Positions 1-42,650 of a DNA stretch of 42,650 nt are shown here, piece after piece. This DNA comes from an uncultured Kiritimatiellota bacterium (GTDB taxonomy: Bacteria > Verrucomicrobiota > Kiritimatiellia > RFP12 > DVOR01), in contig CALXSH010000012.1 in NCBI GenBank assembly GCA_944391065.1, positions 1 through 42,650 of the forward strand. Direction: 5' to 3'. Both the position numbers and the translations under genes were made by a program. Below the pieces are notes generated by a model. The model was not told the origin of the DNA and did no database searches. It saw nothing but the letters and a program-made list of their open reading frames with translations. Numbering within the stretch: the first letter of the stretch is position 1; each line of letters opens with the position of its first letter.

Positions 1-22
1 CCTGAAAGGACTCTCCGCCAAT

Positions 23-54
23 GAAGCTTTTTCAGCTATTGCCTAAAAAACTTC
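23..54 (-). other. Hairpin downstream of ruvA
   Basis: A 14-nt arm at 23-36 and a complementary arm at 41-54 flank a 4-nt loop, with one mismatch and G.T pairs. It lies just past the ruvA stop in the leftward direction. The stem is AT-rich and no T-run follows, so it is not a textbook terminator; it may protect the mRNA 3' end. The remainder of 1-84 shows no gene. Confidence 0.35.
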
Positions 55-84
55 ACGGTTTTGCTTGCAATCAGCCATATGTGT

Positions 85-696
85 TTACTTGCGCAGGGCG
101 GCGCGAATAAGTTCTTGGACGGAAGCTGCCGGGTTGGCCTCAATGGCCTTTTGGACGAGGAGGCGGGCATCCTCAGGTTTGTTGCCGAGGGCGATGAGGG
201 AGAGGATGGCATCACGCATGGCTGGGGCGGCCTCTTCGGCGGTTTCGCCGGGGGCGACGGAGAGACCGCGGGCGGCGACTGCCTCCAAGGGATTGATACG
301 GTCGCGGAGCTCGACGATGATGCGCTCGGCCGTTTTCTTGCCAATACCGGAGACGGAGGAGAGGCGCTTGACGTCGCCGTCGGAGACGGCGGCGACGAGC
401 TCGGAGGGCGTGAGGGCGCTCAGGACGTTGAGGGCCAGCTTAGGACCGATGCCGGAGACGGCCGTGAGGGTAACGAAGACGCTCCGCTCGCGGTCGGTGG
501 CGAAGCCGAAGAGCTGCTGGTCGTCCTCGCGGATGACGTGGCGGATCAGGATCTCGGTTTCGCTGCCGGTGGCGGGGAGGCGGTCAAAGGTCGAGAGTGG
601 CACGGTGACGGCATAACCGACCCCGCCGCATTCGATGACAATGTCGGCGGGGTTTTTGGTCTTGAGGATGCCGCGGAGCGAGGCGATGTAGCCCAT
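85..696 (-). CDS. ruvA: Holliday junction branch migration protein RuvA
   Basis: The 203-residue product matches the usual RuvA length. It starts MGYIASLRG, keeps the OB-fold N-terminal domain typical of RuvA (about residues 1-62), then helix-hairpin-helix segments around SGIGPKLAL and SGIGKKTAERI (about 80-130), and a C-terminal RuvB-binding domain (about 155-203). RuvA tetramers bind Holliday junctions in the cytoplasm and load the RuvB motor. The gene begins 3 nt after the end of the upstream FHA-domain regulator, so the two are almost certainly co-transcribed. RuvB is not visible; the window ends 84 nt downstream of ruvA. Family assignment is secure. Confidence 0.96.
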   Translation of the reverse strand: MGYIASLRGILKTKNPADIVIECGGVGYAVTVPLSTFDRLPATGSETEILIRHVIREDDQQLFGFATDRERSVFVTLTAVSGIGPKLALNVLSALTPSELVAAVSDGDVKRLSSVSGIGKKTAERIIVELRDRINPLEAVAARGLSVAPGETAEEAAPAMRDAILSLIALGNKPEDARLLVQKAIEANPAASVQELIRAALRK

Positions 697-699
697 GGA

Positions 700-2016
700 T
701 CACTCCACGTTGCGCATACCGTACTTGCGGATCAGACGCTGAAGGTAGGTGCGCTCGATGCCGGCGTTGCGGGCGGAGAGGGAGATGTTCTGCGCGTTGC
801 GGGCGAGGAGGTCGCTCAGGTATTTGCGCTCGAATTCCTCGATGATCTCGTTCTTCACGTCCTTGAATGGACGATCCGCGGAGACATTGAATCCGCCCTC
901 GGCGGTTTCGGCTTCGGCGGCCTCGGTCTTCGGCGTGCTCTGGAGGAAGGCGCCAATGTCGGCCGGGATACGGTCGAGGGCCTGGAGCTTCTGCACCATC
1001 GCGCGGAGTTCGCGGATATTGCCGGGCCAGTTGTAGCGCTTGAGGAAGGCGAGCGTGGAATCCTGGGAGCACCAAGCCTTCAGTTCGGGCTTGACGTGCT
1101 GACGGTCGCAGATGTCGGCCAGAAGGAGGGGGACATCGTCCTTGCGGCGGCGCAGCGGGGGCATCTCGATGACGAGCACCGAGATGGCGCAGAGCAGGGG
1201 CTGATAGAAGTTCTCGGCAGCGGCCAAGACGGAACGATCCTCCTTGGTCGCGCAGATGAAGCGGATGTCTCCGCGGGTCTCAATGGCGCGCAACAGTAGG
1301 GGCTGGGCGTCAGCCGGCAGGCGGTCGATGCTGTCGACGAAGAGGGTGCCGCCGGAGGCTAGGTCGAGTGCGCCCTTCGTGCGGACGTCGCCGAGGAGTT
1401 CACGCTTGGCGAACTCGAGGTCGGAGAAGGCGTTGCAGTCGAGGACGATGAAGGGGGACCCCTTGCGGGCCGATTCGTTGTGGATGTCGCCGGCGAGCTC
1501 TTCCTTGCCGGTGCCCGATTCGCCGGTTAGCAGGACGGGGGCGTTTGAGGCGGCGGCCTGTTCGGCCAGATGGAAGACGTGGCGGATGATGGGCGAACGG
1601 CCGATGCTGTTACCGAATTGCTCGCGCGCGCTCATGGTGTATTCGGGATGGTCCTGCACGAGCGGCACGATGATGGCTGTGTGACCGAGCTGGACGAGGG
1701 TATTGGCGGCGAGCTTGGCCGAGGTGACCTTGACGCCCTCGATGCTGGTGCCGTTAGTCGAGTGCAGATCGTTGATGCAGAGCGCGCCCTTGTCATCCTG
1801 GACCAATTCGCAGTGATGACGGGAGACTGTCGAATCGGCGATGCTCAGATCATTGTCCAAGCCCGAGCCGATGGTGTAGGGAAAACGGTGAATGACGTAT
1901 TCTCGGCCCTCGAGCGGGCCGGCGGTGACGAGAAGATGGTGTTTCTTGCCCGAACCGCCGCCGGAGGGCTGGACGGTCGGCAATACAATGGTGTGGATTT
2001 CTTCGGAGCCGGTCAT
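700..2016 (-). CDS. FHA domain / AAA+ (sigma-54 activator-like) / Fis-type HTH regulator
   Basis: This 438-residue protein has three recognisable parts. An FHA domain (about 25-118, core YTIGSGLDND, SRHHCE and STNGT) normally binds phosphothreonine. An AAA+ module of the sigma-54 activator type (about 135-345) has Walker A GESGTGKE at 165-172 and a WPGNIREL segment near 330. A Fis-type helix-turn-helix (about 390-435) closes the protein. The sigma-54-contacting GAFTGA loop is absent: KRELLGDVRTKGALDLASGG runs straight on to Walker B. Walker B reads LFVDSID, with Ser where Glu is usual. It may therefore be a DNA-binding regulator that does not activate sigma-54 by the standard mechanism. The start is supported by an AAGGAG Shine-Dalgarno sequence. 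It is followed by ruvA after 3 nt. Targets are unknown. Confidence 0.85.
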   Translation of the reverse strand: MTGSEEIHTIVLPTVQPSGGGSGKKHHLLVTAGPLEGREYVIHRFPYTIGSGLDNDLSIADSTVSRHHCELVQDDKGALCINDLHSTNGTSIEGVKVTSAKLAANTLVQLGHTAIIVPLVQDHPEYTMSAREQFGNSIGRSPIIRHVFHLAEQAAASNAPVLLTGESGTGKEELAGDIHNESARKGSPFIVLDCNAFSDLEFAKRELLGDVRTKGALDLASGGTLFVDSIDRLPADAQPLLLRAIETRGDIRFICATKEDRSVLAAAENFYQPLLCAISVLVIEMPPLRRRKDDVPLLLADICDRQHVKPELKAWCSQDSTLAFLKRYNWPGNIRELRAMVQKLQALDRIPADIGAFLQSTPKTEAAEAETAEGGFNVSADRPFKDVKNEIIEEFERKYLSDLLARNAQNISLSARNAGIERTYLQRLIRKYGMRNVE

Positions 2017-2045
2017 GAAATCAATTCTCCTTCGGTTGAACTTCC

Positions 2046-2051
2046 ATTATA
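2046..2051 (-). promoter_or_regulatory. Probable -10 box of the FHA regulator-ruvA unit
   Basis: A perfect TATAAT on the minus strand lies about 30 nt upstream of the regulator start, in an AT-rich patch. A weak -35 candidate, TTATCA at 2067-2072, gives only a 15-nt spacer, so only the -10 call is firm. A GH31 terminator sits just upstream, consistent with a new transcription unit starting here. Confidence 0.6.
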
Positions 2052-2090
2052 CCATATTCATCTCTTTGATAAGTTCTCTTTGTAATAGCT

Positions 2091-2128
2091 ACAGAAAAGG
2101 GGTGGTCGTCTTTCGACGGCTACCCCTT
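2091..2128 (-). terminator. Intrinsic terminator after the GH31 gene
   Basis: Arms at 2097-2110 and 2115-2128 pair over 14 nt with a GAAA/TTTC tetraloop and, on the minus strand, run into TTTTCT. It lies 27 nt past the GH31 stop codon and upstream of the next promoter. Confidence 0.75.
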
Positions 2129-2154
2129 GGAATCCGCGGTGGAAACCGCGCGGA

Positions 2155-5100
2155 TTAGTGTTCGGACCCCTTCCGGAGGAGGCGCATGTCGGTCCAGACG
2201 CCGGTGGCGTCGTCGTTGCAGGTGTCGCTCTGCTTGGAAAGGGTGAAGGTGAGCTGTTTGGCGCCTTCGGGGATGGCGACATCGATGAGCTGTTTCACGG
2301 CGTTGGGCTCCATGCCGAGGCGATTGAATATCTCTCTGCCGCTGTCATCCGTGATGCGGAAGGTCACGGTGCCGGTATTCTCATTGCCGGTCTCCATGCC
2401 GGCATGGCCGAGGACCCGGTCCCATGTGCCGTCGAGGTCAAGCGTCCAGCTGTCACCGACGGTGCTCTTGCGGCAGTTGTCGAATTCCTGGCCGTCGACG
2501 GTCAGGGTCTCGTCGCCGATGGGCTCGGTTTCGTCGGGGAGGGGGGCGGCCTTGAGGTCCTGCAGGATGTCGATCTCCGCGGCGGAAGCGTGGGTGTCGT
2601 TCTCGCGTTGGGCGGAGGTGAAGACAATGCGGACGTAACGGGCCCAGACGGTTTCGAAGTCAATCTTACGGGTCTCGACATTCGTGAAGGGTTCGAATTC
2701 GCCTTCGGCCACCCGGATGAAGTGTTCATCGCCGGCGAAACGGGAGGCCCAGATTTCGTAACCCTTGACCGTGCCGTTGCCCAGATTGGAGCGGGGCAGG
2801 TAGGTGACGGCATTGACGGGGTAGAGGCCGTTCATGTCGACATCGATGGTGTAGGGGAATTCGATAGGCTGCTTGCCGTCCTTCAGCCAGTAGGTGTGCC
2901 ACATGGTCTCCTCGGTACCGTCGAAGGCATTGGTGACGGGGCAGTCGCCGGCGAAGGAGTCGGCGGTGACGGTGAACTCTCCCTTGTCGAGCTCATCGGT
3001 GACTTCGGGAACGGGGTAGGGCTCGGTGGGCGTCAGGCCTTTGGCAAGCCTGGGATCGACGCGGACAAGGAGTTCGAGGGCCTCACGGACGGAGCGGCGG
3101 TGCAGCTTGATGTGCAGGATGCCGTAGCGGTCGTTGGCGTCGTAGTACCAGCCCTGTCGGGCATTGGCGAAGAGTTCGGGTGAGCTGAGGTCGAGCAGTT
3201 GGACACCGTCGGCGAAGACGTTGACGGGCTTCGTGCGTATGTGAATTTCGAAGGCATAGACGCGCTTCTCGAGCATGCCGTCGAAGGAGCCGACTGCGGG
3301 ATTGACGCGGATGGCGATGTCGTCGGTGCCCTCGGTTTCGGGGGCCTTGCACTCGATGAGCTGACGGGAGAATTCGCCCTCGCGGTACTTACGGGTCTCG
3401 CCGTCATCCTCGTAGACCTCAAAGGAGGAATAGCCCTTCGGATAGATGTCGAAGGTCAGCGGATCGGGGGCCTTCTCACCCATGCTGAGCATCTCGGGGT
3501 ACATCGGCAGGATGCTGCCGGCTCGGATGAAGACGGGGAGCTTGCCGAGATCGATCGGATAGGCGCCAAGGGTGAACCCGCCTTCGATGCGGCGGCCGTC
3601 GTTGTAGTCAATCCAAGTGCCTTTGGGGAAGTAGATATCCTTCTTCCAGCCCTTGTTGAGCTTCATAGAATTGTAGACGGGGGCGACCATGATCTCGTTG
3701 CCGAGCATGAACTGGTATTGGGTGGTGTTGTCCCAGGTGTGGCGGTCCTCAGGATAGTTCCAGACCAGCGGACGGACGATGGCGGTGCCGTCTTCCCAAG
3801 CCTTGCGCATATAGGCGTAGATGAAGGGCGTCATGCGCATCTTGCGCAGCAACGCTTCGCGCATATAGGTGCGGTAGGGTTCGTCGTAGCTCCAAGGGCT
3901 CTTGTTGATGTGGCTCCAGCCGTTCATGGCGTACATGGCGGTTGTCCAGCACTTCCACTGGAGGTCGCGCAGGTAGGTCTCGGGGCTGCCGCCGAAGATG
4001 CCGTCGACGTCGGTCGTGGCATAGGCCTGGCCGCTCATGGAGGACCCGGTCAGCGTCGGGATGTGGTAGCGGATGAGGTCCCAGGTGCCGGCTTGGTCAC
4101 CGGTCCAGCAGATGCCGTAACGCTGCGTGCCGGCCCAGCCCTGAACAGTCCAGACGAAGGCACGTGCGTTGGAGTTGTTTTCGATGCCGTCGGCGGCGAC
4201 GCGGTTGCACTCCAGAGCGTGCTGATAGGCGGGGCCGGACCAGGCGACGTCAATCTTCTGGACGCGGGAGCCGGCAGAGCCGACCTCCCAGTTGATCAGG
4301 TCGAGGGCGCCTTCGGTCCAGAGACCGCAGCGGAAGCCCAGGTCGCGCAGGGCGCGGACGGTGTAGCCGAGCTGGAGGTGCCCGCAGCCGTAGCCGTCAT
4401 TGACCAGGAGCCAGCCGCCGGGCATGCCGGCCTCGCGGTACCTGCGGGCGACCTCGACGGCGTTGACGGGCGTGACTTCAACGTAGGAACCGTCCTCGGT
4501 CTGGGCCGGTTCGGCGGTATCGGGGTCGCGGGTGATGTAGGCGTCTGCGTCGCCGAGCTCCAAGCCCCACATCGGGATGAAGTTAGGACGGCCCGTGAAA
4601 CGGGTGTACTGATCGAGAACGGCGCCGAAGTCCTTCCCAAAGAAGTAGAAGGCGTCGAAGCGCTGTTCTTTATGGGTCGTGGTGATGGTGTCGTCTCGGG
4701 TGAAGTCGTAGCGGCCGGGAGCGAAAGTGTGGCGGAGGACGCCATAGCCGGTGTTGGTGATGTACCAAGGGGAGGGATTGGGATGTCCGCCCTCGTTCCA
4801 GTTGCCGTCGGCGACAATATCGATGGCGCGTCCCTTATGACAGAGGGTGCCGTTCTGCTGACCGCCGCCGTAGAAGAATTCGCCCGCGGAGGTCTTTAGC
4901 GTCTGGGTGGTGGCGTCTTCTGTGAGATCGATCGGGGCGGCTTCGGCCATCAGCGTACGGCCGAGGTCGTCAGTGACGGAGAAGGTGCAGTCGGCCTTGT
5001 TCAGTGTGACGGTGATCCGCGGTGTGGAGAAGGTGTAGGTGCCGGCGGCACGGTTGTCGGCGAAGACGACGCGGCTGGTGTCTTCAAGGGCCTCATCGAC

Positions 5101-5418
5101 GAGAATCTGCGCCTTGGCCGGGTCGTTGAGCGGATCGCTGTAGTCGGCGGAGACGTAGGTCTTGACGGTGCCGTCGGCCAGTTTGACCGGATTGCCGTAA
5201 CGGTCCAGGACCGGCATCAGCTTCTGCGGCGCGGCAAGCACGCGGAAGGCGGTCGGCGTGTAGAACTGGAAACGGACGGTGATACCGTTCTCCGTGACGA
5301 CATCAAAAGCCTTCGAAGTACCGCTCTGCGGCACCATCGTGAGAACCTTGCCAGGGGTGACGGCAAACGATGTTCCAGCCAGGGCGGCCAGCAACCCCAT
5401 CGTAAGCATTCTGTTCAT
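2155..5418 (-). CDS. Secreted GH31 family glycosidase with C-terminal carbohydrate-binding domains
   Basis: The 1087-residue product begins with a signal peptide (about 1-19, MNRMLTMGLLAALAGTSFA). A galactose-mutarotase-like N-terminal region follows, then a GH31 barrel (about 275-620). The catalytic pair appears to be D390 (nucleophile, in QKIDVAW) and D441 (acid/base, in CWTGDQAG). After the GH31 beta-sandwich there is a discoidin-like F5/8 type C domain (about 830-985) and an NPCBM-like domain (about 990-1085). GH31 members cleave alpha-glucosides, alpha-xylosides or alpha-galactosides; the substrate here cannot be named from sequence. Discoidin and NPCBM modules suggest binding to host or plant glycans outside the cytoplasm. 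The gene stands alone between terminator-like structures. Start supported by AAAGGAA upstream. Confidence 0.92.
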   Translation of the reverse strand: MNRMLTMGLLAALAGTSFAVTPGKVLTMVPQSGTSKAFDVVTENGITVRFQFYTPTAFRVLAAPQKLMPVLDRYGNPVKLADGTVKTYVSADYSDPLNDPAKAQILVDEALEDTSRVVFADNRAAGTYTFSTPRITVTLNKADCTFSVTDDLGRTLMAEAAPIDLTEDATTQTLKTSAGEFFYGGGQQNGTLCHKGRAIDIVADGNWNEGGHPNPSPWYITNTGYGVLRHTFAPGRYDFTRDDTITTTHKEQRFDAFYFFGKDFGAVLDQYTRFTGRPNFIPMWGLELGDADAYITRDPDTAEPAQTEDGSYVEVTPVNAVEVARRYREAGMPGGWLLVNDGYGCGHLQLGYTVRALRDLGFRCGLWTEGALDLINWEVGSAGSRVQKIDVAWSGPAYQHALECNRVAADGIENNSNARAFVWTVQGWAGTQRYGICWTGDQAGTWDLIRYHIPTLTGSSMSGQAYATTDVDGIFGGSPETYLRDLQWKCWTTAMYAMNGWSHINKSPWSYDEPYRTYMREALLRKMRMTPFIYAYMRKAWEDGTAIVRPLVWNYPEDRHTWDNTTQYQFMLGNEIMVAPVYNSMKLNKGWKKDIYFPKGTWIDYNDGRRIEGGFTLGAYPIDLGKLPVFIRAGSILPMYPEMLSMGEKAPDPLTFDIYPKGYSSFEVYEDDGETRKYREGEFSRQLIECKAPETEGTDDIAIRVNPAVGSFDGMLEKRVYAFEIHIRTKPVNVFADGVQLLDLSSPELFANARQGWYYDANDRYGILHIKLHRRSVREALELLVRVDPRLAKGLTPTEPYPVPEVTDELDKGEFTVTADSFAGDCPVTNAFDGTEETMWHTYWLKDGKQPIEFPYTIDVDMNGLYPVNAVTYLPRSNLGNGTVKGYEIWASRFAGDEHFIRVAEGEFEPFTNVETRKIDFETVWARYVRIVFTSAQRENDTHASAAEIDILQDLKAAPLPDETEPIGDETLTVDGQEFDNCRKSTVGDSWTLDLDGTWDRVLGHAGMETGNENTGTVTFRITDDSGREIFNRLGMEPNAVKQLIDVAIPEGAKQLTFTLSKQSDTCNDDATGVWTDMRLLRKGSEH

Positions 5419-5496
5419 ACGGCGTTCCTTTGGGATAGGTGTAACAAATGGCGAGAGATTCTAGCACTCCGAAAAGGGAATCCGAGCGGGAAGGTC

Positions 5497-5513
5497 CACC
5501 CGAGTTTCGGGTG
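5497..5513 (-). terminator. Hairpin downstream of the phosphofructokinase gene
   Basis: A 7-bp perfect inverted repeat, CACCCGA/TCGGGTG with a 3-nt loop, lies 13 nt past the pfp stop. No T-run follows on the minus strand, so termination strength is uncertain. The rest of 5419-5525 shows only the GH31 ribosome-binding site. Confidence 0.4.
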
Positions 5514-5525
5514 CGTACGGCAGTC

Positions 5526-6725
5526 TCAGTCGGTGGTGCCGCGGAGCTGGTTGAAGCGCGCCGTTTCCGGCAGCGCGCCGATAATCGGCCTAGCGTAGTC
5601 GAGGAAGAGTCCCGTGACGTTGTTGCCGGCTTCGTTGATGAAGGCGTCGGGAACGGACCGGGTGTGCTTGGCGACAGAGGCAAGCGGAACGATCTGATAG
5701 TCGATGGCATAGGCCGCACCGGGCAGGCGCACCAGCGCGACGGAGCCGCTCTGGTGGGCGCCGCTGACGGCGGCCTTGACGGCTTCGGAACCCGCCAGAC
5801 GGGCCTCGACGGCATCAGTGTCGCTCGTGATGCCGACGAAGCAACGCTGGATGAAGCCGAAGGTATCGGCGCGGACGCGGCGGACCTGGAGCTTCTCGCG
5901 GATAACGGCGGCCAGGTTTTCGCCCAAGGCGGCTGAGGTCAGCTGGACGTTGCCGTGCGCGTCGCGTTCCGTCGAGAAAGCCTCGGCGATGGCTCTGTCA
6001 TCGGCTCCACGGATGCCTTCGCTGACGGCGACAACGCAGCGGCCGTAACGCTTCATGCATCCCTCGACGTCGCTGACGAAGCGGTCGATCAAGAAGGGCC
6101 GTTCGGGCATATAAATCAGGTGGGGCCCGTCATCGGCGTCTTGGCGGGCCAGGGCCGCGGCGGCGGTGAGGAAGCCGGCGTTACGCCCCATGACGACATC
6201 GATCTTGATGCCGCCCAAGGCACGGTTGTCCAGATCGTCGCCGCGGACGGCGCAGGCCACGAAGCGGGCGGCGGAACCGTAGCCTGGGGTGTGGTCGTTG
6301 CACAGGAGGTCGTTGTCAATGGTCTTCGGGATGTGGAAGCAACGCATCGGGTAACCCTGGCGTTCGGCTTCGTCGGCGATGATGCTCGCCGTCTCGGCAG
6401 AGTCGTTGCCGCCGATGTAGAAAAAGTAACGGATGTCGTGCTTGGCCAGAATCGTGAAGATGGTCTTGCAGTCTTCGGGCGTCGGCTTGCGGCGGACGCT
6501 GCCCAGCGCGGAGCTCGGCGTCTTCGCGACGCGCAGCAGGACCTCTTCGGGTTCGGCACGCAGATCGATGAAGCGTTCGTCGAAGATGCCCTGAATGCCG
6601 TGGAGGGCACCGTAAATCTGGACAATCTTGGTGCTGGCCTTGGCGGCAAGTACCGCGCCGACGAGACTCTGGTTGATCACCATGGAGGGGCCGCCGGCCT
6701 GCGCGATCAGCATATTACCTGTCAT
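5526..6725 (-). CDS. pfp: 6-phosphofructokinase, PPi-dependent type
   Basis: This 399-residue phosphofructokinase interconverts fructose 6-phosphate and fructose 1,6-bisphosphate in glycolysis. The phosphate-donor site reads GGNDS (105-109): the Asp at 108 replaces the Gly of ATP-type enzymes. The catalytic loop reads PKTIDND (133-139), with Lys134 where ATP enzymes carry Gly. Both features are known hallmarks of pyrophosphate-dependent enzymes, so the reaction is probably reversible and ATP-sparing, which suits an anaerobe. A MGRN substrate-binding motif is present at 179-182. The gene follows dapL by 63 nt, with a strong hairpin between them. The start at 6725 is supported by GGGAG; a second Met three codons in is an alternative. 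Confidence 0.93.
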   Translation of the reverse strand: MTGNMLIAQAGGPSMVINQSLVGAVLAAKASTKIVQIYGALHGIQGIFDERFIDLRAEPEEVLLRVAKTPSSALGSVRRKPTPEDCKTIFTILAKHDIRYFFYIGGNDSAETASIIADEAERQGYPMRCFHIPKTIDNDLLCNDHTPGYGSAARFVACAVRGDDLDNRALGGIKIDVVMGRNAGFLTAAAALARQDADDGPHLIYMPERPFLIDRFVSDVEGCMKRYGRCVVAVSEGIRGADDRAIAEAFSTERDAHGNVQLTSAALGENLAAVIREKLQVRRVRADTFGFIQRCFVGITSDTDAVEARLAGSEAVKAAVSGAHQSGSVALVRLPGAAYAIDYQIVPLASVAKHTRSVPDAFINEAGNNVTGLFLDYARPIIGALPETARFNQLRGTTD

Positions 6726-6746
6726 CGGATGTCTCCCTGTGGAAGA

Positions 6747-6774
6747 GGGCGACAGGCCGTTCGGCCCATCGCCC
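6747..6774 (-). other. Hairpin between dapL and pfp
   Basis: GGGCGA at 6747-6752 pairs with TCGCCC at 6769-6774, and an inner GGCC/GGCC stem extends it. It sits between the dapL stop and the pfp ribosome-binding site and lacks a T-run. It may be a partial terminator or an mRNA stabiliser within an operon. Confidence 0.5.
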
Positions 6775-6788
6775 CTGAGTGAACCGGC

Positions 6789-8015
6789 TCAGCGGGTGAG
6801 CGCGGCTTTGATACGGCCCATGGCCTCAATGACCTTCTCGCGGTTATTGAAGGCCGAGATGCGGATGTAGCCTTCGCCGCAGCTGCCGAAACCGGCGCCG
6901 GGTGTGGTGACGATCTGCGCCTCGTGGAGCAGGCGGTCGAAGAAGGCCCAGGAGTCCTCACGGACGTTGACCCAGATGTAGGGGGAGTTGTCACCGCCGA
7001 CGCAGGTGTAGCCGAGTGCCTGCATCCCCTCGCGTATGATCTTGGCGTTCTCCAGATAGTAGTCAATCTGGGCGTTGGTCTGGCTGAGGCCCTCGGGGGT
7101 GTAGACGGCGGCCGCGGCACGCTGGACGGGGTAGGAGACGCCGTTGAACTTGGTGGTGTGGCGGCGGTTCCACATCTGATGGAGGCAAACTTCAGTGCCG
7201 TCGCGGCGGTAGGCCTTCAGCCCCTCGGGGACGACGGTGAAGGCGCAGCGGATGCCCGTGAAGCCGGCACGCTTGGAGAAGGAGCGGAACTCGATGGCGC
7301 AGTCGCGGGCGCCCTCGATTTCGTAGATGGAGTGGGGAATCTCAGGGTCGCGGATGAAGGCCTCGTAGGCGGCATCAAAGAGGATGAGGGCCTTGTTGGC
7401 CTTGGCGTAATCGACCCAGGCGCGGAGCTGTTTGCCGGTGGCGGTGGCGCCGGTGGGGTTGTTGGGGAAGCAGAGGTAAATCAGGTCGACCGCCTCGGCC
7501 GGCGGCGGCGGGACGAAGCCATTGGCGGCCGTGCTCTCGAGGTAGTGGAGCCCCGCGTAGCGGCCGTTGACGGCCTCGCCGGTGCGGCCGGCCATCACGT
7601 TGGTGTCGACGTAGACGGGATAGACCGGGTCGGGAATCGCGACGCGGAGCTCCTCGGAGAAGAGCTCCTGGATGTTGGCGCAGTCGCACTTGGAACCGTC
7701 CGAAACGAAGATTTCGGAGGGCGAGATATTGCAGCCGCGGGCGCGGTAGTCGGATTCAGCGATGACCTCGCGGAGGAAGGCATAACCTTGCTCGGGACCG
7801 TAACCGCGGAAGGTCTTTTCGTCAGCCATTTCGTCGACGGCCTGGTGCATCGCCGCGACGCAGGCGGGCGCCAGCGGGAGCGTGACGTCACCGATGCCCA
7901 GACGGATGACGGAGGCGTCGGGATTGGCCGTCTGATAGGCGTTCACGCGCTTGGCGATTTCCGAGAAGAGGTAAGAGGCCTGAAGTTTGCCGAAGTTTTC
8001 GTTTGCCAGAATCAT
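6789..8015 (-). CDS. dapL: LL-diaminopimelate aminotransferase
   Basis: The 408-residue protein is a class I/II PLP-dependent aminotransferase. Its diagnostic N-terminal region is [19 protein letters not shown], and the PLP-lysine motif is [10 protein letters not shown] with Lys248. CFPNNPTGA at 182-190 and DAAYEAF at 214-220 are conserved active-site blocks. DapL converts tetrahydrodipicolinate directly to LL-diaminopimelate, bypassing the acyl steps of the classical lysine/DAP pathway. The variant is known from plants, Chlamydiae, Verrucomicrobia and some anaerobes. It fits with the MurE in this window carrying the DAP-recognition DNPR motif. AAGGA lies 6 nt before the start. The gene lies 48 nt downstream of an LpxL-like gene, with a hairpin between. 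Confidence 0.95.
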
Positions 8016-8037
8016 AAGTATCCTTGAATAATGAAGT

Positions 8038-8056
8038 CCGCCGGGCGCTCCGGCGG
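8038..8056 (-). other. Hairpin between the acyltransferase gene and dapL
   Basis: A perfect 7-bp GC stem, CCGCCGG/CCGGCGG with a 5-nt loop, lies in the 48-nt gap. No T-run follows on the minus strand; it could be a weak terminator of the long upstream polycistron. Confidence 0.45.
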
Positions 8057-8063
8057 TGGAAAA

Positions 8064-8984
8064 TTACCGTGTCTGTGTGTAGAGTGGGGTGAGAATCCAG
8101 CGGCGGTTGTGCCAGAACCACTGCTCCGGGCACTGCCGGATTTTGGCCTCGATAATATCCCAGACGGCCTGTGTCAGCCGCACGGCATCCCGCTCGGGAT
8201 CGGCTTCGGGGTCGGGAAAGAGGGGCTCATGGACGGTGATGCGGTGGCGGTTGGAGCTCAGTCGCTCCATGTAAAGCGGGACGATCGGCACATTGGCCAT
8301 GCGGGCGAACTTGGTGAGGCCTTTGCCGAGCTGGACATTGGGTTTGCCGAAGCAGGTGATGCCGACGGCCGTTTTGTTGTGGCGGACGTCGGGGAGGATG
8401 GCAAAGAGTCCGCCGCTCCTGAGGTGATGGACGATGCGGATGAATTCGCTTGGATGCTTTCGGTTGATGACCGTGAAATTACGGCGGCCCTTGACAATCC
8501 AGTCGTTGACGAGGGGATTGTTCTGCGGGCGGGCAATGGCCATGAGGGGGATCTTCAGCGAGACGCAGGCAATGCCGGCCAGGTCCCAGTTGCCCATATG
8601 GGGCAGGGCGATGACGGCGCCGCCGTGCTTGTCGACAATCGCGCGGAGTTTCTCTCCGGCTTCCTCCGCGCCTTCCAGGTGGCGGCGCAGATAGGTGCTG
8701 TCCATCCGGCCGGCATGCATAATTTCGACGAAGTTCATCAGCATGTTCCAGACCGAGTGGATTGTGATACGGCGGATTTTCGAAACGGGAAGGTCACTGC
8801 CGAAGACCTCGCGCATGCGCGAGACGGTCTCCTTCTTAAGCGGCCAGAAGATCCAAAAGACGAGCGAGACCAAGCCCTTCATCAGGGCTCCGGTCACGGG
8901 AATGGGAACGCAATAAATCACCCCCTGGATGGTACGTAAAAGGCCGTACTCCAGAAGGTGACTGAATCGGTAGCGTCGGGCCAT
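8064..8984 (-). CDS. LpxL/HtrB-family lipid A acyltransferase
   Basis: This 306-residue protein belongs to the LpxL/LpxM (HtrB) family, inner-membrane enzymes that add a secondary acyl chain to Kdo2-lipid A. The catalytic HX4D motif is visible as HMGNWD, H129 and D134. A downstream LPDVR replaces the more usual DQ-containing block, and WFWHNRRW near the C terminus is typical. An N-terminal hydrophobic stretch (about 20-48) probably anchors it. It implies a lipopolysaccharide or lipid-A-like outer membrane. It is the last gene of a long leftward polycistron, 6 nt after the zinc-ribbon gene. A GGAGG sits about 13 nt upstream, a rather long spacing. Acyl donor and substrate cannot be told from sequence. 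Confidence 0.87.
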   Translation of the reverse strand: MARRYRFSHLLEYGLLRTIQGVIYCVPIPVTGALMKGLVSLVFWIFWPLKKETVSRMREVFGSDLPVSKIRRITIHSVWNMLMNFVEIMHAGRMDSTYLRRHLEGAEEAGEKLRAIVDKHGGAVIALPHMGNWDLAGIACVSLKIPLMAIARPQNNPLVNDWIVKGRRNFTVINRKHPSEFIRIVHHLRSGGLFAILPDVRHNKTAVGITCFGKPNVQLGKGLTKFARMANVPIVPLYMERLSSNRHRITVHEPLFPDPEADPERDAVRLTQAVWDIIEAKIRQCPEQWFWHNRRWILTPLYTQTR

Positions 8985-8990
8985 CAGGGC

Positions 8991-9428
8991 TTAATGACCT
9001 CCGACCGCACCGGCAATGAGCTTCAGCACGTCTTCGTGCGTCTCATCGGTGATTTTGGCCGCTTCCTGGAGCGTCTCGACACGGGCGCGGATGGCAAGGA
9101 GGGCCTTGCGCATTTCGCTGACTTTCTCGGTCATCTCAACGACCTTTTCGCCCATCTGCTGTGACATGGCCTCGGCCTTGACGAGCATACGGCGGGTCTG
9201 CAACAGCTGCTGGAGGAGTTCGCCGGGGTCGGTGTCGAGATCCTCAAGGTGCATGCCGTCGGGAATCGGGGCCTGAATGATGGCGCCGCAGGAGGGACAA
9301 GGAACCTGAAGACCGGCCGCGCGGTAGTCTACGACCAGATTGTGGCCGCAGTGCGGACAGTCGAAGACAATGTCGGTAGGAAGGATTTCGGCGTCATCAA
9401 GATTGTTCGTGTTGAAATCATCGCTCAT
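8991..9428 (-). CDS. Small zinc-ribbon / coiled-coil protein of unknown function
   Basis: The 145-residue product has an N-terminal zinc ribbon, with CPHCGH (C24, C27) and CPSCGA (C44, C47), followed by an acidic linker and a helical, heptad-like region from about 65 to 132 likely to form a coiled coil. There is no signal peptide or membrane segment, so a cytoplasmic location is inferred. A near-perfect AGGAGG ribosome-binding site precedes the start. It sits in the polycistron between the DUF1343-like and LpxL-like genes. I do not recognise a named family; ribbon-plus-coil proteins of this type recur in planctomycete and verrucomicrobial genomes. The function is unknown. Confidence 0.8.
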   Translation of the reverse strand: MSDDFNTNNLDDAEILPTDIVFDCPHCGHNLVVDYRAAGLQVPCPSCGAIIQAPIPDGMHLEDLDTDPGELLQQLLQTRRMLVKAEAMSQQMGEKVVEMTEKVSEMRKALLAIRARVETLQEAAKITDETHEDVLKLIAGAVGGH

Positions 9429-9462
9429 ACGTGTTGCCTCCTGAAGTAGGTTTGAGAGAAGT

Positions 9463-10470
9463 CTACCATAGCATCCGAAGCGCGTGCAAGGGGGCGCATC
9501 CGAGAAGTTTCCCGAGCCATTCGGGCCTCATGCCGGCCTCAAGTTCCGTGGGATAAAGGTCATGCAGCGTGCGGAAGAGAGTGACGGCCGTCTGCCAGGG
9601 CCGGAAGGCCACCGGATCGGTCAGATGGAGGCGAATGCTGCCGCACGCGGGACCGGAGACGAATCCATAAAAAGTGACGCCCGGAAGGCCCGCGGCGTTC
9701 AGTGCGGCGGCCGTCGCCTCGCCGTCAATCCAAGGCGCGGAGAGGACGCGGAAGGCCCAGGGCGTCGACCGCATGACGTCGAGGGCGGGAAAGGCCTCGG
9801 CCAGGACGGTGGACGGATAGAGCATGGCCGTCACGCGCGACCGGATGGCCGGACTCGGCGGGATGAACTCGGGCAACCGAATAGCGAGGAAGTCGGTCCA
9901 CTGTCCTCTGATGGGGGCCGACAGGAAGGGAAGGCCAAGCCAGGCCGCGATTTCGGTCGGGAGCATACCGTGGACAAAGGGTACCTCGCAGGGTGCGACG
10001 AAGGAGAGGTGGTCCGTTTCGGCGACGGGACCTTCGGGGCGGCCATGGAAGGGAACGGGGCGGTCGCAGACGAGGCAGGGAATGCGCTCTTCAGCGCAGG
10101 CCTCCAGCATCAGACGGAGGGTGGCCATATAGGTGTAGCAGCGGACGCCGAGATCCTGCAGGTCGACAATAATCAGGTCGATGCCGCGAAGCGACTCCGG
10201 GGACGGTTTTCGGTGCTCGCCGTAGAGGGAGTGGACGGGAATGCCCCAGACCGGATGGGTGAAAGTGTAGGTCTTCTCGCCGGCTGCGGTTGAACCGACG
10301 TAGCCGTGTTCAGGACCGAAGAGGGCGACGAGGTCCTTCCCCAGGATACGGCGCAGCGCCTCGGCGGAGGTTTCCCCGGTGGAAATCAGGGCAGCCTGAT
10401 GGGAAAGCAACGCCACGCGCCCAGGGGAGACTCGGAGGCGCTTCAGCCAGGCTTCGAAACCGACCATCAT
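9463..10470 (-). CDS. DUF1343 (NamZ-like) protein
   Basis: This roughly 335-residue protein matches DUF1343. It has the opening GFEAWL...RVALLSHQAAL, then LFGPEHGYVGS, a middle block IDLIIVDLQDLGVRCYTY, and CDRPVPFHGRPEGP. One characterised member, NamZ, is an exo-beta-N-acetylmuramidase, so a role in muropeptide or wall-sugar recycling is plausible but not shown. No signal peptide is present, unlike some family members, so the protein is probably cytoplasmic. The start chosen is the ATG at 10470, whose ATGA overlaps the stop of the upstream methyltransferase; a second ATG follows at once. An open frame extends to 10545, but its extra 25 residues lie inside the methyltransferase gene and look non-coding. 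Confidence 0.85.
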   Translation of the reverse strand: MMVGFEAWLKRLRVSPGRVALLSHQAALISTGETSAEALRRILGKDLVALFGPEHGYVGSTAAGEKTYTFTHPVWGIPVHSLYGEHRKPSPESLRGIDLIIVDLQDLGVRCYTYMATLRLMLEACAEERIPCLVCDRPVPFHGRPEGPVAETDHLSFVAPCEVPFVHGMLPTEIAAWLGLPFLSAPIRGQWTDFLAIRLPEFIPPSPAIRSRVTAMLYPSTVLAEAFPALDVMRSTPWAFRVLSAPWIDGEATAAALNAAGLPGVTFYGFVSGPACGSIRLHLTDPVAFRPWQTAVTLFRTLHDLYPTELEAGMRPEWLGKLLGCAPLHALRMLW

Positions 10471-11255
10471 GGGATGTACCGTTTGCAGCCGACCAGAATC
10501 AGGGTGGAGGGAACGGCCGAGACCTCGTCCATGGCGTCGCGCCAATCGTCGCTCTCATAGGCGGGCACGGCCACCGCGGGCGGCTCCTCCAGGCGGAGGA
10601 CTTCGAGGCCGGCATCGCGGAAGGCGTTGAACCAGGCGCTGACGGGCCAGGCCTTGGAGACGATCGGGTTGCCTTCGCCGGTGGGCTGGTCTCGGATGTC
10701 GTCCTGCGGGCGGAAGTAGCTGGTGATGAAGCGTCCCCAGACTTCTTCGCCGGAATCCTCCTCAAGCGAGACCCATTCACCGTTGTAAACGGGATGGACC
10801 GTGCTGAGGACAAAGCAACCGCCTCGGCGGAGACAACGGGTCAGACGGACGAGTTCCGCAAAGGGGTCCTGCAGGAACTCGAAGGCGTGCGACGAGGTGA
10901 TCAGGTCGAAGGATTCTGGCCCCGCGTCGAAGGCTTCGATAGAGGTGTGGCGGAAATCGATGTCAACCCCGGCGGCCGTGGCGTCGGCCTCGGCGTAACG
11001 GAGCTGTTCGGCGGAAACGTCGATGGCCACGCAGCGGAGACCTCGGCGGGCCAACCAGATGGAATTCTGTCCCTCACCGCAGCCGAGCTCCAGCGCGCGC
11101 ATGCCGGGCTCCAGCGGCGGCAGGAGACGCAGCGCCGATTCGCCCGCGATCATCGGGCCGTAGTGGAAGTCCCCGGCGTCGATGCGGGTGATGGCGCGGT
11201 AGGTGTCGGCGATGGCGTCCCAGTAGCGGGCTTGGTCTCCGTCGGTCCTTGGCAT
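10467..11255 (-). CDS. SAM-dependent class I methyltransferase
   Basis: The 262-residue product starts MPRTDGDQARYWDAIADTY, a typical small-molecule methyltransferase opening. It carries the SAM-binding motif ALELGCGEGQNSIWLARRG (about 55-73), an acidic motif II region AIDVSAEQL and a motif IV FDLITSSHAFEF. It resembles UbiE/Tam-like class I enzymes; the substrate is unknown. The start at 11255 overlaps the NUDIX stop by one base (TGATG), and its own stop overlaps the next start, suggesting translational coupling. The frame stays open further upstream, but that part encodes a low-complexity Arg-rich shadow of the NUDIX gene and is rejected. Confidence 0.85.
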   Translation of the reverse strand: MPRTDGDQARYWDAIADTYRAITRIDAGDFHYGPMIAGESALRLLPPLEPGMRALELGCGEGQNSIWLARRGLRCVAIDVSAEQLRYAEADATAAGVDIDFRHTSIEAFDAGPESFDLITSSHAFEFLQDPFAELVRLTRCLRRGGCFVLSTVHPVYNGEWVSLEEDSGEEVWGRFITSYFRPQDDIRDQPTGEGNPIVSKAWPVSAWFNAFRDAGLEVLRLEEPPAVAVPAYESDDWRDAMDEVSAVPSTLILVGCKRYIP

Positions 11256-11806
11256 CAGATCTTGCCTCCGGCGAGGGCGCGGCGGCAGAGGTCCCAGAGG
11301 ATGACGGTCTTGCCGTCGATGAGTGTGCCGTCCTCGATGGCGGCATCGATCTCCCGGGCCGTCAGAATGACCGGCTTGAGGTTCTCGTCGGTGTCGAGGC
11401 GGAGGGCCCCGGCCTTGGGCTTCAGCTCGGCATAGAAGTGCCAGTGGGTTTCGTCGCAGTAGCCGGGGGCCGGAAGCGTCCGGCCGACGGGAACGAGCTT
11501 GGCAACCTCGTAACCGGACTCTTCGGCGGTTTCGCGGATGGCGGCCTCGTCGGGCGTCTCGCCGGGGTCGATGCAGCCGGCGACGCATTCAAGCAGCGTC
11601 TGCTCGACGGCCTTGCGGTATTGGCGGACGAAGACGTAGCGGTCAGTGTCAAGATGGCAGAGAATGCAGACGGCGCCGCGATGACGGAGCACTTCGCGCG
11701 TCGTCCTGCGACCGTCGGGCATTTCAATGTCCAACACGTCGATCGTCAGGGCACGGCCTTCGAATATGCGTTTGCTTCCCAGAGTCTTTTCGGTCATCGT
11801 ATCCAT
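11255..11806 (-). CDS. NUDIX hydrolase, ADP-ribose pyrophosphatase-like
   Basis: This 183-residue protein has a complete Nudix box, GCIDPGETPDEAAIRETAEE followed by SGY, with the REXXEE metal-binding core. It resembles the ADP-ribose/ADP-sugar pyrophosphatase subgroup, which hydrolyses nucleoside diphosphate sugars in the cytoplasm; the true substrate is uncertain. A conserved downstream region, LPAPGYCDETHWHFYAEL, fits that subgroup. The start at 11806 (MDTMTEK) is chosen because AGGAAGGA lies about 9 nt upstream; longer in-frame starts would run into the preceding gene. The gene lies 28 nt after the coiled-coil/TPR gene and overlaps the methyltransferase by one base. Confidence 0.87.
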   Translation of the reverse strand: MDTMTEKTLGSKRIFEGRALTIDVLDIEMPDGRRTTREVLRHRGAVCILCHLDTDRYVFVRQYRKAVEQTLLECVAGCIDPGETPDEAAIRETAEESGYEVAKLVPVGRTLPAPGYCDETHWHFYAELKPKAGALRLDTDENLKPVILTAREIDAAIEDGTLIDGKTVILWDLCRRALAGGKI

Positions 11807-11834
11807 TGCGGACTGTCCTTCCTGCGAGGCGGGG

Positions 11835-13319
11835 TCAGTGCTTCGGCTCGGCAATGCCAAGTCTGCGTTCGAGCGTGAGGCTGCGCTTGGCGCCGAGGCT
11901 GACGGCCCTACGGTAATACTGTTCGGCGATTTCGGGTTTGCTGCTTCCGGCCGGAAGGGTCATGAGCACCGTCGCCATGTTGAGATAAGGTGCCGGCGCG
12001 GAGGGTGCGTCCTTCATGGCCTGCTCAAGAATCCGCATCGCGTCAAAAGGCTGTTTCAGGGAGACATAAGCGCCGGCCGCGACCATCCTGGAGCGGAGGC
12101 CGGTCTCGCCGTCGGCGGGAATGAGTGCGACCAGGTCCAGGGCGTCGGCCGCGCGGCCCTGCAGCAGGCGCAGCTGAGCCAGGAGAACCAGCGCGCGGGC
12201 CTCGTCGGGTTTTTCGCCGAGGATGGCGGCGAGTTCCTGTTCAAGGGCATCGATGTCCTTGCTGTTCCACATTTCTTCGCACCAGACCAGGCGCTGTTCG
12301 CGGGCTTTGGCTTTCTCGGCGCTGACCTGCTCGGCCTTGGCCCGCGCGGCGGCTGCGGCTTCGGCGGCCTTCTGCTTTCGGATGAGTGCCTCGGCCTCAA
12401 GGCGCTTGCGTTCGGCTTCTGCGGCGGTCTTTTCGGCCTCCTCGCGGGCCTTGGCTTCGGCCTCTTCGCGGGCGATGGCGTTGCGGACGGCGTCACATTC
12501 GGAGAGTGCCTCAGTCAGGGCGGCTTGGGCGTCGGCAAGGGCCTTTTCGGCCGGCTCGATGGCGGCAGCCGTCTCGGCCGTGCGGGCCTTGGCCGCGGCC
12601 AGATCCGTTCTGGCCTGGTTACGTGCCTCGGCGGCCTCAGTCAGGGCTTCGTCGTCATCGGCCCCGGCCTTTGCCCGGGCCGCCATGTAGAGCCCGTCGA
12701 CACGCGTATGGGTGCGGGCGGCTTCCAGGAAGGCCTTCTGCGCGGCCTCATCGGCCTGCTTGGCGGTCTCCACGGCCTTGGCGGCCTCGACCCAACGGGC
12801 CTTGGCTTCGGCCGCGGCGGCCTCCAGCTTGGGCAGCTGTTCGCGAAGAGTCGGCGGACGGGAGGTTTTTTCGGAAGCCAGGGCGGCTTCCTCGGCCTTG
12901 CGCTGCTCCTCACGTTCCTTCTTGAGAATAGCCTCAAGGTCGGCGGTGTCGGTCACGGCCTGGCGGGTATCGGTGACCTTGGCACGACGGAGAACGAGGT
13001 CGTCCAGCATCGAGATGCAGTGAAACTTCGCCAGACGCAGGGTCGCGAAGGCAGCGTCGGAGGTGTCATTGCTGCGCTCAATGGCCTCAAGCATTCCCTG
13101 GGCTTCGCGAAATTTCGCGATAGCCGTCTCAGTATTGCCGTCGTCGGCGGCCATCTGAGCCTCGGCGATGACGCGGCGGGGATCGCGCATTAGGTCGGAG
13201 ACCCGTTCGGCGAGTTCGGCTTCGGATTCCTCGTCGGAATCGCCAAAGGGCCAGATGGCCAAGGCATTGAACGGCAGAAGCAGGCTGAGGGCGAGGAAAG
13301 GAAGCAGACGCTTAGACAT
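11835..13319 (-). CDS. Exported Ala/Glu-rich coiled-coil protein with C-terminal TPR region
   Basis: This 494-residue protein starts with a signal peptide (MSKRLLPFLALSLLLPFNALA, then IWPFGDSDEES). Residues of about 30-330 are very rich in Ala, Glu, Lys and Arg with heptad-like spacing, suggesting a long coiled coil. The C-terminal 150 residues look like TPR helices (YLNMATVLMTL, AEQYYRRAVSLGA). It is probably periplasmic or envelope-associated; TolA- or YbgF-like proteins have similar composition, but no specific homology is claimed. The ATG at 13319 overlaps the CDF gene by 8 nt, and an upstream in-frame extension lacking signal-peptide character is rejected. The function is unknown. Confidence 0.8.
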   Translation of the reverse strand: MSKRLLPFLALSLLLPFNALAIWPFGDSDEESEAELAERVSDLMRDPRRVIAEAQMAADDGNTETAIAKFREAQGMLEAIERSNDTSDAAFATLRLAKFHCISMLDDLVLRRAKVTDTRQAVTDTADLEAILKKEREEQRKAEEAALASEKTSRPPTLREQLPKLEAAAAEAKARWVEAAKAVETAKQADEAAQKAFLEAARTHTRVDGLYMAARAKAGADDDEALTEAAEARNQARTDLAAAKARTAETAAAIEPAEKALADAQAALTEALSECDAVRNAIAREEAEAKAREEAEKTAAEAERKRLEAEALIRKQKAAEAAAAARAKAEQVSAEKAKAREQRLVWCEEMWNSKDIDALEQELAAILGEKPDEARALVLLAQLRLLQGRAADALDLVALIPADGETGLRSRMVAAGAYVSLKQPFDAMRILEQAMKDAPSAPAPYLNMATVLMTLPAGSSKPEIAEQYYRRAVSLGAKRSLTLERRLGIAEPKH

Positions 13320-14259
13320 GGCAGGCCTCTCTGGAGCGGCGGGTGCGCGGTTCGATGTGGATGGTGACAATCGCGTTCCTCCCGAAGGCGTCATCCAGGA
13401 GCTGCTCGACCTGGCAAGCGATGTCGTGCGATTCGTAGACGGTCATTTCGCCGTCGACACGGAGATGGAACTCAATCACGGCCAGCGCGCCGACCCAGCG
13501 GCTGCGGAGGTGATGCGGTTCGAAGACGCCGGGGACGGCATGGACGCATTCGAGGATTTTGCTCTGTTCCTCGGCCGTCATTCCGTGCTCCATCAGCTTG
13601 TTCAGCGAAATGGCGACGATATCCCAGGCGACACGAAGCAGGATCAGGCTGACCAGGACGGCGGCACAGGCATCCAGGATGGCCCAGCGGCCGCCTAACA
13701 AAAGGGCGCCGCCGATACCGATGACCGTGCCGATCGACGAGAGCGCGTCGCTGCGGTGGTGCCAGGCGTTGGCCAGGAGGGCCTCGTTCTGCGTGCGGCG
13801 AGCCACGGCCAGCGTGATTCGGAAGAGCCACTCCTTGACGAGGATACTGATGATGCCGGCCCAGAGCGCAATGGTACCGGGAGTCTCCGGCCAAGCGTCA
13901 TAGACGAAGGCGTCCCAGATGGCGACGCAGGCGTGCCAGGCGATGCCAAGGCCGACGGCGGAGAGCACCATGCCGATGATGACGGCTGCGAGGGTCTCGA
14001 ACTTGCCGTGGCCGTAGGGATGGCCATCATCCTCGGGACGGTTGGCCATCCGCATTCCGATCATGACCGCGAAGTCCGTCGCGAAGTCCGACAGGGAGTG
14101 GACGGCGTCGGCAATCATGGCCGTGGAGCCGCCGATAATACCGGCGACGAGTTTGCCGACGGTCAGGATGACATTGACAATGACGGCGAGCCACGTGACG
14201 CGGTCCGCCTGACGGATGCGCGCGAGGGCCTCAGAGTCGGTTGCTTGGGAGTTGCTCAT
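13312..14259 (-). CDS. Cation diffusion facilitator (CDF) metal transporter
   Basis: The 315-residue inner-membrane protein belongs to the CDF family, which exports divalent metals (Zn, Fe, Mn, Cd) in exchange for protons. There are about six membrane helices between residues 20 and 215. The metal-site motifs are visible: DAVHSLSD in the second helix and HHRSDALSS in the fifth. A C-terminal cytoplasmic domain with HHLRSR and VEFHLRVDGEMTV-like strands follows (about 220-310). Metal specificity cannot be assigned from these motifs. It begins 3 nt after the OppD-like ATPase gene and overlaps the next gene by 8 nt, so co-expression is very likely. Confidence 0.92.
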   Translation of the reverse strand: MSNSQATDSEALARIRQADRVTWLAVIVNVILTVGKLVAGIIGGSTAMIADAVHSLSDFATDFAVMIGMRMANRPEDDGHPYGHGKFETLAAVIIGMVLSAVGLGIAWHACVAIWDAFVYDAWPETPGTIALWAGIISILVKEWLFRITLAVARRTQNEALLANAWHHRSDALSSIGTVIGIGGALLLGGRWAILDACAAVLVSLILLRVAWDIVAISLNKLMEHGMTAEEQSKILECVHAVPGVFEPHHLRSRWVGALAVIEFHLRVDGEMTVYESHDIACQVEQLLDDAFGRNAIVTIHIEPRTRRSREACHV

Positions 14260-14262
14260 GGA

Positions 14263-15237
14263 TTATTCGGCATACAGGCAGCGGACCTGATGGTCCCCGA
14301 CGGGACGCAGGTCGACTGCCCCCGCCGTGCATTCCGGGCGGGCCTGCGCGCAGCGGTCGGCAAAGCGGCATCCGATACCGTACTTGCCGGGGCCTGGCAC
14401 CTGACCGGGAATGGCCTTCAGACGTGTGCCGCGCGTGGCGTGGCTGGGCAGCGCCTCAAGCAGGGCCCTGGCGTAGGGATGCTTGGCACCCTTGAAGAAG
14501 TCCTTGGCCGAGGCCTGCTCGACGATCTGACCGGCGTACATGACGCAGATACGCTGGGCCATCTTGTAGACCACGCCCATGTCGTGGGTAATGAAGATCA
14601 TGCCGGACTCCTTGCGGTGGAGCTTCAGCATCAGATCGAGCACCTGAGCCTGAATGGTGACATCCAACGCGGTGGTCGGTTCGTCGGCGATGATTAGCTG
14701 CGGCTCCAAAATGAGACACATGGCGATCATCACGCGCTGCTGCATGCCGCCGGAGAGCTCGTAGGGATAGCAACGGAGTGCCAGGGCGGGATTCTGGATG
14801 CCGACGTAACCGAGCCACTCCAACGCCTTGGCCATGGCCTCGCGGCGAGAGATGCACTCATGCGTCAGGACGGCCTCGACAATCTGGTCGCCGATGCGGA
14901 CCAAGGGGGAGAGCGCGGTCATCGGGTCCTGGAAGATGACGCCGATGCGCTTACCGCGGTACTTGCGCATCTCATTGATGGGCAGCTTCAGCAGGTCGAC
15001 GCCGTCGAAGATGATTTCACCGCCCTGAATGATCGAGGGGGGAGAGGGCAACAGACGGGGAATGGCCATCGAGCTGACCGACTTACCGCAACCGGATTCG
15101 CCGACAATGCAGAGGATTTCGCCGGCGTGCACGTCGAAGGAGACATTCTGAACTGTGGTGACGGCCTGGCGGGTTTCGTCGTTTTCGAAGGCAATCGTGA
15201 GATTGCGGACCTGGAGCAGAGGGGCTTTTTCGGACAT
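14263..15237 (-). CDS. Peptide ABC transporter ATP-binding protein, OppD/DppD type
   Basis: This 324-residue cytoplasmic ATPase has Walker A GESGCGKS (46-53), signature LSGGMQQR, Walker B LIIADEPT and the switch His in ITHD. The C-terminal extension, with GCRFADRC and further cysteines, is typical of OppD/DppD subunits and may bind an iron-sulfur cluster in that family. It would power uptake of peptides or related compounds with the YejE-like permease encoded 12 nt upstream. Its usual partners (a second permease of OppB type, a solute-binding protein and often an OppF ATPase) are not encoded in this window. Confidence 0.94.
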   Translation of the reverse strand: MSEKAPLLQVRNLTIAFENDETRQAVTTVQNVSFDVHAGEILCIVGESGCGKSVSSMAIPRLLPSPPSIIQGGEIIFDGVDLLKLPINEMRKYRGKRIGVIFQDPMTALSPLVRIGDQIVEAVLTHECISRREAMAKALEWLGYVGIQNPALALRCYPYELSGGMQQRVMIAMCLILEPQLIIADEPTTALDVTIQAQVLDLMLKLHRKESGMIFITHDMGVVYKMAQRICVMYAGQIVEQASAKDFFKGAKHPYARALLEALPSHATRGTRLKAIPGQVPGPGKYGIGCRFADRCAQARPECTAGAVDLRPVGDHQVRCLYAE

Positions 15238-15249
15238 ATCGGGCTCCGT

Positions 15250-16914
15250 TTATTGCAGGCGGCTGTAAGGCTTCGGGTCGAAGGCGTTGCGGACGCCCTC
15301 ACCGACCATGACCGTCAGGAACATCACGGCGAAAATCGCCAGCGAGGGGAAGAGGATCAGCCACCACGCCCAGCGATAGGTCTGGGCCTGATTGAGCAAT
15401 TCACCCCAGCTCGGAGTCAGCGGCGGCAGACCGAATCCCAAGAAGTCCAGGGAGACCAACGCGCTGATCGCGCCGACGAGCAGGAAGGGAAAGAGCGTGA
15501 TGATCGGCGTCAGGGCATTGGGCAGGATGTGGCGGAAGATGATGCGGGCGTGTCCCAGACCCTGGCAGCGGGCCGCGTCGACGAAGGGACGGTCACGCAG
15601 ACGGAGAAACTCCGCACGCATGTAATAGCTCATGCCCAGCCAGCAGAAGAGACCGTAGCAGAGCAGCAGCAGCCAGAAACTCTTGCCGAAGATGGCGCCG
15701 ACCAGAATCATGATGTAGAGGAAGGGCAGGGCCGCCCAGATTTCCGTGAAACGCTGCACGCAGATATCGAGCTTGCCGCCGAAGTAGCCCTGCATCGAAC
15801 CGATGCAGAGACCGATGATCGTGGCGGCGACGGCCAGCACCAGACCGAAGCTCACGGCGATGCGCGTGGCATAGAGAATACGGGCGAAGACGTCGCGGCC
15901 GGAACCGTCCAGACCGAAGGGATGACGCAGGGTGGGCGGGAAGGGGAAGCGGATGTTGTTGGATGTGTAAACGGCGTACCGGATACCGCTCGGGGAGAAC
16001 CAGTAGATGCCGTCGGCGGCGGTGATGTCCTTGGTAAAGCCCTGCCGGGCCCACTTCAGGAAGGTGTCGCCGTGCGTTTTGAGGATTTCGGCGCCGTTCT
16101 TGGGCAGCGTGGCGGGGTCCTCGACGGCGAGGCCGATGTCACCGATATTGCCGTCTTCGTCGACGGCATACCCGTAGGGCAGCTCAATTTTGGGAAGGAA
16201 GGTCTGTCCGTCGGGCAACGGCAGGCGCAGATAGACGCGCAGCGTGGAACGCGTCTGGCCGACCGCGTTCTCCGGCAGGGTCAGATAGAGTTCCGTCCAA
16301 GGCGCGGAGGTCCTCTCGGCCGGAACGACCGTGAAGGTCTCCCGCGGGCAGGCTTCACCCTTCAGGCGGCGTTCGATGCCGGAGCGGATTTCGGGCGTGA
16401 GGGTGACGACCTGATCGAGGGCCGTGCGGCCGTCATAGAGGTCTGACTGCGGGAAGAACTGGGAGCAGCTGTCCTCACGAACGATGCGCAGGTCGGACGT
16501 CAGGTTGAAGCGGCCGAGCGGCTGACGGGGCACGAGCGAGAGGGTGACGACCTTGTCCTGCTCCAAGTCCTTGGTGTCCAGTGTCTCACCGGGCGAGTAG
16601 GGGACCGGGGCGAAGAGGACAAAATTGGATTCGTCTTCCGTAAAGCGCGGGCTCTTGGTGAAGGTACGGTAGTCGACATGGTTCAGGGCGTCGGCAGCCT
16701 TCAGGATCTCCGCCGGCGGCTGCGCGTGCAGGAAGGGGAAGTACCACTGCCCGTCAAAGCGCATCAGCAACGGCTTGGCGTTGGCAATCAGCTCGGCACA
16801 GAGCGAAATCACATAGAGGAGAATCAGCAGCCGGAGCGACCAATAGGCGACACGGCTCCGGCGGAAACGCTGGAGACGCTTCTGAGTCAGGGGAGATATC
16901 GTGAATAATTTCAT
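15250..16914 (-). CDS. YejE/OppC-like ABC transporter permease with a large periplasmic insert
   Basis: The 554-residue protein ends in a typical OppC/YejE permease. The junction HPFGLDGSGRDVFARILYAT (about 312-331) is followed by five or so membrane helices and the ATPase-contacting EAA-like region, FVDAARCQGLGHARIIFRHI. A first membrane helix lies at about 25-45. Between them sit some 260 mostly soluble residues, much longer than in ordinary family members (E. coli YejE is about 340 residues in total). By topology the insert should be periplasmic. YejE works in the microcin C / peptide transporter YejABEF. No YejB-like partner is seen. AAAGGA lies 5 nt before the start. Confidence 0.85.
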   Translation of the reverse strand: MKLFTISPLTQKRLQRFRRSRVAYWSLRLLILLYVISLCAELIANAKPLLMRFDGQWYFPFLHAQPPAEILKAADALNHVDYRTFTKSPRFTEDESNFVLFAPVPYSPGETLDTKDLEQDKVVTLSLVPRQPLGRFNLTSDLRIVREDSCSQFFPQSDLYDGRTALDQVVTLTPEIRSGIERRLKGEACPRETFTVVPAERTSAPWTELYLTLPENAVGQTRSTLRVYLRLPLPDGQTFLPKIELPYGYAVDEDGNIGDIGLAVEDPATLPKNGAEILKTHGDTFLKWARQGFTKDITAADGIYWFSPSGIRYAVYTSNNIRFPFPPTLRHPFGLDGSGRDVFARILYATRIAVSFGLVLAVAATIIGLCIGSMQGYFGGKLDICVQRFTEIWAALPFLYIMILVGAIFGKSFWLLLLCYGLFCWLGMSYYMRAEFLRLRDRPFVDAARCQGLGHARIIFRHILPNALTPIITLFPFLLVGAISALVSLDFLGFGLPPLTPSWGELLNQAQTYRWAWWLILFPSLAIFAVMFLTVMVGEGVRNAFDPKPYSRLQ

Positions 16915-16923
16915 GGCGTCCTT

Positions 16924-18957
16924 TTATCGGGGCAGTTCGGTCGGATCTCCGGCGTCGGACTGTATCAGCTCGAGAGCCGGGGTACGCAGGCTGTCGCCCT
17001 GTTGGTTGAAACGGGGGGTGTATTTGACGGGAACGACGGCCCTCGGCGTGCCGTCCGGTGCGGAGGCGGTAACCCTGCGGCCCTGTGTGTCAAACTGTTC
17101 CGGGTCTTTGGCCGCGCGGCGGCGGAACCATCCCTTCAGGCGGCCGTCGGCATCATAGTGGTAGAAATCCTGCCAGTTCTTCTGGGCCGAGAGAATCGGA
17201 TCCTCATAGCGCAGACCGGTAACCGGGTCGGGGGCATAATCGACGGAAAGGAGACGCTTGCCCTCATCGGTGGCGTAGACACGCCGTTCATTGCCCAGGA
17301 AGCGGAGGGAGTAGAAGGCCGGGGCCGAGAGGGCGCCGTTGTCGGCGACGGCCACGCAGGCGACATCGACGCGGCGGCATTCCATCCCGTCGCGGCCCAT
17401 GTACTGACCGTGCCAGTCGATGTCCACCGTCATCAGGGCGTTATCGGAGGAGCGGGAACGGAAGCGGATTTTCTCGGGGTCGCCGGAGACAACGAACCAG
17501 CGGTATTCACGGATTTTCGTCGTCGGCATGACGGCCTGCAGCGTGACGCTCTTGGTGTAGTCCCGGCCGCGGCGGATACGGGAGACGCAGACGGGGGTGT
17601 CGACCATGCCCTCGCTGCCGGCAAGGTCAAAAAATTCAACGTTCGGCACCGGCATGGTCTCGCCGCGCACGGCCAGCTGGAAGAAGGGCGGCAGCATCTC
17701 CGGACGGAGCGCGTGGGCGGCGCGGATCAGGGCTTCGCCGTTGATCCGGCGCGGATCGAAGACGGTCGGATGGGCTTCCGGCGTGAAGTAGTCCTTCGCG
17801 CCGATGACATGGTCGCGCAGCAGCATCTGGACGGTCGGGACCAAGAGACCCCTGCGCAGCATTTCGGCCTTGGTGTCCGGGGGCATGGCCGCCAGCGCTG
17901 CCAGGATAAGTTCCGTCAGGCCGCGCTGAGCCTCGACGGGATTGGGCCGGTCGGTCGAGAGGGTGTCGCCGGAAAGAATAATCGAGGGATTCGCGGAGAC
18001 CAGCAAATCGCCGCGCACGGAGGCGATATGGTCCAGCGTGGCGTCATAGACATAGAGTTGGTTGGCCATCGCCAGACGCAGGGCTATGACGGTCTGCGAC
18101 GCGTCTGTGGAAATCAGACGGGGAAGGGAACGCCAGAAGGGCGGCGGGTTGATGGCCGACGTCGTGTTGCCGATGACCGGCAGGGGACCGCCGGGACCCA
18201 CGAAGAGGCCGTTGGCCTGATTGAGATGGGCGCCGCGGGCCGTCGCCTCGGCACCGTAAAGCACCGGCGTCAGACCGGGAAAGCATTCGAAGCGTACGGC
18301 GCAACGGTCTTCGTCGCGGTTGACGTAGAGGTCACCCGCGTTGCCCGCGGCAGAACCCTCCGCGATCCAAGGCGCGATGAGCTCGGCATAGGGGCCAGTA
18401 TAGGGCGTCGTGCCCGTATAGGGCTTCAGGTCGAAGCGCGTCGTGAAATAGCCGCCCTGGGCTGGGTCCCAGTTCCACATCGTGTTGAGGGCGTCGACCG
18501 TGATCTCGGTGCCGGCCGTCCCCTCCGTCGGCAGGGCCGTGCTGAGCATGGGATTGCGGGGCGGGTCCTTGATGAGCTGTTCGGCCAGAGCCTTCAGTTC
18601 CGCGTAGCGCGGCAGGCCACGCAGCGTCTCCAGATCGGCGTCCGCGTCAAGCTTCGCGGTGTCGGTGAATCCGCAGCGGATGGCGGTCTCAAGATGCGTC
18701 AGGGCCTCTTCGGCGCGGCTGTCACGGGCGAGGACGCAGGCCAGGTTGTAATTCCAGTTGGCGTCGTTCGGAAAGACTTTCAGGGCTGAGCGGACAGCCG
18801 TTTCGGCGGCGATGAGGTTGTTCTGGCCGACAGCGGTGACAAACTGCGACAGAAAACGCTTATGCTGGGGAAATAGCCCCGGCATATCGAAAACGGACTG
18901 GGCACCGACCTTCACGGCAAGGACGGCAGATAGCAAAAAAAGAAAAATCGGTCTCAT
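16924..18957 (-). CDS. Secreted TPR-containing protein of unknown function
   Basis: This 677-residue protein has a signal peptide (MRPIFLFLLSAVLAVKVGAQ). A TPR-like segment at about 25-125 includes AAETAVRSALKVFPNDANWN and YNLACVLARDSRAEEALTHL. A long middle region of unknown fold follows. The C-terminal third has PKD-like strands (about 505-600: YTKSVTLQAVMP, REYRWFVVSGDP) and ends in a YD-like WQDFYHYDADGRLKGW. It is probably periplasmic or on the outer membrane. It opens the long leftward polycistron, 9 nt before the YejE-like permease, so a link to that transporter is possible but untested. The start at 18957 is chosen for its signal peptide; an in-frame extension to 19056 crosses the murE terminator and is rejected. 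Confidence 0.78.
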   Translation of the reverse strand: MRPIFLFLLSAVLAVKVGAQSVFDMPGLFPQHKRFLSQFVTAVGQNNLIAAETAVRSALKVFPNDANWNYNLACVLARDSRAEEALTHLETAIRCGFTDTAKLDADADLETLRGLPRYAELKALAEQLIKDPPRNPMLSTALPTEGTAGTEITVDALNTMWNWDPAQGGYFTTRFDLKPYTGTTPYTGPYAELIAPWIAEGSAAGNAGDLYVNRDEDRCAVRFECFPGLTPVLYGAEATARGAHLNQANGLFVGPGGPLPVIGNTTSAINPPPFWRSLPRLISTDASQTVIALRLAMANQLYVYDATLDHIASVRGDLLVSANPSIILSGDTLSTDRPNPVEAQRGLTELILAALAAMPPDTKAEMLRRGLLVPTVQMLLRDHVIGAKDYFTPEAHPTVFDPRRINGEALIRAAHALRPEMLPPFFQLAVRGETMPVPNVEFFDLAGSEGMVDTPVCVSRIRRGRDYTKSVTLQAVMPTTKIREYRWFVVSGDPEKIRFRSRSSDNALMTVDIDWHGQYMGRDGMECRRVDVACVAVADNGALSAPAFYSLRFLGNERRVYATDEGKRLLSVDYAPDPVTGLRYEDPILSAQKNWQDFYHYDADGRLKGWFRRRAAKDPEQFDTQGRRVTASAPDGTPRAVVPVKYTPRFNQQGDSLRTPALELIQSDAGDPTELPR

Positions 18958-19001
18958 AGGGTGCGCAGCCTCTTTCGCGACAAACAGGGGTACTCTACCA
19001 T

Positions 19002-19035
19002 AAAAATGACGACCCGACACGCCGAAGCGTGCGGG
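19002..19035 (-). terminator. Intrinsic terminator after murE
   Basis: CCCGACACGC (19013-19022) pairs with GCGTGCGGG (19027-19035) around a 4-nt loop. On the minus strand the stem is followed within a few bases by a run of five T. It separates murE from the long polycistron that starts at 18957. Confidence 0.7.
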
Positions 19036-19072
19036 CCCCGCGTTTTTCTCCGGCATTCGTCGGCAGGACCGG

Positions 19073-20425
19073 TCACGGACGGAGCCCGAGGACGGCTCGG
19101 ACCGCGTCCGTGTCGGAGAAGGAATGACGCACGCCGTTGATCTCCTGATAGCATTCGTGACCCTTGCCGGCGATCAGAATGGCGTCCTTCGGCCCCTTCA
19201 TCCCGACAGCCAGACGAATGGCCGTGGCGCGGTCGGGTTCGACCAGAGGCCGCAGGCGTGTGAAGCCCGGCAGGATGTCACGGATGATGGCCATCGGCTC
19301 CTCTGTACGGGGATTGTCCGAGGTGATGACGGCGACATCGGCGAAGCGCTCCACGGCGGCGGCCATTTTGGGGCGCTTGGTCCGGTCACGGTCACCGCCG
19401 CAACCGAAGACGCAGATCAGACGGCCGCGGACGAAGGATTTAAGCGTGGAGAGGACGTTGGCCAGCGCGTCGTCGGTATGGGCATAATCGACGAAGATGC
19501 CGGGCGCGGCGGGTTCGAGCCGCCCCCAGCGGGGCGTGGCCGCGGCCAACGCGCAGAGCACCGCGTCCGGCGTGACGCCGAGCGCCACGGCTGCCGTCGC
19601 GGCGCAGAGCATGTTCTGCAGATTGTACCGGCCGCAGAGCGCTGATTCAAAGGCCACACGACGGCCCTTTAGGACAAACTCGGCCCGGGTACCCCGCGGG
19701 GTGTATTCCGCCGGGACACCTTCCAGACTGTAGGGGAAGACCCGGTCGCGTCCGCGGAGCATCTCCAGCAGACGGCGCCCATAGGGATCGTCGGCGTTGA
19801 CGACGGCCGCCGCTTCCGGGTGCTTCAGGAAGAGCCGGGCCTTGGCCTGAAAATAGGCTTCCATCGTGCCGTGGTAGTCGAGGTGGTCCTGCGTAAGATT
19901 GGTGAAGGCCGCGACGGCGAACCGACAGGCGCCTACGCGGTCCTGGCAGAGGGCGTGGCTCGAGACCTCCATGACCGCGGCACGGCATCCGGCCGATTCC
20001 ATGGCGGCCAGTGTCCGCTGGAGAGTGCCGGCATCCGGGGTGGTGCGCTCCGCAGGTTCGGTATGGCCGGGCCACTCCGTCGCGACGGTTGTCAGCAGAC
20101 CTGGGCGAAGGCCTCCCTGGGCCATCATATCACGCAGCAGCCAAGCTGTGGTGGTCTTGCCGTTGGTGCCTGTGACACCGCAGAGCAGCAGTTTCTCGGA
20201 GGGCCGGCCGAAGTGTTCCGCGGCGGCTTCGGCGTAAGCCAGGCGTGGATCGGCGACGACGCGGTCGCAGAGTCCCGGCACGGCGCCCCAGACCTCCGCC
20301 GCACCGCGGCGACGGGCTTCCCCGACATACTTTGCTCCGTCATCGCGCACGCCGGGGATGGCCACAAAAAGAGCTCCCGGCGTGACGCGCCGGGAGTCAC
20401 AGACGACATCGGTGAAGGCGGACAT
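19073..20425 (-). CDS. murE: UDP-N-acetylmuramoyl-tripeptide synthetase MurE (meso-DAP type)
   Basis: The 450-residue cytoplasmic Mur ligase adds the third amino acid to UDP-MurNAc-L-Ala-D-Glu. Motifs seen are CDSRRV (9-14) of the uridine-binding domain, ATP loop GVTGTNGKTT (83-92), the probable carbamylated lysine K195 in YFQAKARLF, VDYAHT (312-317) and DNPR (370-373). DNPR is the known determinant for meso-diaminopimelate rather than lysine. It is slightly shorter at the N terminus than typical MurE (about 480-500). That may reflect a trimmed domain; I see no better upstream start because the lipoprotein gene ends 12 nt before it. GAGG precedes the ATG. It fits with DapL in supplying DAP for peptidoglycan. 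Confidence 0.95.
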   Translation of the reverse strand: MSAFTDVVCDSRRVTPGALFVAIPGVRDDGAKYVGEARRRGAAEVWGAVPGLCDRVVADPRLAYAEAAAEHFGRPSEKLLLCGVTGTNGKTTTAWLLRDMMAQGGLRPGLLTTVATEWPGHTEPAERTTPDAGTLQRTLAAMESAGCRAAVMEVSSHALCQDRVGACRFAVAAFTNLTQDHLDYHGTMEAYFQAKARLFLKHPEAAAVVNADDPYGRRLLEMLRGRDRVFPYSLEGVPAEYTPRGTRAEFVLKGRRVAFESALCGRYNLQNMLCAATAAVALGVTPDAVLCALAAATPRWGRLEPAAPGIFVDYAHTDDALANVLSTLKSFVRGRLICVFGCGGDRDRTKRPKMAAAVERFADVAVITSDNPRTEEPMAIIRDILPGFTRLRPLVEPDRATAIRLAVGMKGPKDAILIAGKGHECYQEINGVRHSFSDTDAVRAVLGLRP

Positions 20426-20437
20426 GGTCGCGGATCC

Positions 20438-20977
20438 TCAGCGGGAGGCTTTGGAATTGCGGGCGGCGGGGCTGACGTAGGTGCCCTGCTCATAAGCATC
20501 GTAGTCTTCGGCCATCCGACGGGCTTCTTCCTCGATCTCGGCGCCCTTGAGTACCTTGAGCTCCACATCGGAGAGCTGCACGTCGGTCTTGCCGCTCTGT
20601 TTGTCCGTGGTCGTGACCGTGGCGTAGACGGGTGAGATGAAGGCGAACTTCATGTGCTTGACCTGGAAAAACTGCGCCGAAATCTCGCGCTGCGCGCGGA
20701 GCATGGCGCCGGAATCCGGATCACCCATCAGTCGGATGAAGACCATGTCGCCGGGTTTTGTCTCGGAATCTTTCAGCAGCTCCCCAAGATCTTCGGTCGC
20801 GACCGGTTTGCCGCGGACCAGGACTGTCCCGTCCTTCTCGACAACGATTTTGGCTTCCTGCGGACCGGCAGCCTTCAGCGAGGGCCCGGCCGCGCAGCCG
20901 GAGAAAAAGAGAAATGCCCCCGCGGCCATAACGGCCGACAGGGGAAGGATGAGTGCCTTGCGGGCAATCGGAGACAT
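20438..20977 (-). CDS. Lipoprotein with an ExbD/TolR-like periplasmic domain
   Basis: This 179-residue protein has a lipoprotein signal ending in the lipobox FFSGC, with C28 as the likely lipidated residue. Residues of about 40-112 follow the layout of the ExbD/TolR periplasmic domain. A strand KIVVEKDGTVLVRGKPV leads into a helix ATEDLGELLKD, then IRLMGDPDSGAMLRAQREIS, and a final strand MKFAFIS. The true ExbD at 28536-28952 shows the same order. The ExbD transmembrane helix with its proton-relay Asp is missing, so it cannot be a normal motor subunit. The C-terminal 65 residues are charged. It lies 9 nt after metY and 12 nt before murE. The similarity is my own by-eye alignment; the function is unknown. 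Confidence 0.75.
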   Translation of the reverse strand: MSPIARKALILPLSAVMAAGAFLFFSGCAAGPSLKAAGPQEAKIVVEKDGTVLVRGKPVATEDLGELLKDSETKPGDMVFIRLMGDPDSGAMLRAQREISAQFFQVKHMKFAFISPVYATVTTTDKQSGKTDVQLSDVELKVLKGAEIEEEARRMAEDYDAYEQGTYVSPAARNSKASR

Positions 20978-20986
20978 GGGGCAGCC

Positions 20987-22255
20987 TCAGATCTGGGCGA
21001 AGGCCTGTTCAAGGTCGGCAATGATGTCGTCGATGTGCTCGATGCCGACGGAGTACCGGATCGTGGTCGGCGAGATACCGGCGGCAACGAGCTGTTCGTC
21101 GGTGAGCTGACGGTGGGTCATGCTCGCCGGGTGCAGCACGCAGGTGCGGGCATCGGCGACGTGGACGACGATCGCAGCGAGCTTCATGGCGTCCATGAGG
21201 CGCTGGGCGTCCTTGCGGGTGCCCTTGACGCCGAAGGTGACGACGCCGGCGCTGCCCTTGGGCAGATACTTCTTTGCCAGTTCATGGTAGGCGTCGCCCT
21301 TGAGACCGGGATAACGGACCCACTCGACCTTCGGGTTGTTGGCGAGCCACTCGGCGACGACCTGGGCGTTGGCCGAATGACGCTCCATACGCAGCGGCAG
21401 TGTCTCGATGCCGACACCGAGCAGGAAGGCGTTGAGCGGGGCCGCCTGGGCGCCCATGTCGCGCATCAGCTGGGCGCGGGCCTTGACGATGTAAGCCGCC
21501 TTGCCGAAGGCCTCCGTGTAAACGAGACCGTGGTAGGAGGGGTCGGGATTGGTGAATTCCGGGAAGCGGCCGGAAGCGGCCCAGTCGAAGTTGCCGGAAT
21601 CGACGATGCAGCCGCCGAGGCTCATCGCGTGACCGTCCATGTATTTGGTCGTGGCGTGGATCACGACATCGACACCGAATTCAAAGGGACGGCAGAGGTA
21701 GGGGGTCGGGAAGGTGTTGTCGATGATCAGCGGAAGACCGTTGCGGTGGGCGACGTTGGCCCAGCGCTCAAGGTCGAGGACGGCCAGCGCGGGGTTGGCC
21801 AACGTCTCGCCGAAGATGGCCTTGGTGTTCGGGCGGATGGCCGTCTCAATCTCCTCGTCGGTCGCGTCGGGCGAGAGCCAGGTGAACTCAATGCCGAGCT
21901 TCTGGAGGGTCACGCCGAAGAGGTTGACCGTGCCGCCGTAAATGGTGGAGGCGGAGATGACATGGTCGCCGGAATGGGCGAGGTTGAGAATGGCGATCAT
22001 GCTCGCAGCCTGACCGGCGCTGGTCAGCATCGCGCCGACGCCGCCTTCCAGGGCGGCAATGCGCTGTTCGACGGCGTCGAGGGTCGGATTGCTCAGGCGG
22101 GTGTAGAAGTGACCCGGAGCCTTCAGGTCAAAGAGATCGGCAACATGCTGCGCGGAATCAAATTTGAATGTCGTGCTCTGATAGATTGGCATCACACGGG
22201 GCTCGCCGTTTTTGGGTTCCCAGCCGGCCTGAACGCATTTCGTTTCGAATTTCAT
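20987..22255 (-). CDS. metY: O-acetylhomoserine sulfhydrylase
   Basis: The 422-residue PLP enzyme of the Cys/Met metabolism family has the MetY opening KFETKCVQAGWEPKNGEPR and YQSTTF. It also has YTRLSNPTLDAVEQRIAALE, and the PLP-lysine region HATTKYMDGHA with K204. MetY uses O-acetylhomoserine plus sulfide (or methanethiol) to make homocysteine (or methionine) in the cytoplasm. The length fits MetY rather than the shorter MetB/MetC (about 380). The Shine-Dalgarno is the full AAGGAGGT at 22263-22270, implying strong translation. It heads the metY-lipoprotein-murE unit and is preceded by a long non-coding leader. Confidence 0.94.
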   Translation of the reverse strand: MKFETKCVQAGWEPKNGEPRVMPIYQSTTFKFDSAQHVADLFDLKAPGHFYTRLSNPTLDAVEQRIAALEGGVGAMLTSAGQAASMIAILNLAHSGDHVISASTIYGGTVNLFGVTLQKLGIEFTWLSPDATDEEIETAIRPNTKAIFGETLANPALAVLDLERWANVAHRNGLPLIIDNTFPTPYLCRPFEFGVDVVIHATTKYMDGHAMSLGGCIVDSGNFDWAASGRFPEFTNPDPSYHGLVYTEAFGKAAYIVKARAQLMRDMGAQAAPLNAFLLGVGIETLPLRMERHSANAQVVAEWLANNPKVEWVRYPGLKGDAYHELAKKYLPKGSAGVVTFGVKGTRKDAQRLMDAMKLAAIVVHVADARTCVLHPASMTHRQLTDEQLVAAGISPTTIRYSVGIEHIDDIIADLEQAFAQI

Positions 22256-22488
22256 CGTGGATACCTCCTTGGTGTGGATTGATAAAAACGGCCATCATTG
22301 TATCATAACGGAATGTGCCAGAATCGCGGGATTTCGGGAAACATGAATCGGGCGGAAAACGTGACTGCGCGGTGCAAACTGCAGACGGCACCCCGGGCAC
22401 AATCGGGCAGGGGACGGGCTGCCCTGCCGACCTCCGGCCTATGGTATTATCACTTGCCCTTATTGGAGCGAGTCCATGCCGAGCATAC
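22256..22488 (-). promoter_or_regulatory. Non-coding region upstream of metY
   Basis: No convincing gene lies between the CBM9-like terminator and metY. A possible -10 (TACAAT, minus strand, 22297-22302, overlapping TATGAT at 22302-22307) sits 40-50 nt before the metY start, without a clear -35. Further upstream there is a hairpin at 22406-22428 (GGCAGGG/CCCTGCC). I compared the region by eye with known SAM and SAH riboswitch cores and saw no match. Confidence 0.4.
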
Positions 22489-22516
22489 CGAAAAAGGGCG
22501 GCATCTGCCGCCCTTC
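22489..22516 (-). terminator. Intrinsic terminator after the CBM9-like gene
   Basis: AAGGGCGGC and GCCGCCCTT (22494-22502, 22507-22515) form a perfect 9-bp stem with a 4-nt loop, followed on the minus strand by five T. It lies 27 nt past the CBM9-like stop. Confidence 0.85.
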
Positions 22517-22542
22517 CGGTAACTGAGCCATGGATGCTCCGC

Positions 22543-23214
22543 TTATTCGCCGAGAAGAATGTCGTTGAAGTAGCTCGGCGAGTGGAAGTTCAGGCTCGGG
22601 TCAAGCGGCAGCAGCGCGCCCCAGTGCGGGCGGGAACTGCAGTCGGCGCACTTGGTGAAGTTGCCGCGCCAGTGCTGACCGGAGAGATCGCCCAGCGGTC
22701 CGAAGATCTTCTCGAGGAAGAGACGGGGAATGCGGACGATAATCCACCAGTCGGTCGGATCGGGGCACTCGGGGTCGATGACCGGGGGCAGATTGCCCTT
22801 GATTGTCAGCTTGCGGAGGGTATCCTTGGCGATGTACTCAAAATCGGAGTAACCTCCGGGCGCGCGGGTCCAGTCGCGGATGAGCGAGGAGTGGACGCAG
22901 GCGCCCGCGTTGATTTCGATGTTGATGTAGCCCTTCTCGATTTTGAGGGGCTGGAAATAGGCTTCGACGCAGGAATCCTCGCACACCATCGAGTTGAGGG
23001 CGGTGTGGACGATGCGGACGTAACGGTCCTTGACCTGCCAGCAGATCATGATGTCGTCGCCGTTGTGCAGGGCACGGACGATGGTTTCGGGGTGGTGATC
23101 GGAGCTTTTCTCATGCCAGTTGTCATACTTGCCGACAACAGCCTTGTCCCAGATGGGGTCGGCGGGGTCGAAATCCGGCAGGGTCGCAACTTTATTGATC
23201 GTGTAGCTGTCCAT
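22543..23214 (-). CDS. Stand-alone CBM9-like carbohydrate-binding protein
   Basis: This 223-residue protein resembles the carbohydrate-binding family 9-like domains. It has an opening WDKAVVGKYDNWHEKSSDHH, strands DDIMICWQVKDRYVRIVH, the segment DSCVEAYFQP, then INIEINAGACVH and a C-terminal LNFHSPSYFNDI. Related domains in xylanases bind reducing-end sugars. Here the domain is the whole protein and there is no signal peptide, so it is probably cytoplasmic, where its ligand is not obvious. The start at 23214 is chosen for AGGAG upstream and for the loss of domain similarity beyond it; an open frame to 23391 is Arg-rich and probably non-coding. Binding has not been tested, and the function is inferred from family only. 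Confidence 0.75.
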   Translation of the reverse strand: MDSYTINKVATLPDFDPADPIWDKAVVGKYDNWHEKSSDHHPETIVRALHNGDDIMICWQVKDRYVRIVHTALNSMVCEDSCVEAYFQPLKIEKGYINIEINAGACVHSSLIRDWTRAPGGYSDFEYIAKDTLRKLTIKGNLPPVIDPECPDPTDWWIIVRIPRLFLEKIFGPLGDLSGQHWRGNFTKCADCSSRPHWGALLPLDPSLNFHSPSYFNDILLGE

Positions 23215-23279
23215 TTCTGTCTCCTGTAGCCGGTGGAGCGGTATGCGCGTGCCGGCGGCGGTTGCCATGTGTTGTCTGT

Positions 23280-23314
23280 GCGCGGACGCAAAGGTCGGCC
23301 CAATCCGTCCGCGC
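23280..23314 (-). other. Inverted repeat between the MFS and CBM9-like genes
   Basis: GCGCGGACG (23280-23288) and CGTCCGCGC (23306-23314) form a perfect 9-bp inverted repeat with a 17-nt loop, 15 nt past the MFS stop. No T-run follows. It may be a weak terminator or an operator; neither can be told from sequence. Confidence 0.4.
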
Positions 23315-23329
23315 CTGCCCTGCATTCTA

Positions 23330-24565
23330 TCAAACTTTCTTCCGCGCGGCACACAGTTCCGAAGAACGAAGAAGATGCGCGGCCAGGACAATCAGGCATC
23401 CCAGCAGGACCATCAGCAGGAAGGCCGTCCGCAGGCCGAGCCCATGGGCGACGAACCCGATGACGGGTGGGGCGAAGAGGAAGCCGAAGAAGCCGATGGT
23501 GGAGATTTCCGTGATGGCGATGCCCGTCGGCACCTTGGAGGTGCGCCCCGCGAGGCTGCAGCAGAGCGGCACCACGGCGCTGGTCCCGGAGCCGATGACG
23601 GCCATGCCGGTCGCTACGCAGATCAGTTTCGCCGGCCCGGGCACGAAGGCGCCCAGAACGGCCGTCAGATATCCCAGCGCGATGGCGCTGCCGCTCAACA
23701 GCATGAGGCGGCGGTGACCGAAGCGGTCCGTCAGCCTGTCGGCAACCAGGCGGACAGCCACCATCACGCAGAGGTAGGCAAAGTAGCCCACGTTGCGCAG
23801 CGCGTCGGGCGCGCCGGCGACATCCTCCATGTAGACGCCGCTCCAGTCATAGACCGCGCCCTCGCAGGCCATGCAGCCGAAGGCTGCGACGCCCAGCCAG
23901 ACGAGTTCCGGCGGGATCTTCCATCCGCCCGAGGCTTTCGCCTTGCCCGACGCCTCGCTTTCGTCATTGAGCAGCAGCGTGCCGCCCGAGAAGAGCAGGA
24001 GCAGCACGCAGGCCGCGGCCGTGCCGATGAAGTGCGCCGGCACGCTGACCGGCGCCATGGCCAGGAACATGGCGACCAGCGCCGTCACGGCTCCGGCCAC
24101 AGACCACATCCCGTGAAAGAGGGCCATGATGCTGCGGCCGTAGAGCCGCTCCAGGGCGATGCCCTGCGTATTGACCGCCGTATAGGAGAGGTTGGAGAGG
24201 ACGCCCATGAGAAAGAGCGACGCGCCCAATTGGAGCGGCGTCCGCGCGACGGAGAGGAGCGGCAGAATCAGCGGATAGGCCAGGCCTACGGTCAGCGCCG
24301 CTGCCCGGCTGCCGAACCGGGTGACCAGCAGGCCGTTGGGAACCATCGCCAGAAACTGTCCCAGCGGCGCCATCAGCAGAACGCCCCCCAGCTGCGCCTC
24401 ATTCAGCTCCAGCGCCCTGCGGATATCGGGAATGCGGGCGCACCAGGTGGCGAAGACGACACCCTGGATGAAAAAGGAAGCCCCGATGCCGATGCGGGCA
24501 CGGAGGCGTTCGGGAAAGGAGGGGAAGAAGAACCGGGAGAATGCGAAGGGACGTTGAAGCGACAT
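23330..24565 (-). CDS. MFS transporter, YbjJ-like
   Basis: The 411-residue integral membrane protein shows about twelve hydrophobic helices and the MFS signature loop between helices 2 and 3 (VTRFGSRAAA). A second copy lies in the C-terminal half (ADRLTDRFGHRRLM). The opening GASFFIQGVVFATWCARIPDI and the ALELNEAQLG segment resemble the YbjJ/FucP-distant group of sugar-like transporters, whose substrates are largely unknown. The cytoplasmic loop after helix 6 is around 185-210. No clear Shine-Dalgarno precedes the ATG at 24565. A strong hairpin separates it from the RodZ-like gene, so it may have its own promoter. The substrate is not assignable. Confidence 0.87.
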   Translation of the reverse strand: MSLQRPFAFSRFFFPSFPERLRARIGIGASFFIQGVVFATWCARIPDIRRALELNEAQLGGVLLMAPLGQFLAMVPNGLLVTRFGSRAAALTVGLAYPLILPLLSVARTPLQLGASLFLMGVLSNLSYTAVNTQGIALERLYGRSIMALFHGMWSVAGAVTALVAMFLAMAPVSVPAHFIGTAAACVLLLLFSGGTLLLNDESEASGKAKASGGWKIPPELVWLGVAAFGCMACEGAVYDWSGVYMEDVAGAPDALRNVGYFAYLCVMVAVRLVADRLTDRFGHRRLMLLSGSAIALGYLTAVLGAFVPGPAKLICVATGMAVIGSGTSAVVPLCCSLAGRTSKVPTGIAITEISTIGFFGFLFAPPVIGFVAHGLGLRTAFLLMVLLGCLIVLAAHLLRSSELCAARKKV

Positions 24566-24590
24566 ACGGCGACGGGAATGGGATCGGATA

Positions 24591-24620
24591 CAAATTCCCC
24601 GGCCGTCCGGCCGGGGAATG
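24591..24620 (-). terminator. Terminator after the RodZ-like gene
   Basis: A perfect 11-bp inverted repeat, ATTCCCCGGCC (24594-24604) and GGCCGGGGAAT (24609-24619), has a 4-nt loop. On the minus strand TTTGT follows immediately. It lies 13 nt past the RodZ-like stop and just upstream of the MFS gene. Confidence 0.75.
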
Positions 24621-24632
24621 GCGAAACGCGGA

Positions 24633-25655
24633 TCAGCGGAAGAAGGGTTCAGGCGGTGCGGCGACCGGCGTCGGCGTATAGACCTCCGCGGCGGCGGGCT
24701 CCTGTCCCAAATCCATCGGCGGCTGCTCGGCGGCCGTCCTGCGGAAGACGTAGCGGAACCCGAAGACCAGCACCGTCAGGAAGACCAGCGTCAGGAAGAT
24801 CAGCAGAATCTTGATCAGCTGCCGCTGCGTCAGCAGGGGCGTCGGAGCGTTCTCCGAAAGGCGGCGGACCTTGGGTCGCTTGGCCTTGGCGAAAATCGAG
24901 GCGACGCCGGAGGCGGCCTTCTTTCCGATGGACGCGACCGTGGCCAAACGCGACTCTTCGGGGTCGGCGACGGGATGCTGCGGCCCGAAGATGGGACGGC
25001 CCGTGGGTGCGGCCTCGGTCCCGGAGCGGTAGCGCTGAACCGCTTCGGTCGGCTGGACCTCGCGGCGGCGCTTCGGCGCCGGCGCGAAGAGGTCGCGCGG
25101 ACGCGCCGGCGGCTCGGCCTCCGGTTCGGGTTCGGACGTGGGTTCGGGGCCCTGCGTCGGCTCAGGAAGCGGCTTCGCTCCGACTTCCGGGACAGGCGTC
25201 TCCTTGGGCTGTCCAGCCCAGGGACGGCTGTCCTCGGGGATGGGCACGGCCGTGAAGGAATCCTCGGCCGGCGTCACGAGTTTGTGGCCCGGATGGTGGG
25301 ACCCGGGGGCCGGTTCGTCCTCCTTCGGCGGCAATGTCTTGCGGCCGCCGGTGTGGATCGGCGCGATGGGCTGGGCGGGGATTTCGCGGACGGTCGGGCG
25401 GGTGACGGGACGGTGCGGTACGGTCCCGCCGACGATGGCCATGTATTCCTCGACCAAGGGCTGCGGATCGAGCCCCAGCACGGCGCAGTACTGACGGATG
25501 AACCCGCGGCCGTAAATTGCCGCTGGGATCTTCTTGAGGTCTTCCGTCTCGAGGGCTTCGATGGTCCTGCACATCATGTGGGTGCGCTCGGAAATGTACT
25601 CCTGGGTCCAGCCCAGCTTAAGCCGCTTGTTTCTCAGTATTTCGCCGAAAGCCAT
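24633..25655 (-). CDS. RodZ-like HTH / single-pass membrane protein
   Basis: This 340-residue protein has an N-terminal helix-turn-helix of the RodZ type (about 1-75: FGEILRNKRLKLGWTQEYIS, YGRGFIRQYCAVLGLDP). A long Pro/Glu-rich cytoplasmic linker follows (about 80-275), then one membrane helix (about 281-303, IKILLIFLTLVFLTVLVFGF). Only about 37 residues lie outside. RodZ links MreB filaments to the elongation machinery, but classical RodZ has a sizeable periplasmic domain (DUF4115) that is missing here. Assignment as a shape protein is an inference from domain order. GAGGAG lies 7 nt before the start. It follows ftsK by 44 nt. Confidence 0.78.
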   Translation of the reverse strand: MAFGEILRNKRLKLGWTQEYISERTHMMCRTIEALETEDLKKIPAAIYGRGFIRQYCAVLGLDPQPLVEEYMAIVGGTVPHRPVTRPTVREIPAQPIAPIHTGGRKTLPPKEDEPAPGSHHPGHKLVTPAEDSFTAVPIPEDSRPWAGQPKETPVPEVGAKPLPEPTQGPEPTSEPEPEAEPPARPRDLFAPAPKRRREVQPTEAVQRYRSGTEAAPTGRPIFGPQHPVADPEESRLATVASIGKKAASGVASIFAKAKRPKVRRLSENAPTPLLTQRQLIKILLIFLTLVFLTVLVFGFRYVFRRTAAEQPPMDLGQEPAAAEVYTPTPVAAPPEPFFR

Positions 25656-25699
25656 TGCCGTTCTCCTCTCGGATTCCGCCGCGGAAATCCGTCTTTGCG

Positions 25700-28528
25700 T
25701 TACGGACGCAGTGTATCAAAATGTCCGTCTTCCGACCGGGCGGCCCCGCCGTCGTCCGCGGCAGACTCCTCCAGCAGGGACGGGTCGAAGTCAATCTCGA
25801 AGGCTTCATCCGTCCCCTCCGTCGCGGCATCCGGCGTGGGAGCGGCATCCGGCGCGGCATTCTCGGCGGACGTACGCGTATCGGGCGCGGCGTCCTCGCC
25901 GTCGGTGCCGGCCAGCGCCTCGCGGTCAACGGCATTGAGGTCGACGAGGATTTCGCGCGGCGCGTTGCCGTTCTGCGGACCGATGATGCCGCGATCCTCG
26001 AGCATGTCGGTGATGCGGCCGGCCTTGTTATAGCCGATGCCGAGGCGGCGCTGCATGGCCGAGGTCGAGAAGCGGCCGGTCTGGCGGATGAGCTCGAGGG
26101 CTCTGCGGTAATAGCCTTCGTCGCTCTTGTCGTCGTCGCCTTCGCCGCCGGCCGGGGCGTCCGTCGCGGAGGCAGCCGACGCGGTCGCGGGCGTGGCGAG
26201 TTTCTGGAAGGTGGCTTCGAGCGTGTCGGCTGCCGGGTCCTCTCGGATCTGATCGACCTTGGACGAGAGCACGGTGTCGAAGGCGGGGCCGGCCTGCTCC
26301 TTGATGAAATCACAGACGCGCACAATCTCCTCGTCGCTGACCCAGGCAGCTTGCGAACGGACCAGGGATTTACCGCTTCGGGCAAGCAGCATATCGCCCT
26401 TGCCGATCAGGTTCTCGGCGCCCGTCTCGTCCAGAATCGTGCGCGAGTCGTTGGCCTGTGCCACGCGCAGCGCGATACGGCCGGGGATGTTGGCCTTGAT
26501 GGTGCCGGTGACGATATCGGTCGTCGGGCGCTGCGTCGCGATGATCATGTGGATGCCCGCGGCGCGGGCTTTCTGCGTCAGCGAGGTGATGGAGGGTTCA
26601 ATGTCGGCCTTGACGGTCAGAATGAGCTCGGCCAGCTCGTCGATGACGATGACGATGTAGGGAAGCGGCGCGGTTGGGTTGGAACGGCCCGGCAGGGGGG
26701 TAGCGGCGCGGCGGTTGTAGTCGGCGATGTTGCGGACGCCGTACTGTTGCAGGAGCTTGTAGCGGCGGTCCATTTCGACGACGGCCCAGCGGAGGCAGAA
26801 GAGCACCTTCTTGGGCTCTACGACCACGGGATTGAGGAGGTGGGGCAGATTGTCGTAGAACGTGAATTCAACGCGCTTCGGGTCGACCATCAGCAGCCGG
26901 AGCCGCTCGGGTTTGCGGCACATCAGCAACCCAATCAGCATGTCGTTGACAGCGACAGACTTGCCCGAGCCCGTACCGCCGGCGACCAGCAGGTGCGGCA
27001 TCTCGGCCAAGTCGACAATCAGGTCGCCGCCCGTGGAAATCTTACCCAGGGCCAACGGCAGGGCCATGGTGCGCTCGGCCTTCTTCCAAGCGTTGCCCTC
27101 CAAGACTTCGCGCAGCGTAACGGACTGGCGGATGGTGTTGGGGACTTCGATGCCGACGACATCGCGCCCGGGAATCGGGGCCTGGATGCGGATGCTCTCG
27201 GCCCGCAGGGCCATCAGCAGATTGTTTTCGTAGCTCAGGAAGCGCTCGACCTTCACGCCGGGCTCAGGGCGGACCTCAAACTGCGTCAGCACGGGACCGC
27301 TGATGTGATTGACCACGTGAGCGGCGATGTTGAACTGCCGGAAGACACTTTCGATGGCGTCGATGGCGCCTTGGACGTCGTCGGCGCCGCCCGCCTTCGG
27401 GGGAATGGGATCGAGCAGGGCCGTCGTGGGCAGACCGTAGTCAGGCAGCGCCTGAGCGTCGGCCGGTTCGCTCGGGTCATCCTGCTCGTGGGCGGCCGGG
27501 ACGGGCTGGGTAATCGATTTTGCGGACGCGACGGGACGGAGCTTCGAGGGGTTGTCCGCGCTGAGCACCAGATCGGGCGCTTCGGGCCGGGGCACTGCCG
27601 CCGGCCGGACAGACGCCGGGGTGGGGGTGGGCGTCTGGGCGCGGACGGGTGGTTCGGAGGCGCCCGCCGGGGGGCGCCCGATCAGGAGATCCCGGATGTC
27701 GAGTTCTTTCTCGGCCTCAGCCTCCGCTTCGCGCCTCCGGGAGAAGATACGGCTCAGCAAACCGCGCCGCGCGTCGGGCGCTTCATCCCCGTCGTCCTCC
27801 TCATCGTCCTCATCCTCAACCTTGGGCGGCAACGGGGCCGTCGCGGGACGGATGGTTTCAGCGCGCGGCAACGGGACGCGCGCGGGGTCGGATTCCAGGC
27901 GCTTGGGCCGTTCGGAGGTGACGCGGATCAGTGCCAATAGGAAGTTGCGCACGCCGATCAGCAGCACCGCCATCAGTGCGGTGACGATCCAAAGCAGCAG
28001 TTGGGTGCCGACCGGACCGATGAGGGGCAGCAGAAAGTCCGTCACCATCCACTGGCCGATGGCGCCGCCGCCGTTGGGCCGCAGATTGATGGCCTGCAGG
28101 ACGGCCGCGTCGGAACCGTAAATCTGGAAGAGTCCGGCCGCGCCGATATAGAGGATAGCCATCCAGACCAGCCGCAGGCGGAAGAAGCGGACATGGCCGT
28201 GCATCAGAAAGAGGAAGAGCACCGCCATCAGCGGCGTCAGCATGTAACGGTAGGCCAAACCGCCCAGTCCGTATCCGAGGAAGGTCATCCAAGCGCCCAC
28301 ATGGCCGATGCTGTTGACCGCAGGCGTGTTGGGCGGATTGCACATCCAGCGGATATCGCGCCAGTCGTAGGAAACCAGGGCGACCAGGGCGAGGACCGTG
28401 AAGAGCAGCACCAGCGGCGCGAAAACGCACCGGCGACGCGTTATGGTCGCCTGGGATACGGTCCCGGGGTCCGTCCCGTCGGGGGCGGAGGTGGGCTTGG
28501 GGGCGGCGCTCTTCTTCGGTTGGCTCAT
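25700..28528 (-). CDS. ftsK: DNA translocase FtsK/SpoIIIE
   Basis: The 942-residue protein has the FtsK layout: an N-terminal membrane domain with about four helices (35-200), and a Pro/acid-rich linker (about 205-370). The RecA-like motor (about 380-750) has Walker A GGTGSGKS (517-524), Walker B IVIVIDELAEL and PTTDIVTGTIKANIPGRIA. A winged-helix gamma domain (about 805-865: YYRRALELIRQTGRFSTSAM, RITDMLEDRGIIG) reads polar DNA motifs. A further acidic tail of about 75 residues ends the protein. FtsK pumps chromosomal DNA at the division septum and aids dimer resolution. The gene starts 7 nt after exbD. Confidence 0.96.
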   Translation of the reverse strand: MSQPKKSAAPKPTSAPDGTDPGTVSQATITRRRCVFAPLVLLFTVLALVALVSYDWRDIRWMCNPPNTPAVNSIGHVGAWMTFLGYGLGGLAYRYMLTPLMAVLFLFLMHGHVRFFRLRLVWMAILYIGAAGLFQIYGSDAAVLQAINLRPNGGGAIGQWMVTDFLLPLIGPVGTQLLLWIVTALMAVLLIGVRNFLLALIRVTSERPKRLESDPARVPLPRAETIRPATAPLPPKVEDEDDEEDDGDEAPDARRGLLSRIFSRRREAEAEAEKELDIRDLLIGRPPAGASEPPVRAQTPTPTPASVRPAAVPRPEAPDLVLSADNPSKLRPVASAKSITQPVPAAHEQDDPSEPADAQALPDYGLPTTALLDPIPPKAGGADDVQGAIDAIESVFRQFNIAAHVVNHISGPVLTQFEVRPEPGVKVERFLSYENNLLMALRAESIRIQAPIPGRDVVGIEVPNTIRQSVTLREVLEGNAWKKAERTMALPLALGKISTGGDLIVDLAEMPHLLVAGGTGSGKSVAVNDMLIGLLMCRKPERLRLLMVDPKRVEFTFYDNLPHLLNPVVVEPKKVLFCLRWAVVEMDRRYKLLQQYGVRNIADYNRRAATPLPGRSNPTAPLPYIVIVIDELAELILTVKADIEPSITSLTQKARAAGIHMIIATQRPTTDIVTGTIKANIPGRIALRVAQANDSRTILDETGAENLIGKGDMLLARSGKSLVRSQAAWVSDEEIVRVCDFIKEQAGPAFDTVLSSKVDQIREDPAADTLEATFQKLATPATASAASATDAPAGGEGDDDKSDEGYYRRALELIRQTGRFSTSAMQRRLGIGYNKAGRITDMLEDRGIIGPQNGNAPREILVDLNAVDREALAGTDGEDAAPDTRTSAENAAPDAAPTPDAATEGTDEAFEIDFDPSLLEESAADDGGAARSEDGHFDTLRP

Positions 28529-28535
28529 AGGCGGA

Positions 28536-28952
28536 TCACTCGGTTTTCGTGACCAGGGAGAATCGGGTCAGGCGGGCGGCGTGGAGAATCTTGATGACAT
28601 CCATGATGCGGCCGTAGCTCTGCGTCTCGTCGCCGCGGATGTGGGCAACGGCCTCGGGGTTGGCCTTGACGATGGCGGTGAGGCGCTCGGAGAGCTCTTC
28701 GTCGGTCACTTCGTCCTTGCCGATGAAGATGCGGCCGTCCGCATTGACGGTGACCACGGTCGGCTCGTCGGCCTTCAGCGAGTCGCCCTTGCCGGCCGTG
28801 GGGAGGCGAACGTCGATGCCGCTCTGGAGGGCCGGGAAGGTGATGATGAAGGCGATCAGCAGCAGGAAGGTCATGTCCAGAATCGGGGTCATGTTGATTT
28901 CCCCTCCCGGACGCCTGGCGCGGCGCCGTGCCCTGATCCGGGGCGTCAGCAT
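28536..28952 (-). CDS. ExbD/TolR family biopolymer transport protein
   Basis: This 138-residue protein has a short basic N terminus (PRIRARRRARR) and one membrane helix (about 22-42). Within it lies the conserved proton-relay Asp, D25, in MTPILDMTFLLLIAF. A periplasmic domain ends in HAARLTRFSLVTK. With the ExbB-like protein it would form a proton-driven motor of the TolQR/ExbBD type that energises outer-membrane processes or envelope constriction. It overlaps exbB by 7 nt and is followed by ftsK after 7 nt. That neighbourhood favours a Tol-like division role, but no tolA, tolB or pal is present here. Confidence 0.92.
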   Translation of the reverse strand: MLTPRIRARRRARRPGGEINMTPILDMTFLLLIAFIITFPALQSGIDVRLPTAGKGDSLKADEPTVVTVNADGRIFIGKDEVTDEELSERLTAIVKANPEAVAHIRGDETQSYGRIMDVIKILHAARLTRFSLVTKTE

Positions 28953-29695
28953 GCCGACGTCTCCTTCTCGGACTGGTAGAATAGCGAGAGCTTGCCGATC
29001 AGCTCGTCCGAGAAGCCCTCCAGATCGGTCGTGTACTTGTCGATCTTGGACTGGAGCACGCTGTAGGCAATGGTCGAGGGAATGGCCACAACCAGGCCGA
29101 CAACCGTCGTCAGCAACGCCGAGGAGATGCCTGGGGCAAGTTCGGCAATGTCGGCGCTGCCGCTGGCTGCCATGGCCTGGAAGGCGAGCATGACGCCCCA
29201 GACCGTGCCGAAGAGTCCGAGGAGCGGGGCGGAGGAGGTGATGACCGAGAGGGCCGTCATGCCCTTGTTGAGCTGGTTGATCTCCTCTTCCAGGGCGTGG
29301 GAGGCCGTCGCCGTGACCAGCGCCATACGCTTGGCGCTCAGGGTCAACGGCATAGAGCTGTCCAGGTGGAGGGCCTTGAGCTGATTCTGGGGAATCAGAT
29401 GGATCAGGCGGTCGCAGGTCTTGGTGTAGACCGATTCCATCGGCGAATCCGTGAAGGTGTAGTTGCGGTCGCAGTAGAGACCGATCGGCCCCTCGGGCGC
29501 TTTCACGAAGTCATCGGCGAAGCGGTCCGAACGGCGCTGGATGTCCTTCATGAAGAGGTTGCGCCGCAGCATAACCGACCAAGAATAGATGGACATGCCG
29601 ATCTGAATCAGCACAATCAGCTGACCGCAGAAGTCCGAATCGAGAAAGGCCTTGACCGGGCCTGTGGCCGCCGCGATAAAGTCGGGTGAGAACAT
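28946..29695 (-). CDS. ExbB/TolQ family proton channel protein
   Basis: The 249-residue inner-membrane protein has three hydrophobic segments (about 20-42, 140-165 and 185-212). They include the family blocks LGLFGTVWGVMLAF and SSALLTTVVGLVVAIPSTIAY. It forms the pentameric channel of the TolQR/ExbBD motor. The large cytoplasmic loop (about 45-135) holds YTKTCDRLIHLIPQNQ and HALEEEINQLNKGM. The gene lies 5 nt after argS and overlaps the ExbD-like gene. Whether it is TolQ or ExbB cannot be decided without the partner; the position next to ftsK leans toward TolQ. Confidence 0.92.
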   Translation of the reverse strand: MFSPDFIAAATGPVKAFLDSDFCGQLIVLIQIGMSIYSWSVMLRRNLFMKDIQRRSDRFADDFVKAPEGPIGLYCDRNYTFTDSPMESVYTKTCDRLIHLIPQNQLKALHLDSSMPLTLSAKRMALVTATASHALEEEINQLNKGMTALSVITSSAPLLGLFGTVWGVMLAFQAMAASGSADIAELAPGISSALLTTVVGLVVAIPSTIAYSVLQSKIDKYTTDLEGFSDELIGKLSLFYQSEKETSAC

Positions 29696-29700
29696 GGCCG

Positions 29701-31416
29701 TCAGATCCTTTCGGGCGTCGGGATGCCCAGCAGGTCCAAACCGCCGCGGAGGACCTTGGAAACCGCCGCGCAGAGGCGAATGCGGCTGTCGCGGACCGCC
29801 GGATCGGCCTTCATGACGGGAGAGCTCTGGTAGAAGGAGCTGTAGAGCTGGCTGAGCTGATAGAGGTAATCGGCCAGAACGCTGGGCTTGCAGAGGTCGC
29901 CCGCGCGCTGGACGGTATTCGGATACTGGAGCAGCCAGAGGGCCAACGCCTTCTCGACGGGCGACGCGATGGCGAGCGCGTTCTCTTCGGGCGCGCGGCC
30001 GACCTCGGCACGGTACTTCGCCAAGAGCGAATTCAGACGGGCATTGGCGTACTGCAGGTAGGGGCCGCTGTTGCCGTCAAGGGCCAGGGCGCGCTCCCAG
30101 GTGAAGACAATCATCGTGGCCGGATCGTGGGAGAGGTCGGCGTACTTGATGGCACCGATGCCGATGGCCTCTGCCAACGCCGCGCGCTCCGTCTCGTCCC
30201 AGTCGGGGTGATTCCCGTCGACAATCGTGCGGGCACGGGCCGCGGACTCGTTGAGGAGAGTCTCGAGCTTGATGACGTTGCCCTGACGGGTCGAGAAGGT
30301 CGCGTCGGGCAGACGCATCAGACCGAACCAGACATGCTGGAGCTTTGCCGTGCCGCAGAGCCCGAGCTTCTCGCAGATGCGGAAGAACTGGCGGAAGTGC
30401 AGCTGCTGGCGTTCGTCGGTCACATAAATGATGCGGGCCGGATCGAAATCGGCCACGCGGCTGCGGACGGTCGCGATGTCGGTCGTCGTATAGTTGAAGC
30501 CGCCGTCGCGCTTACGCACGATGGCCACGTCGAGGCCCTCGTCCTTCATGTCGACGATCCAGGCCCCTTCGCTCTGCGTGGCCAGACCCTTTTCGCGGAG
30601 CATATCGACCGTCTCGGCGAGCATCGGCTGATAGTAGCTTTCGCCGCGGTAGATGTCGAACTTCACCCCCAGGCGGTCATAGATACGGCCAAATTCCTTC
30701 AGTGAAATCTCAATGAAGCGCTTCCAGACGGCCAGATTCGCCTCGTCGCCGGACTGCAGCTTCACCAGCTCCTCGCGGCACCGATCGATCCATGTCGGAT
30801 TCTCGGGGTTCTTCGTCTCGTTGTAGCTCCGCACGTAGACCTTCTCCAGAAGCTCAACCGTCAGGTCGGCGCGTTCCTCGTCGGTCAGGAAATGGCGGTA
30901 GCCCATGATGAGAATGCCGAACTGTGTGCCCCAGTCGCCCAAGTGGTTGTCCGCAATCACGCGGTAACCCAGCGCGCGCAAGATGCGGTCGATGGCATTG
31001 CCGATGACCGTGGAGCGGATATGGCCGATGTGCATCGGCTTGGCGACGTTCGGCGAGGAATAGTCAATCACGACCGTCTCGTGGGCCTCACGCTGCGGAA
31101 TGCCGAGCGTTTCGTCGGAGACCAGCGCCTCGACACCCTTCGCTACGGCGGCGTCGGAAAGTTTCAGATTGATGAAGCCGGGACCGGCCACCTCGGCCTT
31201 CTCCAGCAGACCGGGCAGCGGCTGTGCCGCGATCACCGCCTGCGCCAGCTCGCGCGGATTCTTCCCCGCACGCTTGGCGATGCCCATCGCGTCGTTGCAC
31301 TGCCAGTCGCCGAAGCGCGGATCCTTCGAAGGCACGATACGGCCGCCGCCGCACCCCGGGACAACCTTCTCAAACGCTTCCGCAAGCCATGCCTTCACGA
31401 TGCCTTCGCAATCCAT
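29701..31416 (-). CDS. argS: Arginyl-tRNA synthetase
   Basis: This 571-residue class I synthetase charges tRNA-Arg. The HIGH signature lies at 129-132 in SSPNVAKPMHIGHIRST. The second catalytic loop reads FSTRQGNVIKL in place of KMSKS, as is common in ArgS. The N-terminal ArgS-specific tRNA-binding region (about 1-100) and the C-terminal DALR anticodon-binding domain (about 450-571, LQYANARLNSLLAKY) are both present. It heads the leftward argS-exbB-exbD-ftsK-rodZ-like cluster. AAGGAG lies 11 nt before the ATG, and a sigma-70-type promoter is visible at 31462-31490. Confidence 0.96.
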   Translation of the reverse strand: MDCEGIVKAWLAEAFEKVVPGCGGGRIVPSKDPRFGDWQCNDAMGIAKRAGKNPRELAQAVIAAQPLPGLLEKAEVAGPGFINLKLSDAAVAKGVEALVSDETLGIPQREAHETVVIDYSSPNVAKPMHIGHIRSTVIGNAIDRILRALGYRVIADNHLGDWGTQFGILIMGYRHFLTDEERADLTVELLEKVYVRSYNETKNPENPTWIDRCREELVKLQSGDEANLAVWKRFIEISLKEFGRIYDRLGVKFDIYRGESYYQPMLAETVDMLREKGLATQSEGAWIVDMKDEGLDVAIVRKRDGGFNYTTTDIATVRSRVADFDPARIIYVTDERQQLHFRQFFRICEKLGLCGTAKLQHVWFGLMRLPDATFSTRQGNVIKLETLLNESAARARTIVDGNHPDWDETERAALAEAIGIGAIKYADLSHDPATMIVFTWERALALDGNSGPYLQYANARLNSLLAKYRAEVGRAPEENALAIASPVEKALALWLLQYPNTVQRAGDLCKPSVLADYLYQLSQLYSSFYQSSPVMKADPAVRDSRIRLCAAVSKVLRGGLDLLGIPTPERI

Positions 31417-31461
31417 AACCGTTCAAACTCCTTAAAAATGGGGACCGTTTCGTTTCGGCCC

Positions 31462-31490
31462 AGTATACCATACTATAAGGCGGCTGCCGA
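31462..31490 (-). promoter_or_regulatory. argS: Probable argS promoter
   Basis: On the minus strand, TATACT (31462-31467) and TCGGCA (31485-31490) are separated by 17 nt. The -10 matches five of six consensus bases and the -35 four of six. It ends about 46 nt before the argS ATG. A TGTGTCA repeat element begins 21 nt upstream of the -35, a position suited to regulation. Confidence 0.55.
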
Positions 31491-31510
31491 ACCGGACCAA
31501 GGCGGGCGTG

Positions 31511-31618
31511 ATGTGTCATAGTCATGTGCACCGAAGGGTATCATGGTTTCCTCCCCATGTGTCAAAAGAATGTGCACCGAAGGTACGCCTCGTTCGGTGC
31601 ACTTTTCATTTGACACAT
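31511..31618. repeat. Composite repeat: two direct copies and one inverted copy
   Basis: A bipartite element ATGTGTCA-N5-ATGTGCACCGAAGG occurs at 31511-31537 and again, with only the N5 changed, at 31557-31583. The two copies start exactly 46 bp apart. An inverted copy lies at 31593-31618 (TTCGGTGCAC, 8 nt, TGACACAT). Copy 2 and the inverted copy can form a hairpin with a 10-bp stem (GTGCACCGAA/TTCGGTGCAC) and T-rich tracts on both outer sides. It lies between the argS promoter and the palindrome array. It could be a set of operator sites, a bidirectional terminator or attenuator, or the remnant of a small mobile element. Confidence 0.8.
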
Positions 31619-32008
31619 TACGCGGGTTTTCTCCCGGCAGAGGCCCGTATCCGACCCCGAAACTTCCCAAAACAGATTCATGACCCTATAGGGTGACAGC
31701 GCATCACCCTATAGGGTCATGACGTACCACCCTATAGGGTGATCAAGGATTACCCTATAGGGTCACGGATCCGTTTTGGCCTCTATTCCAGTGGGAAGTC
31801 ATCCATGTCCCGGTCAGAAGCAGCTCCTGCTCCGAAACTTTCACTCTCCGGCCGCCCACGGTCGCGGCCAAAGACGCCGCCGACCTCCCGCCGGTCCCGA
31901 ACCGTCAGCCCTTCGGGAAAAAGAAAAGCACGGCGGGTTTCCCTTTTCCCTTTCTTTTGGTAAATTAGCGCCAGTGTCCACCCAGATTAAAACGAAAGGA
32001 TGACTTTT
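31619..32008. other. Non-coding part of the divergent argS/kinase intergenic region
   Basis: The full gap between argS and the first kinase gene is 592 nt (31417-32008). Apart from the argS promoter and the repeats listed separately, the stretch from 31764 to 32008 shows no convincing gene. It contains a pyrimidine-rich tract at about 31939-31959 next to a TAAATT (31961-31966) that could be a -10 for the rightward operon. GAAAGGA at 31994-32000 serves as ribosome-binding site for the first kinase. Short open frames here have no recognisable similarity. Confidence 0.5.
31683..31763. repeat. Array of four 12-bp palindromes with exact 23-bp period
   Basis: The perfect palindrome ACCCTATAGGGT occurs at 31683-31694, 31706-31717, 31729-31740 and 31752-31763. 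Every start-to-start distance is 23 bp, with three unrelated 11-bp spacers. Flanking bases of copies 1 and 2 make them 16-bp reverse complements of each other (TGA..TGA-type against TCA..TCA-type edges). Conservation of the palindrome and of the spacing, but not of the spacers, is what repeated binding sites for a dimeric protein look like. It lies 246 nt upstream of the kinase-kinase-nagB operon and about 270 nt upstream of argS. No regulator gene lies next to it. Confidence 0.95.
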
Positions 32009-33136
32009 ATGGCGGAACTCGGTAAGGCCACGCAGGCGGAACTCAAGGCGATTTCCAACGCGTTTCAGGTTTACGGTGATTTTGTCTCCGGTTGCCCTCA
32101 CGGCAGCGGTCATATCAATGACACCTACAAGGTGACTTATTCCGTCGGCGGCGCCCCGCTGAGCTATCTGCTTCAGCGTATCAACCACCACGTCTTTACC
32201 CAACCGGCCAACGTGCAGCAGAACATTCTGCGCGTAACCCGCCACATCGCCTCCAAGCTGATTGCGAAGGGCGAATCCGATATCTCCCGCCGCACTCTGA
32301 CGCTGATCCTGACGCGCGACGGCGAGCCTGTCTATCATGACGCCGAGGGCAACTGGTGGCGTATGTACATCTTCGTCGAGGGCGCCTCGACCTACGACCA
32401 GATTCAGAGCACCGCTCAGGCCGAACTCGTCGGCGAGGCTTTCGCGGACTTCCAGAACATGGTCGCCGACCTGACCGAGCCCCGTCTTCACGAGACGATC
32501 CCCCACTTCCACAATACCGTCAAGCGCTATGAGGCCCTCCAGGCCGCCATCCAGAAGGATGCTTTCAACCGCGCCAAGGACGTCAAGGCCGAAATTGATT
32601 TCGTCACGGCCCGCGCCGACACCTTCGGCCGTCTGCTTGAGCGTTCCGCCAAGGGCGAAATCCCTGAGCGCGTGACCCACAATGACACGAAGCTCAACAA
32701 CGTCATGCTCGACGACAAGACCGGCAAGGGTATCTGCGTGATTGACCTCGACACGGTCATGCCCGGTCTGGCGCTCTATGACTTCGGCGATATGTGTCGC
32801 ACCTCCACGGCCAACGCGGCCGAGGATGAGCAGGACCTCTCCAAGGTCTACTCCCGCATGGATATGTTCGAGGCGCTTGCCACCGGTTACTGCCGCGGCG
32901 CAAAGTTTCTCACCCAGGGCGAAAAGGAAGAGCTCGCCTTCTCCGCCCGTCTGATCACGATGACAATCGGCATCCGCTTCCTCACGGACTATCTCTCCGG
33001 CGATGTCTACTTCCACATCAAGCGTCCGCAGCACAATGTCGATCGCTGCCGCACGCAGCTCAAGATGGTCAAGAGCATGGAAGATCAGGCCGAGCAGATG
33101 GAGGTCATCGTCCGCAAGGCCCTGGCCGCCGAGTAA
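32009..33136 (+). CDS. NahK/AmgK-like amino-sugar 1-kinase, copy 1
   Basis: The 375-residue protein belongs to the aminoglycoside-phosphotransferase fold and resembles N-acetylhexosamine 1-kinases. It has SGHINDTYKVTY in the ATP-binding lobe, YLLQRINHHVF, the catalytic loop THNDTKLNN (D226) and the metal site VIDLDTVMPG (D248), then YDFGDMCRT. NahK phosphorylates GlcNAc or GalNAc at C1; AmgK does the same for MurNAc or GlcNAc in wall recycling. Which sugar is used here is unknown. It is cytoplasmic. It opens the only rightward protein operon, with a paralogue and nagB following. The start at 32009 is preferred to 32000 because GAAAGGA lies 8 nt before it. Confidence 0.85.
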   Translation: MAELGKATQAELKAISNAFQVYGDFVSGCPHGSGHINDTYKVTYSVGGAPLSYLLQRINHHVFTQPANVQQNILRVTRHIASKLIAKGESDISRRTLTLILTRDGEPVYHDAEGNWWRMYIFVEGASTYDQIQSTAQAELVGEAFADFQNMVADLTEPRLHETIPHFHNTVKRYEALQAAIQKDAFNRAKDVKAEIDFVTARADTFGRLLERSAKGEIPERVTHNDTKLNNVMLDDKTGKGICVIDLDTVMPGLALYDFGDMCRTSTANAAEDEQDLSKVYSRMDMFEALATGYCRGAKFLTQGEKEELAFSARLITMTIGIRFLTDYLSGDVYFHIKRPQHNVDRCRTQLKMVKSMEDQAEQMEVIVRKALAAE

Positions 33137-33146
33137 GGCTTCCCGC

Positions 33147-33184
33147 GATGCGGCGGCACGCTCCGTGCCGCCGCATATGTTTTT
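33147..33184 (+). terminator. Intrinsic terminator between the two kinase genes
   Basis: A perfect 13-bp stem (33148-33160 with 33164-33176) and a 3-nt loop are followed by ATGTTTTTATGG. It begins 11 nt after the first kinase stop and ends 25 nt before the second start. It should reduce read-through, so the two paralogues may be expressed at different levels. Confidence 0.8.
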
Positions 33185-33209
33185 ATGGATTCAACGGAAT
33201 GGAGAATGA

Positions 33210-34319
33210 ATGATGCAGCAGAACGCGATCGAAGATATCCTGAATTACTTCGCGCTTGAGGGCTCCCTGAAGTCCGCGACGCCTTATGGCAACGGCCACA
33301 TCAATGATACGTACAAAGTCGTGACGGAGACCGCGGACGGTGAGCGCAATTATATCCTGCAGCGGATCAACCACGCCGTTTTCCGCAAGCCTCGTTTGGT
33401 GATGGAGAACATCGAGCGCTGCCTGGCCCATGTTTCCGCCAAGCTGGATCAGTTCCCCGGCGTGCGGACGATGAACGTGGTGCAGACCAAGGAAGGGCGC
33501 AACTGCGTCCGCACCTTCGACGGCAAGTGGTGGCGTGTCTACGATTTCCTTGATGGGCTCGACAGCTACGATGAAGTCTCGGACCCTGACATCGTCTTCG
33601 AGGCGGCGCGCGGGTTCGCGCAGTTTCAGAACATGGTCGCGGACCTTCCCCTGCCGCGTCTGCATGAGACGATTCCCTATTTCCATCACACTCCGATGCG
33701 TTACGCGACGCTCGAGGAGGCCATTTACATGGATGTGCGCACCCGCGTCCATGAGGTCGGGGCCGAAATTGACTTTGTCCGCTCCCGCAAGCATCTGGTG
33801 GCGCACCTGCTCAACCGTTTCCTGAATGGGCAGATTCCCGAGCGTATCACGCACAACGACACGAAGATCAACAATGCGCTCTTCGACCCCAAGACCAAGC
33901 AGTGCGTCGCCGTCGTCGACCTCGACACGGTCATGCCTGGTCTGGCGCTCTATGATTTCGGCGATATGTGCCGCACGACTTGCAATCCGGCCCCAGAAGA
34001 CGAACAGGACCTGATGAAGGTCAAGTTCGATCTGCGTATGTTCGAGGCCGCCGTGACCGGTTATCTTGATACGGCCCACTTCTTGGTGCCCGCCGAAATC
34101 GAGGAGCTTCCCTTCTCCGCGTGGCTTCTGCCCTTTATGGTCGGTATTCGCTTCCTCACCGACTATATTCAGGGTGACGTCTACTTCAAGACCCATTATC
34201 CCAAGCAGAACCTTGACCGTTGCCGTACGCAGTTCCGCATGGTCGAGCTGATTGAGGGCTGCAAGGAAGAAATGCAGGCCATCGTTCAGCGCAGCGCCAA
34301 GGCGACCGGCCGCTATTGA
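33210..34319 (+). CDS. NahK/AmgK-like amino-sugar 1-kinase, copy 2
   Basis: This 369-residue kinase is a clear paralogue of the gene before it and keeps the same motifs: GNGHINDTYKVV, ILQRINHAVF, THNDTKINN and VVDLDTVMPGLALYDFGDMC. By eye about half the aligned residues are identical over the full length. Tandem duplication with retention suggests different sugar specificities, for example GlcNAc and MurNAc or GalNAc, but this is inference. The first ATG is at 33210 and a second at 33213; GGAG at 33201-33204 suits either. An intrinsic terminator separates it from copy 1, and nagB follows 40 nt later. Confidence 0.85.
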   Translation: MMQQNAIEDILNYFALEGSLKSATPYGNGHINDTYKVVTETADGERNYILQRINHAVFRKPRLVMENIERCLAHVSAKLDQFPGVRTMNVVQTKEGRNCVRTFDGKWWRVYDFLDGLDSYDEVSDPDIVFEAARGFAQFQNMVADLPLPRLHETIPYFHHTPMRYATLEEAIYMDVRTRVHEVGAEIDFVRSRKHLVAHLLNRFLNGQIPERITHNDTKINNALFDPKTKQCVAVVDLDTVMPGLALYDFGDMCRTTCNPAPEDEQDLMKVKFDLRMFEAAVTGYLDTAHFLVPAEIEELPFSAWLLPFMVGIRFLTDYIQGDVYFKTHYPKQNLDRCRTQFRMVELIEGCKEEMQAIVQRSAKATGRY

Positions 34320-34359
34320 TTTCACTCCCAAACAAGTTTTGTTTAAGAAAGGAAAAACC

Positions 34360-35145
34360 ATGAAAGTTGCTATCGTTCGGAACGCCGAAGAAGGCAGCAA
34401 GCTTGCCGCCGAAATCTTCATCGATCAGGTCCGCAAGAACCCCAAGACCGTTCTCGGTCTGGCCACCGGTTCTACCCCTGTGAAGATGTACAAGCGCCTC
34501 ATTGAGGCCTGCAAGGCCGGTACGGTCTCCTTCAAGGACTGCCAGAGCTTCAACCTTGATGAGTACCTCGGTCTCGCTCCGACCCATGATCAGAGCTACC
34601 ACTACTTCATGAAGACCCAGCTCTTCGACGGTATCGACATCGATCAGGCCAAGACCCATGTGCCGGACGGTGAGGCGACCGACATCGCCGCCTCCTGCGC
34701 GGCCTACGAAGCGGCCATCAAGGCTGCCGGTGGCATCGATATCCAGCTTCTGGGCATCGGTTCCGACGGTCACATTGCCTTTAATGAGCCCGGCTGCTCC
34801 CTCGCCTGCCGCACCCACTCCCAGGTCCTGACCCAGCAGACCATTCAGGACAACGCCCGTCTCTTCTTCGGCGGCCGCATTGAGGAAGTCCCGACCCAGG
34901 CCGTCACGATGGGCATCGGCTCCATCATGGACGCCCGCAAGGTCGTGCTGCTCGCCTTCGGCGCCGGCAAGCAGGACGCAATCGCCGGCCTCGTCGAAGG
35001 TCCCGTCACCTCCATGTGCCCCTGCTCCGCGCTGCAGTACCACAATGACTGCATCGTCATCTGCGACGAAGAGGCTGCCGGCAAGCTGAAGCACAAGGAT
35101 TACTACAAGTACATCTTCTCTCAGACCGGCGTCTCCAACGTCTGA
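34360..35145 (+). CDS. nagB: Glucosamine-6-phosphate deaminase
   Basis: The 261-residue enzyme converts glucosamine 6-phosphate to fructose 6-phosphate and ammonia, feeding amino sugars into glycolysis. Conserved blocks are ATGSTPVKMY (35-44), FNLDEYLGL with D67, and LGIGSDGHIAFNEPG with D136, H138 and E143. Length and motifs match NagB. AAAGGA lies upstream of the ATG at 34360; the frame is open further left but overlaps the kinase gene. It is the last gene of the rightward operon, followed by a strong bidirectional terminator. The operon lacks nagA, so how kinase products (sugar 1-phosphates) would reach GlcN-6-P is not explained here. Fructose 6-phosphate would be a substrate for the window's pfp product. 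Confidence 0.95.
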   Translation: MKVAIVRNAEEGSKLAAEIFIDQVRKNPKTVLGLATGSTPVKMYKRLIEACKAGTVSFKDCQSFNLDEYLGLAPTHDQSYHYFMKTQLFDGIDIDQAKTHVPDGEATDIAASCAAYEAAIKAAGGIDIQLLGIGSDGHIAFNEPGCSLACRTHSQVLTQQTIQDNARLFFGGRIEEVPTQAVTMGIGSIMDARKVVLLAFGAGKQDAIAGLVEGPVTSMCPCSALQYHNDCIVICDEEAAGKLKHKDYYKYIFSQTGVSNV

Positions 35146-35162
35146 TCGGTCTGACGGTGCAA

Positions 35163-35198
35163 AAAAAGCGGGAGGTCCTTTCGGACCTCCCGCTTTTT
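35163..35198. terminator. Bidirectional terminator between nagB and the D-aminoacylase gene
   Basis: A perfect stem GCGGGAGGTCC/GGACCTCCCGC with a TTTC loop is flanked by A-run and T-run, so the full inverted repeat is 16 nt per arm. The two genes converge on it, and it can serve both strands. Confidence 0.92.
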
Positions 35199-35254
35199 GT
35201 ATCGGTACGGTGTATGCGTCGCGCAGGCGTTCGTTCGTCCGTGCCCGTCCGCCG

Positions 35255-36859
35255 TCAGACGTCGGACGGGGTCAGGAAGCGTCCGCGACGCGGGGCACCG
35301 GCGTCATAGCGGCCATTGGCCATGACACGCGAACCGTTGACCCAGACGCTGTCGACGCCTTCGGTGAAACTGTGCGGATTGCCGTAGGTCGCCGTGGCGT
35401 GCCAGGCGCTCGGATTGAGCAGGACCAAATCGGCGTAATAACCCTCACGGATGAGACCGCGCTTCGGGATGGCGAAGGCCTTCGCCGGGAGTCCCGTCAT
35501 GCGCCCGATAGCCTCTTCGAGCGCGATGCCGAGGCGCTGCGTCAGGACATGGAAGAATTCCGGATGGGTACCGTAGGCTCTGGGGTGGGGGTAGTCCTTA
35601 CCCAGTGGCCCCCAAGGCGCGCGGATGGAGGCGTCACTGCCGGCCATGACCCAGGGACGGGCCAGGAACTTCAGCATATTCTCCTCGCACATGGTGAAGA
35701 AAAAGGCTCCCGTGCGGCTGCGGTCAGCCTTCAGAATGGTAACGATGGCCTCACCGAAACCGCAGCGCAGTATGGACATAACCTCGGAGAGCGTTTTGCC
35801 CGAGAAGCACTTCGTCTCCGGAGCCCACGTGCCGCCGATCATGATGGAGTCAGGATCGCGGCCGGAGGCGTCCAAATCGGCAATGATTCGTTTGGCCGCC
35901 TCGGGGGTGTCGAGATTTTTCAGGATGGCTGCGTTGCCGCCGGCGGCGGCCCAGTCGGGCAGGACGATATCCAGGTCGGTTCCGGAGGAGAGGTAGGGGT
36001 AACGGTCACTGTGGAGCCAGAGCCCTTCGGCACGGGCGGATTCGATCTTTTCGATGGCCGCGTCGGCTTTGCCCCAGTTGGTGCGGCCGCCGGTTTTAAG
36101 ATGGGAGATTTCGGTTCGGATACCCGTCTTGCGGGCGAGATCGAGGACCTCGTCGATGGCCTCTAGGAGCCTGTCACCCTCGCTGCGCATATGGGTGGCG
36201 TAATAGCCGCCGCGGCGGGCGCAGGTCTCGGCCAGTGCGAAGACCTCTTCGGGTTTGCTGTGGACGCCGGGATGGTAGATAAGTCCCGTACTCATGCCCC
36301 AGGCGCCCTCGTCAAGGGCCTGCTCAAGGACACGCCGCATGGCGCGGATCTCCTCCCGGGTCGCCGCGCGCGGCGCGTCACCCATGACCCCCTTGCGGAT
36401 GGTATTGTGACCGGAGAAGAGAATAAAATTGACAGCGGGGCGGGCAGACTCGAAGCAACTCCGATAGTCCGCGACGGTGTCCCAGTTGGGGCCATGCGCT
36501 TCACGGCCTGGACGCGGGGGATAGTCTTGGGCCTCCCAGTCGGAGGGCAGGCGGGCACCATTGAGACGAGGGGCCGCGCTGCCGCCGCATTGGCCGCCGA
36601 TCTCGGTGGTGACGCCTTGTGAAACCTTGCTGGGAGCGTCGGGTTCAAGCAGCAGAAAGGCGTCGGAATGGGTGTGGGCGTCGATGAGCCCGGGAATGAG
36701 CCATCGACCCGCGGCATCGACTTCGGCGGGGGCCTGGCAGGCGGAGAGGTCGCCGACGGCAACGATTCTGTCCCCGTCGAGGGCCACGTCGGCTGTGACT
36801 GCGGGGGCGCCGGTACCGTCGATGACGGTGGCGCTTCGGATAAGGGTATCGATATGCAT
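35255..36859 (-). CDS. N-acyl-D-amino-acid deacylase (D-aminoacylase)
   Basis: The 534-residue amidohydrolase fits the D-aminoacylase family: DTLIRSATVIDGTGAP at the start, the metal motif GLIDAHTHSD (H62, H64), GMSTGLIYHPG, ATHMRSEG, TEISHLK and the late Asp in GSDASIRAPWG. Such enzymes remove acyl groups from N-acyl-D-amino acids or related dipeptides; a role in D-amino-acid or wall-peptide recycling is possible but not shown. No signal peptide is visible, so it is probably cytoplasmic. The start at 36859 matches the usual family start; upstream in-frame codons add unrelated residues. The ribosome-binding site is weak. It is downstream of the small ribosomal-protein gene's terminator. Confidence 0.88.
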   Translation of the reverse strand: MHIDTLIRSATVIDGTGAPAVTADVALDGDRIVAVGDLSACQAPAEVDAAGRWLIPGLIDAHTHSDAFLLLEPDAPSKVSQGVTTEIGGQCGGSAAPRLNGARLPSDWEAQDYPPRPGREAHGPNWDTVADYRSCFESARPAVNFILFSGHNTIRKGVMGDAPRAATREEIRAMRRVLEQALDEGAWGMSTGLIYHPGVHSKPEEVFALAETCARRGGYYATHMRSEGDRLLEAIDEVLDLARKTGIRTEISHLKTGGRTNWGKADAAIEKIESARAEGLWLHSDRYPYLSSGTDLDIVLPDWAAAGGNAAILKNLDTPEAAKRIIADLDASGRDPDSIMIGGTWAPETKCFSGKTLSEVMSILRCGFGEAIVTILKADRSRTGAFFFTMCEENMLKFLARPWVMAGSDASIRAPWGPLGKDYPHPRAYGTHPEFFHVLTQRLGIALEEAIGRMTGLPAKAFAIPKRGLIREGYYADLVLLNPSAWHATATYGNPHSFTEGVDSVWVNGSRVMANGRYDAGAPRRGRFLTPSDV

Positions 36860-36910
36860 GGCGGGGTCTATGATAGCACGCGGCATCCACGACGGAAAGG
36901 ACCCCGGTAA

Positions 36911-36948
36911 ACAAAAAGAGGCGCCACTCCGATGAGCGGGCACCTCTT
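36911..36948 (-). terminator. Intrinsic terminator after the small COX24/bS22-like gene
   Basis: AGAGGCGCC (36917-36925) and GGCACCTCT (36939-36947) pair with one G.T and a nested inner stem. On the minus strand five T follow. It lies 19 nt past the small gene and upstream of the D-aminoacylase. Confidence 0.75.
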
Positions 36949-36966
36949 CCGGTAAGCACACACGGC

Positions 36967-37053
36967 TTACTTCTTGTGGCGGTTGGCCTTGATGCGTTTG
37001 CGGTATTTGTGCTTGGACATCTTGGCGCGACGTTTCTTCTTGATCGAACCCAC
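36967..37053 (-). CDS. 28-residue AURKAIP1/COX24-domain (bS22-like) ribosomal protein
   Basis: This tiny basic protein reads (M)GSIKKKRRAKMSKHKYRK and continues to RHKK, with 17 of 28 residues Lys, Arg or His. The pattern GS-KKRR-KM-KHK-RK-K--RHKK matches the AURKAIP1/COX24 (mS38) domain, known in mycobacteria as ribosomal protein bS22 on the small subunit. The start codon is GTG at 37051-37053, with AAGGAG 7 nt upstream, which decides the start. It lies between hisG, 24 nt upstream in the same direction, and a terminator. It is easily missed in annotation because of its size and GTG start. Confidence 0.85.
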   Translation of the reverse strand: MGSIKKKRRAKMSKHKYRKRIKANRHKK

Positions 37054-37077
37054 GTTCGTGCTCCTTCGGTGTTAGGG

Positions 37078-37947
37078 TTAGAAAATGACCTTGTTGAGGG
37101 CCAGTTCAATGATGCCTTGCGCACCGGCGGCGCGCAACGCGGGGATGAGGTCCCGGACCTCACCTTCCGAAATGACGGTTTCGATGGCGACCCACCCCTC
37201 GGTATTGATGTGGTTGACGGTCGGGGCGTGCAGGGCAGGGAGGAGTGCCGTGATCTGAGGCACGCTGGCCTCGGGCGCGTTCATCTTGAGGAGCACGCGG
37301 GATTCGGCGGCGAGGGCGCCCTGGAGGAGCATGGCAATCTGTTCGATCTTGGCACGCTTTTCGGGAACTTCCCAGCTGGCCCTGTTGGCGATGAGACGGG
37401 TCGTGGAGGTCAGCACGGTGTCCACGATGCGGAGATTGTTGGCGCGAAGGGAGCTGCCGGTCTCGGTGAGCTCAATGATGGCGTCGACAAGTTCGGGTGC
37501 TTTGACCTCGGTCGCGCCCCAGGAGAATTCGACGGTGGCTTCGACGCCGTGCTGCCTGAGATAGCGGGTGGCCAGGCCGACGGCCTCGGTGGCGATGCGT
37601 TTGCCGGCCAGGTCCTTGGGCTCACGGATGGGAGAATCGTTGGGGACGGCCACGACCCAACGGACGGGGCGGCTGGTCGCCTTGGAGTAACAGAGTTCGC
37701 AGACTTCATGCACGTCCGAACCGTTCTCGTAAATCCAGTCATAGCCGGTGATGCCGGCATCCAGCAGACCAAGCTCGACGTAGCGGGCGATTTCCTGGGG
37801 ACGGATGAGGCGGCACTTGAGCGACTCGTCATTGACGGTCGGGATGTAGGAGCGGGACGAGCAGGTCATCGCGAAACCGGCGCGGCGCATCAGATCGAAG
37901 GTCGAATCCTGAAGCGAGCCTTTGGGGAGACCAAGGGTAATAGACAT
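37078..37947 (-). CDS. hisG: ATP phosphoribosyltransferase, long form
   Basis: The 289-residue enzyme catalyses the first step of histidine synthesis, ATP plus PRPP to phosphoribosyl-ATP. It opens ITLGLPKGSLQDST and has DAGITGYDWIYENG and the PRPP-binding stretch ELVDAIIELTETGSSLRAN. The length and the C-terminal part (about 215-289) show the long form with an ACT-like regulatory domain, which does not need HisZ and is normally feedback-inhibited by histidine. The start at 37947 is set by AGAGGA 8 nt upstream; the frame is open to 38109 but that overlaps the tRNA gene. No other his genes are in the window. Confidence 0.95.
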   Translation of the reverse strand: MSITLGLPKGSLQDSTFDLMRRAGFAMTCSSRSYIPTVNDESLKCRLIRPQEIARYVELGLLDAGITGYDWIYENGSDVHEVCELCYSKATSRPVRWVVAVPNDSPIREPKDLAGKRIATEAVGLATRYLRQHGVEATVEFSWGATEVKAPELVDAIIELTETGSSLRANNLRIVDTVLTSTTRLIANRASWEVPEKRAKIEQIAMLLQGALAAESRVLLKMNAPEASVPQITALLPALHAPTVNHINTEGWVAIETVISEGEVRDLIPALRAAGAQGIIELALNKVIF

Positions 37948-38028
37948 TATCTGATTCCTCTTTTGCTGAAAGTCGGTATAGTATCTCATAATCGGAGGCC
38001 AAAATGCAATATCGGGTTTGCGTTGTGC

Positions 38029-38034
38029 TATAAT
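38029..38034 (+). promoter_or_regulatory. Probable -10 box of the tRNA-Pro gene
   Basis: A perfect TATAAT lies 16 nt before the mature tRNA 5' end, placing the start of transcription a few bases upstream of the tRNA. The -35 region is not a good match to consensus. A divergent hisG promoter probably shares this 100-nt gap. Confidence 0.6.
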
Positions 38035-38050
38035 ACGGCCGAATCGTTCA

Positions 38051-38127
38051 CGGAGCGTAGCGCAGCCTGGTAGCGCATCTGCTTTGGGAGCAGAGTGTCG
38101 GGGGTTCAAATCCCTCCGCTCCGACCA
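38051..38127 (+). tRNA. tRNA-Pro (anticodon UGG)
   Basis: A complete cloverleaf is visible. The acceptor arm is CGGAGCG/CGCTCCG, with a D arm, an anticodon stem TCTGC/GCAGA around the loop TTTGGGA (anticodon TGG), and a T arm with GGTTCAAATCC. The CCA end is encoded at 38125-38127. The gene is on the plus strand, unlike its neighbours, and ends in a strong bidirectional terminator. Confidence 0.96.
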
Positions 38128-38132
38128 CTCAT

Positions 38133-38173
38133 AAAAAACGGGACGGGCCTTTCGGTCCGTCCCGTTTTCTTTT
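38133..38173. terminator. Bidirectional terminator between the tRNA and the hydrogenase operon
   Basis: AAAACGGGACGGGCC and GGTCCGTCCCGTTTT pair with one mismatch/wobble around a TTTC loop, with A-run and T-run outside. It serves the rightward tRNA and the leftward hydrogenase genes. Confidence 0.88.
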
Positions 38174-38188
38174 GTTTGTGTGCCGCGC

Positions 38189-39949
38189 TTACTTGGCGTA
38201 GACGGGCATCGCTTTGTAGGAGGTGTGGAGCAGATGGTGCGCCTTCTCGCTGCAGGGGGCGCCCAAGAAGTCCTCGTAGATACGCTTGATCTGCGGGTTC
38301 TGGTGCGAGCAGCGGATCGCGTGGTCGCGGTCGTCCTTGTAGAGACCTTCCATACGGGCCTTGCGGACCTCGTCGGTGGCCAGGGTGGGCTGGCCGCCGC
38401 CGCCGATGCAGCCGCCGCGGCAGGCCATTACTTCGATGAACTGCCAACGCGGGGGACGGCCGGCCTTGCGGTCTTCGCGGATGGCGTCGAGGACGCGCTC
38501 GACGTTGCCCATCTGGTGGGCGACGGCGATGGAGACCTTGGTGCCCTTGATGTCGATGACCGCTTCCTTGACGCCTTCGAGGCCGCGGACGGCGGTGAAG
38601 TCGACCTGCGCGAGCTCTTCCTTGGTGATTAGGTGATAGGCCGTGCGCAGGGCTGCCTCCATGACGCCGCCGGTCGTCCCGAAGAGCGTGCCGGCGCCAG
38701 AGTATTCGGCGAGGATGCTGTCGGGCTCGCTCTCGGGCAGGTTGGCGAAGTCAATGCCGGCGATGCGGATGATGCGGGCCAGTTCGCGGGTCGTGAGCAC
38801 CACGTCGACATCCTGATAGCCGGAGGCCATCATTTCGTCGGACCTGGTGATTTCGTACTTCTTGGCCGTGCAGGGCATGATGGAGGTGACGGATATCTTG
38901 GCCGGGTCGAGACCCATCTTCTCGGCGAAGTAGGTCTTGGCCATGACGCCGAGCATCTGCTGCGGGCTCTTGGCGGTGGAGAAATTCGGAATGAAGTCGG
39001 CCGCATACTTTTCCATCCAGTCCGTCCACGCCGGGCAGCAGGAGGTGATGAGGGGCAGGGGACCGCCGTTGGTGAAGCGGCTGACGAATTCCGTGCCCTC
39101 CTCCATGATGGTCAGGTCGGCGGAGAAGTTGGTGTCAAAGACGGCCTTGAATCCGAGACGGCGGAGCGCCGTGTAGATCTTGCCAGTGGAGATTTCACCG
39201 GGTTTCATACCGAAGGATTCGCCGATGGCGACGCGGACCGCGGGCGCGATCTGGACGACCGGGAAGCCGTCGGTCTTGCGCAGCAGGTCCCAGACCTTGT
39301 CGGTCTCGTCACGCTCGTAGATGGCGCCGACGGGGCAGTGGGCCGAGCATTGGCCGCACTTGATGCAGGGGGAATCGTTGAGCGTGACGTCGGCGGCGGG
39401 GGCGATCTTCATGCGTTCGCCGCGGCCGATGAATTCCAGGGCCCAGACGTTCTGCATTTCCTGGCAGACGATGGCGCAGCGGCCGCACTTGATGCATTTG
39501 TCGGGATCGAGGATGATTGAGGGCGTGCTGGTATCCTTGGGGATACGCTCGAGAGCCGGACGCGGGAAGGGCACGTCGCGGATGCCGAATTCAATGGTGA
39601 TGCGCTGCAGTTCGCAGTTGCCGGAACGCGGGCAGCGCAGGCAGTCATTGGGGTGGGCCGTCAGGATCAGCTGAACGACGCTCTTGCGGATTTTGACGAG
39701 CTCGGGATCGTGGGTGATGATGCGCATGCCTTCGGCCACTTCCGTGCAGCAGGCGCGGAGGAGCTTGGGCGAGGTGGCGTTACGCACGACACAGATGCCG
39801 CAGGCGGCCCAGGCCTTGATGTCGGGGTGATGACAGAGGGTGGGGATGCGCACGCCGACCTTGCGGGCAGCCTCCAAGATGGTCGTGCCGGCGGGGACTT
39901 CGACGGCGATGCCGTTGATCTCGAGATGGACCAGTTTCGTTTCTTCCAT
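38189..39949 (-). CDS. hydA: [FeFe] hydrogenase catalytic subunit (HydA/HndD type)
   Basis: The 586-residue protein carries a full set of cofactor sites. A plant-type 2Fe-2S domain lies at 1-75 (C39, C50, C53, C68). A His-Cys3 4Fe-4S site follows at about 99-112 (HPNDCLRCPRSGNC). A pair of ferredoxin 4Fe-4S motifs has cysteine runs starting at 152 and 195. The H-cluster domain has TSCCPAW (C304 proton relay, C305), MPCTAKK (C360) and MACRGGC (C510, C514). A small-subunit-like tail ends it. It makes or consumes H2, and with the next two subunits probably couples NADH and ferredoxin. It is the last gene of the operon, 11 nt after hydB. Confidence 0.95.
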   Translation of the reverse strand: MEETKLVHLEINGIAVEVPAGTTILEAARKVGVRIPTLCHHPDIKAWAACGICVVRNATSPKLLRACCTEVAEGMRIITHDPELVKIRKSVVQLILTAHPNDCLRCPRSGNCELQRITIEFGIRDVPFPRPALERIPKDTSTPSIILDPDKCIKCGRCAIVCQEMQNVWALEFIGRGERMKIAPAADVTLNDSPCIKCGQCSAHCPVGAIYERDETDKVWDLLRKTDGFPVVQIAPAVRVAIGESFGMKPGEISTGKIYTALRRLGFKAVFDTNFSADLTIMEEGTEFVSRFTNGGPLPLITSCCPAWTDWMEKYAADFIPNFSTAKSPQQMLGVMAKTYFAEKMGLDPAKISVTSIMPCTAKKYEITRSDEMMASGYQDVDVVLTTRELARIIRIAGIDFANLPESEPDSILAEYSGAGTLFGTTGGVMEAALRTAYHLITKEELAQVDFTAVRGLEGVKEAVIDIKGTKVSIAVAHQMGNVERVLDAIREDRKAGRPPRWQFIEVMACRGGCIGGGGQPTLATDEVRKARMEGLYKDDRDHAIRCSHQNPQIKRIYEDFLGAPCSEKAHHLLHTSYKAMPVYAK

Positions 39950-39960
39950 TGCGACTCTCC

Positions 39961-41817
39961 TTAGGCCAGTTCGATGGCATGCAGTTTACAGGTGTTGTAG
40001 CACTGGCCGCACTTGACGCAGACCTTCGGGTCGATGACGTGCTTTTCCTTGACGCGGCCGGAAATGGCGCCGACGGGGCAGATGCGGGCGCACATCGTGC
40101 ATCCGACGCAGCGGTCGGGATTGATGCGGTACTGCACCAGCTTCTTGCACTTGCCGGCGGGGCACTTGCGGTCATTGATATGGGTTATGACCTCGTCCTT
40201 GAAGTAGCGGAGCATGGCCTTGACGGGGTTGGAGGCCGTCTGGCCGAGGCCACAGAGCGAGGCGCGGCTCATGGCTTCGCAGATGTCCTCCATGCGCTGG
40301 ATGTCCTCGGGCTTGCCGCGGCCTTCGGAGATGGCGGTGATGATGTTGAGCAGCGTGCGGCCGCCGATGCGGCAGGGCATGCACTTGCCGCAGCTCTCGT
40401 CCACGGTGAATTCGAGGTAGAACTTCGAGACGTCGACGATGCAGTCGGTGTCATCCATGACAATCAGACCGCCGGACCCGACAATGGAGCCAATCTTCGC
40501 GAGCGATTCGTAGTCGATCGGCATGTCAAGGTATTCGGGTGGGATCATGCCGCCGGAGGGACCGCCGGTCTGGGCGGCCTTGAACTTGCGGCCGTTGGGG
40601 ATGCCGCCGCCGATGTCGAAGATGATTTCGCGCAGCGTGATGCCCATCGGGACTTCAATCAGGCCGGAGTTGCGTACCTTGCCGGTGAGGGCGAAGACCT
40701 TGGTGCCTTTGCTGGTGGCGGTACCGATGGAGCTGAACCACTTGGCGCCCTTGGTGATGATGACGGCGATGTTGGCCAGGGTCTCGACGTTGTTGATGAC
40801 CGTCGGCTTGCCCCAGAGGCCTTTAACGGCCGGGAAGGGGGGACGCGGGGTCGGCTGGCCGCGCTTGCCTTCGATGGAGGCGAGCAACGCGGTCTCTTCG
40901 CCGCAAACGAAGGCGCCGGCGCCGAAGCGGAGCTCGATGTCGAAGCAGAAGTCGGAACCGAGAATGCGCTCACCGAGCAGGCCCCATTCGCGGGCCTGAC
41001 CGATGGCGATCTGCAGGCGCTTGATGGCCAGCGGATATTCGGCGCGGATGTAGATGAAGCCCTTGGTCGCGCCGATGGCACGGCCGGCGATCGTCATGGC
41101 TTCGAGAATGGCGTTGGGATCGCCTTCGAGGGTGGAGCGGTCCATGTAGGCGCCAGGGTCACCTTCGTCGGCGTTGCAGACGATGTACTTCTGGTCGGCC
41201 TGGACGGCGGCGGAGAACTGCCACTTCTTGCCGGTCGGGAAACCTGCACCGCCGCGGCCGCGCAGACCGGAATCGAGGATTTCCTGAATGATGCCGTCAG
41301 GCGTCATGTCAAAGAGCGCCTTGTCGAGCCCCAGGTAACCCTCGTGGGCAATGTAGTCGGTGATGTCTTCGGGATCGATCAGGCCGCAGTGACGCAGCAC
41401 GATGCGCTGCTGCTTGGCGTAGAAATCGATGTCGTGGCCGATGTGGCCGGCCTCGGCCTGGGACTTGTCGTAAAGCAGTCGCGTGACGGGCTTGCCGCCG
41501 ACGATGTGCTCATTGATGATGGCTGCCGCGTCCTCAGGCTTGACGTCGACATAGAAAATGTCGGAGGGCAGCACCTTGACGATCGGACCGCGTTCGCAGA
41601 AGCCCATACAGCCGGTACGGACGATGCTGACGTTGGCACCGGCGTATTCGGCCGCTTTCAGTAGCGCGGCGTAGAGCGCCAGACCGCCGTTGGAGTCGCA
41701 GGCTGTGCCGCCACAGACGAGAATGTACTGTTTGCCCTGCTGGGCGTCGTTGTTCCGCTCGGCCACCAGTCTGGCGCGGAGGGCAGCAAGCGATTCACGG
41801 GTCAGTTTTTCGGACAT
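39961..41817 (-). CDS. hydB: NuoF-like NADH-binding subunit of the hydrogenase (HydB/HndC type)
   Basis: The 618-residue protein has an N-terminal thioredoxin-like 2Fe-2S domain (C35, C40, C70, C74). The NADH and FMN sites are GRGGAGFPTG (187-196) and CNADEGDPGAYMDR (214-227). A NuoF 4Fe-4S cluster is bound by C476, C479, C482 and C522. Two C-terminal ferredoxin motifs start at C570 and C600. This extended NuoF form is typical of HydB in electron-bifurcating HydABC hydrogenases, where NADH and reduced ferredoxin are oxidised together to give H2. Bifurcation is inferred from family, not shown. It lies 15 nt after hydC. Confidence 0.95.
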   Translation of the reverse strand: MSEKLTRESLAALRARLVAERNNDAQQGKQYILVCGGTACDSNGGLALYAALLKAAEYAGANVSIVRTGCMGFCERGPIVKVLPSDIFYVDVKPEDAAAIINEHIVGGKPVTRLLYDKSQAEAGHIGHDIDFYAKQQRIVLRHCGLIDPEDITDYIAHEGYLGLDKALFDMTPDGIIQEILDSGLRGRGGAGFPTGKKWQFSAAVQADQKYIVCNADEGDPGAYMDRSTLEGDPNAILEAMTIAGRAIGATKGFIYIRAEYPLAIKRLQIAIGQAREWGLLGERILGSDFCFDIELRFGAGAFVCGEETALLASIEGKRGQPTPRPPFPAVKGLWGKPTVINNVETLANIAVIITKGAKWFSSIGTATSKGTKVFALTGKVRNSGLIEVPMGITLREIIFDIGGGIPNGRKFKAAQTGGPSGGMIPPEYLDMPIDYESLAKIGSIVGSGGLIVMDDTDCIVDVSKFYLEFTVDESCGKCMPCRIGGRTLLNIITAISEGRGKPEDIQRMEDICEAMSRASLCGLGQTASNPVKAMLRYFKDEVITHINDRKCPAGKCKKLVQYRINPDRCVGCTMCARICPVGAISGRVKEKHVIDPKVCVKCGQCYNTCKLHAIELA

Positions 41818-41832
41818 AATGTGCTCCCTTCC

Positions 41833-42315
41833 TTACTGTTTGCTGCGGAATTTGTCCAGAATGCCGGGCAGCGCCGCCTTAGTCACCTTGCCGAAGACCT
41901 CGCCGTTGATGACGATGACCGGGGCCAGACCGCAGCAACCGAGGCAACGGACCGCTTCCGTGGAGAATTCTCCGTCGGGCGTCACCGTGTTCACGCCGAC
42001 GCCCAGTTCGTCCTCGAGCGCCTTCATGATGTCGTCGCCGCCCTTCAGGTAGCAGGCCGTACCGAGGCAGACCTGAATCAGATTGCGGCCGGGCTTTTTG
42101 AGCTTGAAGAAGTTGTAGAAGGTAATGACACCGTAAATCTTGGCCAACGGCACTTCCAGAATGTCCGACAGCTCCAAAATGATTTCACGCGGCATGTAGC
42201 CGTAGGTCTGCTGAATGCGGTGCAGCACCATGATCAGATTGCCCGGTTTGGGCTTCCATTCTTCGATGAACGCCCGGAGTTCCGGGGTCAGCTTCTGCGA
42301 AGTATCCTGTCCCAT
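41833..42315 (-). CDS. hydC: NuoE-like 2Fe-2S subunit of the hydrogenase (HydC/HndA type)
   Basis: This 160-residue protein matches NuoE/HydC. A helical N-terminal part (ELRAFIEEWKPKPGNLIMVL) leads to a thioredoxin-like domain whose 2Fe-2S ligands are C83 and C88 (QVCLGTACYL) and C124 and C128 (CLGCCGL). It relays electrons next to the flavin subunit. It is the first gene of the hydC-hydB-hydA operon. GGAG lies 9 nt before the ATG. The upstream DNA is strikingly AT-rich compared with the rest of the window and should contain the operon promoter. Confidence 0.94.
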   Translation of the reverse strand: MGQDTSQKLTPELRAFIEEWKPKPGNLIMVLHRIQQTYGYMPREIILELSDILEVPLAKIYGVITFYNFFKLKKPGRNLIQVCLGTACYLKGGDDIMKALEDELGVGVNTVTPDGEFSTEAVRCLGCCGLAPVIVINGEVFGKVTKAALPGILDKFRSKQ

Positions 42316-42650
42316 TTGAGTAGCTCCAATTGAATGTTAGGTAAAAGCAGATTTGCGTAGCCGCGTAATCCACGGTTGCGGCCAAGTTTGTCATAAACTT
42401 TTCAAAACGTCAAATGTTAAACTTCTTTACTTATTGAGATCGCCTATGGCATCGTTCGCCGTTTTCTAAGCGTCCTTGTCTCGATATACGCTACTTTGTT
42501 GTGGTTCAATGAATAGTTGTATAATGTAAAAAAGTTTTCCTTTTTGATATCAGGTTTTTGCATTCTTGTTTATGGGTCTTCGAAAGAATTTGTGGGTAAT
42601 CTATGCTTAGAGGGAGCTGTGCGCCCCCTCTAAAACTCCCCGCACTCCTA
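42316..42650. other. AT-rich non-coding segment upstream of the hydrogenase operon
   Basis: No gene is visible in these 335 nt. Base composition drops sharply from the GC-rich coding DNA. A minus-strand TTGACG (about 42408-42413) could be a -35 for the hydrogenase operon, but no good -10 is placed at the usual distance. A plus-strand TATAAT lies near 42520. I looked for a Rex-type redox operator (TTGTGAA and its inverse) and saw no convincing match. The segment may extend beyond the window edge. Confidence 0.5.
42608..42634. repeat. Inverted repeat at the window edge
   Basis: TTAGAGGG and CCCTCTAA form a perfect 8-bp inverted repeat, with an inner GC/GC pair, just before the window end. It has no T-run on the minus strand and only short A on the plus strand. 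It might be the terminator of an unseen neighbour or part of a mobile-element end; the context is cut off. Confidence 0.55.

What the first reader, a model, noticed from the sequence alone, without database searches (positions are those of the whole stretch)
31683..31763. Four identical 12-bp palindromes at an exact 23-bp period upstream of an amino-sugar kinase operon
ACCCTATAGGGT occurs four times without mismatch, at 23-bp steps, while the 11-bp spacers are unrelated. Selection on both sequence and spacing is implied, which suggests cooperative binding of a dimeric protein (operator or iteron-like array). Twenty-three bp is just over two helical turns, so successive sites would wind gradually around the helix. 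No regulator gene adjoins it and I do not recognise the motif. It sits between divergent operons and could control either, or mark a locus for another chromosomal process.
Basis: partly seen in the sequence, partly recalled or inferred. Interest (0 to 1): 0.8.

Follow-up and report, generated by a model that had tools for sequence, protein, structure and literature searches.

The report
Four-site arrays paired with HU-like proteins
The four evenly spaced palindromes are one of about 17 near-identical landing strips scattered through this bacterium's genome, and the genes for four related HU-type DNA-binding proteins each carry such a strip, in differing letter codes, at the same place in front of their promoter, which suggests a protein-specific chromosome addressing system that I do not know to have been described.

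Summary
In detail: ACCCTATAGGGT x4, period 23 bp, at 31683-31763. It is one of about 17 dispersed, intergenic four-unit arrays in the 1.96 Mb genome (41 exact 12-mers, 0 reversed controls). In six arrays with unrelated flanks all 24 palindromes are identical while the 11-bp spacers are near random, so sequence and spacing are both under selection. Inverted arms make the whole module symmetric.

Neighbouring genes differ from array to array and argS orthologues in congeners lack it, so it is not an operator of argS or the amino-sugar genes.

The decisive clue lies outside the window. The genome has four genes of one HU-HIG subfamily (HU domain plus conserved C-terminal region). Each has a four-unit, 23-bp palindromic array ending 38-39 bp before a -10 hexamer and 143-148 bp before the ATG; the codes are ACCCTATAGGGT, a relative of it, GGGCTATAGCCG and CATACCGGTATG. 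No dispersed array examined has that promoter.

Best reading: a dispersed binding array for an HU-HIG protein that also controls its own gene. Binding is inferred, not shown. Two congeners carry many TATA/23-bp arrays without an HU-HIG gene beside them. The nearest described element is the BrickBuilt minisatellite.

The parts
31683..31694 (.). palindrome unit 1, ACCCTATAGGGT
   Evidence: exact match; same 12-mer in about 17 arrays of the genome
31706..31717 (.). palindrome unit 2, ACCCTATAGGGT
   Evidence: exact match
31729..31740 (.). palindrome unit 3, ACCCTATAGGGT
   Evidence: exact match
31752..31763 (.). palindrome unit 4, ACCCTATAGGGT
   Evidence: exact match; TRF finds the 23-bp array 31679-31763
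31653..31682 (.). left arm: GAC at -30..-28 and CCAAAACAGATTCATG next to the array, inverted relative to the right arm
   Evidence: mirror complementarity at fixed positions across arrays, with paired changes in L020 and L021
31764..31793 (.). right arm: CACGGATCCGTTTTGG next to the array, mirror of the left arm
   Evidence: sequence
29701..31416 (-). argS, arginyl-tRNA synthetase; neighbour, probably not a target
   Evidence: Pfam tRNA-synt_1d, DALR_1, Arg_tRNA_synt_N; orthologues in congeners lack the array
32000..33136 (+). APH-fold sugar-kinase-like gene; neighbour, probably not a target
   Evidence: Pfam APH; no -10-like hexamer at the HU-gene distance on either side of this array

Best explanation
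The array is a dispersed, high-affinity binding array for a dimeric HU-type protein of the HU-HIG kind (HU domain plus a conserved C-terminal region, Ig-like by analogy with HU-DUF4469 proteins), most likely the paralogue encoded on contig C10, which carries the same 4 x ACCCTATAGGGT array in front of its own promoter. Four dimers would sit on 18-bp dyads tiled every 23 bp; half-sites then alternate at about 11 and 12 bp, close to one per helical turn, so the protein could coat or bend 90-140 bp as one cooperative complex. The promoter-linked copy would let the protein regulate its own level. The dispersed copies, this one included, would serve a chromosome-level role (bending, bridging, marking) rather than act as operators of argS or the kinase genes. 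At least three palindrome codes front the different paralogues, so protein and array appear to diversify together. Shown: arrays, constraint, dispersal, identical promoter architecture at all four HU-HIG genes. Inferred: binding, paralogue specificity, autoregulation, chromosome-level role.
For: All four members of the own HU-HIG subfamily have a four-unit 23-bp palindromic array ending 38-39 bp before a -10 hexamer (TAGAAT, TAAAAT, TATAAT, TAGAAT) and 143-148 bp before the ATG. Two of the four (C24, C16) were found after the hypothesis was formed; rough chance about 4e-4 for those two, 2e-7 for four. The code differs by paralogue, and the two most similar paralogues (C10, C73, 50% identical) have the most similar code. 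None of 13 other family-1 arrays has a -10-like hexamer at that place. 24 of 24 palindromes invariant among unrelated flanks, all spacers 11 bp. Dyad extends to 18 bp. HU domain by Pfam, NCBIfam and similarity to solved IHF-beta and HU, with the beta-arm motif GR[FL][AD]P. The third code also recurs away from its gene (C2:751 and 797). Two Bacteroidota 23-bp arrays adjoin HU + DUF4469 genes (L070, L079).
Against: No binding data. G003 and G006 have far more TATA/23-bp arrays, and the HU-HIG genes found there are another subfamily without arrays. HU proteins usually bind with little sequence specificity, so perfect conservation of 12 bp would be unusual for them (general knowledge). Group A arrays are copies of a larger repeat block, so mobility explains part of the dispersal. 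The gene-chance estimate assumes about 1,700 genes and a hand count of arrays.
Confidence: 0.6

Rival explanations
1. A BrickBuilt-like minisatellite or MITE: a dispersed repeat spread by a transposase acting in trans, with the 23-bp period kept because units arose by tandem duplication, and without a host function.
For: Group A arrays share 400-880 bp of flank at 80-88% identity; excess of arrays near contig ends; absent from most congeners; in G003/G006 arrays change fast and can shrink from five units to one and favour 3' ends of genes; BrickBuilt has a 23-nt unit, 19 intergenic copies and copy-number change.
Against: Group B palindromes are invariant while spacers and flanks are near random; no spacer length change in 45; exactly four units in every own array read in full; fixed promoter geometry at four paralogous genes with different palindrome sequences; no clean target-site duplication found.
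Confidence: 0.22
2. A classical multi-site operator of some other dimeric transcription regulator that controls the neighbouring genes (here argS and/or the kinase operon), the regulator lying elsewhere.
For: Own arrays are never clearly convergent and usually lie upstream of at least one gene; palindromic, cooperative-looking sites.
Against: Neighbours share no pathway and distances to starts vary from about 150 to over 400 bp; no promoter at a fixed offset except at the HU-HIG genes; not conserved at argS in congeners.
Confidence: 0.1
3. A single-stranded or RNA element: the palindromes act as hairpins in a transcript or in ssDNA (terminator, processing site, REP-like).
For: The region folds far better than shuffles on either strand (z = -9.95 and -8.21); module-wide inverted symmetry.
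Against: Any array of palindromes folds well; spacers 1 and 3 do not pair; locus-specific pairing of the arms is strong in only 2 of 15 arrays; mismatches inside palindromes are not wobble-like; no Rfam match in the ten array loci searched.
Confidence: 0.06

Closest known systems
BrickBuilt minisatellite/MITE of Porphyromonas gingivalis (PMC4596501)
   Same: 23-nt unit, about 19 copies per genome, always intergenic, roughly half of the unit conserved and half variable, flanking leader and tail, species-restricted
   Different: Here four units in every own array against 1-23; the conserved half is a perfect TATA-centred palindrome; spacers within one array are unrelated; no IS5-like terminal repeats identified in the own genome; a copy sits at a fixed place before four HU-HIG promoters
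IHF/HU family binding sites
   Same: candidate binder has an HU domain with the beta-arm motif kept
   Different: IHF sites are single, about 30 bp and asymmetric, HU is nearly non-specific (general knowledge); these are perfect palindromes in phased arrays
HU-HIG / HU-DUF4469 proteins expanded in Bacteroidetes (Pfam PF18291, PF14848, PF14734; Burroughs et al. 2017 from memory, not read)
   Same: same domain family and a C-terminal domain after HU
   Different: no DNA target known to me for that group; here each gene has its own array
Dispersed chromosome-organising sites (parS-ParB, matS-MatP)
   Same: short palindromes scattered on the chromosome and bound, as inferred here, by one dimeric protein
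   Different: those are single sites conserved across a clade; here four-unit arrays with a fast-changing code and several codes in one genome
REP/BIME elements and CRISPR arrays
   Same: intergenic short palindromes; identical palindromic repeats with unrelated equal-length spacers
   Different: phased at 23 bp with constant number of four; spacers of 11 bp are far too short for CRISPR and arrays are spread over about 17 loci

Membership tests
BrickBuilt-type MITE/minisatellite | tandem 23-nt unit at many intergenic loci | tested here: met
BrickBuilt-type MITE/minisatellite | BrickBuilt unit sequence (AGAYCATARTATCCTCTCRTRTG) | tested here: not met
   own unit is ACCCTATAGGGT-N11; paper consensus
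BrickBuilt-type MITE/minisatellite | terminal inverted repeats and target-site duplication marking a mobile element | tested here: inconclusive
   inverted arms exist; no clean duplication in G003/G006 comparison; own empty sites not available
BrickBuilt-type MITE/minisatellite | variable unit number between copies | tested here: not met
   four units in every own array read in full, one decayed array aside; but 3-7 units in G003/G006/G005
HU-HIG protein with cognate array | HU domain in the encoded neighbour | tested here: met
   PF18291 above cut-off for C10, C73, C16 and below it for C24; all four align over their whole length
HU-HIG protein with cognate array | array at constant distance from the promoter of each paralogue | tested here: met
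HU-HIG protein with cognate array | protein binds the array | not testable with these tools
   needs EMSA, footprinting or DAP-seq
HU-HIG protein with cognate array | same association in congeners | tested here: not met
   HU-HIG genes of congeners are another subfamily and none has a 23-bp array upstream
structured RNA family | match to an Rfam family | tested here: not met
   only tRNAs in ten array loci
conserved operator of argS or kinase operon | array upstream of the orthologue in related species | tested here: not met
   none upstream of argS in 14 congeners, two of them with under 260 bp of sequence

The most novel reading that the evidence does not exclude
HU-type proteins with a C-terminal domain have become sequence-specific, and paralogues have their own palindrome codes written as four-unit, 23-bp arrays at their own promoters and at dispersed chromosomal loci: a protein-specific chromosome address system whose code is rewritten quickly within a genus, with related TATA/23-bp arrays in congeners and in Bacteroidota.
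Probability: 0.45. Interest if true: 0.85.

Novelty: new variant of a known kind. Interest (0 to 1): 0.76.

Why it matters
HU-HIG proteins are numerous in some gut bacteria (general knowledge), and I know of no established DNA target for them. Four paralogues with arrays at the same promoter position give directly testable targets, a natural specificity experiment (swap codes between paralogues), and a possible explanation for 23-bp repeats, BrickBuilt included, that are filed as minisatellites or MITEs. If true, an HU-type protein has moved from general packaging to addressable chromosome marking.

Tried and rejected
Operator of argS or the kinase genes: contexts vary, argS orthologues lack it. 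Structured RNA: Rfam negative, spacers do not pair. Phage or plasmid origin: the pattern is absent from viral contigs, the protein from phages, plasmids and viral contigs. Arrays with other palindromes in 800 kb of two congeners: none, consistent with no TATA/23 match in those genomes. G003/G006 empty-site comparison for element ends: intergenic regions differ wholesale, no clean target duplication. Covariation of the triplets next to the palindromes: not significant within either group. Even spacing along the chromosome: P = 0.057, not claimed. HU-HIG genes of congeners: no 23-bp array; L236, L241 and L248 show other short repeats that do not fit. Literature searches for HU-HIG or 23-bp palindromic arrays gave nothing beyond BrickBuilt; Burroughs et al. 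2017 is not held.

Full report
OBSERVATION. The four ACCCTATAGGGT copies lie exactly where stated, at 23-bp steps, and are the only copies in the window within two mismatches (0.28 expected; 0 of 100 shuffles reach four). The spacers are unrelated. The array lies between argS (-) and two APH-fold kinase-like genes plus nagB (+).

GENOME-WIDE. The own genome (G000, 1.96 Mb, 79 contigs, 94% complete; window = C12) has 41 exact 12-mers against 0 for the reversed control (52 against 3 with one mismatch). They fall into about 17 arrays, no two on one contig. Every array read in full has four units at 23 bp; one (C26) is decayed. Eight are perfect (C1, C2, C3, C4, C5, C10, C12, C13). The rest carry variants, several of them compensated so that the site stays a palindrome (ACCATATATGGT).

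Group A (C4, C13, C18, C24, C27, C37, C66) shares 400-880 bp of flank at about 80-88% identity, so these are copies of one larger block. Group B (window, C1, C2, C3, C5, C10) shares little outside the module, yet all 24 palindromes are identical while the 18 spacers average 39% identity. All 45 spacers in the 15 arrays examined are 11 bp. Neutral decay of copies cannot give this, so selection on sequence and spacing is well supported. Six arrays lie within about 400 bp of a contig end, which points to repeats near them.

ANATOMY. Outside each 12-mer, group B keeps purine/pyrimidine symmetry (left R 23/24, Y 22/24, Y 18/24; right R 20/24, R 23/24, Y 22/24), so the dyad is about 18 bp, leaving 5 bp between dyads. 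The array is flanked by inverted arms with matched positions 28-30 and 7-8 bp from the array and paired changes in L020 and L021. A 23-bp unit is thus TATA(4) + arm(7) + N5 + arm(7), and half-sites recur every 11-12 bp, close to one per turn. An RNA role is unlikely: no Rfam match, spacers do not pair, and strong folding (z = -9.95, -8.21) is what any such array gives.

CONTEXT. Neighbours of the dispersed arrays are diverse: fusA, gyrA, a tRNA cluster, aldolase, glutamine synthetase III, trigger factor, argS (gene calls are rough). argS orthologues of 14 congeners have no such array upstream (two with under 260 bp of sequence). The two-palindrome pattern is in 1 of 388 genomes sampled from the phylum. 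The exact 12-mer occurs in two other species of the genus, G006 (10) and G003 (4), there inside arrays of 14-16-bp near-palindromes GACC..CTATAG..GGTC, again at 23 bp. Searching TATA-N19-TATA-N19-TATA gives 212 matches in G003, 173 in G006, 10 in G005, 63 in the own genome (control 13), one AT-rich match in G002 and none in the other 12. Orthologous G003/G006 arrays change faster than their flanks, and one has five units in one species and one in the other.

FURTHER CODES IN THE OWN GENOME. The same search shows a second code, GGGCTATAGCC with asymmetric neighbours (C3 twice, C22, C23, C24, C30, C43; variant on C5), and less regular ones on C15 and C41.

THE PARTNER. The genes next to two arrays (C10, C73) encode paralogous proteins with an HU domain (PF18291 HU-HIG, PF00216) and a conserved C-terminal region. 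A family search found five hits in the own genome. Four are one subfamily. When the two not yet seen were fetched, C24 had four units of the second code and C16 four units of a third, CATACCGGTATG (the third unit CGTACCAGTATG), at 23 bp. In all four the last unit ends 38-39 bp before a -10 hexamer (TAGAAT, TAAAAT, TATAAT, TAGAAT) and 143-148 bp before the ATG (the C73 hexamer was read by eye from that output and). None of 13 other family-1 arrays examined has such a hexamer there. The fifth hit (C6), below the Pfam cut-off, has no TATA in the stretch fetched. The third code recurs on C2 (751 and 797, 46 bp apart). With about 29 arrays and an assumed 1,700 genes, four of four has P about 2e-7; counting only the two found after the hypothesis, about 4e-4 (rough). 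C10 and C73, 50% identical, have the most similar codes. The beta-arm region equivalent to IHF GRNP reads GR[FL][AD]P.

MECHANISM. I take the array to be a cooperative binding site for four HU-HIG dimers, the promoter copy giving self-regulation (its place just upstream of -35 would suit activation or upstream repression) and the dispersed copies serving a chromosome-level role such as bending, bridging or marking. Shown: sequence, constraint, dispersal, promoter architecture. Inferred: binding, specificity of each paralogue, autoregulation, bridging.

LIMITS. No binding data. Two of four associations were seen before the hypothesis. In G003 and G006, which have most arrays, the HU-HIG genes found are another subfamily without arrays, so either another protein binds there or the link is particular to this species. 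In Bacteroidota, where a scan found 18 stretches with two such palindromes at 23 bp (mostly Bacteroidota, one Myxococcales), two adjoin the 3' end of HU-DNA_bdg + DUF4469 genes (L070, L079); such genes are common there (general knowledge), so this is weak.

KNOWN RELATIVES. BrickBuilt of P. gingivalis is the nearest described element (23-nt unit, 19 intergenic copies); it differs in unit sequence, unit number and IS5-like ends. A purely selfish minisatellite is the main rival and may explain how group A and the congeners' arrays spread, but not the constant promoter geometry at four paralogues with different codes.

Noticed in passing
own genome C3:2031, C3:31764, C5:34059, C22:31382, C23:29065, C24:27606, C30:18458, C43:17269: Second family of 23-bp arrays with core GGCTATAGCC, asymmetric neighbours and 5-bp variable spacers; only the C24 copy (before an HU-HIG gene) was read in context.
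   Followed up: partly
own genome C15:35955 and C41:1019: Less regular TATA/23-bp arrays with varied palindromes around the spacer (TATATGGGT...ACCCATATA); no partner gene known.
   Followed up: no
L024:82-159 and about 20 further places: A second dispersed repeat with a hairpin AAATGCGCCTA...TAGGCGCATTT followed by CGGATGGCGAGTGACGG, REP-like, often within a few hundred bases of group A arrays or at contig ends.
   Followed up: partly
window 1-77; also C24, C59, C73, C52, C28: A 75-77-bp sequence identical at several contig ends, probably the assembly overlap with a longer collapsed repeat.
   Followed up: no
window 31558-31619: Long imperfect inverted repeat TGTGTCAAAAGAATGTGCACCGAA...TTCGGTGCACTTTTCATTTGACACA upstream of argS, with a partial extra copy at about 31512-31540.
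   Followed up: no
G003 and G006, e.g. L134, L139, L143, L149, L158: Large numbers of TATA/23-bp arrays of 3-7 units, often capped by TTAA-centred units and placed at 3' ends of genes next to terminators; the binder is unknown.
   Followed up: partly
L144 (G003) and L133 (G006): Orthologous locus where the array has five units in one species and one in the other, with the loss bounded by the palindromes.
   Followed up: partly
L064, L067, L069, L074, L075, L076, L080: Bacteroidota 23-bp arrays of ACCTTATAAGGT or ACCCTATAGGGT-like palindromes in gut bacteria; 18 stretches found against roughly 0.5 expected by my own estimate.
   Followed up: partly
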